Of a stretch of DNA of 45,458 nt, positions 1-45,458 are shown one piece after another. Position 1 is the stretch's first letter; the number at the start of each line of letters is the position of its first letter. The notes under the pieces were generated by a model that was given only the letters and a program-made list of their open reading frames with translations, ran no database searches and had not been told where the DNA came from. A program made the position numbers and the translations under genes. The DNA comes from Saprospiraceae bacterium (GTDB lineage Bacteria > Bacteroidota > Bacteroidia > Chitinophagales > Saprospiraceae): NCBI GenBank assembly GCA_020848695.1, contig JADLHT010000064.1, positions 1 through 45,458 of the forward strand. The letters run 5' to 3'.

Positions 1-1
1 C

Positions 2-139
2 AAGCAGAGCCGGGAACTACAAAGATCATACAATGAGTGGAAGATTGATCAAGGAGAGATCAGCAAAGCAGGAGTGTATTATTATCAGGTGGATTACAGA
101 TCACAGACCAAGACGAATAAGATGATTATGTTGGAGTAA
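2..139 (+). CDS. C-terminal end of a probable T9SS-secreted protein (partial)
   Basis: An open frame enters from the left edge and stops with TAA at 137-139, leaving 45 residues. The fragment contains the segment GVYYYQVDY followed by a lysine/threonine-rich turn and a short hydrophobic end (MIMLE). This resembles the last beta strands of the gliding-motility-associated (type B) C-terminal sorting domain, in which a 'G-x-Y-Y-Y' strand and a final 'G-x-I-x-L' strand are usual. If so, the protein is exported by the type IX secretion system and belongs with the other T9SS cargo genes downstream. Nothing can be said about its main domain, which lies outside the window. Confidence 0.55.
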   Translation, partial: KQSRELQRSYNEWKIDQGEISKAGVYYYQVDYRSQTKTNKMIMLE

Positions 140-308
140 ATTCAATTGAAATTCTATAATTGAGTTGGAAATTGAATTTTATTAGTGAATTTGTGTTTGA
201 ATAGAATTCTTTAACAAGTAAGGAATATTCAATACAAGACAAAAACTATCAATAATTGTAATTATTATACATTATTTAATTATAACGTAGTAGTAAGAAG
301 TTTTCATG

Positions 309-342
309 AAGAGGAATCTGAATATTCAGGTTCCTCTTTTCT
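309..342. terminator. Strong hairpin terminator behind the partial first gene
   Basis: An inverted repeat starts with AAGAGGAATCTGAAT and returns with ATTCAGGTTCCTCTT, pairing over 12 or more base pairs with one G-U wobble and a very short AT loop. It is followed by a T run on the plus strand and preceded by A residues, so it could work in both directions. It lies 170 bases after the stop of the partial gene and just before the promoter of the M36 peptidase. Confidence 0.75.
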
Positions 343-372
343 TTGTGAGATAAGCCATAAATTTTATCTTTG
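343..372 (+). promoter_or_regulatory. Bacteroidota-type promoter for the M36 peptidase gene
   Basis: TTG at 343-345 is followed after 19 bases by TATCTTTG at 365-372. This fits the known Bacteroidota consensus of a -33 TTG and a -7 TAnnTTTG. Transcription would start near 377-380, giving a leader of about 100 bases before the ATG at 478. The -33 element sits in the T tail of the preceding terminator, so the two units are cleanly insulated. Confidence 0.6.
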
Positions 373-477
373 TTCAATATAATGTCAGAGTGGAATGAAA
401 TGTATTAGTTTGATTATAGAGATTAGTTGATTACTCACAATGGTTATTAATAAAATTTTGAATTAAATTACTTCTGG

Positions 478-3400
478 ATGAGTAGAATATTTATTTACTT
501 AATGTTTATTTCAAGTATTGTTTCAGCGCAAACTGAATACAATATACTAAAAGAAGAATTAGTAAATCACTCAATTCTGTGGAATAAAAGTGATTTTAGA
601 ATTCAATCCAGCTACTATGATTCGATGTTGAAATGTACGCATTATTATATTCAAGAATTAATTGATGGATTAGAAGTCTATCCGGAAATCTCAAATATTC
701 ATATAGCAAAAAATGGTAATGTTTTATTTTCAAATATAAATGATCCAAGATATATTCTGAAAGAGAATAGAACTAGAAAGTTATCAAGCGATATTGAATT
801 TCAAGTACTAAATTCATATTTGAATCTAAAGGGAATACATTCAGAAATTCAACAAGTTCCATTGCGAACAAAAGTTAATGAAGGGTTTAAAAAATTTCAA
901 GTATTGGATTCGAATAATCAGTTTTTATTGTGCAAACTCTGTTACTATTATAAGAAAAATAAACTGTATTGGTGTTTAAGAATTCAGAATGAAGATTTGA
1001 AAAATGGTATAGTTAATAATGTATATTTTAATATACTGGGGAATCAAATACTCACAGAATCCACTTTAAATAGTGACTGTGGTGTAGAGATGGGTGTTAG
1101 AAAGGATAAAAATCAAAGAATTTCCATTATTCCACATAAAGAATATGTTCCAACCAATAGTGGAAACTATCGTGTATATTCTCCTCCAGTTGAAAGTCCA
1201 TTGCATGGAAACCGGAGTTTAGAGATTGAACCATGGTTAAAAGCGGCTAACGCAAGCCCTTTGGGTTGGCACGATGATGGATTATTTACTTATGAACATT
1301 CTATAGGTAACAATGTAGATTGTTATGAAGATATGGATGGAGACAACTTGCCTTCAGGTGGCAATGCATCAAGAGTGTATGGAAGTTCTAACTTAAATTT
1401 TGATTTTAATTATAATCCGACTTTATCTCCACCTTCAAATAAGAATTCCTCTTTAACCAATTTGTTTTACTGGAGTAATGTTAATCATGATATTTTATAT
1501 CAGTATGGATTCAACGAAACATCCGGTAATTTTCAGTATAATAATTTCGGAAATGGAGGTTATGATTTAGATAATATTTTTGCAGAAGGTTTAGACTTTA
1601 TTAATGGGGCAAGGAATAATGCAAGTTTCATATGTTATCCCGATGGATATCCAGGAAGAATGCAAATGTATGTTTGGCAACTGCCTGTTTATGATTCAAT
1701 AAATATTGAGAGTCCGCTGAATATTTCAGGAAAAATCATGACGGTTCATTCTGCAATTAGTCCAAGCTTATATGCTCCGTACCGTTCAGAAATTGTACTT
1801 GCGAATGATGGAAGTAACTATCCCAATCAGGGTTGTAACAATTACATTAATGCGGCACAGGTTTCCGGAAAAATTGCCATGATAGATAAAGGAATTTGTA
1901 ATCTGAATGACAAGATTACAAGAGCACAGAATGCCGGTGCGATTGGTTTGATTGTTGTAAATGTTGATGATAATATTCCTTCAGTAATGGGAGGATTTTC
2001 GGCTGGAGTAGGACTCCCGGTAATGAATATTTCTAAAACAGATGGAGAAAAAATAAAAGCTAATTTGCAGAACGGAGTGAAGGTACTTATGTTGCCAAGT
2101 TCTGCACTTAAATTTTCTTTTAAAGGTCAGGAATATCAATTTGCCAGGGCTGCTTTTGGAGGTAGAATTCCAAATAGCTTAAACTCAAATTTAGTTTCTG
2201 TTTTTGATGCTTCCGGTAATCCTTATGATGCCTGTGATCCAATCTGGAACAATGTTGCAAATACAATATGCTTAATAGAAGATGGTACCTGTGAGCCTTC
2301 TTACAAAGCATTTAATGCACAACAGGCAGGTGCAGATGCAGTAGTAATTGGAATGAATAATTCAGGATTACCTTATATTTTGCCGGCAGGATCATACGGC
2401 CATTTAGTAAATATTCCGGTTATTTGTATCAGTCAGTCAGATTATAATGATATAGTATCGAAACTACCGGGACTAGGTAAATTGTCAAATACTATTCCTC
2501 AACTGGTTGACGGTGATTTTGACGGTGCCATCATTAGTCACGAATATGGACACGGGTTGTCAATTCGACTTACAGGAGGACCTAATAATAATTTATGTTT
2601 GACAAATGAAGAACAAGGTGGTGAAGGTTGGAGTGATTTTTTAGGATTAATGATGACCATAAAACCGGGGGATTTTCCTTATACTTTAAGAAGTATTGGA
2701 ACCTGGCCATCCGGACAAATGATTGACGGAACAGGAATTAGACCTACGCAATACACTGTAGATATGAGCATTAATCCATCTACTTATTCTAGTATCAAAG
2801 ACAGAATTAAAATAAGTCAACCGCATGGTGTAGGTTATGTGTGGTGTAGTATGCTGTGGGATTTAAATTGGGCACTCATTCAGCAGTTTGGTTATGAATC
2901 TGATTTGTACAATAGTAATTCTACAGCAGGTAACATTAAGGCTATGCATCTGATTATTTCAGGATTAAAACTTCAGAAGTGTAATCCCGGTTTTGTTAAT
3001 GCACGGGACGCAATTTTGAAAGCGGACTCTATTTTATATAACGCAGCAAATGCATGTCTGATTTGGAATGTTTTTGCAAGGAGAGGCTTAGGTAAGTCTG
3101 CAGATCAGGGATCCGAATATTTGCGCGATGATGGAACACAAGCATTTGATCTACCTTCGAATTGTACATTTTTGACTGAGGAGCAATTGTTTGGTTTATC
3201 TGTACTTTCTCTTAATAAGCTGGAACTCTCCGGTAAAACTATTAATGACAAAACAGTTGAATTGAATTGGATTTATCAATCAGATGAAGAAATCGTTAAA
3301 ATTGAGGTGTACAGAGAGGCATTGGGTAAGAGAATACTCTTAAATACACTAGCTGGAAATGCAATGAAATATGTTGATAAAAATGTATCACAAGGAAAGT

Positions 3401-3726
3401 ATACTTATCAAATAATAGCTTTCTCAAATAATGACAATGAGATAAAAAGCAATCAAGTGATTCTCAATATAGACGAATCTTCACAATGGCGTGTATATCC
3501 GATTCCGGTGAAAGAATATATTGAACTTGAGAATAAATTAATTATGAATGAGATAATTAATCTTAAGATATTAAATTTAGAAGGTACGATAATTGATAAA
3601 AGTCAGTTCCTTTATAAGAAAGATGATAAAATCAGAATTAATACAGAAGGATTAATTAGCGGATTCTATATAATTTCGATAGAATATAGAAAAGGCAAGG
3701 AAATTTTAAAGTTTCTAAAAGAGTAA
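478..3726 (+). CDS. Secreted M36 fungalysin-type metallopeptidase with two PA domains and T9SS tail
   Basis: The protein has 1082 residues. A signal peptide (about 1-18, ending SAQ) is followed by an FTP-like propeptide region (about 20-200). The M36 zinc site is H688-E-Y-G-H692, and the third ligand is probably the glutamate of EGWSD about 30 residues later. Between propeptide and active site lie two consecutive protease-associated (PA) segments: residues about 420-540 (CNNYINAAQVSGKIAMIDKG) and about 580-670, which repeats the pattern with 'CLIEDGTC' and 'AQQAGADAVVIG'. A fibronectin-like region follows, then a type A T9SS sorting domain from about residue 1000 (VYPIPVKEYIELEN). It should be an extracellular or surface endopeptidase. 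The MFS gene starts 20 bases after its stop. Confidence 0.9.
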   Translation: MSRIFIYLMFISSIVSAQTEYNILKEELVNHSILWNKSDFRIQSSYYDSMLKCTHYYIQELIDGLEVYPEISNIHIAKNGNVLFSNINDPRYILKENRTRKLSSDIEFQVLNSYLNLKGIHSEIQQVPLRTKVNEGFKKFQVLDSNNQFLLCKLCYYYKKNKLYWCLRIQNEDLKNGIVNNVYFNILGNQILTESTLNSDCGVEMGVRKDKNQRISIIPHKEYVPTNSGNYRVYSPPVESPLHGNRSLEIEPWLKAANASPLGWHDDGLFTYEHSIGNNVDCYEDMDGDNLPSGGNASRVYGSSNLNFDFNYNPTLSPPSNKNSSLTNLFYWSNVNHDILYQYGFNETSGNFQYNNFGNGGYDLDNIFAEGLDFINGARNNASFICYPDGYPGRMQMYVWQLPVYDSINIESPLNISGKIMTVHSAISPSLYAPYRSEIVLANDGSNYPNQGCNNYINAAQVSGKIAMIDKGICNLNDKITRAQNAGAIGLIVVNVDDNIPSVMGGFSAGVGLPVMNISKTDGEKIKANLQNGVKVLMLPSSALKFSFKGQEYQFARAAFGGRIPNSLNSNLVSVFDASGNPYDACDPIWNNVANTICLIEDGTCEPSYKAFNAQQAGADAVVIGMNNSGLPYILPAGSYGHLVNIPVICISQSDYNDIVSKLPGLGKLSNTIPQLVDGDFDGAIISHEYGHGLSIRLTGGPNNNLCLTNEEQGGEGWSDFLGLMMTIKPGDFPYTLRSIGTWPSGQMIDGTGIRPTQYTVDMSINPSTYSSIKDRIKISQPHGVGYVWCSMLWDLNWALIQQFGYESDLYNSNSTAGNIKAMHLIISGLKLQKCNPGFVNARDAILKADSILYNAANACLIWNVFARRGLGKSADQGSEYLRDDGTQAFDLPSNCTFLTEEQLFGLSVLSLNKLELSGKTINDKTVELNWIYQSDEEIVKIEVYREALGKRILLNTLAGNAMKYVDKNVSQGKYTYQIIAFSNNDNEIKSNQVILNIDESSQWRVYPIPVKEYIELENKLIMNEIINLKILNLEGTIIDKSQFLYKKDDKIRINTEGLISGFYIISIEYRKGKEILKFLKE

Positions 3727-3746
3727 TAATCCTTCGATAATTTCAA

Positions 3747-4955
3747 GTGAATAAGGCTCTACTTTTTATTTTTATTACTGTGTTACTGGACGTAATTGGA
3801 TTGGGAATTATTATTCCTATCGCGCCTGAATTAATCATGGAGATTACCGGAAAATCCTTAAGTGATTCATCAGTAATCAGTGGTTGGTTGATGACTTCAT
3901 ATTCTTTGATGTTGTTTTTTTGCGCACCAATAATAGGAGGCCTTAGTGATCGATATGGAAGAAGACCTATTCTGCTTATCACCTTATTGATTTTTGGTTT
4001 AGATTATTTGTTACAAGCTTTGGCACCGAATATTCATTGGCTTTATGCAGGGAGAATCATTGCTGGTATTACGGGTGCTTCTTTTACTGTTGCTACTTCA
4101 TTTATTGCAGATGTTAGCGAACCTGACAAGAAAGCACAAAATTTTGGTCTTATTGGTGCAGCTTTTGGTTTAGGATTTATTATTGGTCCTTTGTTGGGTG
4201 CTGTTCTTGGAAATTATGGAGTTCGGGTGCCTTTTTATGCATCGGCAACTCTTGCTTTATTAAATTGTATTTTTGGTTATTTTGTACTTCCGGAATCTTT
4301 GTTAAAGAAAAACAGACGAAAATTTGATGGGTCCAGATCTAATCCTTTTGGGACCTTAAGAGTTCTAATAAAGTATGATGCACTCAAAAGTTTTATTCCT
4401 ATATTGCTGTTGGTTTATACAGCACATTATTCTTTGCAAAGTACCTGGAATTATTATACCATGTTTAAATTTAAATGGAGTCATCAGCTTGTAGGTTATT
4501 CACTTGCATTTGTTGGCGTTTTGATGGCTATTGTTCAAGGTGTATTGACCAGAATAATCATTCCACAAATTGGTCCTTACAAATCTATTATTATTGGTTT
4601 TGTTGCTGCAATACTTGGTTATCTTGGTTTCTCCTTGGCAAAGGAAGGTTGGTGGATGTATGTTTTTATGATTCCATTTTCACTTAGTGGTTTGGCAGGA
4701 CCTTCAATTCAAAGTTTGATTTCCAATAAAGTTCCTCCTAATAGTCAAGGTGAATTACAAGGAGGGATTACATCACTGATGAGTTTTGCTGCTATTATTG
4801 GTCCTGTAATTATGACTACTGTTTTTCATTTTTTCTCTGATAGTTCCAGAACATATTTTTTTCCTGGGGCATCATTTTTTTTATCCTTCTTGTTTTTAGT
4901 ATTAAGTTTGCTGTTAGCAATTCGCCCTATTAGAAAATTAGCCTCTGCTAATTAA
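3747..4955 (+). CDS. MFS transporter of the TCR/Tet (DHA1) type
   Basis: A 402-residue, 12-helix major facilitator. The first helix has LDVIGLGIIIPIAPELI, the loop between helices 2 and 3 carries motif A (GGLSDRYGRRP), and helix 5 has the antiporter motif with repeated glycines (GLGFIIGPLLGA). These are hallmarks of the DHA1 drug:H+ antiporters related to TetA. Such chromosomal copies are common in Bacteroidota and usually have no proven tetracycline phenotype, so the substrate is unknown. The start is GTG at 3747: an in-frame TAA lies three codons upstream and the first ATG is 30 codons too far in, inside helix 1. It probably shares the transcript of the M36 peptidase. Confidence 0.9.
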   Translation: MNKALLFIFITVLLDVIGLGIIIPIAPELIMEITGKSLSDSSVISGWLMTSYSLMLFFCAPIIGGLSDRYGRRPILLITLLIFGLDYLLQALAPNIHWLYAGRIIAGITGASFTVATSFIADVSEPDKKAQNFGLIGAAFGLGFIIGPLLGAVLGNYGVRVPFYASATLALLNCIFGYFVLPESLLKKNRRKFDGSRSNPFGTLRVLIKYDALKSFIPILLLVYTAHYSLQSTWNYYTMFKFKWSHQLVGYSLAFVGVLMAIVQGVLTRIIIPQIGPYKSIIIGFVAAILGYLGFSLAKEGWWMYVFMIPFSLSGLAGPSIQSLISNKVPPNSQGELQGGITSLMSFAAIIGPVIMTTVFHFFSDSSRTYFFPGASFFLSFLFLVLSLLLAIRPIRKLASAN

Positions 4956-4993
4956 TTAAAACATATGATATTTGTCATTGTAATTGCATAGAC

Positions 4994-7432
4994 ATGAAAT
5001 ATATTATTCTACTTTTTATTTTTATTATTTCTATACCCTTATTGCACTCACAACCGGAGATGGATCGTTTTTACGGTTGTCATCATTCCCGGGAATCTCA
5101 ATTATTACAGAGAAAAGAACCTTCGCTTTCTGAGCAATTATGGATAGAAAATTCTAATAGGAGATCAGATACATTTGATATAATTAACTATTCTATTCAT
5201 CTTGATGTTACTAATGTTTCAGAAAAAAAAATTAGGGCAAATACTGAAATAAGTTTTAAAGTAAAATTGGACAACGTACAAAGTATAACTTTCGATTTAT
5301 TGAAATTGACGGTTGATTCAATATATTTTAATAATGAAAAATTAAATTTTAGTTATGATAGCAATCTTATAGTTGTACATTTTAATAAAGTATTAAATTC
5401 AAGTGATAGCGGAGTAATAAATATTAATTATCAAGGAACACCTTCGAGAGATTCAGTATGGGGAGGCTTATATTTTGTAGATAAATATATTTATAACCTG
5501 GGAATAGGATTGAGTACCATCCCGCCAAACTTTGGTAAAGTATGGTTTCCATGTTTTGACAATTTTGTTGAGAGATCAAGCTATGATTATTTTATTAAAT
5601 CAGCTTCACCGACAAGGGCATACTGTGTAGGTCACTTGGTGAGGGAAGACTCAGTATCTCAAACGATTGAAAGACATTATAGAATGGATTTTCCTATTCC
5701 AACGTATCTCTCAAGTTTTGCAGTGTCTGATTATATATTAGATAGATCCATCACACAATCCGTGGGTAATTTAAATTTACCAATTGATCTCATTGCCAGA
5801 CCAGGAGATATTTCAAAAATGAAATCACAATTAGCAGGAATACCGGACGCTGTTGATGCGTTTGAGTATTGGTTTGGACCCTATAAGTTTGAGCGAGTGG
5901 GATTTGTAGCAACAACGGTAGGAGCAATGGAGCATCCTACAAATACTGCCTATCCTATTAGTTCAGTTGTTTCAGGAACATTAACAGATAACGAACGATT
6001 GATGGCACATGAATTTGGTCATCAATGGTGGGGTAATCTTACTACACTGGATGATGCCAGAGATATGTGGATTAAAGAAGGGAATGCTGAGTATGCCAGT
6101 CATTTGTTTTTTGAACATGTATATGGAAAAGAAAGGTTTCAGGATGTTGTTAAAGCTAACCTTTCAAATATTCTATTTAGCGCACATGTGAATGATGGAG
6201 AATATCTACCACTTTCTCCTATGCCTTATGAACATACTTATGGAACTCATACTTATCGTAAAGGTGCAGCAATGATTCATAATTTAAGATCATATCTTGG
6301 AGACAGTATATATCGTGCAATCTGTCACACCGTGTTTGATAGTCTTACAGGAAAAAGTTTGAATGCATTTGAGTTGCGGGATTTTATAAATCGAAATTCC
6401 ACAAGACAGGTAACGGATTTTTTCAATGATCATATTTTCAATAAAGGATATCTAGGTTTCTATATTGACAGCTTAATACCTTCACCGGAGCAAGTAAACA
6501 GATTTCATATTCAGATTATTCAAAAAATACATCATGCGGATCATCTGGGAAGGAATGTACCGATTCAAATTGTTGCAATCGATAAGAATTTTAACAGAAA
6601 GGTACATGAAGTAATGGTTAGTAATGAAAGCAGCTGGCATATTGTTGATTATCCGCTCAATTTTTATCCTGAGTATTTTGTATTGAACGAAGAACAATCA
6701 TTGAATTATGCAAGCCTACAGGATAAAGTTGTGATTAATTCAAAAGGTACCTTGCCAATTGCAGGTTCAGGTTTGACTCCGAGTGTTGTCGAAATTTCAG
6801 ATACCGCATATATCAATATGCAACATCATTTGGTTGGTCCCTCTGAAGGATTAAAAAAATCCAATATTTTAAAACTGTCAAGTACACATTTTTGGCAGGT
6901 ATATGCAATACCTCAAGGAAGATTGAAGATGGCAGGTCGTGTGGATTATAATGGAAATGGGAAGAACAGTTTGGATTTTGATATTCTGAAAAGTGGGGAA
7001 GATAGTGTAATCTTAGTGTATCGCAAGGATTTCAGAGAAGAATGGAGATCCTATCAGCCTGTAACAAAGTTAAAAGTTACTCCTAATGATTTGCGAGGAA
7101 TAATAAGAATTGATGACTTAATTCCGGGAGAGTATGCTTTAGCATATGGATATAATGCTATGGTTTCAACGCAAGATTCAAAAGATTTAAATGTAAAATT
7201 ATATCCAAATCCTATAAAGGATCAGCTCAACATTGAACTTGACAATTCAAAGGATGTAGATATTATTCAGATAATAGACGAAATGGGACATATTGTACTG
7301 CAACAAGATCATATAATTGGAGATAAAATTGTAGTCGATACTCAATATTTGCCAAGTGGTAGTTATTCTTTGATAATTTTATCAAAGGAGCATTTAATCC
7401 GTTCTAATAATTCGATTCTTATTCAACGCTAG
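4994..7432 (+). CDS. Secreted M1 family aminopeptidase with T9SS tail
   Basis: An 812-residue protein with a signal peptide (about 1-19, LLHSQ). The N-terminal saddle domain (about 60-240) leads to the substrate-anchoring motif VGAMEHP (residues 309-315, in place of the usual GAMEN). The zinc site is H339-E-F-G-H343 followed by WWGNLTTLDD and the third ligand in KEGNAEY, the full M1 gluzincin pattern. A type A T9SS sorting domain ends the protein (LYPNPIKDQLNIELDN, from about 735). It should release N-terminal amino acids from peptides outside the cell or at its surface, and so complement the M36 endopeptidase upstream. The gap to the MFS gene is 38 bases. Confidence 0.93.
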   Translation: MKYIILLFIFIISIPLLHSQPEMDRFYGCHHSRESQLLQRKEPSLSEQLWIENSNRRSDTFDIINYSIHLDVTNVSEKKIRANTEISFKVKLDNVQSITFDLLKLTVDSIYFNNEKLNFSYDSNLIVVHFNKVLNSSDSGVININYQGTPSRDSVWGGLYFVDKYIYNLGIGLSTIPPNFGKVWFPCFDNFVERSSYDYFIKSASPTRAYCVGHLVREDSVSQTIERHYRMDFPIPTYLSSFAVSDYILDRSITQSVGNLNLPIDLIARPGDISKMKSQLAGIPDAVDAFEYWFGPYKFERVGFVATTVGAMEHPTNTAYPISSVVSGTLTDNERLMAHEFGHQWWGNLTTLDDARDMWIKEGNAEYASHLFFEHVYGKERFQDVVKANLSNILFSAHVNDGEYLPLSPMPYEHTYGTHTYRKGAAMIHNLRSYLGDSIYRAICHTVFDSLTGKSLNAFELRDFINRNSTRQVTDFFNDHIFNKGYLGFYIDSLIPSPEQVNRFHIQIIQKIHHADHLGRNVPIQIVAIDKNFNRKVHEVMVSNESSWHIVDYPLNFYPEYFVLNEEQSLNYASLQDKVVINSKGTLPIAGSGLTPSVVEISDTAYINMQHHLVGPSEGLKKSNILKLSSTHFWQVYAIPQGRLKMAGRVDYNGNGKNSLDFDILKSGEDSVILVYRKDFREEWRSYQPVTKLKVTPNDLRGIIRIDDLIPGEYALAYGYNAMVSTQDSKDLNVKLYPNPIKDQLNIELDNSKDVDIIQIIDEMGHIVLQQDHIIGDKIVVDTQYLPSGSYSLIILSKEHLIRSNNSILIQR

Positions 7433-7520
7433 TCAGCAATGTTCTAAGGTTGATCAGGTATTAACAATCATTTGTCTAAAATTCTGAACAAGAAGGGAAG
7501 GCAGGTGTTTTTCAATTTAT

Positions 7521-8777
7521 ATGTTCTGGATTGTATTCTCATTGATTATAATAATGTTCTTTAGTTTGGACGTGTATGTCTATCAAGGAATTAAACTTTT
7601 AATCGCATCGTTCTCACCGGTGCTAACCGGGGCATTTGGAATTTTATACTGGATTGTAAGTATAATCTTGCCAGTATTATTCTTTTATTTAATGTTTCAA
7701 GGACGTCATAACCATACTTTGAGTACTTTCGGTGTTTTGCTAGGAAACATTTGGATGATCCTATTAATCACAAAAGTTGTTTTTGTGTCAATTTTGTTTG
7801 GAGAAGATATTTATAGAGTTATAATAGGTGGGTATAATAAAATTGTAAATCATAATATATCTGCATTCGATTCGAAAACGCAGTTTGTGCCAACAAGAAG
7901 AAAATTTATCAGTCAACTGGCATTAGGATTTGCAGCTATACCATTAACGTCTTTAATATATGGCGTGTTGAAGGGTAGATATAATTATAAAATACATAGA
8001 CAAGATTTATTTTTTAGTGACTTGCCGGAAGCATTTGAAGGATTTACTATAACGCAGATTTCTGATGTACATTCAGGAAGTTTCGATGATCGCGATGGAG
8101 TAGTCAAGGGATTAAAAATTATTCATGAATTGAAATCTGATCTTATTGTATTTACGGGAGATCTAGTCAATACATTTCACCATGAATTTGACCCATGGAT
8201 TGATGATTTTAAAAAATTGCGTGCGAAATACGGACAATTTTCAATCTTAGGCAATCACGATTATGGAGAATATGCAGAATGGGATTCTCTTGCAGAAAAA
8301 CAAGATAATTTCGAAAAAATTAAAGCACATCATCAAAGTATTGGCTTTAAATTACTAGAAGATGAATCAGTAAAGATTGAGAAAGACGGAGAATTTATTC
8401 AATTAATCGGAGTTCATAATTGGGGAAAAGGATTCGGGGAGAAAGGAGATCTGAATAGAGCAATACAAGATGTTGATCATTCAGATTTTAAAGTATTGCT
8501 TTCTCATGATCCAACACATTGGGAGAATGTAGTTAAGAACTTTAATCAGCGTATTCAATTAACCTTGAGTGGTCATACACATGGAATGCAAATGGGAGTC
8601 GAATTGCCAGGATTTCGATGGAGTCCAATTCAGTATCGTTATCCAAAATGGGCCGGATTATACAAAGAAAATGATCGATACCTTTATATCAATAGAGGCT
8701 TTGGTGTTTTGGGATTTAGAGGGCGGGCAGGAATTTGGCCAGAAGTAACACAGATCACCCTACACAAATTGGTATAA
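7521..8777 (+). CDS. Membrane-anchored metallophosphoesterase (YkuE-like)
   Basis: A 418-residue protein. The first about 110 residues form three to four hydrophobic helices. A twin-arginine stretch (R126-R127-K-F) followed by a further hydrophobic segment leads into a calcineurin-like phosphoesterase domain. The metal ligands are all visible: D182-x-H184 (SDVHSG), GDLVN, GNHDYG, a downstream LSHDP and the closing SGHTHGMQ. Family members act on phosphoesters, for some YkuE/LpxH relatives lipid-linked ones; the substrate here cannot be told. The catalytic domain probably lies outside the inner membrane, but the topology is inferred. Confidence 0.88.
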   Translation: MFWIVFSLIIIMFFSLDVYVYQGIKLLIASFSPVLTGAFGILYWIVSIILPVLFFYLMFQGRHNHTLSTFGVLLGNIWMILLITKVVFVSILFGEDIYRVIIGGYNKIVNHNISAFDSKTQFVPTRRKFISQLALGFAAIPLTSLIYGVLKGRYNYKIHRQDLFFSDLPEAFEGFTITQISDVHSGSFDDRDGVVKGLKIIHELKSDLIVFTGDLVNTFHHEFDPWIDDFKKLRAKYGQFSILGNHDYGEYAEWDSLAEKQDNFEKIKAHHQSIGFKLLEDESVKIEKDGEFIQLIGVHNWGKGFGEKGDLNRAIQDVDHSDFKVLLSHDPTHWENVVKNFNQRIQLTLSGHTHGMQMGVELPGFRWSPIQYRYPKWAGLYKENDRYLYINRGFGVLGFRGRAGIWPEVTQITLHKLV

Positions 8778-8806
8778 TCAGAATAGTATTTATTTAATTG
8801 ATTTGA

Positions 8807-10585
8807 ATGACTAAACCATTAAAGCCGAAGATTACAAAGCAGAGTCTACTAAATTCATATCGAATTTTAAGATTTATTAAACCGTATAAATGGTATTTTA
8901 TTTCCGGAATGATCTGTCTGGTAATCTCTAGCAGTATGTTTATGATTTTTCCAGCGGCAGCCGGAGAGATGGCAAATACAGCAATTGGAAAAGGAAGTTG
9001 GAAAATATCTGTAAAGGAATTCGGGCTTTTGTTCTTAGGAATATTAATCATTCAGGGAATACTATCATACCTGAGAACAACTTTTTTTGCAAGAGTAAGT
9101 GAAATGGGCATTGCCGATGTTAGAAAAGCACTCTACGAAAAAATCATTACTCAAAACATGACTTTTTATGAAAGCAGAAGAGTTGGTGAATTAACCAGTA
9201 GACTTACAGCAGATGTTGAACAACTTCAAAATGCATTTTCAATAACTCTGGCTGAATTTATAAGACAAATTGTTATATTGATCATTGGAGTTTTTGTTCT
9301 TATACTGATGATGCCGAAGCTAACCTTAATTATGTTAGGTACATTTCCAGTCATCGTTGTCAGTTCTGTATTGTTTGGAAGGTATATTAGAGGATTATCA
9401 AGAAAGCGACAGGATCGACTTGCCGATACAAATATAATTGTTGAAGAAAGTTTGCAGTCATTTCCAACCATGAAAGCATTTGCAAATGAAAGATTTGAAA
9501 GTCTTCGATTTTTTAATTCTATAACCAGTATGGTTGAAATTTCGATGAACTATGCGAGGATGAGAGGTTTGTTTTTTATTTTTATTATTACAGTTTTATT
9601 TGGTGGATTATTTTTTATACTTTGGCAAGGTGCTTTGATGGTTCAAGAAGATAAAATGGCGGTGGGTGATTTATTTTCTTTTATTGTATATACCGGTGTA
9701 ATTGGTGGAGCTATTGCAGGAATTGGAAATTTATATTCTACGCTTGCCGGATCAATTGGAGCAACAGAAAGAATTCAAGAAATTCTAGATCTTGATTCAG
9801 AGGTGAAAGTTGAAGATGAAGCTGCTTTCGAACCATTAAATTTGAAAGGTAATATTCAATTTAATGATGTTTATTTTGCTTATCCTGGCAGACCTGATAT
9901 TGAGGTATTGAAAAAAATTCAGTTTAATATAAAGCAAGGACAAAGAATTGCTTTGGTTGGTTCAAGTGGTGCTGGTAAATCTACTATTGTTTCATTGTTA
10001 ATGAGATTTTATCAAACCAATTCCGGATATATAACGGTTGACCAAACCAATATTGACGATTTTAATCTTACTGCATTTAGAAAGAATATTGCTATAGTGC
10101 CACAAGAAATTTTACTCTTCGGAGGAACAATTAAAGAGAACATACTATATGGAAAACCCAATGCTTCAGAATCAGAGATTCTTGAAGCGGCTAGGAAAAG
10201 CAATGCAATAGAATTTATTGAAACCTTTCCTGAAGGGTTCAATACTGTAGTTGGAGAACGAGGGATTAAATTGAGCGGTGGTCAAAGGCAGAGGATAGCC
10301 ATTGCAAGGGCAATACTACGTAATCCTTCAATTTTAATTTTGGATGAAGCAACATCTTCATTGGATGCAGAATCTGAAAGAACTGTCCAAACAGCCCTGG
10401 ACAATCTTATGTACAACAGAACATCTATAATTATAGCGCACAGACTTTCGACGATTCGAAAAGTTGATTGCATTTATGTATTGAAATCAGGTGAGATTGC
10501 AGAATCAGGGACACATGATGAATTAATTCAGAAAGAAAAAGGAATCTATAAGCATCTGATTAATCTTCAATTGAACGATGAGTAA
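8807..10585 (+). CDS. ABC exporter, fused permease and ATPase (ABCB/MsbA type)
   Basis: A 592-residue half-transporter: a six-helix transmembrane domain (about 25-320) with a nucleotide-binding domain (about 345-585). Visible motifs are Walker A GSSGAGKST (385-393), signature LSGGQRQR (from 489), Walker B ILILDE (509-514) and the H-loop histidine H545 in AHRLSTI. It should work as a homodimer exporting a lipid or amphipathic compound. It resembles the MsbA/TAP-like exporters but is not clearly MsbA itself, so no symbol is given. The start ATG is 29 bases after the phosphoesterase stop, consistent with co-transcription. Confidence 0.92.
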   Translation: MTKPLKPKITKQSLLNSYRILRFIKPYKWYFISGMICLVISSSMFMIFPAAAGEMANTAIGKGSWKISVKEFGLLFLGILIIQGILSYLRTTFFARVSEMGIADVRKALYEKIITQNMTFYESRRVGELTSRLTADVEQLQNAFSITLAEFIRQIVILIIGVFVLILMMPKLTLIMLGTFPVIVVSSVLFGRYIRGLSRKRQDRLADTNIIVEESLQSFPTMKAFANERFESLRFFNSITSMVEISMNYARMRGLFFIFIITVLFGGLFFILWQGALMVQEDKMAVGDLFSFIVYTGVIGGAIAGIGNLYSTLAGSIGATERIQEILDLDSEVKVEDEAAFEPLNLKGNIQFNDVYFAYPGRPDIEVLKKIQFNIKQGQRIALVGSSGAGKSTIVSLLMRFYQTNSGYITVDQTNIDDFNLTAFRKNIAIVPQEILLFGGTIKENILYGKPNASESEILEAARKSNAIEFIETFPEGFNTVVGERGIKLSGGQRQRIAIARAILRNPSILILDEATSSLDAESERTVQTALDNLMYNRTSIIIAHRLSTIRKVDCIYVLKSGEIAESGTHDELIQKEKGIYKHLINLQLNDE

Positions 10586-10699
10586 ATAACTTTTATTAAA
10601 TTAATATTTTTACTTGTTCTAACGTTGTTGATTGTAATGAGATAATGTTTTTTAGTATTAATTCTGTAAGACAAACTAAATTGCAGCTCAATTTTTTGA

Positions 10700-11320
10700 A
10701 TGAAGTGGCTAAGTATTCTGATTCTTAATATTCTAATTCTTACTTCACTATGTGCTCAATTTAAAGGAAGGCTTGTAACCGGATTTGATTTCTATCAGTA
10801 TTATAGAAACCCAAAAGATAATTCAGTTGATTTAGGTGGTTCTTCAGGAGGAATTTTAGTGCCTTCTATTGGAACTGAATTTATATTAGGAAAGCGTAAC
10901 TTCTCAGTAGGAGTAGAAGCACAAGTCAGTCTCGGACTTTTAAATTTTGATACCAAATACAAAGGACTTGGAGCAGTTTCTTTTCCTCTGATGATGAAAA
11001 TCAACATGGCTAGTTTGTCCGGATTTAGCTCTCGTTTATTAGGATATAGTTTGGGAGCAGGAATACAGTTTCAAAGAACCGAGTTGTTTGGCTTAATATC
11101 TAAGTATGACCTTTATCAACGGAAATTTTTCCCGACCTATATTGTTCAATTTGAGATAGGAGGAGGTATTGGTGGATTGAATGCTTCTGTTTTTGTTAGA
11201 TTGGGAAAGAGCTTTGTAAATAATCAATCTTTTAGTTTGAATTCAGGAATTGCTATTAAGTTGAATTTCAAAAATTCAGATCAAAGCAACAATTATAAAA
11301 AAATTAAACAAATGTCATAG
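10700..11320 (+). CDS. Hypothetical outer-membrane beta-barrel protein
   Basis: A 206-residue protein with a clear signal peptide (about 1-20, LTSLCAQ). The remainder alternates polar and hydrophobic residues and is rich in glycine and aromatics (GGGIGGLNASVFVRLG), which suggests a small 8-stranded outer-membrane barrel of the porin/OmpA-like fold. No specific family is recognised. It lies seven bases before murB and ends in a basic tail. Its function is unknown. Confidence 0.75.
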   Translation: MKWLSILILNILILTSLCAQFKGRLVTGFDFYQYYRNPKDNSVDLGGSSGGILVPSIGTEFILGKRNFSVGVEAQVSLGLLNFDTKYKGLGAVSFPLMMKINMASLSGFSSRLLGYSLGAGIQFQRTELFGLISKYDLYQRKFFPTYIVQFEIGGGIGGLNASVFVRLGKSFVNNQSFSLNSGIAIKLNFKNSDQSNNYKKIKQMS

Positions 11321-11326
11321 AATAGC

Positions 11327-12328
11327 ATGAACGGTATAGAACTCAAAACATTTAATACTTTTGGAATTCCTGCGAAGGCAAAGGAACTTCATTTTATAAA
11401 AGATGAAGGTGAGTTAAAAGATTTTTATGGTTTAGAAGCTAACCAATATTACATTTTAGGTAGTGGTAGTAATATCCTGATTGTATCTGATATAAATGCA
11501 ATTATTTTGAAAAATGAGATCAAAGGGAAGGAAATAATTCATGAAGATGATAATCATGTTATTGTTAGAATCGGAGGCGGAGAAGTATGGCATGAATTTG
11601 TATTATGGACTATTGAAAAAGGATTTTCCGGTATTGAAAATTTAAGTCTAATACCAGGAACAGTCGGTGCCGCTCCTGTTCAGAATATAGGAGCTTATGG
11701 TGTTGAGATGGATGAATTATTTGTCCGATGTGAAGGAATTCATCTTCAGTTTGGAAAAGCAATTAGTATGAATAAAGAAGCTTGTGAATTCAAGTATCGA
11801 GATAGTATTTTTAAAAATTCTTTAAAAGGTAAAATATTTATAACCAGAGTTCATTTCAAATTGAATAAAAAATGTGTGCCAAGACTTGATTATGGTGATA
11901 TTCGAAAAGTGCTTATGACAAAAAATATCGTTGAACCAACTGCATCAGATATTAGTAATGCCATTATTCAAATTCGAAAAAGTAAACTGCCTGACCCAAT
12001 TGTGTTGGGGAATGCCGGTAGTTTTTTTAAGAACCCAATAATATCCAAAGAACTTTTTGTTCAATTGAACGATAGATTTCCTGATATACCCCATTATGAG
12101 GTAAATGAGTTAAAAGTTAAACTACCTGCCGGCTGGTTGATAGAGAAATGTGGCTGGAAAGGAAAAAGAGAAGGTGATGCTGGTTGTCATGATAAACAAG
12201 CATTGGTTCTGGTCAATTATAATTCTGCAAGCGGAGATCAGATTCTGCGATTTGCTCATTCCATAATAGATTCTGTTTTATTACATTTTGGAATTTGTCT
12301 GGAGATGGAGGTAAATATTTGGAAGTGA
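11327..12328 (+). CDS. murB: UDP-N-acetylenolpyruvoylglucosamine reductase (MurB)
   Basis: A 333-residue FAD enzyme of peptidoglycan precursor synthesis in the cytoplasm. It reduces UDP-GlcNAc-enolpyruvate to UDP-MurNAc with NADPH. Visible motifs are the FAD-binding GSGSNILI, GAAPVQNIGAYGVE, the YRDSIFK segment typical of type I MurB, the catalytic serine S232 in GNAGSFFKNP, and the C-terminal LEMEVNIW with the catalytic glutamate E328. The length matches the E. coli-type enzyme. The start ATG follows the preceding stop by seven bases, so it is probably translated from the same message. Confidence 0.96.
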   Translation: MNGIELKTFNTFGIPAKAKELHFIKDEGELKDFYGLEANQYYILGSGSNILIVSDINAIILKNEIKGKEIIHEDDNHVIVRIGGGEVWHEFVLWTIEKGFSGIENLSLIPGTVGAAPVQNIGAYGVEMDELFVRCEGIHLQFGKAISMNKEACEFKYRDSIFKNSLKGKIFITRVHFKLNKKCVPRLDYGDIRKVLMTKNIVEPTASDISNAIIQIRKSKLPDPIVLGNAGSFFKNPIISKELFVQLNDRFPDIPHYEVNELKVKLPAGWLIEKCGWKGKREGDAGCHDKQALVLVNYNSASGDQILRFAHSIIDSVLLHFGICLEMEVNIWK

Positions 12329-12546
12329 TTACCAATTCATTAATCTGACGAGTATGTAAAAATGATTTTATGGTATAAGGAGTCTGGTTATCTTAATTTT
12401 ATATATTTTATATTAATATAATATAAAAAAATAATATGGTTTTTTAAGAATTGATTAATTTTATCCACGAATCACAAGTCATATCCGAGGACTAAGAAAT
12501 TAATGGCGATTTAGGTCTTGAATTAAGAATTCATAAACCAACTTGA

Positions 12547-15500
12547 ATGGATATGTTGATGAAATACTTTAAGCGATGGGCTTTTGTTCTGGGAATTAAT
12601 TTAGTTTCGTTCTGCACAGTAGTAGCAATGTGCGGAAGGTTTTCCGATTCAGTTACATTGGTAAAGTTTTATGAGAGTACAAATGGACCTTTATGGAATA
12701 CAAAATGGTCATTGGATAAACCAATGAACACATGGTTTGGAATCAATGTGGATGGCAATGGATGTGTTACACACATCAATCTAAATAACAATAATCTTAC
12801 CGGATCAATCCCCAATGAAATCGGAAATTTAGGAGCTTTAAAAAGATTGTTCCTTTTTACAAATGCTATAAGTGGGGAGCTTCCTGCTTCAATAGGTAAT
12901 CTGATAGAACTAGAAGAATTGAATCTGGAAGGAAATCTCATAGGTGGAGTAATACCTAATTCAATTGGCAATCTTAGCAAGTTGAACAATCTTTCTTTAG
13001 CAACAAATGAATTTCAATCCAGTATTCCGTTCGGAATATATTCTCTAGTCAACCTAATCCAACTTCGATTGAATAATAATAATCTTAGCGGAACACTTTT
13101 GGAAGACATTATGAATTTTACAAAGTTAAAAATCCTTGATCTTTCTGAGAATAAGTTGATCGGAAAGGTGCCTTTTGGAATTTCTAACTGCTTATTATTA
13201 CAGGATCTTTCTTTAAATGATAATCTTCTTTCAGGGGTATTGCCTCCTTCAATGTCATTATTGACTAATCTAATCAATCTCTGGCTACATAATAATCAAT
13301 TTGAAGGTCTTGTTCCGGATATCAGAGGTGCAGCATTGCTTAGTCTTCGTATAGAAAATAATTATTTTACGGATATACCTGATTATAGTACTGTCAAGAC
13401 TTTTGGGCGAGGGGATCCATTCGGGTTAATTATGTACAATAACTATTTTACATTTGAAGACCTTATACCGTTGTTGAATCTACCTAGAGCAATCAATTGG
13501 AACTTCAAACCACAAAGAGCGGTTCAGGTTGATAGCTTGCAGTATGTTCAATTTCGTTCTAACTATGCGATAAAAATTTTTACAGATCCAGGAATTGCAG
13601 ATAATAATTATAAGTGGTTTAAGGACACAGCGGTTTTAACAATAACAAATCAAAATTTCTTTCAGATATTAAATATGGATGAAAGTCAGGAGGGTTATTA
13701 TACTGGAAGTATTGTAAATCAGTTATTTCCAGAGTTTGCAATAGAAGTACCTGCAATTCATATCGTAGGCTTTGATATTGATAAATGCAATACTCCATTG
13801 GCCGGTAAACAATGTGATGAAGCTCCTTCATTTTGTAATACTAACGATTTGAATTCTTATTGTGGAAACATGAACTTAAGTGATGGAGTTGTAAGATCAG
13901 GTTTTTGTACAGGTATTGAAGACTTGGAGAATCCAAGATTTATAAAATTTATTGCTAGTTCTGACAGTATCATGTTGCAGATTTTTCCAATGAGTTGTGG
14001 ACCTGTCCGCATTAATGAAGTGGACTATAATGGAATGCAAGCCGCAATTTTAAAAACCTGTGATACAACAAAGTCCAGCTCCTTATACTGTCAGCAAGAA
14101 TGCCAGACTAAGCCATTTTATATTGGTGGTTCCGGTTTTGTTAAAGGGGATGAATATACTTTGGTTGTAGATGGTTGCCGTGGAAGCGTCTGTAATTATC
14201 TTATAAAAGTAGTTTATGGTAGAGATTATTTCCAATTGATACCTGAGAGTTCTTTGGAAGGAGAACTTGTATTCTGCCCGGATACCAATGATCATTTTTT
14301 TACCTTGAATTCTATTGAAGGGGCAAAGTCTTATGAGTGGACAATTAATGATACCATTATCAAGGTTTCGCAGGATACTTTTTTTAATGTTAAGAACAGT
14401 CGTTCCGGAATTTTTAAAATTGGAGTCCGTGCTTTTGCCAATTGTGATACTACGAATGAGATTAGTAAGGTCTTCAGAGTTTTTCCACGAATGAGTATCG
14501 ATAGTTTTAGAACCGAGAAAAGTACTAACGATTCAATATATGTTGTGAAATTTACAATATCAGGTGGAAGTCCTCCTTATTCACTTCACGAGGGAAGCGG
14601 AAAATTAGATTCGTTTCAAGGAGATTTTCAATCGGCATCGTTATTCTGTAGAAGCGAATATTTTTTTGATATACGGGATAGATTTGGATGCAAGTTTATT
14701 GTTTCCGGAAGAGAAAAGTGCAATTGTGATTCTGAAGCAGGAACTATGCCTAATGAATTACTAACCATTTGTGGTCAGCAGAATATTATTGCTAAAAATA
14801 ATAATGATGGTGTGAAAGATACCGGTGATGTAGCATTATATATACTGTTCTCGGATCCCAATAATCCCTTTGGTTCTATCCTCCGTACCAGTCAATCCGG
14901 TGTAATTCCTTTTGATATTGGTAGATTTAAGTTTGATTCGATTTATTATCTTGCATATGTAGTTGGGAAACCAATAGGAATAAATCAAATTAATTTTAAT
15001 CATCCATGTCTAAGTGTTAGTAATTTTCAAGAGCTTGTATTCAGGAAGAAATCTTTGGTTTCGGCAGGTCCGGACAATTCAATTTGTGTTGATACTTTTG
15101 TCCTTTCTGCATCCGGCAATTTTAAACAGGTGAAATGGTTAAAAATTTCAGGACCCAATGGAGTTAGTGTTGATAATATGGATAGTTCGGAAACCCGTGT
15201 TCATTTCGATTCTGTAGGAACATATGTATTTAGGTTGGAAACATCCAATGATTATTGTACAAGTTTTGATGAAGTTCAAATTGTCTATGATTCGATTTAT
15301 CGACCGATAATTTCAGGTGTCCTGAGTATATGCGGCGGAATGGCAACAACTTTAGATGCCGGAGATCAAAACTCGTATCTATGGTCAACAGGAGATACAA
15401 GCCAAACGATAAGAGTGCAATCAAGCGGAAAGTATTGTGTACACGTAATTAATAGTTCCGGATGTAAAGGCGATACCTGCGTTGATGTAAAAATCAGTAT

Positions 15501-16362
15501 GCTACCTGTTTTTAATATTTCAGGAAACAATAAAATATGTAATGATGAGACTACAATTCTTGAGTCAGATCAGGAATTTACTAAATATTCATGGAGTACA
15601 GGAGCAACTTCAAAATCAATACTTGTAAACGCTGTCGGGAGATACTGCTTAACGGTAACAAATGAAGAAGGTTGTTCCTCTTCAAAATGTTTGGAAGTTA
15701 GCAACCATCCAATTACTTCAGACATAAAGCTTGATACTTCATGTTCTGGATCATTGTATGTATTCAATGATAAATTGTACGATGTACCCGGTACTTATCA
15801 AGTTCTGTTGAAAGGGGCAAACAGATTTGGCTGCGATAGTATTGTGAATTTAAATTTATTCGAGTATCCCAAAGTGTCCTTAAGAGATTCAATAATAATT
15901 CCGGATTATGGCAACAGCTCAGGATCAATTTCTGTGAATTTCGATGGAGGTGTTCAACCTTTGAAATTTAGATGGTCTAACTCTGCTGTAACCCAAAATT
16001 TGAATAAACTAAGTTTTGGAACATATACCGTAACGGTAACGGATGCAAAAAACTGTGTGAAAACATTCAGTTTTACAGTAAAGAATTCGGTAGGACTTTC
16101 TTTTTACGACAATCCAATATTTAATATTTATCCAAATCCTTTGCTTATTGGTCAAGGTCTTTTCATTTCTTCAGGAAACGAAGCTGATGATTGGAGTTTA
16201 CAGATATGGAGCGTTGATGGAATTTTACTTTTTGAAAAAGGTTTATTTCTTGATAGTCAGAATATCCATTCTTTAAATTTGAATTTGAGATCTGGTGTTT
16301 ATTCTATGGTTTTAATAGATTCACGCCACAAAAGATTTATTCAAAGACTGGTTGTATTGTAA
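12547..16362 (+). CDS. Giant LRR surface protein with Ig-like, SprB repeat and T9SS domains
   Basis: The protein has 1271 residues from ATG 12547; ATG 12559 is an equally possible start and gives a tidier signal peptide. After the signal comes a plant-type leucine-rich repeat array (about 75-275, about nine repeats of the form LxxLxLxxNxLxGxIPxxIGNL). A cysteine-containing middle region follows (about 400-560) with several Ig/PKD-like segments (about 565-1110). A SprB-like repeat (about 1125-1180, GGVQPLKFRWSNS and GTYTVTVTDA) and a type A T9SS sorting domain (from about 1195, NIYPNPLL) end the protein. It should be a cell-surface adhesin or binding protein. The next gene starts 43 bases later. 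Confidence 0.88.
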   Translation: MDMLMKYFKRWAFVLGINLVSFCTVVAMCGRFSDSVTLVKFYESTNGPLWNTKWSLDKPMNTWFGINVDGNGCVTHINLNNNNLTGSIPNEIGNLGALKRLFLFTNAISGELPASIGNLIELEELNLEGNLIGGVIPNSIGNLSKLNNLSLATNEFQSSIPFGIYSLVNLIQLRLNNNNLSGTLLEDIMNFTKLKILDLSENKLIGKVPFGISNCLLLQDLSLNDNLLSGVLPPSMSLLTNLINLWLHNNQFEGLVPDIRGAALLSLRIENNYFTDIPDYSTVKTFGRGDPFGLIMYNNYFTFEDLIPLLNLPRAINWNFKPQRAVQVDSLQYVQFRSNYAIKIFTDPGIADNNYKWFKDTAVLTITNQNFFQILNMDESQEGYYTGSIVNQLFPEFAIEVPAIHIVGFDIDKCNTPLAGKQCDEAPSFCNTNDLNSYCGNMNLSDGVVRSGFCTGIEDLENPRFIKFIASSDSIMLQIFPMSCGPVRINEVDYNGMQAAILKTCDTTKSSSLYCQQECQTKPFYIGGSGFVKGDEYTLVVDGCRGSVCNYLIKVVYGRDYFQLIPESSLEGELVFCPDTNDHFFTLNSIEGAKSYEWTINDTIIKVSQDTFFNVKNSRSGIFKIGVRAFANCDTTNEISKVFRVFPRMSIDSFRTEKSTNDSIYVVKFTISGGSPPYSLHEGSGKLDSFQGDFQSASLFCRSEYFFDIRDRFGCKFIVSGREKCNCDSEAGTMPNELLTICGQQNIIAKNNNDGVKDTGDVALYILFSDPNNPFGSILRTSQSGVIPFDIGRFKFDSIYYLAYVVGKPIGINQINFNHPCLSVSNFQELVFRKKSLVSAGPDNSICVDTFVLSASGNFKQVKWLKISGPNGVSVDNMDSSETRVHFDSVGTYVFRLETSNDYCTSFDEVQIVYDSIYRPIISGVLSICGGMATTLDAGDQNSYLWSTGDTSQTIRVQSSGKYCVHVINSSGCKGDTCVDVKISMLPVFNISGNNKICNDETTILESDQEFTKYSWSTGATSKSILVNAVGRYCLTVTNEEGCSSSKCLEVSNHPITSDIKLDTSCSGSLYVFNDKLYDVPGTYQVLLKGANRFGCDSIVNLNLFEYPKVSLRDSIIIPDYGNSSGSISVNFDGGVQPLKFRWSNSAVTQNLNKLSFGTYTVTVTDAKNCVKTFSFTVKNSVGLSFYDNPIFNIYPNPLLIGQGLFISSGNEADDWSLQIWSVDGILLFEKGLFLDSQNIHSLNLNLRSGVYSMVLIDSRHKRFIQRLVVL

Positions 16363-16405
16363 TTTGTAATAAAATAGTTATTAGATTTAAAAAATAAAGT
16401 TTTCA

Positions 16406-18517
16406 ATGAAAAAGATTTTCTTTTTATTTTACTTTCTTTGTTCAACATCATTTTTATTAGTTGCAAAAGATACTGTTAGTTTAGTGAAAGTCGCGACAGG
16501 TTTGACCAAGCCTGTGTTAGTTACTCATTGTTCTGATTCCAGATTGTTTATTGTTGAACAAGCCGGTAAAATTAAAGTATTAGAGAATGGGACTGTTTCC
16601 TCAAAGTTGTTTCTAAATATTACGGATCGTGTTAATTCTAGAAATAATGAACAAGGATTACTTGGTTTGGCATTTCATCCCAGATTTAAAGAGAACGGAT
16701 TTATATATGTTAATTACACGGCTACAGGAGAAAATCGTACTGTTATTTCAAGATTTAGTTTAAATGTTTCGGATTCGACTAAGATAGATAGTACTTCTGA
16801 GCAAGTCTTGTTGACAATAGCACAACCCTTTAATAATCATAACGGAGGAAACATTGTATTTGGTAAAGATGGATACCTTTATATTGGAATGGGTGATGGA
16901 GGAAGTGGTGGCGATCCTATGTCTGTTGCACAAAATTATAAATCCCTGCTTGGAAAAATGTTAAGAATTGATGTGGATACTTCAAGCTCTTATAAAGTTC
17001 CAAAATCTAATCCGTATTACAATGATTCAGAAAAACTTCCTGAAATTTGGTCGATTGGATTAAGAAATCCTTGGAGATTTAGTTTTGATCGCCTTAACGG
17101 GGACCTTTGGATAGGTGATGTAGGTCAAGGTATTTGGGAAGAAATTGATTACACTCCTGGAAATTCTAAAGGAGGCGAGAACTACGGATGGAGTTGCTAT
17201 GAAGGATTTGTGATTTATAAAACTGAAAAATGTGTAATTCCCAATGCAAAATATATAGATCCAATTTATGCCTATAATCATTCTAATGGTAATTGTTCAG
17301 TGACAGGTGGACATGTTTATCGTGGAAATCCCTGCAGCAATCTATACGGTAAATACTTTTATGGAGATTTTTGCAGTGGAAATATTTGGACCATTGAAAA
17401 AAATTCAAAGGATAGTTTTATCAATAGTTTTCTTATAAAAATGGCAAGTAATCAATTGTCTTCTTTTGGAGAGGACGCAAAAGGAGAGCTTTATATCTGT
17501 TCATTTGGACCAAATTCAGGTACAGGAGCTGGATTTATATATCAGATTGTTGACCAGAACTGTAATATTTCAATAAGCTCTAAAATTTTTCATGAGTCTT
17601 GTCTTGGAAAGAAAAATGGAGAAATTTCTATAACGGATAATGAGACCAATCTTTGTGCATTTACATATAGCTGGAAATCAGGCCAATCAACAAAGAAAAT
17701 CACCAACTTAGAGGCCGGTGAATATAGTCTGGAAGTTAGCAACGGTACTTGCGCAAAGAATTTTAATTTTGAAGTTAAACGAGCCAAAGAAGATTCAATT
17801 TGTTTGACGCCTTTGTTTGTAGATGAGATATGTATGGGTGACTCAGCTTTAATTATTGCCTGCGACAAACCCAAGGCCAATTATCTCTGGTTATTGAACG
17901 GAATTATTGATTCAAGTCTTTCTGGTCAACGGGTATTTGTAAAAAAATCAGGTTCTTATCAGGTAAAGACAATAGATTCGTTAGCTTGTGAATCTAAACC
18001 CTCAGAATCAGTAAGCATTACTGTACATCCTACACCTGCAAGACCCACTTTATCAAGAAGCTTAGATACTTTATCTGCTCCGACAGGATATAGTAGTTAT
18101 ATATGGTATAAAGATGGAAACCTTATTGCCAGCTCTCAATCAAATTTGTATATTGTAGATGTCAAAGGAGAATATTGTGTTCAGGTCATAGATTCCAATC
18201 AATGCAGAAGTGAGTGCTCAGAATCTGTTACCGTCATACCAACAAGTATCTTTAATTTGAATTTAGAAAAACCAGCAATATTGCCAAATCCAGGCACTGG
18301 AAATTTTGTTTTTATCTGTGGAGACTGGATTAATGCTGATGCTGAACTTAACATTTACAATATTGATGGAAAACTGTGTGTGAAGTATTTTATTAATCCG
18401 TCTTTAAAAATTCTGGATATTAATCTTATAAATTTTACTTCGGGAAGCTATTACTACAGTATCCAAGATAAACTTACAAGACAAAAAATTGCAGTAGGGA
18501 CTTTTGTAAAAATATAG
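16406..18517 (+). CDS. PQQ-type sugar dehydrogenase (GSDH family) with T9SS tail
   Basis: A 703-residue secreted protein (signal about 1-20). Residues about 25-385 form the glucose/sorbosone dehydrogenase beta-propeller: RLFIVEQAGKIKVLENG, LGLAFHPRF, HNGGNIVFGKDGYLYIG, GLRNPWRFSFD and WIGDVGQ are all present. A SprB-like segment (about 395-455), two Ig-like segments (about 470-615) and a sorting domain (LPNPGTGNF onward) follow. Relatives oxidise sugars with PQQ, but the family also contains members that only bind or use other cofactors, so cofactor and substrate are not proven. No PQQ synthesis gene is visible here. Confidence 0.88.
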   Translation: MKKIFFLFYFLCSTSFLLVAKDTVSLVKVATGLTKPVLVTHCSDSRLFIVEQAGKIKVLENGTVSSKLFLNITDRVNSRNNEQGLLGLAFHPRFKENGFIYVNYTATGENRTVISRFSLNVSDSTKIDSTSEQVLLTIAQPFNNHNGGNIVFGKDGYLYIGMGDGGSGGDPMSVAQNYKSLLGKMLRIDVDTSSSYKVPKSNPYYNDSEKLPEIWSIGLRNPWRFSFDRLNGDLWIGDVGQGIWEEIDYTPGNSKGGENYGWSCYEGFVIYKTEKCVIPNAKYIDPIYAYNHSNGNCSVTGGHVYRGNPCSNLYGKYFYGDFCSGNIWTIEKNSKDSFINSFLIKMASNQLSSFGEDAKGELYICSFGPNSGTGAGFIYQIVDQNCNISISSKIFHESCLGKKNGEISITDNETNLCAFTYSWKSGQSTKKITNLEAGEYSLEVSNGTCAKNFNFEVKRAKEDSICLTPLFVDEICMGDSALIIACDKPKANYLWLLNGIIDSSLSGQRVFVKKSGSYQVKTIDSLACESKPSESVSITVHPTPARPTLSRSLDTLSAPTGYSSYIWYKDGNLIASSQSNLYIVDVKGEYCVQVIDSNQCRSECSESVTVIPTSIFNLNLEKPAILPNPGTGNFVFICGDWINADAELNIYNIDGKLCVKYFINPSLKILDINLINFTSGSYYYSIQDKLTRQKIAVGTFVKI

Positions 18518-18529
18518 TTTAAGGGTTAC

Positions 18530-19159
18530 TTATTCATCAATCCTATATATTTCCATAATGGATTCTAATATTTTAGTAAAATCAAGATTTAAATCGATAA
18601 TTTTACCAGAATAAATGTCAAAAACCCAACCATGAACCAATAATCCTCTGGATTTATGAGCTTTTTGTACGGAGGCCGTCTTGATAAGATTGACACATTG
18701 TTCCTGAACGTTTAACTCTACAAGTCTTTTAAATTTAGAATTTTCATCTGCAATTAAGCTCAATTCTTGTTTGTGAATTCGATATACATCTCTGATATTT
18801 CGCAACCAAGGATTAAGTATTCCCAGATCTTTAGATTGTAATGCTGCTCTTACTCCTCCACATTCATAATGCCCGCAAATTATAATGTGTTTTACATTAA
18901 GATGGTAAATTGCATAGTTTATTACAGACATAACATTTAGATCGATAGATATAACCATATTGGCAATATTTCTATGGATAAATATTTCTCCTGGCTTTGC
19001 TCCCATTAGATCTTCTGCAGTAACTCGACTATCACTACAACCTATGTATAATATCTCTGGGTTTTGACTTTTTGAAAGCTTGTTAAAATAATCTGGATCT
19101 AAAGATAGCTTCTCCTGTACCCATTCTTCGTTATTGGTGAATATTTTTTTAAAATCCAT
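18530..19159 (-). CDS. Beta-class carbonic anhydrase
   Basis: A 209-residue cytoplasmic zinc enzyme interconverting CO2 and bicarbonate. The ligands are visible: C41-x-D43-x-R45 (CSDSR), H97 and C100 (GHYECGG). Length and motifs fit a clade of beta carbonic anhydrases usually named Can/CynT. It is the last gene of a minus-strand series, 40 bases after the bestrophin gene, and converges with the sugar dehydrogenase gene at its 3' end with only 12 bases between the stops. Confidence 0.95.
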   Translation of the reverse strand: MDFKKIFTNNEEWVQEKLSLDPDYFNKLSKSQNPEILYIGCSDSRVTAEDLMGAKPGEIFIHRNIANMVISIDLNVMSVINYAIYHLNVKHIIICGHYECGGVRAALQSKDLGILNPWLRNIRDVYRIHKQELSLIADENSKFKRLVELNVQEQCVNLIKTASVQKAHKSRGLLVHGWVFDIYSGKIIDLNLDFTKILESIMEIYRIDE

Positions 19160-19199
19160 AATTTTTTAGATGTATTTTAATAATAAAGTTAAAGACTAT

Positions 19200-20219
19200 T
19201 TATAAAAGTATTTGATGTTGTGGGGTTATTGGTTTTAATTCATGCTTAATTCCTATTATATCGTATAGATCAATCTCAATTGTTCTGCTTAATGCTGTAA
19301 TGGGTACATCATTCGCAGCTCCTTCAAATGGATTTTCTGATGATTCACCAATTTTTTCAAGGGTCGTAAAAATCCAACCGGATAAAGCACTAAATGGTAC
19401 CATCAACCAAATAAACTCTCCAGGCAATTTACCAAATTCCTGTAACATTCCAAGAGGAATTAAAACAATGAATATTTTAATAAACCATAAGTTCGTAGTT
19501 GCAAATTGTCTTGGATATGGAAAGTTTTTTATTCTTTCACATCCACCTTGTAGGTTGTAAAATTCCTGAAGGATGTCATTGATTTCTAAGTAACGGAAAT
19601 GCTCGATATAATTTTTATTTTGAATGGATTCAAGGCTCTTTGATTGAATAGATATAATCTGAGTTGCCTTGTTTGTAGAATTATTTACTTTTTCAATTTC
19701 ATCAGAAGAAAGATATTTTTCTAACGCACTTTTCAATGTCGAATTTTGTTCTTCTACTACGAACCATTTGTTTTTATATTCCTCATTGTGTTCTTTATAT
19801 ATCGATTCCCAGGGTCTTTTTTCTCTAAGTTGATATCTCAAAGCTGTAATCCAGGCAAGATGTCTCTTAACTAAATTAAATTTAATATCCGCAAGTTCTT
19901 CTGGACTTACTGAGGAGTCTTCGGAAGATGCAATAAAACTGTTAATCATCATTCCAAAGCTCCTGCTTGCGTTAAGAATACTTCCCCATATTTTGCGAGC
20001 TTCCCAAAGTCTGTCATATGATGCGTTGTTTTTGAATCCAACTACAAAAGCAACTGCAGTTCCTAATAAAGCGATTGGAAGCCATGGAACTGCAATCCAA
20101 GTACAATTCAGGTATTTGTAAAATATCAAGCTGATGATTGCAATAATGACATGGAAATAAATGTCTTTTCGAGTCCATTTTAAGACTTCCTGAAAAGTAT
20201 AATTTTGACCGATGTGCAT
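19200..20219 (-). CDS. Bestrophin family anion channel
   Basis: A 339-residue inner-membrane protein of the bestrophin (UPF0187) family. The diagnostic region AVPWLPIALLGTAVAFVVG is followed by FKNNASYDRLWEARKIWG, and the protein has two N-terminal and two central hydrophobic helices separated by a long helical cytoplasmic part. Prokaryotic bestrophins form pentameric ion channels; some are cation-selective, others are linked to chloride or bicarbonate. The gene lies directly upstream of a carbonic anhydrase, which favours bicarbonate or pH handling as its role, but this is inference. It starts 32 bases after arsS. Confidence 0.92.
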   Translation of the reverse strand: MHIGQNYTFQEVLKWTRKDIYFHVIIAIISLIFYKYLNCTWIAVPWLPIALLGTAVAFVVGFKNNASYDRLWEARKIWGSILNASRSFGMMINSFIASSEDSSVSPEELADIKFNLVKRHLAWITALRYQLREKRPWESIYKEHNEEYKNKWFVVEEQNSTLKSALEKYLSSDEIEKVNNSTNKATQIISIQSKSLESIQNKNYIEHFRYLEINDILQEFYNLQGGCERIKNFPYPRQFATTNLWFIKIFIVLIPLGMLQEFGKLPGEFIWLMVPFSALSGWIFTTLEKIGESSENPFEGAANDVPITALSRTIEIDLYDIIGIKHELKPITPQHQILL

Positions 20220-20251
20220 TTAGTTTGGATTATGTATATTCAAGTAAGAAT

Positions 20252-21289
20252 TTATGTTATTGTTCCTCCGCAGCTGCTTCCCGATCCTGCTGTGCAGCCA
20301 TAGCAATGCTGATTAACTACAATATTTCTTTTTTTTATTTCATCGAAATCAAAATTATTAATATGATTGAATTCCGATTCAATTTTTAAATCCAGCATCT
20401 GATTAAAATCACAATCATAAATATATCCATCCCATCCTATACTCAATGTATTCCGACACATTACTGCCTCTGCTGCAGCCGGATTGTACGCAGTTATAAG
20501 TTTGTTCATGTAGTACTCGTAATTGTTGCTGGATATCAGATATTCCAGAAATCTGCTTATAGGCATATTGGTAATCGTATATAGATTATTAAATTCAATA
20601 CCAAAATCTTTATATAAAGATTGTTTAAATTCAAGTTGTAATAATTCTTGACTCGCAGGTAAAAACGCCCCGGATGGATTATAAACCAAATTTAATACCA
20701 GTCCGGATTCAAATATTCCATATCCAACTGAGTTTAGCATCTTGAGAGCTTGTATTGAGTCTTCAAAAACACCTTCTCCTCTCTGCCGGTCTGTTCTGTC
20801 TTTTGAATAAAATGGTAAAGAAGAAATAATTTCTACGTTGTTGACTTTAAAAAATTCTGGAAGATCGTTATATTTTTTGTTTGCAACTATAATGGTCAGG
20901 TTACATCTTACGATAATGTGTCTGTTCAATTTGTGTATTTCTTCAACAAACCATCTGAAATGAGGATTCATTTCAGGGGCTCCACCTGTTAAATCTACAG
21001 TTTTAAATTCAGGATTATTTACCAGAATATCCAAGCAAAGTTGCATCGTTTCTTGACTCATAATTTCCTTCCTGTCCGGACCTGCGTCTACATGACAATG
21101 TTTACAGGTCTGATTACACATTTTGCCGATATTGACTTGGAAAATAGATATTTCGGTTGGTTTTAAAGGAAATAGATTGCTTTCAGCTAGAGCATTTTGA
21201 AATGATTTAAAATTTGAATCCCTCTGAATTACTTCCAGTTGATATGCAGGCTCAGCCAATTGGTGATGAAGAGCTTTAAGACTTTTCAC
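20252..21289 (-). CDS. arsS: Arsenosugar biosynthesis radical SAM enzyme ArsS
   Basis: A 345-residue radical SAM protein. The [4Fe-4S] cluster motif is C58-x3-C62-x2-C65 (CNQTCKHCHVDAGPDRKE), followed by DLTGGAPEMNP, and the protein ends in a cysteine-rich tail with C329, C332 and C340 (CYGCTAGSGSSCGG). This is the radical SAM/Cys-rich family whose characterised member ArsS adds the 5'-deoxyadenosyl group to dimethylarsenite on the way to arsenosugars. The start is GTG at 21289; no ATG is close. Its partner, an AhpD-like protein, lies 57 bases upstream in the same direction. No arsM-like methyltransferase is adjacent. Confidence 0.9.
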   Translation of the reverse strand: MKSLKALHHQLAEPAYQLEVIQRDSNFKSFQNALAESNLFPLKPTEISIFQVNIGKMCNQTCKHCHVDAGPDRKEIMSQETMQLCLDILVNNPEFKTVDLTGGAPEMNPHFRWFVEEIHKLNRHIIVRCNLTIIVANKKYNDLPEFFKVNNVEIISSLPFYSKDRTDRQRGEGVFEDSIQALKMLNSVGYGIFESGLVLNLVYNPSGAFLPASQELLQLEFKQSLYKDFGIEFNNLYTITNMPISRFLEYLISSNNYEYYMNKLITAYNPAAAEAVMCRNTLSIGWDGYIYDCDFNQMLDLKIESEFNHINNFDFDEIKKRNIVVNQHCYGCTAGSGSSCGGTIT

Positions 21290-21346
21290 TTATTTTATTA
21301 GAAGGTCAATTAGATAAATAAAAATACAATATAAGACTAAAAATGA

Positions 21347-21682
21347 TTACATGCTTATTTCCTTTACTTTATTCATCATTTGAACTCCATGAACTAAGGA
21401 AGCCCCACCGCGAATTGAAGCCGCAACATGTACAGCTTCCATCATTTGAGCCTCACTGTATCCTTTTTCAACTGCGTCTGTGCTATAAGCATCTATACAA
21501 TAAGGACACTGAACTGCATGAGCGACGGCTAAAGCGATTAAGCTTTTTTCTCTAGCGCTTAATGCCCCATCTTTATATACTTCTCCATACCATGCGAAGA
21601 ATTTGTCACCCATCGTTTTTTGAAAGTCAGATATATTTCCGAATTTTGAGAGGTCGGCGGCCTCATAATAATGTTTACTCAT
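21347..21682 (-). CDS. ArsS-associated AhpD-like (carboxymuconolactone decarboxylase family) protein
   Basis: A 111-residue single-domain protein of the AhpD/CMD fold. The redox pair is C-P-Y-C in QCPYCIDAYS, followed by the family's alanine-rich helix and a GGASLVHG turn. It belongs to the 'arsenosugar biosynthesis-associated peroxidase-like' group that is regularly found beside arsS; in some genomes the first cysteine of the CxxC is selenocysteine, while here it is an ordinary cysteine codon. It probably handles a thiol/redox step in the arsenic pathway, but its reaction is not established. It heads the minus-strand series arsS, bestrophin and carbonic anhydrase. Confidence 0.88.
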   Translation of the reverse strand: MSKHYYEAADLSKFGNISDFQKTMGDKFFAWYGEVYKDGALSAREKSLIALAVAHAVQCPYCIDAYSTDAVEKGYSEAQMMEAVHVAASIRGGASLVHGVQMMNKVKEISM

Positions 21683-21706
21683 TTAGATTAATTCTATTAG
21701 ATGAGG

Positions 21707-21714
21707 CAAAAATA
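21707..21714 (-). promoter_or_regulatory. -7 box for the arsS series
   Basis: On the minus strand this reads TATTTTTG, a full match to TAnnTTTG, ending 25 bases before the ATG of the AhpD-like gene. A clear TTG at the -33 position is not seen, so the promoter is only half supported. Confidence 0.4.
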
Positions 21715-21810
21715 CAGTCTTATTAATAAATTGTTTTTATATTTTTTAATGGAATATTGAAAACCTAAATAAGCTGAATATTTTTTGGAATTTATTAAGT
21801 TAGATTTCTT

Positions 21811-22332
21811 TTACTTTGTGGTTTTAATTCCCATTTGAATTCCTATTTTTTCATATTCAAGATCATTAGGTTCCCATAGTTCAATCTTGTTTCCTTCTAT
21901 ATCCATTATATGTACAAACTTTCCATATTCATAACTTTCGATACTGTCTGTAACGATAACTCCTTCCTTTTGCAAATTATCTACAAGCATGCTTAAATTT
22001 TTTACTCTAAAATTTACCATAAAGTCTTTTGTTGAAGGTTCAAAATATTTTGTAGTTTCTTGAAATGGACTCCATTGAGTGAATCCTTTTTTTGAACTGT
22101 CTATGCTTTGTCTCCATTCGAATACTGAACCATATTGGTTGATTTGTAATCCAAGATGGTGGCTATACCACTCTCTGATTTTTTTTGGATTCTTGCATTT
22201 AAAGAATATACCACCAATACCTGTAACTTTATCGCTAAAGGTTTCTGATTTTATTTGAATGAACTGATTTATTGCAAAACCAAATCCAAATGATACTGAT
22301 ATAATCAGTATAAGAATAGCTGTTTTTTTCAT
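21811..22332 (-). CDS. VOC (glyoxalase-like) protein with N-terminal signal or anchor
   Basis: A 173-residue protein. A hydrophobic N-terminus (about 1-22) precedes a single vicinal-oxygen-chelate domain: GIGGIFFKCKNPKKIREWY, HHLGL, FMVNFRVKNL and the closing HIMDIEGNKIELWEP. The last segment with the D-x-E-G-N-x-I-E-L-W pattern is typical of glyoxalase/bleomycin-resistance relatives. The hydrophobic N-terminus is unusual for the fold and suggests a periplasmic or membrane-tethered protein. The substrate is unknown. Confidence 0.8.
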   Translation of the reverse strand: MKKTAILILIISVSFGFGFAINQFIQIKSETFSDKVTGIGGIFFKCKNPKKIREWYSHHLGLQINQYGSVFEWRQSIDSSKKGFTQWSPFQETTKYFEPSTKDFMVNFRVKNLSMLVDNLQKEGVIVTDSIESYEYGKFVHIMDIEGNKIELWEPNDLEYEKIGIQMGIKTTK

Positions 22333-22400
22333 TCTTCGAAGGATTTATGTGTTTTAATGTTCACTGGAAATAAGTATAAAAATAAAATATTAAGTAAAAA

Positions 22401-22437
22401 ATAAAAGCTCCTGGCAACTGGAGCTTTTATTTTTTTT
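22401..22437. terminator. Bidirectional hairpin terminator after the DUF1761 gene
   Basis: An 11-bp perfect stem, ATAAAAGCTCC at 22401-22411 and GGAGCTTTTAT at 22420-22430, closes an 8-base loop. T runs follow on both strands (seven Ts on plus from 22431; five Ts on minus below 22401). It lies just behind the stop of the DUF1761 gene, which reads leftward into it, and shields the VOC gene. Confidence 0.85.
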
Positions 22438-22452
22438 ATTCGTACTTTGAAT

Positions 22453-22881
22453 TTATTGAACAGGAGCGGAATCCGGTGTTGCTACTGAGTATAAAAATGC
22501 ACCAACCAGTCCCAATGCAATGATCCAATAAATTGCGTTAATTAAAATATTTAACCATGTATTTTTCTGAAACAAGCTATTGCTGATTAACACCAAAGCA
22601 CCTATTAAACCTCCTCCCATAGCACCATGATAGAATCCATGTATAAATTGACTCATTCCTTCTTGTGTATGACTAGACCATTCGTTCAATTTCCAGGATA
22701 AAATCATGGAAATAAGGGTTGAGAGACCCATAGTTAGACCAAAGTTTCCTTCCCTTAATTTTTCTTCTGTAAAACCAAGAGAATTCATCCAGGCTTCACC
22801 AAAAACTTTTGGATGATACCATACATATCCTAATACCATAGGGATTAATCCTCCCAAAAAAATTGCTAAATACTGATTCAT
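22453..22881 (-). CDS. DUF1761 family membrane protein
   Basis: A 142-residue inner-membrane protein with about four helices. The N-terminal GLIPMVLGYVWYHPKVFG, followed by W-M-N-S-L-G-F-T, is the signature of DUF1761, in which a 'G-x-x-W-Y-x-P-x-x-F-G-x-x-W' motif links helix 1 to the first loop. The function of the family is unknown. It stands as a single gene between the terminator at 22401 and the divergent purA gene. Confidence 0.85.
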   Translation of the reverse strand: MNQYLAIFLGGLIPMVLGYVWYHPKVFGEAWMNSLGFTEEKLREGNFGLTMGLSTLISMILSWKLNEWSSHTQEGMSQFIHGFYHGAMGGGLIGALVLISNSLFQKNTWLNILINAIYWIIALGLVGAFLYSVATPDSAPVQ

Positions 22882-22926
22882 AATAAGTTAGTTTTATTCG
22901 TGAAAAAATTGATTTTGTTTGATTGT

Positions 22927-22934
22927 CAAATATA
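22927..22934 (-). promoter_or_regulatory. -7 box upstream of the DUF1761 gene
   Basis: Read on the minus strand this is TATATTTG, a full TAnnTTTG match, 46 bases before the ATG at 22881. No good TTG is present at the -33 distance. Confidence 0.4.
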
Positions 22935-23121
22935 AGCTTTTTTAACTAATATGAGTTAAATCTTTTCTAAATAATATACAAGGAAGACCCGAGTCTGCTA
23001 TATTTTGTTAGGATATTGATATAAAACTAAATAATTCTTAATAGAGTAGAAATCGTGTTGAACATTTACTATTTAGTTTAAAATAGATCTTTATTATGAC
23101 CGATGTGTGATATAGATTTTA

Positions 23122-23129
23122 TATTTTTG
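23122..23129 (+). promoter_or_regulatory. -7 box upstream of purA
   Basis: TATTTTTG matches TAnnTTTG and lies 24 bases before the purA ATG. The -33 TTG is not evident, so only the -7 half is supported. Confidence 0.4.
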
Positions 23130-23152
23130 CCGTTTATTTTTATTTATTAACC

Positions 23153-24418
23153 ATGCCTGTAGATGTAATACTCGGACTCCAATGGGGAGATGAGGGAAAA
23201 GGGAAAATTGTAGATTATTTAGCAGATCAATATAAAGTTGTTTGTCGATTTCAAGGGGGGCCAAACGCGGGTCATACCTTATATATTAATCAAAGAAAAT
23301 TTGTATTACATACAATACCTTCCGGAATATTTAGAACAAATGTAATCAACGTAATCGGTAATGGAGTCGTGTTGGATCCAATTACATTAGAAAAAGAAAT
23401 TAATACCATTCGGCCAGAAATACCTGATCTTTTCGAACGATTATTATTATCCAATAAAACTCAATTAATTCTGCCTACTCATCGCTGGATTGATCTTGCG
23501 TCTGAAACCGCTAAAGGTAAGGAGAAAATCGGATCTACTCTACGAGGAATAGGTCCTTGTTATATGGATAAGACCGGCAGAAATGGAATGAGAGTAGGAG
23601 ATCTTTATGAAGCAGACTGGAAGAATAAGTATGAAGTTCTGAAAGAAAAACATCTTCAGTTTATCAGACAATTTCCAGATGTTGACTTCAATCTTCAAGA
23701 ACAGGAAAAAATTTGGTTTGAATCTATTGAAACGCTTAGAAAGATTAAGGTAATCTCGACAGAATATTATTTACATAATTTATTAGCGAAAGGTGAAAAT
23801 ATTCTTGCAGAAGGCGCACAGGGAACGATGCTTGATGTTGACCATGGAACTTATCCTTATGTTACCTCATCCAATACCATCACTGCAGGGGTCTGTTCAG
23901 GACTTGGAATTGCCCCTCAACATATACGAAAAGTAATTGGCATTGCCAAGGCCTATTGTACTCGAGTAGGTTCAGGTCCGTTTCCTTCAGAACTGTTAGA
24001 TGCGGTAGGTGAAAAATTGAGAAGAGAAGGGAGTGAATTTGGTTCAACTACGGGAAGACCAAGACGTTGTGGATGGTTAGACCTGGTTCAGTTAAAGTAT
24101 GCAATAATTTTAAATGGAGTTACTGAGCTTTGTATTACAAAAATAGATGTACTAAATTCTTTTGATAACTTAAATGTTGCGACTTCCTACACAGTTCACA
24201 ATGAAATCAGGACAGAAGTTCCATTTGATATGAGTACAATTGATAAGGTTCAATTCAATAGTTTTAAGGGTTGGAATTGCTCCCTCAACGAGAACAGGGC
24301 ATTTAACACACTTCCTGAGCAAGTTCTAAATTTTATTCATCAGATAGAAGAATTTACAAAAGTTAAAATAAATTATTTATCAACGGGACCTGGAAGAGAA
24401 GAACTCATCGTTGAGTAG
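23153..24418 (+). CDS. purA: Adenylosuccinate synthetase
   Basis: A 421-residue cytoplasmic enzyme that condenses IMP and aspartate with GTP in the first committed step to AMP. The N-terminal GDEGKGK loop (12-18) carries the catalytic aspartate D13, and GPNAGH ends in the catalytic histidine H41. EGAQGTMLDVDHGTYPYVTSSN and GRPRRCGWLD further along are conserved substrate-binding segments. The length is that of the family. It stands alone in plus orientation, with a promoter-like box upstream and a cobalamin riboswitch starting about 50 bases after its stop. Confidence 0.98.
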   Translation: MPVDVILGLQWGDEGKGKIVDYLADQYKVVCRFQGGPNAGHTLYINQRKFVLHTIPSGIFRTNVINVIGNGVVLDPITLEKEINTIRPEIPDLFERLLLSNKTQLILPTHRWIDLASETAKGKEKIGSTLRGIGPCYMDKTGRNGMRVGDLYEADWKNKYEVLKEKHLQFIRQFPDVDFNLQEQEKIWFESIETLRKIKVISTEYYLHNLLAKGENILAEGAQGTMLDVDHGTYPYVTSSNTITAGVCSGLGIAPQHIRKVIGIAKAYCTRVGSGPFPSELLDAVGEKLRREGSEFGSTTGRPRRCGWLDLVQLKYAIILNGVTELCITKIDVLNSFDNLNVATSYTVHNEIRTEVPFDMSTIDKVQFNSFKGWNCSLNENRAFNTLPEQVLNFIHQIEEFTKVKINYLSTGPGREELIVE

Positions 24419-24458
24419 TTTTGTAATTTATTATTTTCGAAGATTTAAGAATAGTAAT

Positions 24459-24466
24459 TATATTTG
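24459..24466 (+). promoter_or_regulatory. -7 box of the cobalamin riboswitch transcript
   Basis: TATATTTG matches TAnnTTTG and ends four bases before the 5' arm of riboswitch helix P1. Transcription would therefore start almost exactly at the first base of the aptamer. A weak TTC replaces the -33 TTG. Confidence 0.5.
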
Positions 24467-24469
24467 TTC

Positions 24470-24634
24470 TTGATTCGGTGCTTTGCAAATCATACTTAAG
24501 GGTTTTGATTTGCCAAGAGAATAGGGAACCATGTGTAAATCATGGGCTGTCGCGCAACTGTAATTGTTTTTCAAGATTGAAGATGAATCATCTGTCATTT
24601 TGAATAATTAAAGCCAGGAGACCTGCCGATTCAA
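24470..24634 (+). ncRNA. Cobalamin (B12) riboswitch
   Basis: The region holds the ordered elements of the cobalamin aptamer: an opening CGGTGC, a GGGAA segment with the paired GTGTAAATC, the core CGCGCAACTGTAA and the near-invariant B12 box AGCCAGGAGACCTGCC. Helix P1 is visible: TTGATTCGG at 24470-24478 can pair with CCGATTCAA at 24626-24634 with one mismatch. About 90 bases remain before the TonB receptor ATG for the expression platform; a weak AGCTTT/AAAGAGCT pair lies at about 24647-24666. In the known mechanism, B12 binding shuts down expression of the uptake gene behind it. Confidence 0.95.
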
Positions 24635-24723
24635 CCATTATTCATCAGCTTTCGCGATAAAGAGCTTCGAATGTAATCACATTTTTTGTGTCTTTTATTG
24701 CTTAAGCCATTTAAAAATTAGCA

Positions 24724-26880
24724 ATGAAAAGAATCAGTTTTTACCTTGTGTTCTTGATTTCCTTTACTGTCTCAGGTCAGTCTTTGGAAAAGCCTATTCA
24801 ACTGGACAGTATTATTTATTCTGCCAATCGTTCAGAACAGAATCTAATTCAAGTGGGTAAGACAGTCCGTATTATTCAAAATGGGGAGTTGCAAAACCTG
24901 TCAGGAAACTCACTAATGGAAAAAATTAGTCAGCTTACGGCTATGTATGTCGTCGGTACATATCAAAATCCAGGGCAGGTGCAATCCATATATAACAGAG
25001 CTGCTGGTTCTAATCAAAGCAATGTATTTATCGATGGAATACGACTTAATAATGCATCCTCTACGGATAATATTGTAGATTATTCTGAGCTTTCTGATGC
25101 TAATATTGAACGAATTGAAATTGTCAATGGAAACCAAAGTAATATGTTTGGAAGCTCGTCAATCGGAACCACCATAAACCTTATTACCAATCGATGTAAA
25201 GAAAATGGTTTGCATGGTTATTTCAAGTTAAGATACGGTAATTTTGGAAAGAAAACATCTTTGGTAGATCAGAACCTAAATCTATATTATAAGCATAATT
25301 CTGGTATTTATGGGGCTATAACATTTTTTAATAATCAGACGCAAGGAATAAATTCAACAGTTGATACGATTACTGATGTTAATCATTTTAAGTACCAAAA
25401 TTCGGACAGGGATAATTTTTTGAAAAAAGAACAATGGTATAAGGTAGGTATCGATAACGACAGATGGAATGCTTTTGTTCAATACAGGAAGAATTTTCAA
25501 AAAGTAGATCTGGATAAAGGCGCATTCCGTGATGATGATAATAGTTTTTCTGATTCAAGAAGAGATCATGCAAATTTAAATGTAAAATTCCTTATAAATT
25601 CAAGATTGAGTGTCAATCTTCTTTCTGGATATAGCAGATTGAACTATCATTTTAGGGATGATTCATCGGTTGTAAGTGTTTCAGGTCTGACGGATCACAA
25701 TAATGTTAACGCGCGATATCATTCTAATACTTTTTCTACAGATTTATTATTAACGCATCATTCCAAATTTAGTCGAAATACAGTAGGATTAAGTTATAAC
25801 AAGGATGCTATGAGTTTTAATAATTATTATTATTCTGCAGATCCTTTCTTTGGAGTTTTTGAGCTGAATACCATTTTAGATAGCTCTATTTATTCATTAA
25901 GAAATTATTCAGTATTTCTAAATTCAGAAATTAATCTGAAGCAGTTTTTTCGAAATATGAGTAAGTGGAATTTTAATTTTGGTTTAAGAAATACCAATAA
26001 TTCAGCTTTCGGTAATTTCTGGACGTTTGAGTTAAATCCTTATTACCGCTTAAATTCCAGAACTATTGTTTTTGCAAATTATTCAAACGCATTTGTATCA
26101 CCTTCCATCTATCAATTGTACTCTCCGGATCAATCGGCCTTTAATGGTATCACACGAGGTAATTCATCTTTGGTTCCTGAATCATCCAGAAGTATCGAGC
26201 TGGGCTTTCGATCACATCCAACTAAGAGTTTGAATTTTTCCGGTTCGTTATTTTATAATCAAACAAAGAATAGTATCGATTTTGTATATTTATGGAGTTC
26301 AGACATTCCTATCTCGCAATTGGGTTTTCTTGACTATAAGGGTGACCGTTACCTTAATATTGGAAGAAGAGAGAGTTTCGGAATTGATGGAAGTATTTAC
26401 TTTCAATTATTAAAGGGACTTGATTTTACCTTGAATTACCAACTTATATCCGGTAAGAATAAGTTTAACCTTGTCAATATTGATACTTCAACGATAGGAA
26501 ATAATCAGGTACAACTTTACAATTCAGGCCAGTTTATCACCAGTGAGAATTCAAGCTCCAATCTTGCAAGAAGACCTTCCACCCTTAATTTCAAATGCAG
26601 TTACGAAATAAATTCTAAACTTCAAGGTAATATCTTATTACGATGGATTGGCAAGAGAAATGATATCTTTTATGATGATAAGTTGGGACCATTTGGTGCT
26701 TTGGCTCTGACCAGACTTGGAAGGATAAGCTTACTGGATTTTAATGTATCTTATAAGTTAACAGAAAATGTCTTAATACAATATAAAATGGAAAATATTT
26801 TCAACTTAAAATATTCTGATATTATTGGTTATGCCAACAGAGGGAGATCCAATTACTTACAAGTTGCAGCCAGATTCTGA
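24724..26880 (+). CDS. btuB: BtuB-like TonB-dependent cobalamin receptor
   Basis: A 718-residue outer-membrane receptor. The signal peptide covers about 1-19. A plug domain (about 35-150, with the conserved VFIDGIRLNN and IERIEIVNG) precedes a 22-strand barrel that ends in phenylalanine (QVAARF). The family includes importers of many ligands, but control by the cobalamin riboswitch directly upstream makes vitamin B12 or a related corrinoid the likely cargo. No btuFCD or cob genes are in the window. It converges with the anti-sigma gene, with 11 bases between the stops. Confidence 0.9.
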   Translation: MKRISFYLVFLISFTVSGQSLEKPIQLDSIIYSANRSEQNLIQVGKTVRIIQNGELQNLSGNSLMEKISQLTAMYVVGTYQNPGQVQSIYNRAAGSNQSNVFIDGIRLNNASSTDNIVDYSELSDANIERIEIVNGNQSNMFGSSSIGTTINLITNRCKENGLHGYFKLRYGNFGKKTSLVDQNLNLYYKHNSGIYGAITFFNNQTQGINSTVDTITDVNHFKYQNSDRDNFLKKEQWYKVGIDNDRWNAFVQYRKNFQKVDLDKGAFRDDDNSFSDSRRDHANLNVKFLINSRLSVNLLSGYSRLNYHFRDDSSVVSVSGLTDHNNVNARYHSNTFSTDLLLTHHSKFSRNTVGLSYNKDAMSFNNYYYSADPFFGVFELNTILDSSIYSLRNYSVFLNSEINLKQFFRNMSKWNFNFGLRNTNNSAFGNFWTFELNPYYRLNSRTIVFANYSNAFVSPSIYQLYSPDQSAFNGITRGNSSLVPESSRSIELGFRSHPTKSLNFSGSLFYNQTKNSIDFVYLWSSDIPISQLGFLDYKGDRYLNIGRRESFGIDGSIYFQLLKGLDFTLNYQLISGKNKFNLVNIDTSTIGNNQVQLYNSGQFITSENSSSNLARRPSTLNFKCSYEINSKLQGNILLRWIGKRNDIFYDDKLGPFGALALTRLGRISLLDFNVSYKLTENVLIQYKMENIFNLKYSDIIGYANRGRSNYLQVAARF

Positions 26881-26891
26881 AATTTTAATTG

Positions 26892-27509
26892 TTAGGATGC
26901 CAGCCTTTGAACGATTCCTTTTACGGATGATCCTTGGGTTGTAATATTTTTAATCAGGTGTTTTGTTTTTACTGGAACTTCAAAATAGTCTCCGGCCTTA
27001 AATCGGACAATAATACCTTCAAAGTTGCACTCACATTCTCCCTCAAGGATTAAAAAACTTTCTTTAAACTCAGTTGACTCGTGTTCCTCTTCCAATAGAG
27101 ATCCATGTAGCCATACAAGACTCATTTCTTTTAATTCATTTTTAAAGAAGGGGCAAATAGAATAATTTTCATTTGTAATCTGGGGTTTTAATTCATTTAC
27201 AGCCTCTATCCACTCACTAATGTCACTGTGGATATTTATGTTTTCTGGATTGTTCAGATTAATTACTTTTTTTACAAAAGCATCTTTTAATTTCACCAAA
27301 ACTTTAGATTTTAAATTCTGGGTTAATTCTTGCGATGCCTGTGTTTCCAACATAACATTTATTATCCTGTCTATTTCAATTTTTAATGCAGGATATTCTG
27401 TTTCAAGTTGTGCTATTTTCCTTGTTTCATCAATGCTTAAATTTCCAATTACATACTGCTCAAGTATGCCACTGGAAATTAAGTCGATTATTGTAGTATT
27501 ATTGTTCAT
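26892..27509 (-). CDS. Cupin-domain anti-sigma factor
   Basis: A 205-residue protein encoded directly behind an ECF sigma factor, overlapping it by 11 bases. Residues 1-100 look like an anti-sigma N-terminus of the RskA type (LEQYVIGNLSIDETRKIAQLE). Residues about 115-205 form a cupin barrel; the second cupin motif is clear (GDYFEVPVKTKHLIKN, fitting G-x5-P-x4-H-x3-N) and the first has a single histidine in EEEHESTE. The layout is like the ChrR family of ECF anti-sigma factors, but no HxxxCxxC zinc motif is present in the N-terminal part. It should hold the sigma factor inactive until a signal reaches the cupin. Confidence 0.82.
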   Translation of the reverse strand: MNNNTTIIDLISSGILEQYVIGNLSIDETRKIAQLETEYPALKIEIDRIINVMLETQASQELTQNLKSKVLVKLKDAFVKKVINLNNPENINIHSDISEWIEAVNELKPQITNENYSICPFFKNELKEMSLVWLHGSLLEEEHESTEFKESFLILEGECECNFEGIIVRFKAGDYFEVPVKTKHLIKNITTQGSSVKGIVQRLAS

Positions 27510-28029
27510 CTAATTGGTCTCTTAATTTTTGTAAAGCAATCCTTGTTCTACTTTTAACGGTACCTAACGGAATTTTGAATTCTTCTGCTATTTCTTGTTG
27601 CGAATAACCATAATAGTATTGTAAATCAATCATTTGTTTTAAATTATGATCTAAATTGATTAGTATTTTCTCCAATCCTAAATAATCCAGTTTCGTAATA
27701 GATTTAGTTTCTGCACTTATATTTACGAGAGAATCTTCGTTTTGGATCATTTTCTTTGAAATAAAATACTGGGACCTCTTATAGTCCAAAGCAAGATTTC
27801 TTGCTATAGTAATCATCCAGGTATAAAGTCTTCCTTTAGAAGGATCATAACTTTCTATATTTCTCCAGATTTTTACAAAACAATCCTGAAGAAGATTTTC
27901 AGATTCGGACTCTGAATTAACCAATTTATTGATTACTCCATAAAGATTGTTGGCATATCGGTCATACAGAATTGAATAAGTTTTTTCATCTGCAGACTTA
28001 AGTCCCTGAATAAGCTCATGTTCGCTCAT
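27499..28029 (-). CDS. ECF-type RNA polymerase sigma factor
   Basis: A 176-residue sigma-70 family protein made of regions 2 and 4 only. Region 2 (about 20-85) has the helix ENLLQDCFVKIW and the -10 recognition part TWMITIARNLALDYKR. Region 4 (about 120-172) has the helix-turn-helix YSQQEIAEEFKIPLGTVKSR. The ATG at 28029 is preferred over a TTG one codon upstream. It is translationally coupled to the cupin anti-sigma gene, the usual arrangement of an ECF switch. Target promoters are not evident in the window. Confidence 0.93.
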   Translation of the reverse strand: MSEHELIQGLKSADEKTYSILYDRYANNLYGVINKLVNSESESENLLQDCFVKIWRNIESYDPSKGRLYTWMITIARNLALDYKRSQYFISKKMIQNEDSLVNISAETKSITKLDYLGLEKILINLDHNLKQMIDLQYYYGYSQQEIAEEFKIPLGTVKSRTRIALQKLRDQLDEQ

Positions 28030-28052
28030 CAAATAATCATGATTTCCATTTT

Positions 28053-28060
28053 CAAAGATA
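28053..28060 (-). promoter_or_regulatory. -7 box upstream of the ECF sigma gene
   Basis: On the minus strand this reads TATCTTTG, the same octamer as in the M36 and rpoD promoters, 23 bases before the ATG at 28029. It suggests transcription by the housekeeping sigma; no ECF-type autoregulatory element was recognised. Confidence 0.4.
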
Positions 28061-28218
28061 CAGGTTTATATTTATTCTGAATTTAACTATCGATAGATTC
28101 AGATAAAGTTAAGCATTTTAATTCAGAACTTTAATGAAGTAATCGTATTTGATAAATTATGTAATCTGATTTGTCTTATTAACGATTTATCAGTTTGCAT
28201 TAGTAGATCTGTTCTTCC

Positions 28219-30852
28219 TTAATTTCTTCTAAATCCTAATCTTGGCCGATCAAATGCTTTTCTGCGATCGTTTTCAGGAATAAGGTCCTTAAGGTCTTCA
28301 GGCATAATTAGATTAGATTGAACTGATTCCATCTCTGTTGGACTGAGTTTCGATAGTCTAATATTCTGATGATGAATGATTTCCTGTACAATAGTTCTGA
28401 TGGTTCTTGCATTTCCAAAGAACTTATCCTTTGAACTGTATAGATAATCGAGATAATTCAGAAAATGACTTTTGGCCGAATCGTGAAGATATAATTTGTG
28501 ATCAGCAAACATTTTTACTGCAATGTCCATCAACTCTTGAGGTAGATAGTCTTCAAATTTTAATATTCTGTCAAATCGGCTGCTCAAACCAGGATTAGAC
28601 TTTAGAAAAATTTCCATCTGATCAGTATAACCGGCAACAAAAACAAAAAACTGTCCTCTCTGATCTTCCATTCTCTTTAATAAGGTCTGAATAACTTCAG
28701 CGCCGTAATCTCCTTGTCCACTGATGCTCTGAGTTAAGGAATAGGCTTCATCTATAAATAGAACACCACCTATTGCCTCTTCAATTTTTTCTGCCGTTTT
28801 AATTGCAGATTGACCCAGATAGCCCGCAACTAATCCTTGTCTATCCGTTTCAATCATATGTCCTCTCTCAAGAATTCCAAGAGCTTTGAATATTCTTGCA
28901 AGGATTCTTGCAACAGTGCTCTTACCCGTACCCGGATTCCCCAGGAAAACAGTGTGAAGGAAAAATTGATTGAGAACCTCTCTTCCGGCTCGTTGGGCAT
29001 ATTGTACGATTTGAACCAGTTCGTGTATCTCTTTCTTAACCTGTGGTATTCCTATAAGTGAATCTAGTTCAGCCAAGGATTCCGTAAGCAATTTATTATC
29101 AACCGGAATTTTTGGTTTTGCATGAAGTGGTTCAATGTCAATTCCTTGAACATCTGCCAAGGTAACCGAACACAGATCTTCGATACTCATATCATGTCCA
29201 TGACCTTCAGTAATAATTCTTATACCTAAATTAATTTTTGATTTATCAACTAGATCAAAAACAAATCTTGCATTTCCAAAAGTATTGTTTCTATTTCGAA
29301 ATGCATTCAGTATTATCTGATGTAATTGTTCTTTTGCCTCGCTGGTAAATTTAATTGCTTTTTCGGACATCGCATATTCTGCAATTTCATATAATTCTTG
29401 TGGTAGATAATCCGGAAAATTATAGTATAGTTTAATTCTGCTTTTAAGTCCTGGATTTGAGTCCAGAAAATATTTCATTTCTTTTGGATAACCGGCCATA
29501 ATGATGGCAATATCACCCGGACCATTTGACATTTCTTTTACTAGAATCTCAATCACCTCTCTCCCAAAATCTTTACTGTCATCATTTGTCCTGGCCAGTG
29601 AATATGCTTCATCAATAAACAATACGCCTCCTCTGGCTTTTTCAATAACCTCTTTTACTTTTGGGGCAGTCTGTCCGATGTATTCACCAACAATTTCTGC
29701 ACGATCTACTTCATAAACATGTCCTTTCGTTAACACCCCCATCTTTTTATAGAGCTGTCCCATCATTTTTGCAACCGTTGTTTTGCCAGTTCCTGGATTT
29801 CCCATAAATACAGAATGAAGTATGATCTGATCGTGTTCTTCTATTCCTCTGTCTTTTCGCAGATTGAGAAACTGAATATACAATGCATGATCTCTAACTT
29901 TTTTCTTTACCTCTTTCAGTCCAACCATATGATCAAGATCAGCTAGTACTTCTTCAAAGGTTTGATAATTTATTTCTTCAGAAGGCAGGATAACCGGATC
30001 ACTGAGATGTGGTAAGGTGATATGTCCTACACCTTCTACAAATTCTTCTTCAACATAGAAGGACATCATGCCGAGAAGTTCATCCATAAAAACAACCTCA
30101 CAGGTGTACAATCCATCCCACCAAGAACCTTTGACATTAGATCCCCATCCGGCAATGATGGTTATCTTTTCTTCATCTCTTTTTACCGGAAGCAATCTAA
30201 TCAATTGTCCTTTTAATTCTCGGGATTCGTTATGGAATTTAATAAATAGTTCGCACTGCCAATTGGCTTGAAGGCATTTATTTCTTAGGACTACTTCGGC
30301 ATAAATATATCTTGTCTCGGTACTTTCAAAACTTGTAAAGTATTTTCTTTCTTCTGTGTTTAATTCATCAAATGGACCTTCAAATAACTTTAAACTTAAT
30401 AAATCAACATAAGGATTGGTTCCGTCATCTTCAAATGGTCCGGCATCTTCAACATAGAAATATTTGGAAGTAATCTTTTCTCCATCAATCCAAGCTTCCC
30501 AACAATATGTTCCTTTTTTCCAAAAACTTCCTTCTTTCTTGTTGCCCCATCCTTCCCGGATATAGACCAAATGATCATACTTTGATATCCTTCTTTTAAA
30601 TGCAAGATTGCAAACTTCTTTTTTGGCTTTAATCAGTGAATAACATCGCAACTCAATGTCTGCTTCCCAAAAATCCCGATCGAAGTATTTGTTGTAAAAA
30701 GATAGTTCTGCATAGATATAAGTAGTTTCCAGCCGATCAAATACTTGTCTGTATTTTTTCTTGTTGTCTGCAAGCCATTCAGTTGAAGCATAAACCTTAA
30801 GCTCTTTAAACTTATATTTTTTCTGATCAACAGGAAGTGTAATTTCTTCCAT
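28219..30852 (-). CDS. Tandem CbbX/CfxQ-type AAA+ ATPase with duplicated N-terminal domain
   Basis: An 877-residue protein with two CbbX-like AAA+ modules. AAA1 (about 315-560) has Walker A GNPGTGKTT (351-359), the family motif GEYIGQTAPKV and Walker B VLFIDEAYSL. AAA2 (about 600-850) has Walker A GNPGTGKST (638-646), AGYLGQSAIKT and VLFIDEAYSL. Both are intact. In front are two copies of an about 125-residue domain I do not recognise (about 5-140 and 150-265); each ends in a pattern like GWG, then K-x-G-S-x-W, then G-x-Y-x-x-E and FYVE. The CbbX family remodels protein complexes; the substrate here is unknown. The gene follows a START-like gene by 38 bases in one direction. Confidence 0.9.
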   Translation of the reverse strand: MEEITLPVDQKKYKFKELKVYASTEWLADNKKKYRQVFDRLETTYIYAELSFYNKYFDRDFWEADIELRCYSLIKAKKEVCNLAFKRRISKYDHLVYIREGWGNKKEGSFWKKGTYCWEAWIDGEKITSKYFYVEDAGPFEDDGTNPYVDLLSLKLFEGPFDELNTEERKYFTSFESTETRYIYAEVVLRNKCLQANWQCELFIKFHNESRELKGQLIRLLPVKRDEEKITIIAGWGSNVKGSWWDGLYTCEVVFMDELLGMMSFYVEEEFVEGVGHITLPHLSDPVILPSEEINYQTFEEVLADLDHMVGLKEVKKKVRDHALYIQFLNLRKDRGIEEHDQIILHSVFMGNPGTGKTTVAKMMGQLYKKMGVLTKGHVYEVDRAEIVGEYIGQTAPKVKEVIEKARGGVLFIDEAYSLARTNDDSKDFGREVIEILVKEMSNGPGDIAIIMAGYPKEMKYFLDSNPGLKSRIKLYYNFPDYLPQELYEIAEYAMSEKAIKFTSEAKEQLHQIILNAFRNRNNTFGNARFVFDLVDKSKINLGIRIITEGHGHDMSIEDLCSVTLADVQGIDIEPLHAKPKIPVDNKLLTESLAELDSLIGIPQVKKEIHELVQIVQYAQRAGREVLNQFFLHTVFLGNPGTGKSTVARILARIFKALGILERGHMIETDRQGLVAGYLGQSAIKTAEKIEEAIGGVLFIDEAYSLTQSISGQGDYGAEVIQTLLKRMEDQRGQFFVFVAGYTDQMEIFLKSNPGLSSRFDRILKFEDYLPQELMDIAVKMFADHKLYLHDSAKSHFLNYLDYLYSSKDKFFGNARTIRTIVQEIIHHQNIRLSKLSPTEMESVQSNLIMPEDLKDLIPENDRRKAFDRPRLGFRRN

Positions 30853-30890
30853 GGTATAAGACTTTTTTAGTAAGAAGAATTAATCGTGGA

Positions 30891-31265
30891 TCAGCCTCCG
30901 CTGGCTGCCTTTAATTTCTTAATATAAACTTCCCATAAATCCTTTTGTTCATCCACTTCATCGTCGTCACAATAATCAGATACTTCGAGTATAGTCTCAT
31001 TTGTAATATCAGTTTTGTAAATTCTGAACTGAAGAAATTCACCTTCTCGATCTACCCAGGCAAATTTGACCAATTCGTCTTCGATATCCATTACAATATC
31101 AGCGACCTCATCAGAGCCCTCCCAGGAAAAAGTATATCGATCTCCAATATTATCCACCTTATCACAAAACCATCTTACAATTGCGGTGGTCTGAGTTACA
31201 AATAAATATATAATTGACGGAGAGGACTTAAACATGTATTCTACTTGAAAAGGAACTCTGGCCAT
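30891..31265 (-). CDS. START-like domain protein
   Basis: A 124-residue acidic protein. The pattern YMFKSSPSIIYLFVTQTTAI, then W-F-C-D-K-V-D-N and a run of alternating beta strands (YTFSWEGSDEVADIVMD, FLQFRIYKTDI), ends in a long helix (KDLWEVYIKKLKAA). This fits the small Bacteroidota START-like/SRPBCC group. Such folds bind hydrophobic ligands or act as adaptors. It is the first gene of the pair with the tandem AAA+ ATPase and may be its adaptor, which is inference. Confidence 0.8.
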   Translation of the reverse strand: MARVPFQVEYMFKSSPSIIYLFVTQTTAIVRWFCDKVDNIGDRYTFSWEGSDEVADIVMDIEDELVKFAWVDREGEFLQFRIYKTDITNETILEVSDYCDDDEVDEQKDLWEVYIKKLKAASGG

Positions 31266-31291
31266 GATAAATTGGATTTATTCTCTATTTA

Positions 31292-31319
31292 TATAAAGGG
31301 CAATATTAATCCCTTTATA
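31292..31319. repeat. Perfect inverted repeat between divergent START-like gene and rpoD
   Basis: TATAAAGGG (31292-31300) and CCCTTTATA (31311-31319) form a perfect 9-bp inverted repeat with a 10-base AT spacer. It lies 27 bases upstream of the START-like ATG and about 150 bases upstream of rpoD. It cannot be an ordinary 3' terminator for either annotated gene. An operator or a 5'-leader hairpin of the START-like/AAA+ transcript is possible. Confidence 0.5.
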
Positions 31320-31459
31320 GAATTTTTTAGTATTTTATGAACTTTTTTTACTAAGTTGGCATTATTGTAGTTTGCCTAAGTATAGACGAAGCAATTAAAT
31401 CTTAGTCAAAAACGAAGACCATTTAGTTTAAAATTCTGATTATCAAATTGTTATAACCT

Positions 31460-31467
31460 TATCTTTG
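31460..31467 (+). promoter_or_regulatory. -7-like box directly before the rpoD start codon
   Basis: TATCTTTG is a full TAnnTTTG match but ends only one base before the rpoD ATG at 31469. Used as a promoter it would start transcription inside the first codons. No good TTG lies at the -33 distance. It may be a chance match or drive a leaderless or shortened product. Confidence 0.3.
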
Positions 31468-31468
31468 C

Positions 31469-32338
31469 ATGCGGCAGTTAAAAATTACCAAGTCGATTAC
31501 CAATAGAGAGAGTCAATCTCTTGAGAAATATCTTCAGGAAATTGGAAAAGTAGATTTATTAACACCCGAAGAGGAGGTTGAACTGGCAAAACAGATTAAA
31601 CAAGGCAATCAGATCTCACTTGAAAAACTAACCAAGGCCAATCTTCGATTTGTTGTTTCAGTAGCCAAGCAATACCAGAATCAAGGACTTTCACTTTCTG
31701 ATTTGATCAATGAAGGGAATCTAGGTCTGATCAAAGCCGCTCAGAGATTTGACGAAACAAGGGGTTTTAAGTTTATTTCCTATGCAGTATGGTGGATCAG
31801 ACAATCTATTCTTCAAGCCTTGGCAGAACAGTCAAGAATCGTTCGGCTTCCGCTCAATAAGGTTGGATCACTTAATAAGATCAATCGTGCATTCTCGGAG
31901 TTAGAACAAGAATATGAACGAGAGCCAAGTCCGGAAGAACTTGCTGCTGTACTTGAAATTCCAACAGAAGAAGTTGAAACAACACTTGGAGTAGCCGCAA
32001 GACACGTTTCTATGGATGCTCCGTTTGTAGACGGAGAAGATAACTCCCTGCTGGATGTACTTGAGAACAATACAACTCCTGCTACAGATTCTTCGCTGGA
32101 ATTTAAAGATTCATTGCGAAGGGAGATTGAAAGAGCCCTTGGAACACTAACAGATCGTCAGGCTGATGTGATAAAGTTATATTTTGGACTTGGAATAGAA
32201 CATCCCGAGTCGCTGGAAGATATTGGTGATAAATTTGGTTTGACCCGAGAACGGGTTAGACAAATTAAAGATAAAGCTATCAACAAATTAAGATCTACTA
32301 CCAGAAGCAAGCTGCTTAAACAATACTTAGGTATTTAA
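31469..32338 (+). CDS. rpoD: Primary RNA polymerase sigma factor RpoD/SigA
   Basis: A 289-residue housekeeping sigma of the short Bacteroidota type without region 1.1. The N-terminus [15 protein letters not shown] is the one conserved across the phylum and fixes the start. Region 1.2 (about 18-50), region 2 with [27 protein letters not shown] and the region 3 helix follow. Region 4 has the helix-turn-helix [19 protein letters not shown] (about 245-270). It recognises the TTG/TAnnTTTG promoters noted in this window. It is followed at 90 bases by gap. Confidence 0.97.
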
Positions 32339-32381
32339 TACACTTATTAGTTAAAAAGGTATTCTATTTTGTAAGCTGAAT

Positions 32382-32412
32382 TTGGCTTTTACTCTTAAAA
32401 TGTTGAAATTTG
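32382..32412 (+). promoter_or_regulatory. Possible promoter for gap
   Basis: TTG at 32382-32384 is followed after 20 bases by GAAATTTG at 32405-32412, one mismatch from TAnnTTTG plus a G for T at its first base. It would start transcription about 10 bases before the ATG at 32428. It supports that ATG over the TTG at 32410. Confidence 0.35.
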
Positions 32413-32427
32413 CACAAAATTAAAACC

Positions 32428-33885
32428 ATGAGTATTGACCAAAGCTTGAATTCGGAAATTAATCTAAGTCATTGGAGGGAAAAAGAAAAGAATGCCCTTG
32501 AACTCAGTAAAATTGTTGGAGAATTAAACTTTGATAGATCAATAGACCTGATACTTTTTCGAAGAGATTTAAATGACGTTCGTCCTAGTGAGCTTCTTCA
32601 ATTTCATAATTCTTGGGTCAATTATACCGATAAACCCGTTGATGTTGATCTAACATTAGCAATTGCAAAAGAAATTCATAAAATTGACAATTTAGGATCT
32701 TCCAGAATTGATATCGGAAAATTGGCTACTGAATGGCTAAATTCTGATAGAAAAGATTTAAGTTCTTTTGTAATATCAAAATTATCGGATTTACTCACCC
32801 ATTCAAACGTTGAACAAACTCACCGTGATGTGGTATTGTATGGTTTTGGGAGGATTGGACGATTAGTAACTAGAAGATTAATAGCCACTACGGGGAGAGG
32901 TCAGCAACTTCGATTACGTGCAATTGTAATTCGACCTGGAATGAAAGATCGAATGGAAGAATTTCAAAAAAGGATGTCATTGCTCGAATCAGATTCCATT
33001 CATGGGAATTTTAAAGGAATAATTAAGATTCATGCTGAAAGTTCACAAATAGAAATAAATGGTAATCTGATCCATATGATTTTTGCTTCAGATCCATCTG
33101 AAATCGATTATACCCAGTTTGGAATTGAAAATGCAATCTTAATAGATAATACGGGAATGTGGGATACTAAGGAAAAACTAAGCGCACATTTAAGACCGGG
33201 TATCTCTAAAGTATTACTAACAGCTCCTGGGAAGGATATTCCCAATGTCGTATTAGGAGTAAACCAAGACATTATAACGGATTCCGATCAGATTGTTTGT
33301 GCAGCCTCATGTACAACTAATGCCATTGTTCCTCTTATTCATGTAATGGATAAAGAATTTGGAATTGATAAAGGACATATAGAAACAGTTCATGCGTACA
33401 CAAGTGATCAGAATTTATTAGACAATTTTCATCGCAAACCGAGAAGGGGACGAGGTGCTCCCATTAACATGGTGATTACAAGCACCGGTGCAGCAAGTGC
33501 AGTAGCAAAGGTACTTCCACAACTTAAAGGCAAACTAACAGGAAATGCCGTACGTGTTCCGGTTCCAAATGTATCATTGGCTATATTAAATCTTACTCTA
33601 GGGAAAGCGACAACAATTGATGAAATACTCAACAGTATGAAGAAAGCGGCATACTATGGAGATCTAGCCGAACAAATTCAATACTCTACTTCCAATGAAT
33701 ATGTAAGCAGTAATGCAGTTGGATCAACGGTTGCCTGTGTGTTGGATGCTCCTTCCACGATCTTGTCGAATGATGGTCGTACCGTTACACTTTACGCATG
33801 GTACGATAATGAATTTGGTTATTCCTGTCAGGTAGTCAGATTTGCAAAACATGTTGCAAGGGTTAGAAGATCTACCTATTACTAA
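32428..33885 (+). CDS. gap: Glyceraldehyde-3-phosphate dehydrogenase, long form
   Basis: A 485-residue enzyme from ATG 32428 (a TTG at 32410 would add six residues but overlaps the promoter-like box). The usual GAPDH core starts only after about 130 residues: the Rossmann motif YGFGRIGR includes G139, the catalytic cysteine is C295 in ASCTTN, and TVHAYTSDQ, PRRGRGAP and WYDNEFGYSCQ follow. The about 130-residue N-terminal extension is known from the long GAPDH group of Bacteroidota and some Proteobacteria. It catalyses the NAD(P)-dependent oxidation of glyceraldehyde 3-phosphate in glycolysis or the reverse. The S41 peptidase gene starts three bases after its stop. Confidence 0.95.
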   Translation: MSIDQSLNSEINLSHWREKEKNALELSKIVGELNFDRSIDLILFRRDLNDVRPSELLQFHNSWVNYTDKPVDVDLTLAIAKEIHKIDNLGSSRIDIGKLATEWLNSDRKDLSSFVISKLSDLLTHSNVEQTHRDVVLYGFGRIGRLVTRRLIATTGRGQQLRLRAIVIRPGMKDRMEEFQKRMSLLESDSIHGNFKGIIKIHAESSQIEINGNLIHMIFASDPSEIDYTQFGIENAILIDNTGMWDTKEKLSAHLRPGISKVLLTAPGKDIPNVVLGVNQDIITDSDQIVCAASCTTNAIVPLIHVMDKEFGIDKGHIETVHAYTSDQNLLDNFHRKPRRGRGAPINMVITSTGAASAVAKVLPQLKGKLTGNAVRVPVPNVSLAILNLTLGKATTIDEILNSMKKAAYYGDLAEQIQYSTSNEYVSSNAVGSTVACVLDAPSTILSNDGRTVTLYAWYDNEFGYSCQVVRFAKHVARVRRSTYY

Positions 33886-33888
33886 TTG

Positions 33889-35424
33889 ATGTCAGAACAA
33901 ATTCCTAAACATCTTAAATGGCTGCCTTTTGTTATAGGATTAAGCGCAGCAATAGGAATGTATGGGGGATATCGATTACAACTTCCAAAAAAATTTCGAG
34001 AGCAAATTCATAAGGAACAGTTTATTCCCAATCAAAAAAATCAAAATCTATACGATGTATTAAATTATCTGGAGTCTAAATATGTGGATTCAATTGACCA
34101 GAAAGAAAATACTGATTTTCTCATTCAACAGTTGTGTTTTGCCCTGGATCCCTATACCGAGTATTTAAAGGCTTCTGAGTTTTCAACACTTAAAGATGAT
34201 ATAGATGGATCTTACAAAGGAGTTGGTCTGAGTTTTACCATAATAAATGATCAGGTTTTTATCTCCTCAGTTGTCTCTAAAGGTCCATCTGCAATAGTTG
34301 GACTTGAACCTGGGGATTTAGTTATGGAAATCAATCAAAAGGTTTTATTGTCACACAATATTCATCTTGACTCTATTGCTAATTATCTTCGTTCCAATTC
34401 TGATGTCTGTGAATTGCTAATTAAAAAAAGCAATGAGGCAGAAAGCAGAATAGTGAAAATTATTAAGACAGAAATTTATAATAAAAGTATTTCAGCTTCA
34501 AAGGCTGTGAATGAAAATACCTTTTATATTAAAATCGATCGATTCTCTGAAAAAACATACCGAGAGTTTATGATGATCATTGAAGATTACGTTCAGAACA
34601 AAAAGCTTAAAAATTTAATTCTTGACCTCAGAGATAATAGTGGTGGTGTACTCGATGCATCTGCTGATATTTTAAATCAACTGCTAACAGAACCAAACAC
34701 AATCATGTTTACAACTGTTGATAGAAATAAGAAGGAAAAGAAGTATCAGGCAACGGGAAAACCATTCTTTAGATTGGGAAAAATAGTTGTCCTCATAAAT
34801 AGTAACACAGCTTCCGCTGCAGAAGTTGTAGCAGGATCATTGCAGGATCTTTCAAGAGCAAAAATCTATGGTGTACCTAGTTTTGGAAAAGCAACAGTAC
34901 TTGAATTATATCCACTTTCTGATGGAAGTTCGCTCGAAATGTCAAGTGCGAGAATCAAGCTTCCATCAGGTAGATGCATACAGAAGGCTTATGACGTGAG
35001 TGACGATTCTTCTTTAAACTGGTTAAGCAAATTCAAACCAGATACAACAGAAATTCATTTTGGTAATAAGATTCTGGCAAATGGCAAAGGAGTAATTCCT
35101 GATGTAATTTCAAGTATAGATGAAAGGATTGCTGATACATTAATTATTAAAATTGCTACAAACTTTGTTATTCAATACTTCCAAGAAATCAAGGCTATCA
35201 GAGAAAAGAAAAATTCAAAAAGTCTGCTCGAAACATTGATTCTGAAGAAAGTAATCAATTTGCATCAAGATAAATTTATTTTAAAAAATAAGAACGAAAT
35301 TATTCAGGAAATTCAATACAAGATTTTAAGGTTGATGGAATCTGAAGAGCAAGAGAGATTGGAGATTTTAAAAACAGATCCTTGGATTGATCAGGCTGTT
35401 GATCTCATCAACACAAATAAGTAA
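33889..35424 (+). CDS. S41 family C-terminal processing peptidase (CtpA-like)
   Basis: A 511-residue protein from ATG 33889, three bases after gap. An N-terminal signal anchor (about 12-30) is followed by a PDZ domain (about 95-180, GVGLSFTI, GLEPGDLVMEIN) and the S41 core. The nucleophile is S309 in NTASAAEVV and the general base is K334 in FGKATV. The position where the family's third residue (glutamine, as in GKxxVQ) is expected is leucine. It should cleave periplasmic proteins from their C-termini. The C-terminal 110 residues are charged and helical. Confidence 0.92.
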   Translation: MSEQIPKHLKWLPFVIGLSAAIGMYGGYRLQLPKKFREQIHKEQFIPNQKNQNLYDVLNYLESKYVDSIDQKENTDFLIQQLCFALDPYTEYLKASEFSTLKDDIDGSYKGVGLSFTIINDQVFISSVVSKGPSAIVGLEPGDLVMEINQKVLLSHNIHLDSIANYLRSNSDVCELLIKKSNEAESRIVKIIKTEIYNKSISASKAVNENTFYIKIDRFSEKTYREFMMIIEDYVQNKKLKNLILDLRDNSGGVLDASADILNQLLTEPNTIMFTTVDRNKKEKKYQATGKPFFRLGKIVVLINSNTASAAEVVAGSLQDLSRAKIYGVPSFGKATVLELYPLSDGSSLEMSSARIKLPSGRCIQKAYDVSDDSSLNWLSKFKPDTTEIHFGNKILANGKGVIPDVISSIDERIADTLIIKIATNFVIQYFQEIKAIREKKNSKSLLETLILKKVINLHQDKFILKNKNEIIQEIQYKILRLMESEEQERLEILKTDPWIDQAVDLINTNK

Positions 35425-35460
35425 AGTTATTTTCAGATAAACAAAAATATTAATAGAAAT

Positions 35461-36267
35461 ATGGAAACAGGGCAAGAGTTGAATTATATTCAGATTAATA
35501 AGGAAGCTTGGAATAGGAAAGTTGAGAGTCATTTTGAATCCGAATTTTATGATGTAGAATCATTTATTAATGGTAAAAACTCGCTGACAAGTATTGAATT
35601 ACCCTTGTTGGCTGAGTTAACTGGCAAGAGAGTTTTGCATCTCCAATGTCATTTTGGAATGGATAGCATTTCACTTGCAAGATTAGGAGCGGAAGTTGTG
35701 GCGGTAGATTTCTCGGAAGAAGCAATTCAAAAAGGGATGAATCTGGCAGCTCAGGAAAACGCAAATGTTCGTTTTATTTGTTGCAATGTATTAGAACTTG
35801 ATCAATACCTTGAGGAACAGTTTGACATTGTATTTGCCTCGTATGGTATTATTGGATGGTTGGATGATTTGAATCAATGGGCTAAAATTATAGCTCATTT
35901 TTTAAAAAAGGACGGTCGATTTATTTTTGCTGAATTTCATCCCGTTGTATGGATGTTTAGTGATCGATTTGATAGTGTTGAGTTTTCATATTTTAAATCT
36001 GAACCAATTATTGAAAATGAGTCAGGCACATATGCTGATAGAGATGCAGATTTATCAACACAATCGATGAGTTGGAATCATAGTCTTGAAGAAGTCTTTC
36101 AAGCTTTAATGAAAAACGGATTGAGTATTAACGATTTTAAAGAATATGATTTTTCACCTTTTAATTGTTTTCTAAACACAGAAGAGTTTCAACCTGAGAA
36201 GTTTCGAATTGCACATTTTCAAAATAAAATTCCAATGGTCTATAGCCTTGTTGCGGTTAAGAATTAA
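35461..36267 (+). CDS. Class I SAM-dependent methyltransferase
   Basis: A 268-residue cytoplasmic protein. SAM-binding motif I is present as LHLQCHFGMDSISLARLGA, followed by the acidic end of strand 2 (VVAVDFS) and motif II (FDIVFASYG). The LHLQCHFG form is seen in a common but functionally unassigned group of bacterial methyltransferases. It lacks the paired cysteines of arsenite methyltransferases. The substrate is unknown. It lies 36 bases after the S41 peptidase gene. Confidence 0.88.
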   Translation: METGQELNYIQINKEAWNRKVESHFESEFYDVESFINGKNSLTSIELPLLAELTGKRVLHLQCHFGMDSISLARLGAEVVAVDFSEEAIQKGMNLAAQENANVRFICCNVLELDQYLEEQFDIVFASYGIIGWLDDLNQWAKIIAHFLKKDGRFIFAEFHPVVWMFSDRFDSVEFSYFKSEPIIENESGTYADRDADLSTQSMSWNHSLEEVFQALMKNGLSINDFKEYDFSPFNCFLNTEEFQPEKFRIAHFQNKIPMVYSLVAVKN

Positions 36268-36303
36268 TTTAGTTTTAAACCCTTCTATAGGTAAAATCCC
36301 GGA

Positions 36304-36456
36304 TTATTTAACAATCTTTAGGGATTGTGCAATCTGATGACTCATTAATCTTCTATGCGCTTTTGTTGCATCATCTCCATTTGAATTTTTAGCCAATTTG
36401 TTATAAATCTGATGCAAGGCTTCATATATAACCAAATGGTTGTTCAACACCTCCAT
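36304..36456 (-). CDS. Small 50-residue ORF, possibly a gene remnant
   Basis: Starts with ATG and MEVLNNHLVIYEALHQ, ends QIAQSLKIVK, and reads as a plausible short all-helical protein. An in-frame TAG directly precedes the ATG, and a second ORF (MDKVNKICLENFNW, 36444-36521) overlaps its start in a different frame. It is not recognised as any family. It may be a real small protein or the 3' part of a frameshifted gene. Confidence 0.3.
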   Translation of the reverse strand: MEVLNNHLVIYEALHQIYNKLAKNSNGDDATKAHRRLMSHQIAQSLKIVK

Positions 36457-36592
36457 CTATACAGGGGTTGTTCAAATAGCCAATTAAAGTTTTCTAGACA
36501 TATTTTATTAACTTTATCCATGATTTAATTTCTTTTTTTTTTAGAATTTAAAATTACAAATTCTTGAACACACAATTCAAAATTAGGCGTCA

Positions 36593-36700
36593 ATGAAAAT
36601 ATTTAATAAAATAACATTTTTTTCGGAGCACAACATTGGTCTCCTTAGTAAGTTAATTGGAATCACAAGAACTTCTATTGATTTTAATGATACTTTATAA
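36593..36700 (+). pseudogene. Possible remnant of an ACT domain (IlvN-like) gene
   Basis: A 35-residue ORF with the segment ITFFSEHNIGLLSKL. The 'F-S-E-x-x-I-G-L-L' pattern and a following 'R-x-x-I-x-x-x-x-L' resemble the first helix of the ACT domain of acetolactate synthase small subunits. It stops at once afterwards, so at most it is a fragment. The call rests on one short similarity judged by eye. Confidence 0.25.
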
Positions 36701-36711
36701 GAATTCTCACC

Positions 36712-36740
36712 TTGATAAATTAAAAAATTGTATAAATTTG
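36712..36740 (+). promoter_or_regulatory. Bacteroidota-type promoter for ccsBA
   Basis: TTG at 36712-36714 is followed after 18 bases by TAAATTTG at 36733-36740, a full TAnnTTTG match. Transcription would start about 18 bases before the TTG start codon at 36764, which supports that unusual start. Confidence 0.55.
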
Positions 36741-36763
36741 TTTCAGAACTAATAAATTAAAAA

Positions 36764-39700
36764 TTGAAAGATAAGATTATAAGATGTACTTTATTATTCC
36801 TTAATAATTTATTTTCTACTAGGGCTGCTGGACTTTATTTATTACTTTTTGCAGGAGCTATTGGATGGGCTACCTTTGTAGAGAATGATTTTGGAACTTC
36901 TGCAGCTCAAAAAATAGTCTTTAGATCTTGGTGGTTTGAGTTGTTATTAATTTTGTTTGGAATATGTATAGCCATCAATATTTATCGTTTTCGGCTTATA
37001 CCTCAAAAAAAATGGGCTTCATTAATTTTTCATGCTTCTATTCTCATTATTATCTTGGGTTCAGGCATTACAAGATACTTTGGAAATGAAGGAATAATGC
37101 ATATACGGGAAGGTGAAAAATCAAATCAGTTCTTATCCACTGAATCTTATATAAATATCAAGATAAAGGAAAATGAAAGTATATATTCAGTAGCAGAGCC
37201 TATACTTATTAGTAGTCTTGGAAATAATAAATTTAACAAACAATATCAACTAGGAAATAAAATATTCCAACTTAGACTTAAAGAAGTAATTCCTAATCCA
37301 CAAGAAACAATGGTAGAAAGTGATGAAGGAATTCCTACTATAAAAATTGTATTTGGAGGCGCTGATGGAAGGGAAGAAATATTTCTTCAAAAAGGGGAAA
37401 GGAGAAATATTAATGGCGTAAATTTTAATTTTTCTTCTGAATATTTTTCTCAAGCTTTTAATATTAATTATGATTCTTTCGGATTGGTATTTAAAACTTC
37501 AGTTCCAGTGATACAGACTATTATGGCAACACAAAAGACGGATAGTATTCCGGCAGACGAATTCCATCCACTTATGCTTAGATCTCTCTATCAATATAAT
37601 GGATCCAGTTTTGTATTTGGTGAATTTCAAAAAGATGTTCAATTAGAAGTTATTCCGACCGATAAAAAAATTAAAAATGAAAGTTTAGTGTCACTGAGAA
37701 TGGAACTCAGTTCTGCTCAAGATAAAAAAGAATTTTTGATAACAGGAAGAAAAGGAGGAGAAGGAAGACCTGCAAGCCTTTCTGTAAATAATACATCCTT
37801 TAAGATTGATTATGGATCAACTATTATTCAACTTCCATTTGCAATACAACTTCGTAACTTTAAAATGGAAAAATATCCAGGAACAAATAATGCTTCATCC
37901 TATGAAAGTGAAGTTACACTATTGGATCCTTCCAAAAGTATTCATGAAGATCATAGAATATATATGAATAATATTCTTGAATACCGTGGATATCGATTTT
38001 TTCAATCTAGTTATGATCCTGATGAATTGGGTACTGTACTAAGTGTGAACCATGATTTTTGGGGAACTTGGATTTCTTATCTTGGTTATGGACTTCTTAC
38101 TTTAGGATTAATTATGATATTTATTGTGAGAAATAGTCGATTTACTTTTTTAAGACAACGTATTAGAGAATTACAAAAAAATCAATTGACACTTTTATTA
38201 TTCTTAATTTCTTCATTTACATTATTCTGTCAGAATTTAAATATACCCAAAACAGTCAGCAAAGAACATGCGCAATTATTTTCGAAAATAATTACACAAG
38301 ATCACAAAGGAAGATTCAAGCCTATACATACAATATCAAGTGAAGTATTACGAAAGCTTTCCAAAAAAAATGAATTATATAATTTAACAGCAGATCAAAT
38401 ATTTATATCCATGAATATTAATCCAGCTGCTTGGGAGAATATTCCCTTAATTGAATCCGGCAAGCATGAAGGCTTATTAAAAAAACTTAATGCAAGTAAA
38501 GGATTACTTACATACCGAAGTTTCTTTGACGAGGAAGGCGAATATATTCTTAGTGAAGATATTCGAAAAGCACAGATGATGAACCCTAAAGATCATTCAG
38601 TTTATGAGAAAGCTATAATAAAACTTGATGAGAAAGTCAACATTACCAACATGGTATTGAATACTCGACTTCTAAAGATATTTCCTCAGCAAAATGATAG
38701 TAGTAATACCTGGCTTTGCCCTGAAGATCTACTTAGAACACAATATCAAAATAATAAGAATGGATTTCAAGAATTTTTCTTTGATCAATATTCTCATGCT
38801 GTCGAACATAGTATAGAAAGTGGTAATTGGTCAGAACCTGATGAATTAATCAATAAACTTAATCAATATCAAAATGTTGTAGCTTCTGCCATAATTCCAA
38901 GCCAATCAAAATTAAACACAGAAATATTTCTTAATAAAATTAACATATTTGGAAAACTTAGAAATTATTATGGACTGTTAGGACTATTATCCTTAGTACT
39001 TTTTATCACTTTAATATTTAAACCTGAATGGAATAAGTTTAAGTTTACAAAAGTTGTGTTCTATTTCATTCTTTTGTTTTTCGTCTTTCATACTATTGGA
39101 TTAGGATTGCGATGGTATGTATCAGGTCATGCACCATGGAGCAATGGTTACGAATCGATGATTTACATTGCATGGACTTCGGTTCTAGCAGGTTTAATTT
39201 TTTCTCATAGATCATTGGGAGGAATGACTGCATCATGTGTTCTTGCTGCAACCATTCTATTAGTGGCTGGAATGAATTGGCTGGATCCTGAAATTTCACC
39301 ACTTGTTCCAGTTCTAAAATCCTATTGGTTAATGATACATGTGTCAATGGAAGCAGGTTCTTATGGATTCTTGATGTTAGGTGCTGTTATTGGAATGTTG
39401 AATTTATTATTATTCATACTTATCACTAGACAGAATAAGATGAGAATAGAACGAGCAATAAAAGAATTAACAATCATTTCTGAAATCACCTTAATAGGTG
39501 GTTTAGTCATGGTAAGTATAGGAACCTATTTAGGTGGAGTATGGGCTAACGAAAGTTGGGGAAGATATTGGGGTTGGGATGCCAAAGAAACTTGGGCATT
39601 GGTAACAATTCTAGTATATGCATTTATACTTCATATGAGATTTATTCCAGGATTACAAAGTATTTATGCATACAATTTTGCTTCATTATTTGGATTTGCA

Positions 39701-39871
39701 ACAGTGATTATGACTTATTATGGAGTTAATTATTATTTATCTGGACTTCACTCTTATGCTGCTGGTGATCCTGTTCCCATTCCAACAGAAGTTTATAATG
39801 CTATTATAGCATTGACAATTTTAAGCATTTTTGGATATTATTTTTATCGAAAGAAGTACCTTGCAAATTAA
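36764..39871 (+). CDS. ccsBA: Fused ResB-CcsA cytochrome c heme lyase (CcsBA)
   Basis: A 1035-residue inner-membrane protein of the system II cytochrome c maturation pathway, which exports heme and attaches it to CxxCH. Residues about 15-470 are the ResB/Ccs1 part with its large periplasmic insertion. After a linker with a hydrophobic segment and a periplasmic stretch (about 480-730), the CcsA part (about 740-1030) carries the tryptophan-rich heme-handling WGWDAKETWAL (W936-D939) and flanking histidines. The TTG start at 36764 is used because the next in-frame ATG is about 110 codons in. It converges with the multiheme cytochrome operon, with eight bases between the stops, and probably serves it. 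Confidence 0.93.
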   Translation: MKDKIIRCTLLFLNNLFSTRAAGLYLLLFAGAIGWATFVENDFGTSAAQKIVFRSWWFELLLILFGICIAINIYRFRLIPQKKWASLIFHASILIIILGSGITRYFGNEGIMHIREGEKSNQFLSTESYINIKIKENESIYSVAEPILISSLGNNKFNKQYQLGNKIFQLRLKEVIPNPQETMVESDEGIPTIKIVFGGADGREEIFLQKGERRNINGVNFNFSSEYFSQAFNINYDSFGLVFKTSVPVIQTIMATQKTDSIPADEFHPLMLRSLYQYNGSSFVFGEFQKDVQLEVIPTDKKIKNESLVSLRMELSSAQDKKEFLITGRKGGEGRPASLSVNNTSFKIDYGSTIIQLPFAIQLRNFKMEKYPGTNNASSYESEVTLLDPSKSIHEDHRIYMNNILEYRGYRFFQSSYDPDELGTVLSVNHDFWGTWISYLGYGLLTLGLIMIFIVRNSRFTFLRQRIRELQKNQLTLLLFLISSFTLFCQNLNIPKTVSKEHAQLFSKIITQDHKGRFKPIHTISSEVLRKLSKKNELYNLTADQIFISMNINPAAWENIPLIESGKHEGLLKKLNASKGLLTYRSFFDEEGEYILSEDIRKAQMMNPKDHSVYEKAIIKLDEKVNITNMVLNTRLLKIFPQQNDSSNTWLCPEDLLRTQYQNNKNGFQEFFFDQYSHAVEHSIESGNWSEPDELINKLNQYQNVVASAIIPSQSKLNTEIFLNKINIFGKLRNYYGLLGLLSLVLFITLIFKPEWNKFKFTKVVFYFILLFFVFHTIGLGLRWYVSGHAPWSNGYESMIYIAWTSVLAGLIFSHRSLGGMTASCVLAATILLVAGMNWLDPEISPLVPVLKSYWLMIHVSMEAGSYGFLMLGAVIGMLNLLLFILITRQNKMRIERAIKELTIISEITLIGGLVMVSIGTYLGGVWANESWGRYWGWDAKETWALVTILVYAFILHMRFIPGLQSIYAYNFASLFGFATVIMTYYGVNYYLSGLHSYAAGDPVPIPTEVYNAIIALTILSIFGYYFYRKKYLAN

Positions 39872-39879
39872 TAAGCAAA

Positions 39880-40620
39880 TTATTTTAAGTTTGCTTGCTC
39901 CATAATTATATTATATTTATAACCTGAACCAAAATCTTTTTGAACTGCAATAATACCTGTGAAATTGACGACATCACCAACATTTACTTGAGCATTGCTA
40001 GTAATTGTTAGATCTAAGTTTTTGCCATCTGCTTTTGTATTGTCTTGAATATGATACCAATTTCGTCCCATGATATTTAAGTTGGCTTTTACAATCTTGC
40101 CACTTACTGTAATACTTTTACCAGCATATTTATCTTTGGAAGAAAAAAGGTCTTTTAATGCAATAGCATTAGGATCTGCTTGAGCATTTTGGTTAATCGG
40201 ATTTCCTGTTTCAGCTTCATTCGAAACACTGCCAGGATGTTGAGTAGCTGCAATGATGGAAGATACTAAATAAATTTTATCAAAATTTTTATTAAACTCT
40301 TGACTGTAAAAGTTCGTTTTCAATAGTGGATCCTGATATAAATACATTTCATTCTGTTTTATCTCTTGGCGAGGCACTGCCACCCAAAATTCTTGATCAT
40401 TCTCTTGAGCTAAAATATAAGTATATTTTTCAGTATGTTTAACTTCTTTAGCAATAATTTGATGAGCCGAAGATTGTGTTTCACCAGTAACATTATTGGA
40501 ATTGGTGCTTTGATTACTAAGTTGGGGGATTTCCTGTGTATTGACTGGTTGTATTACTGTAGGTTTATCTTTGCAAGATAGAAATATGGTAATAATTAAG
40601 ATGGAAATTACATTTTTCAT
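39880..40620 (-). CDS. Lipoprotein with OB-fold domain, third gene of the cytochrome operon
   Basis: A 246-residue protein with a lipoprotein signal; the lipobox cysteine is C16 (TIFLSC). A low-complexity Asn/Ser/Thr/Gln linker follows (about 20-55), then a small strand-rich domain (about 60-130, EFWVAVPRQEI), then a C-terminal OB-fold-like domain (about 160-245: YAGKSITVSGKIVKANLNI, NWYHIQDNT, VNVGDVVNFTGII). OB-fold lipoproteins of this kind accompany multiheme cytochromes in other bacteria; their role is not settled. Its ATG overlaps the stop of the barrel gene by four bases (ATGA type), so the two are coupled. Confidence 0.75.
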   Translation of the reverse strand: MKNVISILIITIFLSCKDKPTVIQPVNTQEIPQLSNQSTNSNNVTGETQSSAHQIIAKEVKHTEKYTYILAQENDQEFWVAVPRQEIKQNEMYLYQDPLLKTNFYSQEFNKNFDKIYLVSSIIAATQHPGSVSNEAETGNPINQNAQADPNAIALKDLFSSKDKYAGKSITVSGKIVKANLNIMGRNWYHIQDNTKADGKNLDLTITSNAQVNVGDVVNFTGIIAVQKDFGSGYKYNIIMEQANLK

Positions 40621-42233
40621 TTTTTTCTAATTCTTCGTATAAAGGTAACAAAATATCTTTGAGCTTGTTGTTGAGGCTCAATATCCCATTCTCCACTGAT
40701 TAGTAATGTGGAAGATCGTGACAAAATCTGCGAAATAGAAAGTACAAATATGTTCTTTGGCAATTCTAATTCCGTACTCAAGTATTTATAATTAATTTTT
40801 CTATAATCTAATTCGACATTTGATTTTCCTTTGAAAAAATCTTTATTCGCTCTAAGACTAATAGTCTGTCCATTGAAATAAATTGTCTCAATATAATTAT
40901 AAGAAAGTGATGTAGTCATCAATACACCTGGAATTCTATTACTACCCAGATATGCGGTAACATTACGAGTCGGATTAGATTGCTTTCCTTGATAACGATA
41001 GAAGTAATTGGCATTTAAATTTAAGTATCTAAATAATTGATAAGAAACTTGTAAGCGAATACCTGTTCTGGTCTCTTCATCTAATAATTGATCTAACTGA
41101 TTTTTAAATGATTCAAAAAAAATTACATTCTTTCGATTATCATATGAAGCGCTCAAAGATAATTTACGATTCACTTTATATCTTGCATTAACAAAAAAAC
41201 TTGTGAGTGAAAAACTGTTTTTAAAAACGGAATCTTTTAATTGGTACAAATCGAATTCAGCAGAACTAAAAAGGAATAGGTTTTTTATCAGATTAGAATT
41301 GTTATGTTGAAAATAGGCAAATCTTCTATCCGTTTTTCCATGATTTCTAATCTCGAAAACTCCCGCTGTATGCTGGTATGCGTTATTTCTTCCATTATAA
41401 ACACTATATAGTCCATATAAAGGTAGCTGCAGATTATAATTATATCTTGTTAGGTCTGGCCGGCTTCCAATAGCTGCCCCAAAAATGAATTTTTTAATTC
41501 TTTTTTCATATTGAAGTCCATCGATAGCACCTACGCTACTTATGTTATTATTAATTCTTCTTCCTGCTATAATTACCTGGGTACTATCAAATCTATACTC
41601 TACATCTAATCCATAAATTTTTAGATCAGATCTAAGAATATTTGGGTTAAATACTTTACCCAATCGATAATTATAATTAATAAATGAATGGATAGACCAT
41701 TTGGAGTTATTGATATTATCGTAATTAAAAGTCATTGAAGCCCTTGCGCGATGAGTTCCTTCGTTTATCGAATTATTAAAACTGCCTGTTGCAGAACTTA
41801 ATAATCTAATATTTAAATTCTCTTTGCTTCTTTTACTCGTGTTAGTTGCTATAGCAGAAGAAGGATTAAATAAAGTATCAATATTTTTTTTAGTTATTGT
41901 ATCTGATTTTTTTTCAGCAAAGTTATCTTGTACTACGTTTTTGTAAGATTTTATAAAATATAGCTTGTCACCAATTACAGTTTTGCAATAGGCAATAGAA
42001 GTACATGCAGCTGATAACGAAGATAACTGTTGAATGACAAGGCAAGCAATGAATGTATTATTTTCAATTTTGTATAAGGAATCTCCGATGTTTAATTTTT
42101 TTGTATTATTAAACTTAAGATAAGTGCTGCTAGTATTAATAAAGCTGACAGAACCGATTATCGTATCATTATTTTGCGCCAAAAGAAGTTGAAGAGACAA
42201 ACTATAAAAAACTATAGATAAAACAATCTTCAT
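40617..42233 (-). CDS. Outer-membrane beta-barrel protein with periplasmic N-terminal domain
   Basis: A 538-residue protein from ATG 42233, where the signal peptide (about 1-20, LQLLLAQ) begins; an open frame extends 12 codons upstream but into the cytochrome gene, and this ATG lies two bases after that gene's stop. Residues about 22-105 form a small strand-rich domain with two cysteines. A basic/Asn-rich linker leads to a barrel (about 145-538) of many alternating strands with aromatic girdles, ending in YFVTFIRRIRKK. No similarity to MtrB/PioB is obvious by eye. Its position between a giant cytochrome and a lipoprotein suggests a porin sheath or anchor for electron transfer. Confidence 0.8.
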   Translation of the reverse strand: MKIVLSIVFYSLSLQLLLAQNNDTIIGSVSFINTSSTYLKFNNTKKLNIGDSLYKIENNTFIACLVIQQLSSLSAACTSIAYCKTVIGDKLYFIKSYKNVVQDNFAEKKSDTITKKNIDTLFNPSSAIATNTSKRSKENLNIRLLSSATGSFNNSINEGTHRARASMTFNYDNINNSKWSIHSFINYNYRLGKVFNPNILRSDLKIYGLDVEYRFDSTQVIIAGRRINNNISSVGAIDGLQYEKRIKKFIFGAAIGSRPDLTRYNYNLQLPLYGLYSVYNGRNNAYQHTAGVFEIRNHGKTDRRFAYFQHNNSNLIKNLFLFSSAEFDLYQLKDSVFKNSFSLTSFFVNARYKVNRKLSLSASYDNRKNVIFFESFKNQLDQLLDEETRTGIRLQVSYQLFRYLNLNANYFYRYQGKQSNPTRNVTAYLGSNRIPGVLMTTSLSYNYIETIYFNGQTISLRANKDFFKGKSNVELDYRKINYKYLSTELELPKNIFVLSISQILSRSSTLLISGEWDIEPQQQAQRYFVTFIRRIRKK

Positions 42234-42235
42234 TT

Positions 42236-45200
42236 TTATTTTTTGCCATCTGGGTGACAGCTGTAACATGCTGAACTTGTATAACTATATCCTTGAACTC
42301 CATTGTGATCAGAATCCGTCTGAGGTTTTGGATGACAAGGAAGGCAAGTAAATATTTTATAATTACTTGAATTCGTATGGCATTGACTACAGGTATTCCA
42401 TTCATCTTTATGCTTTCCAGAGTATATCGGAAAATACATATTGTCGTGATCAAATGATGATGGTATCCAAGCTGTTTCATTATGACAGCTAGCGCATGTT
42501 GTAGGAAATCCTGCCGATACGTGTGGAGGATTATTCGCTCCATTGTAATCATTGGCATGACATCCATAACATGTATTCGGCGTATTATTATAATTTCCGT
42601 TATGACAAGCGGTACAATTATTTTTTATTTGTAAATGTGCTCCTTTCAGCATCCAATATTGATCATGAATATCAAATGTGGCTGGAGCCCAACCCGGATC
42701 TGTTGTATGACAATTATCACATGTGGTAGGAATATTCAATGTCTTATGATTAGGATTTGTGGAGCCGTTGTATTGTGGAAGATGACATCCTACACATGTG
42801 TTTGGAGTATTATTATAATTTCCGTTCTTATGACACAATGCACAATTATCTTTCACAGGAATATGCGATCCAGTAAATGGCCAGTATTGATCATGTATTG
42901 GGAAAGTTACCGGTGCCCAACCAGGATCTGTAGTATGACATTGATCACAATCGGTAGGAATATTTAAGGATTTATGATTTGGATTTGATGATGTATTATA
43001 ATCACTTTGATGACATCCAACACAAGTATTAGGTGTATTATTATAGTTTCCTTGATGACATTTAGCACAATTATCTTTTACTGGAATGTGGGCTCCAGTA
43101 AATGTCCAGAATTGATCGTGAATTGGAAATAATGCCGGTGTCCAACCTGAATTAGTAGTATGACACATCGCACATTCAATCGACAGATTTAATATTTCAT
43201 GATCAGGATTTAGTGAATTATTATAATCTAAATTGTGGCAAGAATTACATTCTTTAGATGTTCCTTTGAATTGAGTCTTATGACAATCTTTACAATCTGC
43301 TATGATGTGTGCCCCTGTTAATGGAAAGCCACCTAAATTATGATCATAGGCCATTTTAGCATCTCCTTGTGGATGGCAAGCTAGACAAGCAAAATCTTGA
43401 TAAACATATCCACCAATTCCAATATGATCTTCATTTGTTTTTGGATTAATATGACATCCTATGCATTGGAATATTTCATATTTGGTGGGATCAATATGAC
43501 ATTCAGTACATTGACTCCATACTCCTTTATGTTTGCCACTATTAATTGGAAAATATAATCCATCATGATCAAATGTCGACGGAACCCAAGAACTTTCTTT
43601 ATGACAACTTGCACAATCAGTATTAAATTGTGAAAGTTTGTGATCAGGATTTTTAGTTAATTCATAATCTTTCTGATGACATCCGAAGCAGGTATTGGGT
43701 GTATTGTTATAATTACCATTCGTATGACACTTATTACAATCATTACGAATCAGATTATGTGCTCCTCTCAATTCATAGAACTGATCATGAATAGAGAATG
43801 TTGCAGGTTCCCAACCTGGATTCGTGGTGTGGCATTGATTACAATCTGTTGGCAAATTTAATTTCTTATGCTCTGGATTTAATGAACCATCATATTGTGC
43901 TTGATGACATGAATAACAATCTTGCCCTGATTGATTATAATTTCCTTGATGACACAAAGCACAATTATTCCTTACAGGATTATGTGCGCCCGTTAATGGA
44001 TAATAATTATCGTGTATCTCGAATTTCGCCGGACTCCATCCTGGATCTGTTGTGTGACAAGATATGCAATCCGTTGATAAATTTAATTTTTTATGGGATG
44101 GATTTAATGAAGCTTCATAATCTGATTGATGACAAGAATTACAATCAGTTGGTGTGCCCTTAAATCCTTTTGAATGACATTCAATACAGGCTGCAACTCG
44201 ATGAGCTCCTGTTAGTGGATATGTAGTATTGTTGTGATCAAATTTCATACTTGCATCTCCTTGTGGATGACAAGCAAGACACATCTGATCATTGTATGTA
44301 TATCCATTGACCATGGAATGTTGATCATCGGTTTCTGGATTCTTATGACATCCAATACAAGTAATTATTGTATAATCATTTGGATTCAAATGACATTCTA
44401 CGCAGTTATTCCAAACACCCTTATGTTTGCCAGAATAAATTGGGAAGTACATTCCATCATGATTAAATGTTGAAGGCATCCAAGCATTTTCATTATGGCA
44501 CGATTTACAATCGGTTGGAAACTGAACTACTTTGTGATCAGGATTTTTACTTGCATTATAATCTTTTTGATGACAATCAAAACAAGTGTTTGGTGTGTTG
44601 CTATAATTTCCATTGTGACAAGTTTTGCAATCGTTTCTTACAGTATTATGTGCACCTTTCAATTCATAAAATTGATCATGAATATCAAATTTTGCTGGCA
44701 TCCAATCTGGATCAGTGGTATGACATATGATACAATCTGTAGAAAAATTTAACTTTGTATGAGAAGGATTTTGACTGGTATTAAAATTATTGAGATGGCA
44801 ATTTACGCATTCTCGTGGAGTCCCTTTGAATCCAGACGTATGACATTCAAAACAATCTGTTGTATTATGTACTCCTGTAAGTGGAAAGGCTGTATTGTTA
44901 TGATCAAAACTTATGTCTGCATCGCCTGTCGGATGACAAGCTAAACAAGCATTGCTTTGATATCGATAACCCGTTACTGAAACATGCTTATTATCTGTTT
45001 CGGGATTCTTATGACAGATAAGGCAATCATATAATTTAAAATTTCCAGGTGTTGTGTGACACTCATTACAATTCGTCCATGTTCCTTTATGTTTGCCAGA
45101 GTTAATAGGAAAGAAAAATCCATCGTGATCAAATATAGAAGGAACCCAAGCTTGTTCTTGGTGACATTGTTTACATTCTGTTGAGAATCCTGTCAATTTG

Positions 45201-45458
45201 TGATCTGGATTTTTAGTAGCATCATAGTTGGATTGATGACAAGCTACACAAGTATTTGGAGTATTTGAGAATGAATTAATATGACATTGTTTGCAATCGT
45301 TAGCAATAACTTTATGTTGACCTTTTAATTCAAAAACTTGATCGTGTATATCAAATCTTGCAGGACTCCAACCAGGATCTGTTGTATGACATGTTTTGCA
45401 ATCGATTGATAAATTTAATTTTTTATGAGATGGGTCAATACTTGCATCGTAATCTTTC
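42236..45458 (-). CDS. Giant multiheme cytochrome c, at least 43 hemes (5' end outside window)
   Basis: The frame is open to the right edge, giving 1074 codons with the N-terminus missing; no start codon in the window is credible because heme modules continue to the edge. There are 43 CxxCH motifs. They fall into 14 triheme modules of about 75 residues (first-cysteine spacing 35-15-25, or 35-15-26 and 31-15-25 in two subtypes) plus one final heme. Each module has exactly three histidines outside CxxCH, in contexts such as FDHD, GKHK/GAH and NPDHK, as expected for bis-histidine hemes. The protein ends in CYSCHPDGKK without a T9SS tail. It should be a periplasmic or extracellular electron wire. 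It is the upstream gene of a tight operon with a barrel and a lipoprotein. Confidence 0.93.
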   Translation of the reverse strand, partial: KDYDASIDPSHKKLNLSIDCKTCHTTDPGWSPARFDIHDQVFELKGQHKVIANDCKQCHINSFSNTPNTCVACHQSNYDATKNPDHKLTGFSTECKQCHQEQAWVPSIFDHDGFFFPINSGKHKGTWTNCNECHTTPGNFKLYDCLICHKNPETDNKHVSVTGYRYQSNACLACHPTGDADISFDHNNTAFPLTGVHNTTDCFECHTSGFKGTPRECVNCHLNNFNTSQNPSHTKLNFSTDCIICHTTDPDWMPAKFDIHDQFYELKGAHNTVRNDCKTCHNGNYSNTPNTCFDCHQKDYNASKNPDHKVVQFPTDCKSCHNENAWMPSTFNHDGMYFPIYSGKHKGVWNNCVECHLNPNDYTIITCIGCHKNPETDDQHSMVNGYTYNDQMCLACHPQGDASMKFDHNNTTYPLTGAHRVAACIECHSKGFKGTPTDCNSCHQSDYEASLNPSHKKLNLSTDCISCHTTDPGWSPAKFEIHDNYYPLTGAHNPVRNNCALCHQGNYNQSGQDCYSCHQAQYDGSLNPEHKKLNLPTDCNQCHTTNPGWEPATFSIHDQFYELRGAHNLIRNDCNKCHTNGNYNNTPNTCFGCHQKDYELTKNPDHKLSQFNTDCASCHKESSWVPSTFDHDGLYFPINSGKHKGVWSQCTECHIDPTKYEIFQCIGCHINPKTNEDHIGIGGYVYQDFACLACHPQGDAKMAYDHNLGGFPLTGAHIIADCKDCHKTQFKGTSKECNSCHNLDYNNSLNPDHEILNLSIECAMCHTTNSGWTPALFPIHDQFWTFTGAHIPVKDNCAKCHQGNYNNTPNTCVGCHQSDYNTSSNPNHKSLNIPTDCDQCHTTDPGWAPVTFPIHDQYWPFTGSHIPVKDNCALCHKNGNYNNTPNTCVGCHLPQYNGSTNPNHKTLNIPTTCDNCHTTDPGWAPATFDIHDQYWMLKGAHLQIKNNCTACHNGNYNNTPNTCYGCHANDYNGANNPPHVSAGFPTTCASCHNETAWIPSSFDHDNMYFPIYSGKHKDEWNTCSQCHTNSSNYKIFTCLPCHPKPQTDSDHNGVQGYSYTSSACYSCHPDGKK
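42239..42496 (-). repeat. Cytochrome terminal unit: alpha module plus one heme (4 hemes)
   Basis: It encodes the last 86 residues: one alpha triheme module (spacing 35-15-26) and the first heme of a beta module, after which the protein ends within six residues. The last heme has no extra histidine of its own within the fragment. Confidence 0.9.
42497..43615 (-). repeat. Cytochrome super-repeat 3: modules alpha-beta-gamma-gamma-gamma (15 hemes)
   Basis: It encodes 373 residues: the 147-residue hexaheme block followed by three gamma modules of 75, 76 and 75 residues. It is the longest unit and lies nearest the C-terminus. Confidence 0.9.
43616..44509 (-). repeat. Cytochrome super-repeat 2: modules alpha-beta-gamma-gamma (12 hemes)
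   Basis: It encodes 298 residues: the same 147-residue hexaheme block with identical heme spacing, followed by two gamma modules of 75 and 76 residues. The extra residue comes from a Thr-Asn-Gly in place of Gln-Gly before Asn-Tyr-Asn-Asn. Confidence 0.9.
44510..45175 (-). repeat. Cytochrome super-repeat 1: modules alpha-beta-gamma (9 hemes)
   Basis: It encodes 222 residues, from the first heme cysteine of one alpha module to that of the next. It comprises a 147-residue alpha-beta hexaheme block (heme spacing 35-15-26-31-15-25) and one 75-residue gamma triheme module. The preceding sequence up to the window edge is the end of another unit with at least one gamma module. Confidence 0.9.

Follow-up and report, generated by a model that had tools for sequence, protein, structure and literature searches.

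A length-variable triheme-repeat cytochrome encoded beside a predicted outer-membrane barrel in Bacteroidota

We analysed a 45,458-nt stretch of DNA (the window) from a Saprospiraceae bacterium (assembly GCA_020848695.1, contig JADLHT010000064.1) that ends within a giant multiheme cytochrome gene, here called gene B. We conclude that gene B probably (at roughly 0.6) serves an electron-transport cluster of Bacteroidota as its component of variable length, carrying electrons to or through the outer membrane. This reading rests on motif arithmetic, conservation of the cluster, gain or loss of one whole unit between two species and a barrel fold prediction; the features of the window are collected in Table 1.

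Table 1. Gene B and neighbouring features in the window
Feature	Position	Strand	Remarks
Giant cytochrome gene B, C-terminal 1,073 codons	42236..45458	-	43 hemes; 14 triheme spacing units; stop at 42236
C-terminal module conserved in the gene B family	42236..42463 (approximate)	-	End spacing kept in 67/67 genes
Predicted outer-membrane barrel, 550 aa	40617..42269	-	N-terminal helix, small beta domain (~36-106), 22 long strands
Lipoprotein-like protein, 246 aa	39880..40620	-	Invariant Cys 16, by eye; after barrel in relatives
CcsBA-like (ResB/CcsA fusion) cytochrome c maturation protein	36764..39871	+	Sole full-length match in genome

The window protein (1,073 aa) carries 43 CxxCH motifs that contain every one of its 86 cysteines, and 43 of its 86 histidines lie outside these motifs, leaving one spare histidine per heme in a balance consistent with covalent hemes and bis-histidine ligation. 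Its 42 motif spacings divide into 14 triplets in the order g a b g a b g g' a b g g' g a, where a is 35-15-26 (four copies), b is 31-15-25 (three), g is 35-15-25 (five) and g' is 35-16-25 (two). The spare histidines occupy fixed offsets within each type: 18/28/66 in g, 18/28/67 in g', 16/28/63 in a and 15/26/62 in b. A sequence-only reading of the window had proposed regular triheme spacing for all 43 motifs, which the triplets confirm; its further observation that a plus b spans 147 residues holds in all three full copies, with g modules of 75 or 76 residues. An artefact of composition is ruled out as the source of the regular motifs by 500 residue shuffles of the protein, which yielded a mean of 0.55 CxxCH and a maximum of 4. 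Every other stop-to-stop frame of the window has at most one CxxCH motif.

The window spans an entire contig, past whose end gene B extends, so 43 hemes is not the full count of the gene. The 5′ part of the gene, with 19 hemes and a signal-peptide-like start, lies on a second contig of the same genome (C24), and the joint depends on a 77-nt exact overlap of the contig ends located inside repeats. The joined gene encodes 1,527 aa with 61 hemes, which rules out a short gene as the source of the window protein. Outside the window, the beginning of gene B departs from triheme spacing. The N-terminal block is irregular and, like the C-terminal module, fixed; repetition is confined to the middle, which contradicts the proposal that the protein is built entirely from one triheme module. 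Inspected by eye, the N-termini of gene B and of the adjoining cytochrome gene A are signal-peptide-like, and gene B showed neither a lipobox nor a surface anchor.

Relatives of gene B in Bacteroidota contain 13 to 88 hemes, with 0 to 25 triheme units added between the same ends and length rising linearly at 24.5 residues per heme. With CX3CH and CX4CH counted as motifs, 67 of the 68 readable complete genes have a heme count of 13+3n; with CxxCH alone, 59 of 68 do. One duplicate (L066, identical to L035) remains among the 68, and without it the rule holds for 66 of 67 genes. Here a complete gene is one whose ORF lies within its locus and which may still hide frameshifts or assembly collapse, and the masked complete genes of L073 and L071 (the second gene of the latter) were left out beforehand. 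We reject the off-rule counts as a refutation of 13+3n, as CX3CH or CX4CH motifs are present in eight of the nine readable cases and the ninth, L086, has lost one motif to CxxSH. Because no barrel was found in the 1,280 nt following the L086 cytochrome, and given the lost motif, this copy of gene B may be decaying. A second gene set, which has no tested 200-residue stretch in common with the first, follows 13+3n in 7/7 genes, leaving out the truncated L157.

The internal geometry of the units is equally uniform. With L086 set aside, all 449 middle triplets from 67 genes fall within the spacing range 30-38/14-17/23-30, and all 439 counted triheme units (those of 60-85 residues) carry at least three spare histidines, with three in 352, four in 78 and five in nine. 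Homologs thus retain both the spacing and the histidine supply whose loss would have spoken against a regular module; the claim of exactly three spare histidines per module stands for the window (14/14 triplets) and relaxes to at least three across the family. The three subtypes are not a general rule, since subtypes differ between lineages and L120 and L072 contain a single middle subtype only.

Assembly by triheme duplication, as first proposed from the window, is supported by the three-heme steps among relatives and by comparison with relative G002 (80% identity over the window protein), relative to which the window species has one triheme unit more, with the other units matching in order. 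Within one genus, relatives carry 58, 61 (joined), 64 and 73 hemes, and a match to the window protein is absent in three of nine genomes. Differences of this kind between close relatives could reflect neutral repeat expansion, in which slippage and unequal crossing over shift module number without selection or any length-dependent function, and a nearest-module comparison of 16 proteins (two being identical copies) lends this some support: modules are nearest to modules of the same protein in 14/16 cases in L045 and 12/12 in L120, and in hardly any in some other proteins (1/16 in the window species, 0/15 in L033). Spacing and histidines are nevertheless kept in every middle unit and off-rule counts hardly occur, which suggests a constraint on each unit, and we consider purely neutral expansion very unlikely.

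Gene B belongs to a conserved cluster encoding a di-heme b-type membrane protein, an FAD/ferredoxin protein, the 20- or 23-heme cytochrome gene A, gene B, the barrel, a lipoprotein-like protein and CcsBA. Searching by the membrane subunit gave 80 named loci: the FAD protein is next in all 80, gene A is present in 76, gene B in 69 and the barrel in 50. Of the 30 barrel-less loci, 28 run out of sequence, either ending at most 430 nt beyond the last cytochrome or stopping before any cytochrome, while L075 and L086 are true absences. Sequences were taken as gene A at a profile score of at least 600 and a length under 1,000 aa. At L075 the membrane, FAD and gene A proteins are present, and gene B and the barrel were not found in 10 kb downstream. 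In 54 of 68 pairs, genes A and B share 19-25 nt; the barrel and the gene B cytochrome co-occur in the same 10 of 40 genomes (the window's own included), and the neighbours of gene B are unchanged around its 13-heme forms. The membrane subunit retains histidines 95, 109, 262 and 276, two pairs 14 residues apart, in 81/81 sequences. Elsewhere in the window's genome, the CcsBA-like protein has one weak partial match.

The same set of genes could instead serve electron uptake, with Fe(II), reduced humics or other cells feeding the conduit from outside, or it could supply a terminal reductase encoded elsewhere. Multiheme conduits can indeed run both ways, as in Pio/Mto type systems. The FAD/ferredoxin protein and b-type subunit resemble a donor-side dehydrogenase module, however, and no known terminal reductase matched above cut-off among the scanned cluster proteins of the window's genome, which makes uptake or feed improbable.

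The predicted barrel has 22 strands, counted from a DSSP list that includes no plug domain, and its AlphaFold2 model reaches pLDDT 85.8 and pTM 0.68. Searches of Pfam (MtrB_PioB included) and NCBIfam assigned it to no family at E 0.1. Foldseek against the PDB returned pilus ushers as top matches (TM 0.46 by query length), and MtrB is absent from the best 50 of 277 matches at E 0.001. MtrB has 26 strands, and the modelled 22-strand barrel may be narrower. The lone PDB match to a barrel profile, mavicyanin at E 0.024, was taken as chance.

Family models recognize the heme pattern of the window protein. Pfam Cytochrome_C7 (PF14522) scores 120.1 bits against a gathering threshold of 24.8 over five stretches, and Mtrc-MtrF_II-IV_dom (PF22113) scores 79.4 against 30; the latter overlaps the C7 and CIII matches, and we read it as a heme-motif pattern in common, not MtrC membership. 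The decaheme families DmsE (TIGR03508; 55.6 bits, 192.2 needed) and OmcA/MtrC (TIGR03507; 21.2 bits, 209.3 needed) are rejected, as is NCBIfam nanowire_3heme (TIGR04257; curated score 40 bits), which gave no match to the window protein at E 0.1 and 20.3 bits for gene A. A search of PDB chains with the window protein (phmmer) found nothing at E 0.001, and a repeat profile gave seven PDB matches at E 0.006 to 0.035. One of these, 6r2q, is listed as 'Cystathionine beta-synthase' and aligns as a multiheme cytochrome; we take it to be the MtrCAB entry. The gene A profile matches 3ov0, presumably GSU1996, at E 1.3e-7. An AlphaFold2 model of 18 hemes is weak (pLDDT 72.5, pTM 0.43) and has no Foldseek match in the PDB at E 0.001; it lends no support to the molecular wire with a near-constant heme stack that the sequence-only reading had proposed.

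From these data we infer heme attachment and order, direction of flow, location and docking for gene B. Electrons would pass from a cytoplasmic donor, NAD(P)H or one like it, to the membrane-anchored FAD/ferredoxin-type protein, then through the di-heme b-type membrane protein to the periplasmic 20/23-heme gene A cytochrome, and from there along the gene B cytochrome, which would meet the 22-strand barrel and with it deliver electrons to or through the outer membrane. Both conserved ends of gene B probably dock to fixed partners, and its middle would act as a triheme spacer made longer or shorter by whole units. Several results speak against this path: the weak and unmatched 18-heme model, a barrel outside known families whose best structural matches are pilus ushers, the apparent lack of a surface anchor on gene B, the loci L075 and L086, the three of nine genomes of the genus that lack a match, and hosts that are by name ordinary aerobes (Emticicia, Lacihabitans), for which the physiological acceptor is not obvious.

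Gene B might instead be a periplasmic capacitor that stores electrons in oxic/anoxic changes, more modules giving more storage, while the barrel serves acceptor entry, cytochrome export or another role. Linear growth of length with heme number and the apparent lack of a surface anchor would suit a store; EET or capacitor-like roles have been speculated for such proteins (PMC11495043), and Geobacter 'nanowires of hemes' are termed periplasmic (PMC10138318). A store has no obvious need, though, for fixed gene B ends or for a barrel gene co-occurring in the same genomes, and 13-heme forms keep the same neighbours; we regard this explanation as rather unlikely.

If the conduit reading is true, the family offers a direct handle on how heme-chain length relates to electron-transfer reach and rate, and Bacteroidota may commonly exchange electrons with their surroundings, cultivated species included. 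Cultivated carriers are Emticicia aquatica (L083), Lacihabitans (L073, L076 and L082) and Yeosuana marina (L072). A bolder form of the conduit reading, possible and in our view on the doubtful side, is that these proteins are phylum-wide single-chain covalent electron cables with fixed docking ends and a genetically adjustable length of 13+3n hemes. A new 22-strand outer-membrane barrel would hold the cable or let it thread through, and the long forms would reach well outside the cell. Laid straight at about 1 nm per heme, those forms would extend 60-90 nm, and the family would provide a natural allelic series for heme-wire length versus function. The cytochrome nanowires described so far are, to our knowledge, either polymers built from small subunits or fixed-length chains.

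Tandem triheme units in one chain also occur in the Geobacter sulfurreducens 'nanowire of hemes' GSU1996, which has four triheme domains, with 12 hemes in GSU0592 and 27 in GSU2210 (PMC10138318). Unlike these 12- to 27-heme proteins, the gene B family reaches 88 hemes and has a fixed non-repeat N-terminal block and an adjoining barrel gene. The gene arrangement resembles MtrAB, PioAB and Geobacter Pcc, where multiheme cytochrome genes adjoin an outer-membrane barrel gene, in a cluster with an inner-membrane electron source; it differs in a barrel outside Pfam and NCBIfam models at E 0.1 and a cytochrome of variable length. Ignavibacterium album is named in a survey of Pcc systems from 2014, in which the word Bacteroidetes does not appear (PMC4245776). 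None of the papers listed by our searches of the open literature describes the gene cluster, a 13+3n heme count or the barrel. Giant Saprospiraceae cytochromes from wastewater genomes were noted in 2024 as undescribed (PMC11495043), with 90% of the MAGs that encode the 50 most heme-rich proteins belonging to Saprospiraceae and some Bacteroidota proteins exceeding 100 heme motifs; these very probably include the gene B family. Section 10 of that article gives motif counts and speculation on EET or capacitor roles, and the module rule, gene cluster and barrel are absent there. Large multiheme cytochromes of ANME archaea, with up to 86 motifs, have a similar heme number per chain (PMC9012536) and, unlike gene B, carry S-layer domains and belong to an archaeal cell envelope.

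Counted on the protein alone, all 86 cysteines of the giant cytochrome portion encoded in the window (gene B) are consumed by its 43 CxxCH motifs, and 43 histidines lie outside these motifs. The 42 spacings resolve into 14 triplets with the values proposed in the sequence-only reading (alpha, 35-15-26; beta, 31-15-25; gamma, 35-15-25 or one longer), confirming in addition that alpha plus beta measures 147 residues in three of three full copies and that each module supplies three non-CxxCH histidines, which occupy fixed offsets in every triplet of the window protein. Residue shuffles of this protein (n = 500) gave at most four CxxCH motifs, and a scan of all frames of the window detected no further stop-to-stop frame with two or more. 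Gene B is incomplete in the window, where its frame remains open to the contig end. The genome consists of 66 contigs with a completeness rating of 100%, and the end of a second contig, C24, carries on the minus strand a 479-codon piece that accounts for 19 hemes and whose start resembles a signal peptide. The ends of C24 and the window contig C64 share exactly 77 identical bases, an overlap consistent with what an assembler leaves at a repeat. The putative join yields a protein of 1,527 residues and 61 hemes, in which copy number at the joint may differ. Fifteen of its 16 repeat units pair in order with the 15 units of a 58-heme protein from the related genome G002, and the extra unit is one triheme module adjoining the joint, either gained here or lost there.

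Coordinates of gene B and cluster-associated features (L004 is the locus on C24 of the window's genome; L096 is a relative's locus)
Feature	Location	Strand	Description
Gene B, 3′ part	42236-45457	minus	Open 1,073 codons up to contig end, 43 CxxCH
Barrel	40617-42269	minus	550 aa, predicted outer-membrane barrel
FAD protein	L004:3253-4605 (C24)		Relatives in L033, L034, L036-L039
Zinc-metalloprotease-like protein (DUF4953/DUF5117)	L004:5682-8246		Upstream of cluster in window's genome
Second barrel gene	L096:11620-13227	opposite	Near cluster

Heme numbers of the gene B family are quantised. From 90 loci we obtained 70 complete open reading frames with at least nine motifs that were not similar to gene A, the 20- or 23-heme cytochrome of the cluster, and removed two with masked stretches to leave 68. 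The heme count is 1 modulo 3 in 59 of these 68 genes by CxxCH alone and in 67 of 68 when CX3CH and CX4CH are included, with a range of 13 to 88; one protein is present twice, so that 66 of 67 distinct proteins follow the rule. The sole exception, locus L086, has 15 hemes and a CxxSH at an expected motif site. Eight loci from a phylum-wide draw provided a second set of seven complete genes with 22, 43, 28, 34, 37, 40 and 43 hemes, each equal to 13+3n, and across both sets these counts are not independent trials because all the proteins are related. Five of the seven genes come from single-contig genomes, and none has its tested 200-residue stretch in common with the first set. At the position where relatives show the middle CxxCH of a C-terminal-type module, L064, L078, L081, L100, L105, L110, L113 and L119 carry CX3CH or CX4CH motifs, one or two per member.

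The gene B family has fixed ends. N-terminal spacings of approximately 36-16-16-34-19-25-32-16-25 recur across relatives and are not triheme-regular; among 67 readable, rule-following gene B-type genes, spacings 2–9 agree within three residues in 59, with a single lengthened gap in each of the remaining eight. All 67 genes retain the last module (33-38/14-16/25-30), every one of their 449 middle triplets falls within 30-38/14-17/23-30, and the smallest members of the family, with 13 hemes, consist of both fixed ends alone. The triheme unit first read from the window is thus general, and its three subtypes are local, since middle spacings differ between lineages: alpha, beta and gamma are common in long Saprospiraceae genes, and the middles of L120 and L072 contain 31-16-25 only. 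Exactly three histidines outside CxxCH occur in 352 of 439 counted triheme units, with more in 87 and fewer in none.

The cluster setting is conserved, with a usual order in relatives of a membrane protein (~289 aa), an FAD/ferredoxin-type protein (~450 aa), gene A, gene B, the barrel, a lipoprotein-like protein and CcsBA. A membrane-protein scan recovered at least 299 confirmed loci, and in the best 80 of these the FAD protein is next in 80, with gene A in 76, gene B in 69 and the barrel in 50. Sequence ends first in 28 of the 30 barrel-less loci, and L075 and L086 are real misses. L075 retains the membrane protein, FAD protein and gene A, followed by 10 kb without gene B or barrel; L086 has its 15-heme gene B with a lost motif, perhaps a decaying copy, and no barrel in the next 1,280 nt. 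Titles of 78 of the best 80 loci are Bacteroidota or Chlorobiota-type, and L102 and L115 are titled "bacterium" only; other phyla may be represented among the remaining confirmed loci. Whole-genome searches, own genome included, placed the barrel in 64 of 298 family genomes and, across 395 phylum genomes, the barrel in 34 and gene A in 39, with 33 in both lists; among 40 genomes, 10 have both the giant cytochrome and the barrel and none has one alone, and three of nine genomes of the genus gave no match. Two gene B-type cytochromes occur per locus in L045, L050, L055, L061, L071, L074, L095 and L120, and one lies 5′ of gene A in L061 (one of two) and L047 (the only one).

Histidines 95, 109, 262 and 276 of the membrane protein are kept in 81 of 81 sequences as two pairs 14 residues apart that would fit two bis-His b hemes, and no Pfam family matches the protein at E 0.01. 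The FAD protein combines Pyr_redox and 4Fe-4S domains. Both of its ferredoxin motifs lack the second cysteine in seven of seven aligned sequences (L004, L033, L034, L036-L039), with Ser or Thr in the first motif and His in the second, a pattern that suggests substituted 4Fe or 3Fe clusters. Among 83 distinct gene A proteins, 43 have 23 hemes, 37 have 20, and one each has 19, 17 and 26; the gene A profile matches PDB 3ov0 (GSU1996). The barrel model (pLDDT 85.8, pTM 0.68) has a small beta domain and, as counted from the DSSP assignments, 22 predicted barrel strands and no plug domain. Foldseek returned general barrels, led among the matches listed by the FimD usher (maximum 0.46 by query length), and no Pfam or NCBIfam model matched the barrel at E 0.1. 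The CcsBA-like gene adjoining the barrel region is the sole full-length match in the window's genome.

A study of Danish wastewater genomes reports that the secreted proteins richest in hemes come predominantly from Saprospiraceae, and it terms such Bacteroidota cytochromes undescribed (PMC11495043). Other reports give 40 and 33 motifs for the largest Ignavibacteria cytochromes (PMC7399161) and describe triheme-repeat nanowires in Geobacter (PMC10138318). Searches of open-licence papers yielded no account of the cluster, the 13+3n rule or the barrel.

Together, the cluster parts suggest a conduit, for which we infer each of heme attachment, heme–heme distances, flow direction, cytochrome location and barrel contact. 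An AlphaFold2 model of an 18-heme segment from a 51-row alignment reached pLDDT 72.5 and pTM 0.43, with five models spanning 51.9 to 72.5, and had no PDB match at E 0.001. A paper on a dodecaheme structure states 12 nm for 12 hemes in its title. If straight at this ratio, 61 hemes would span ~60 nm and 88 hemes ~88 nm. The usual periplasm is narrower than either length, and long forms would therefore have to fold back or extend outside.
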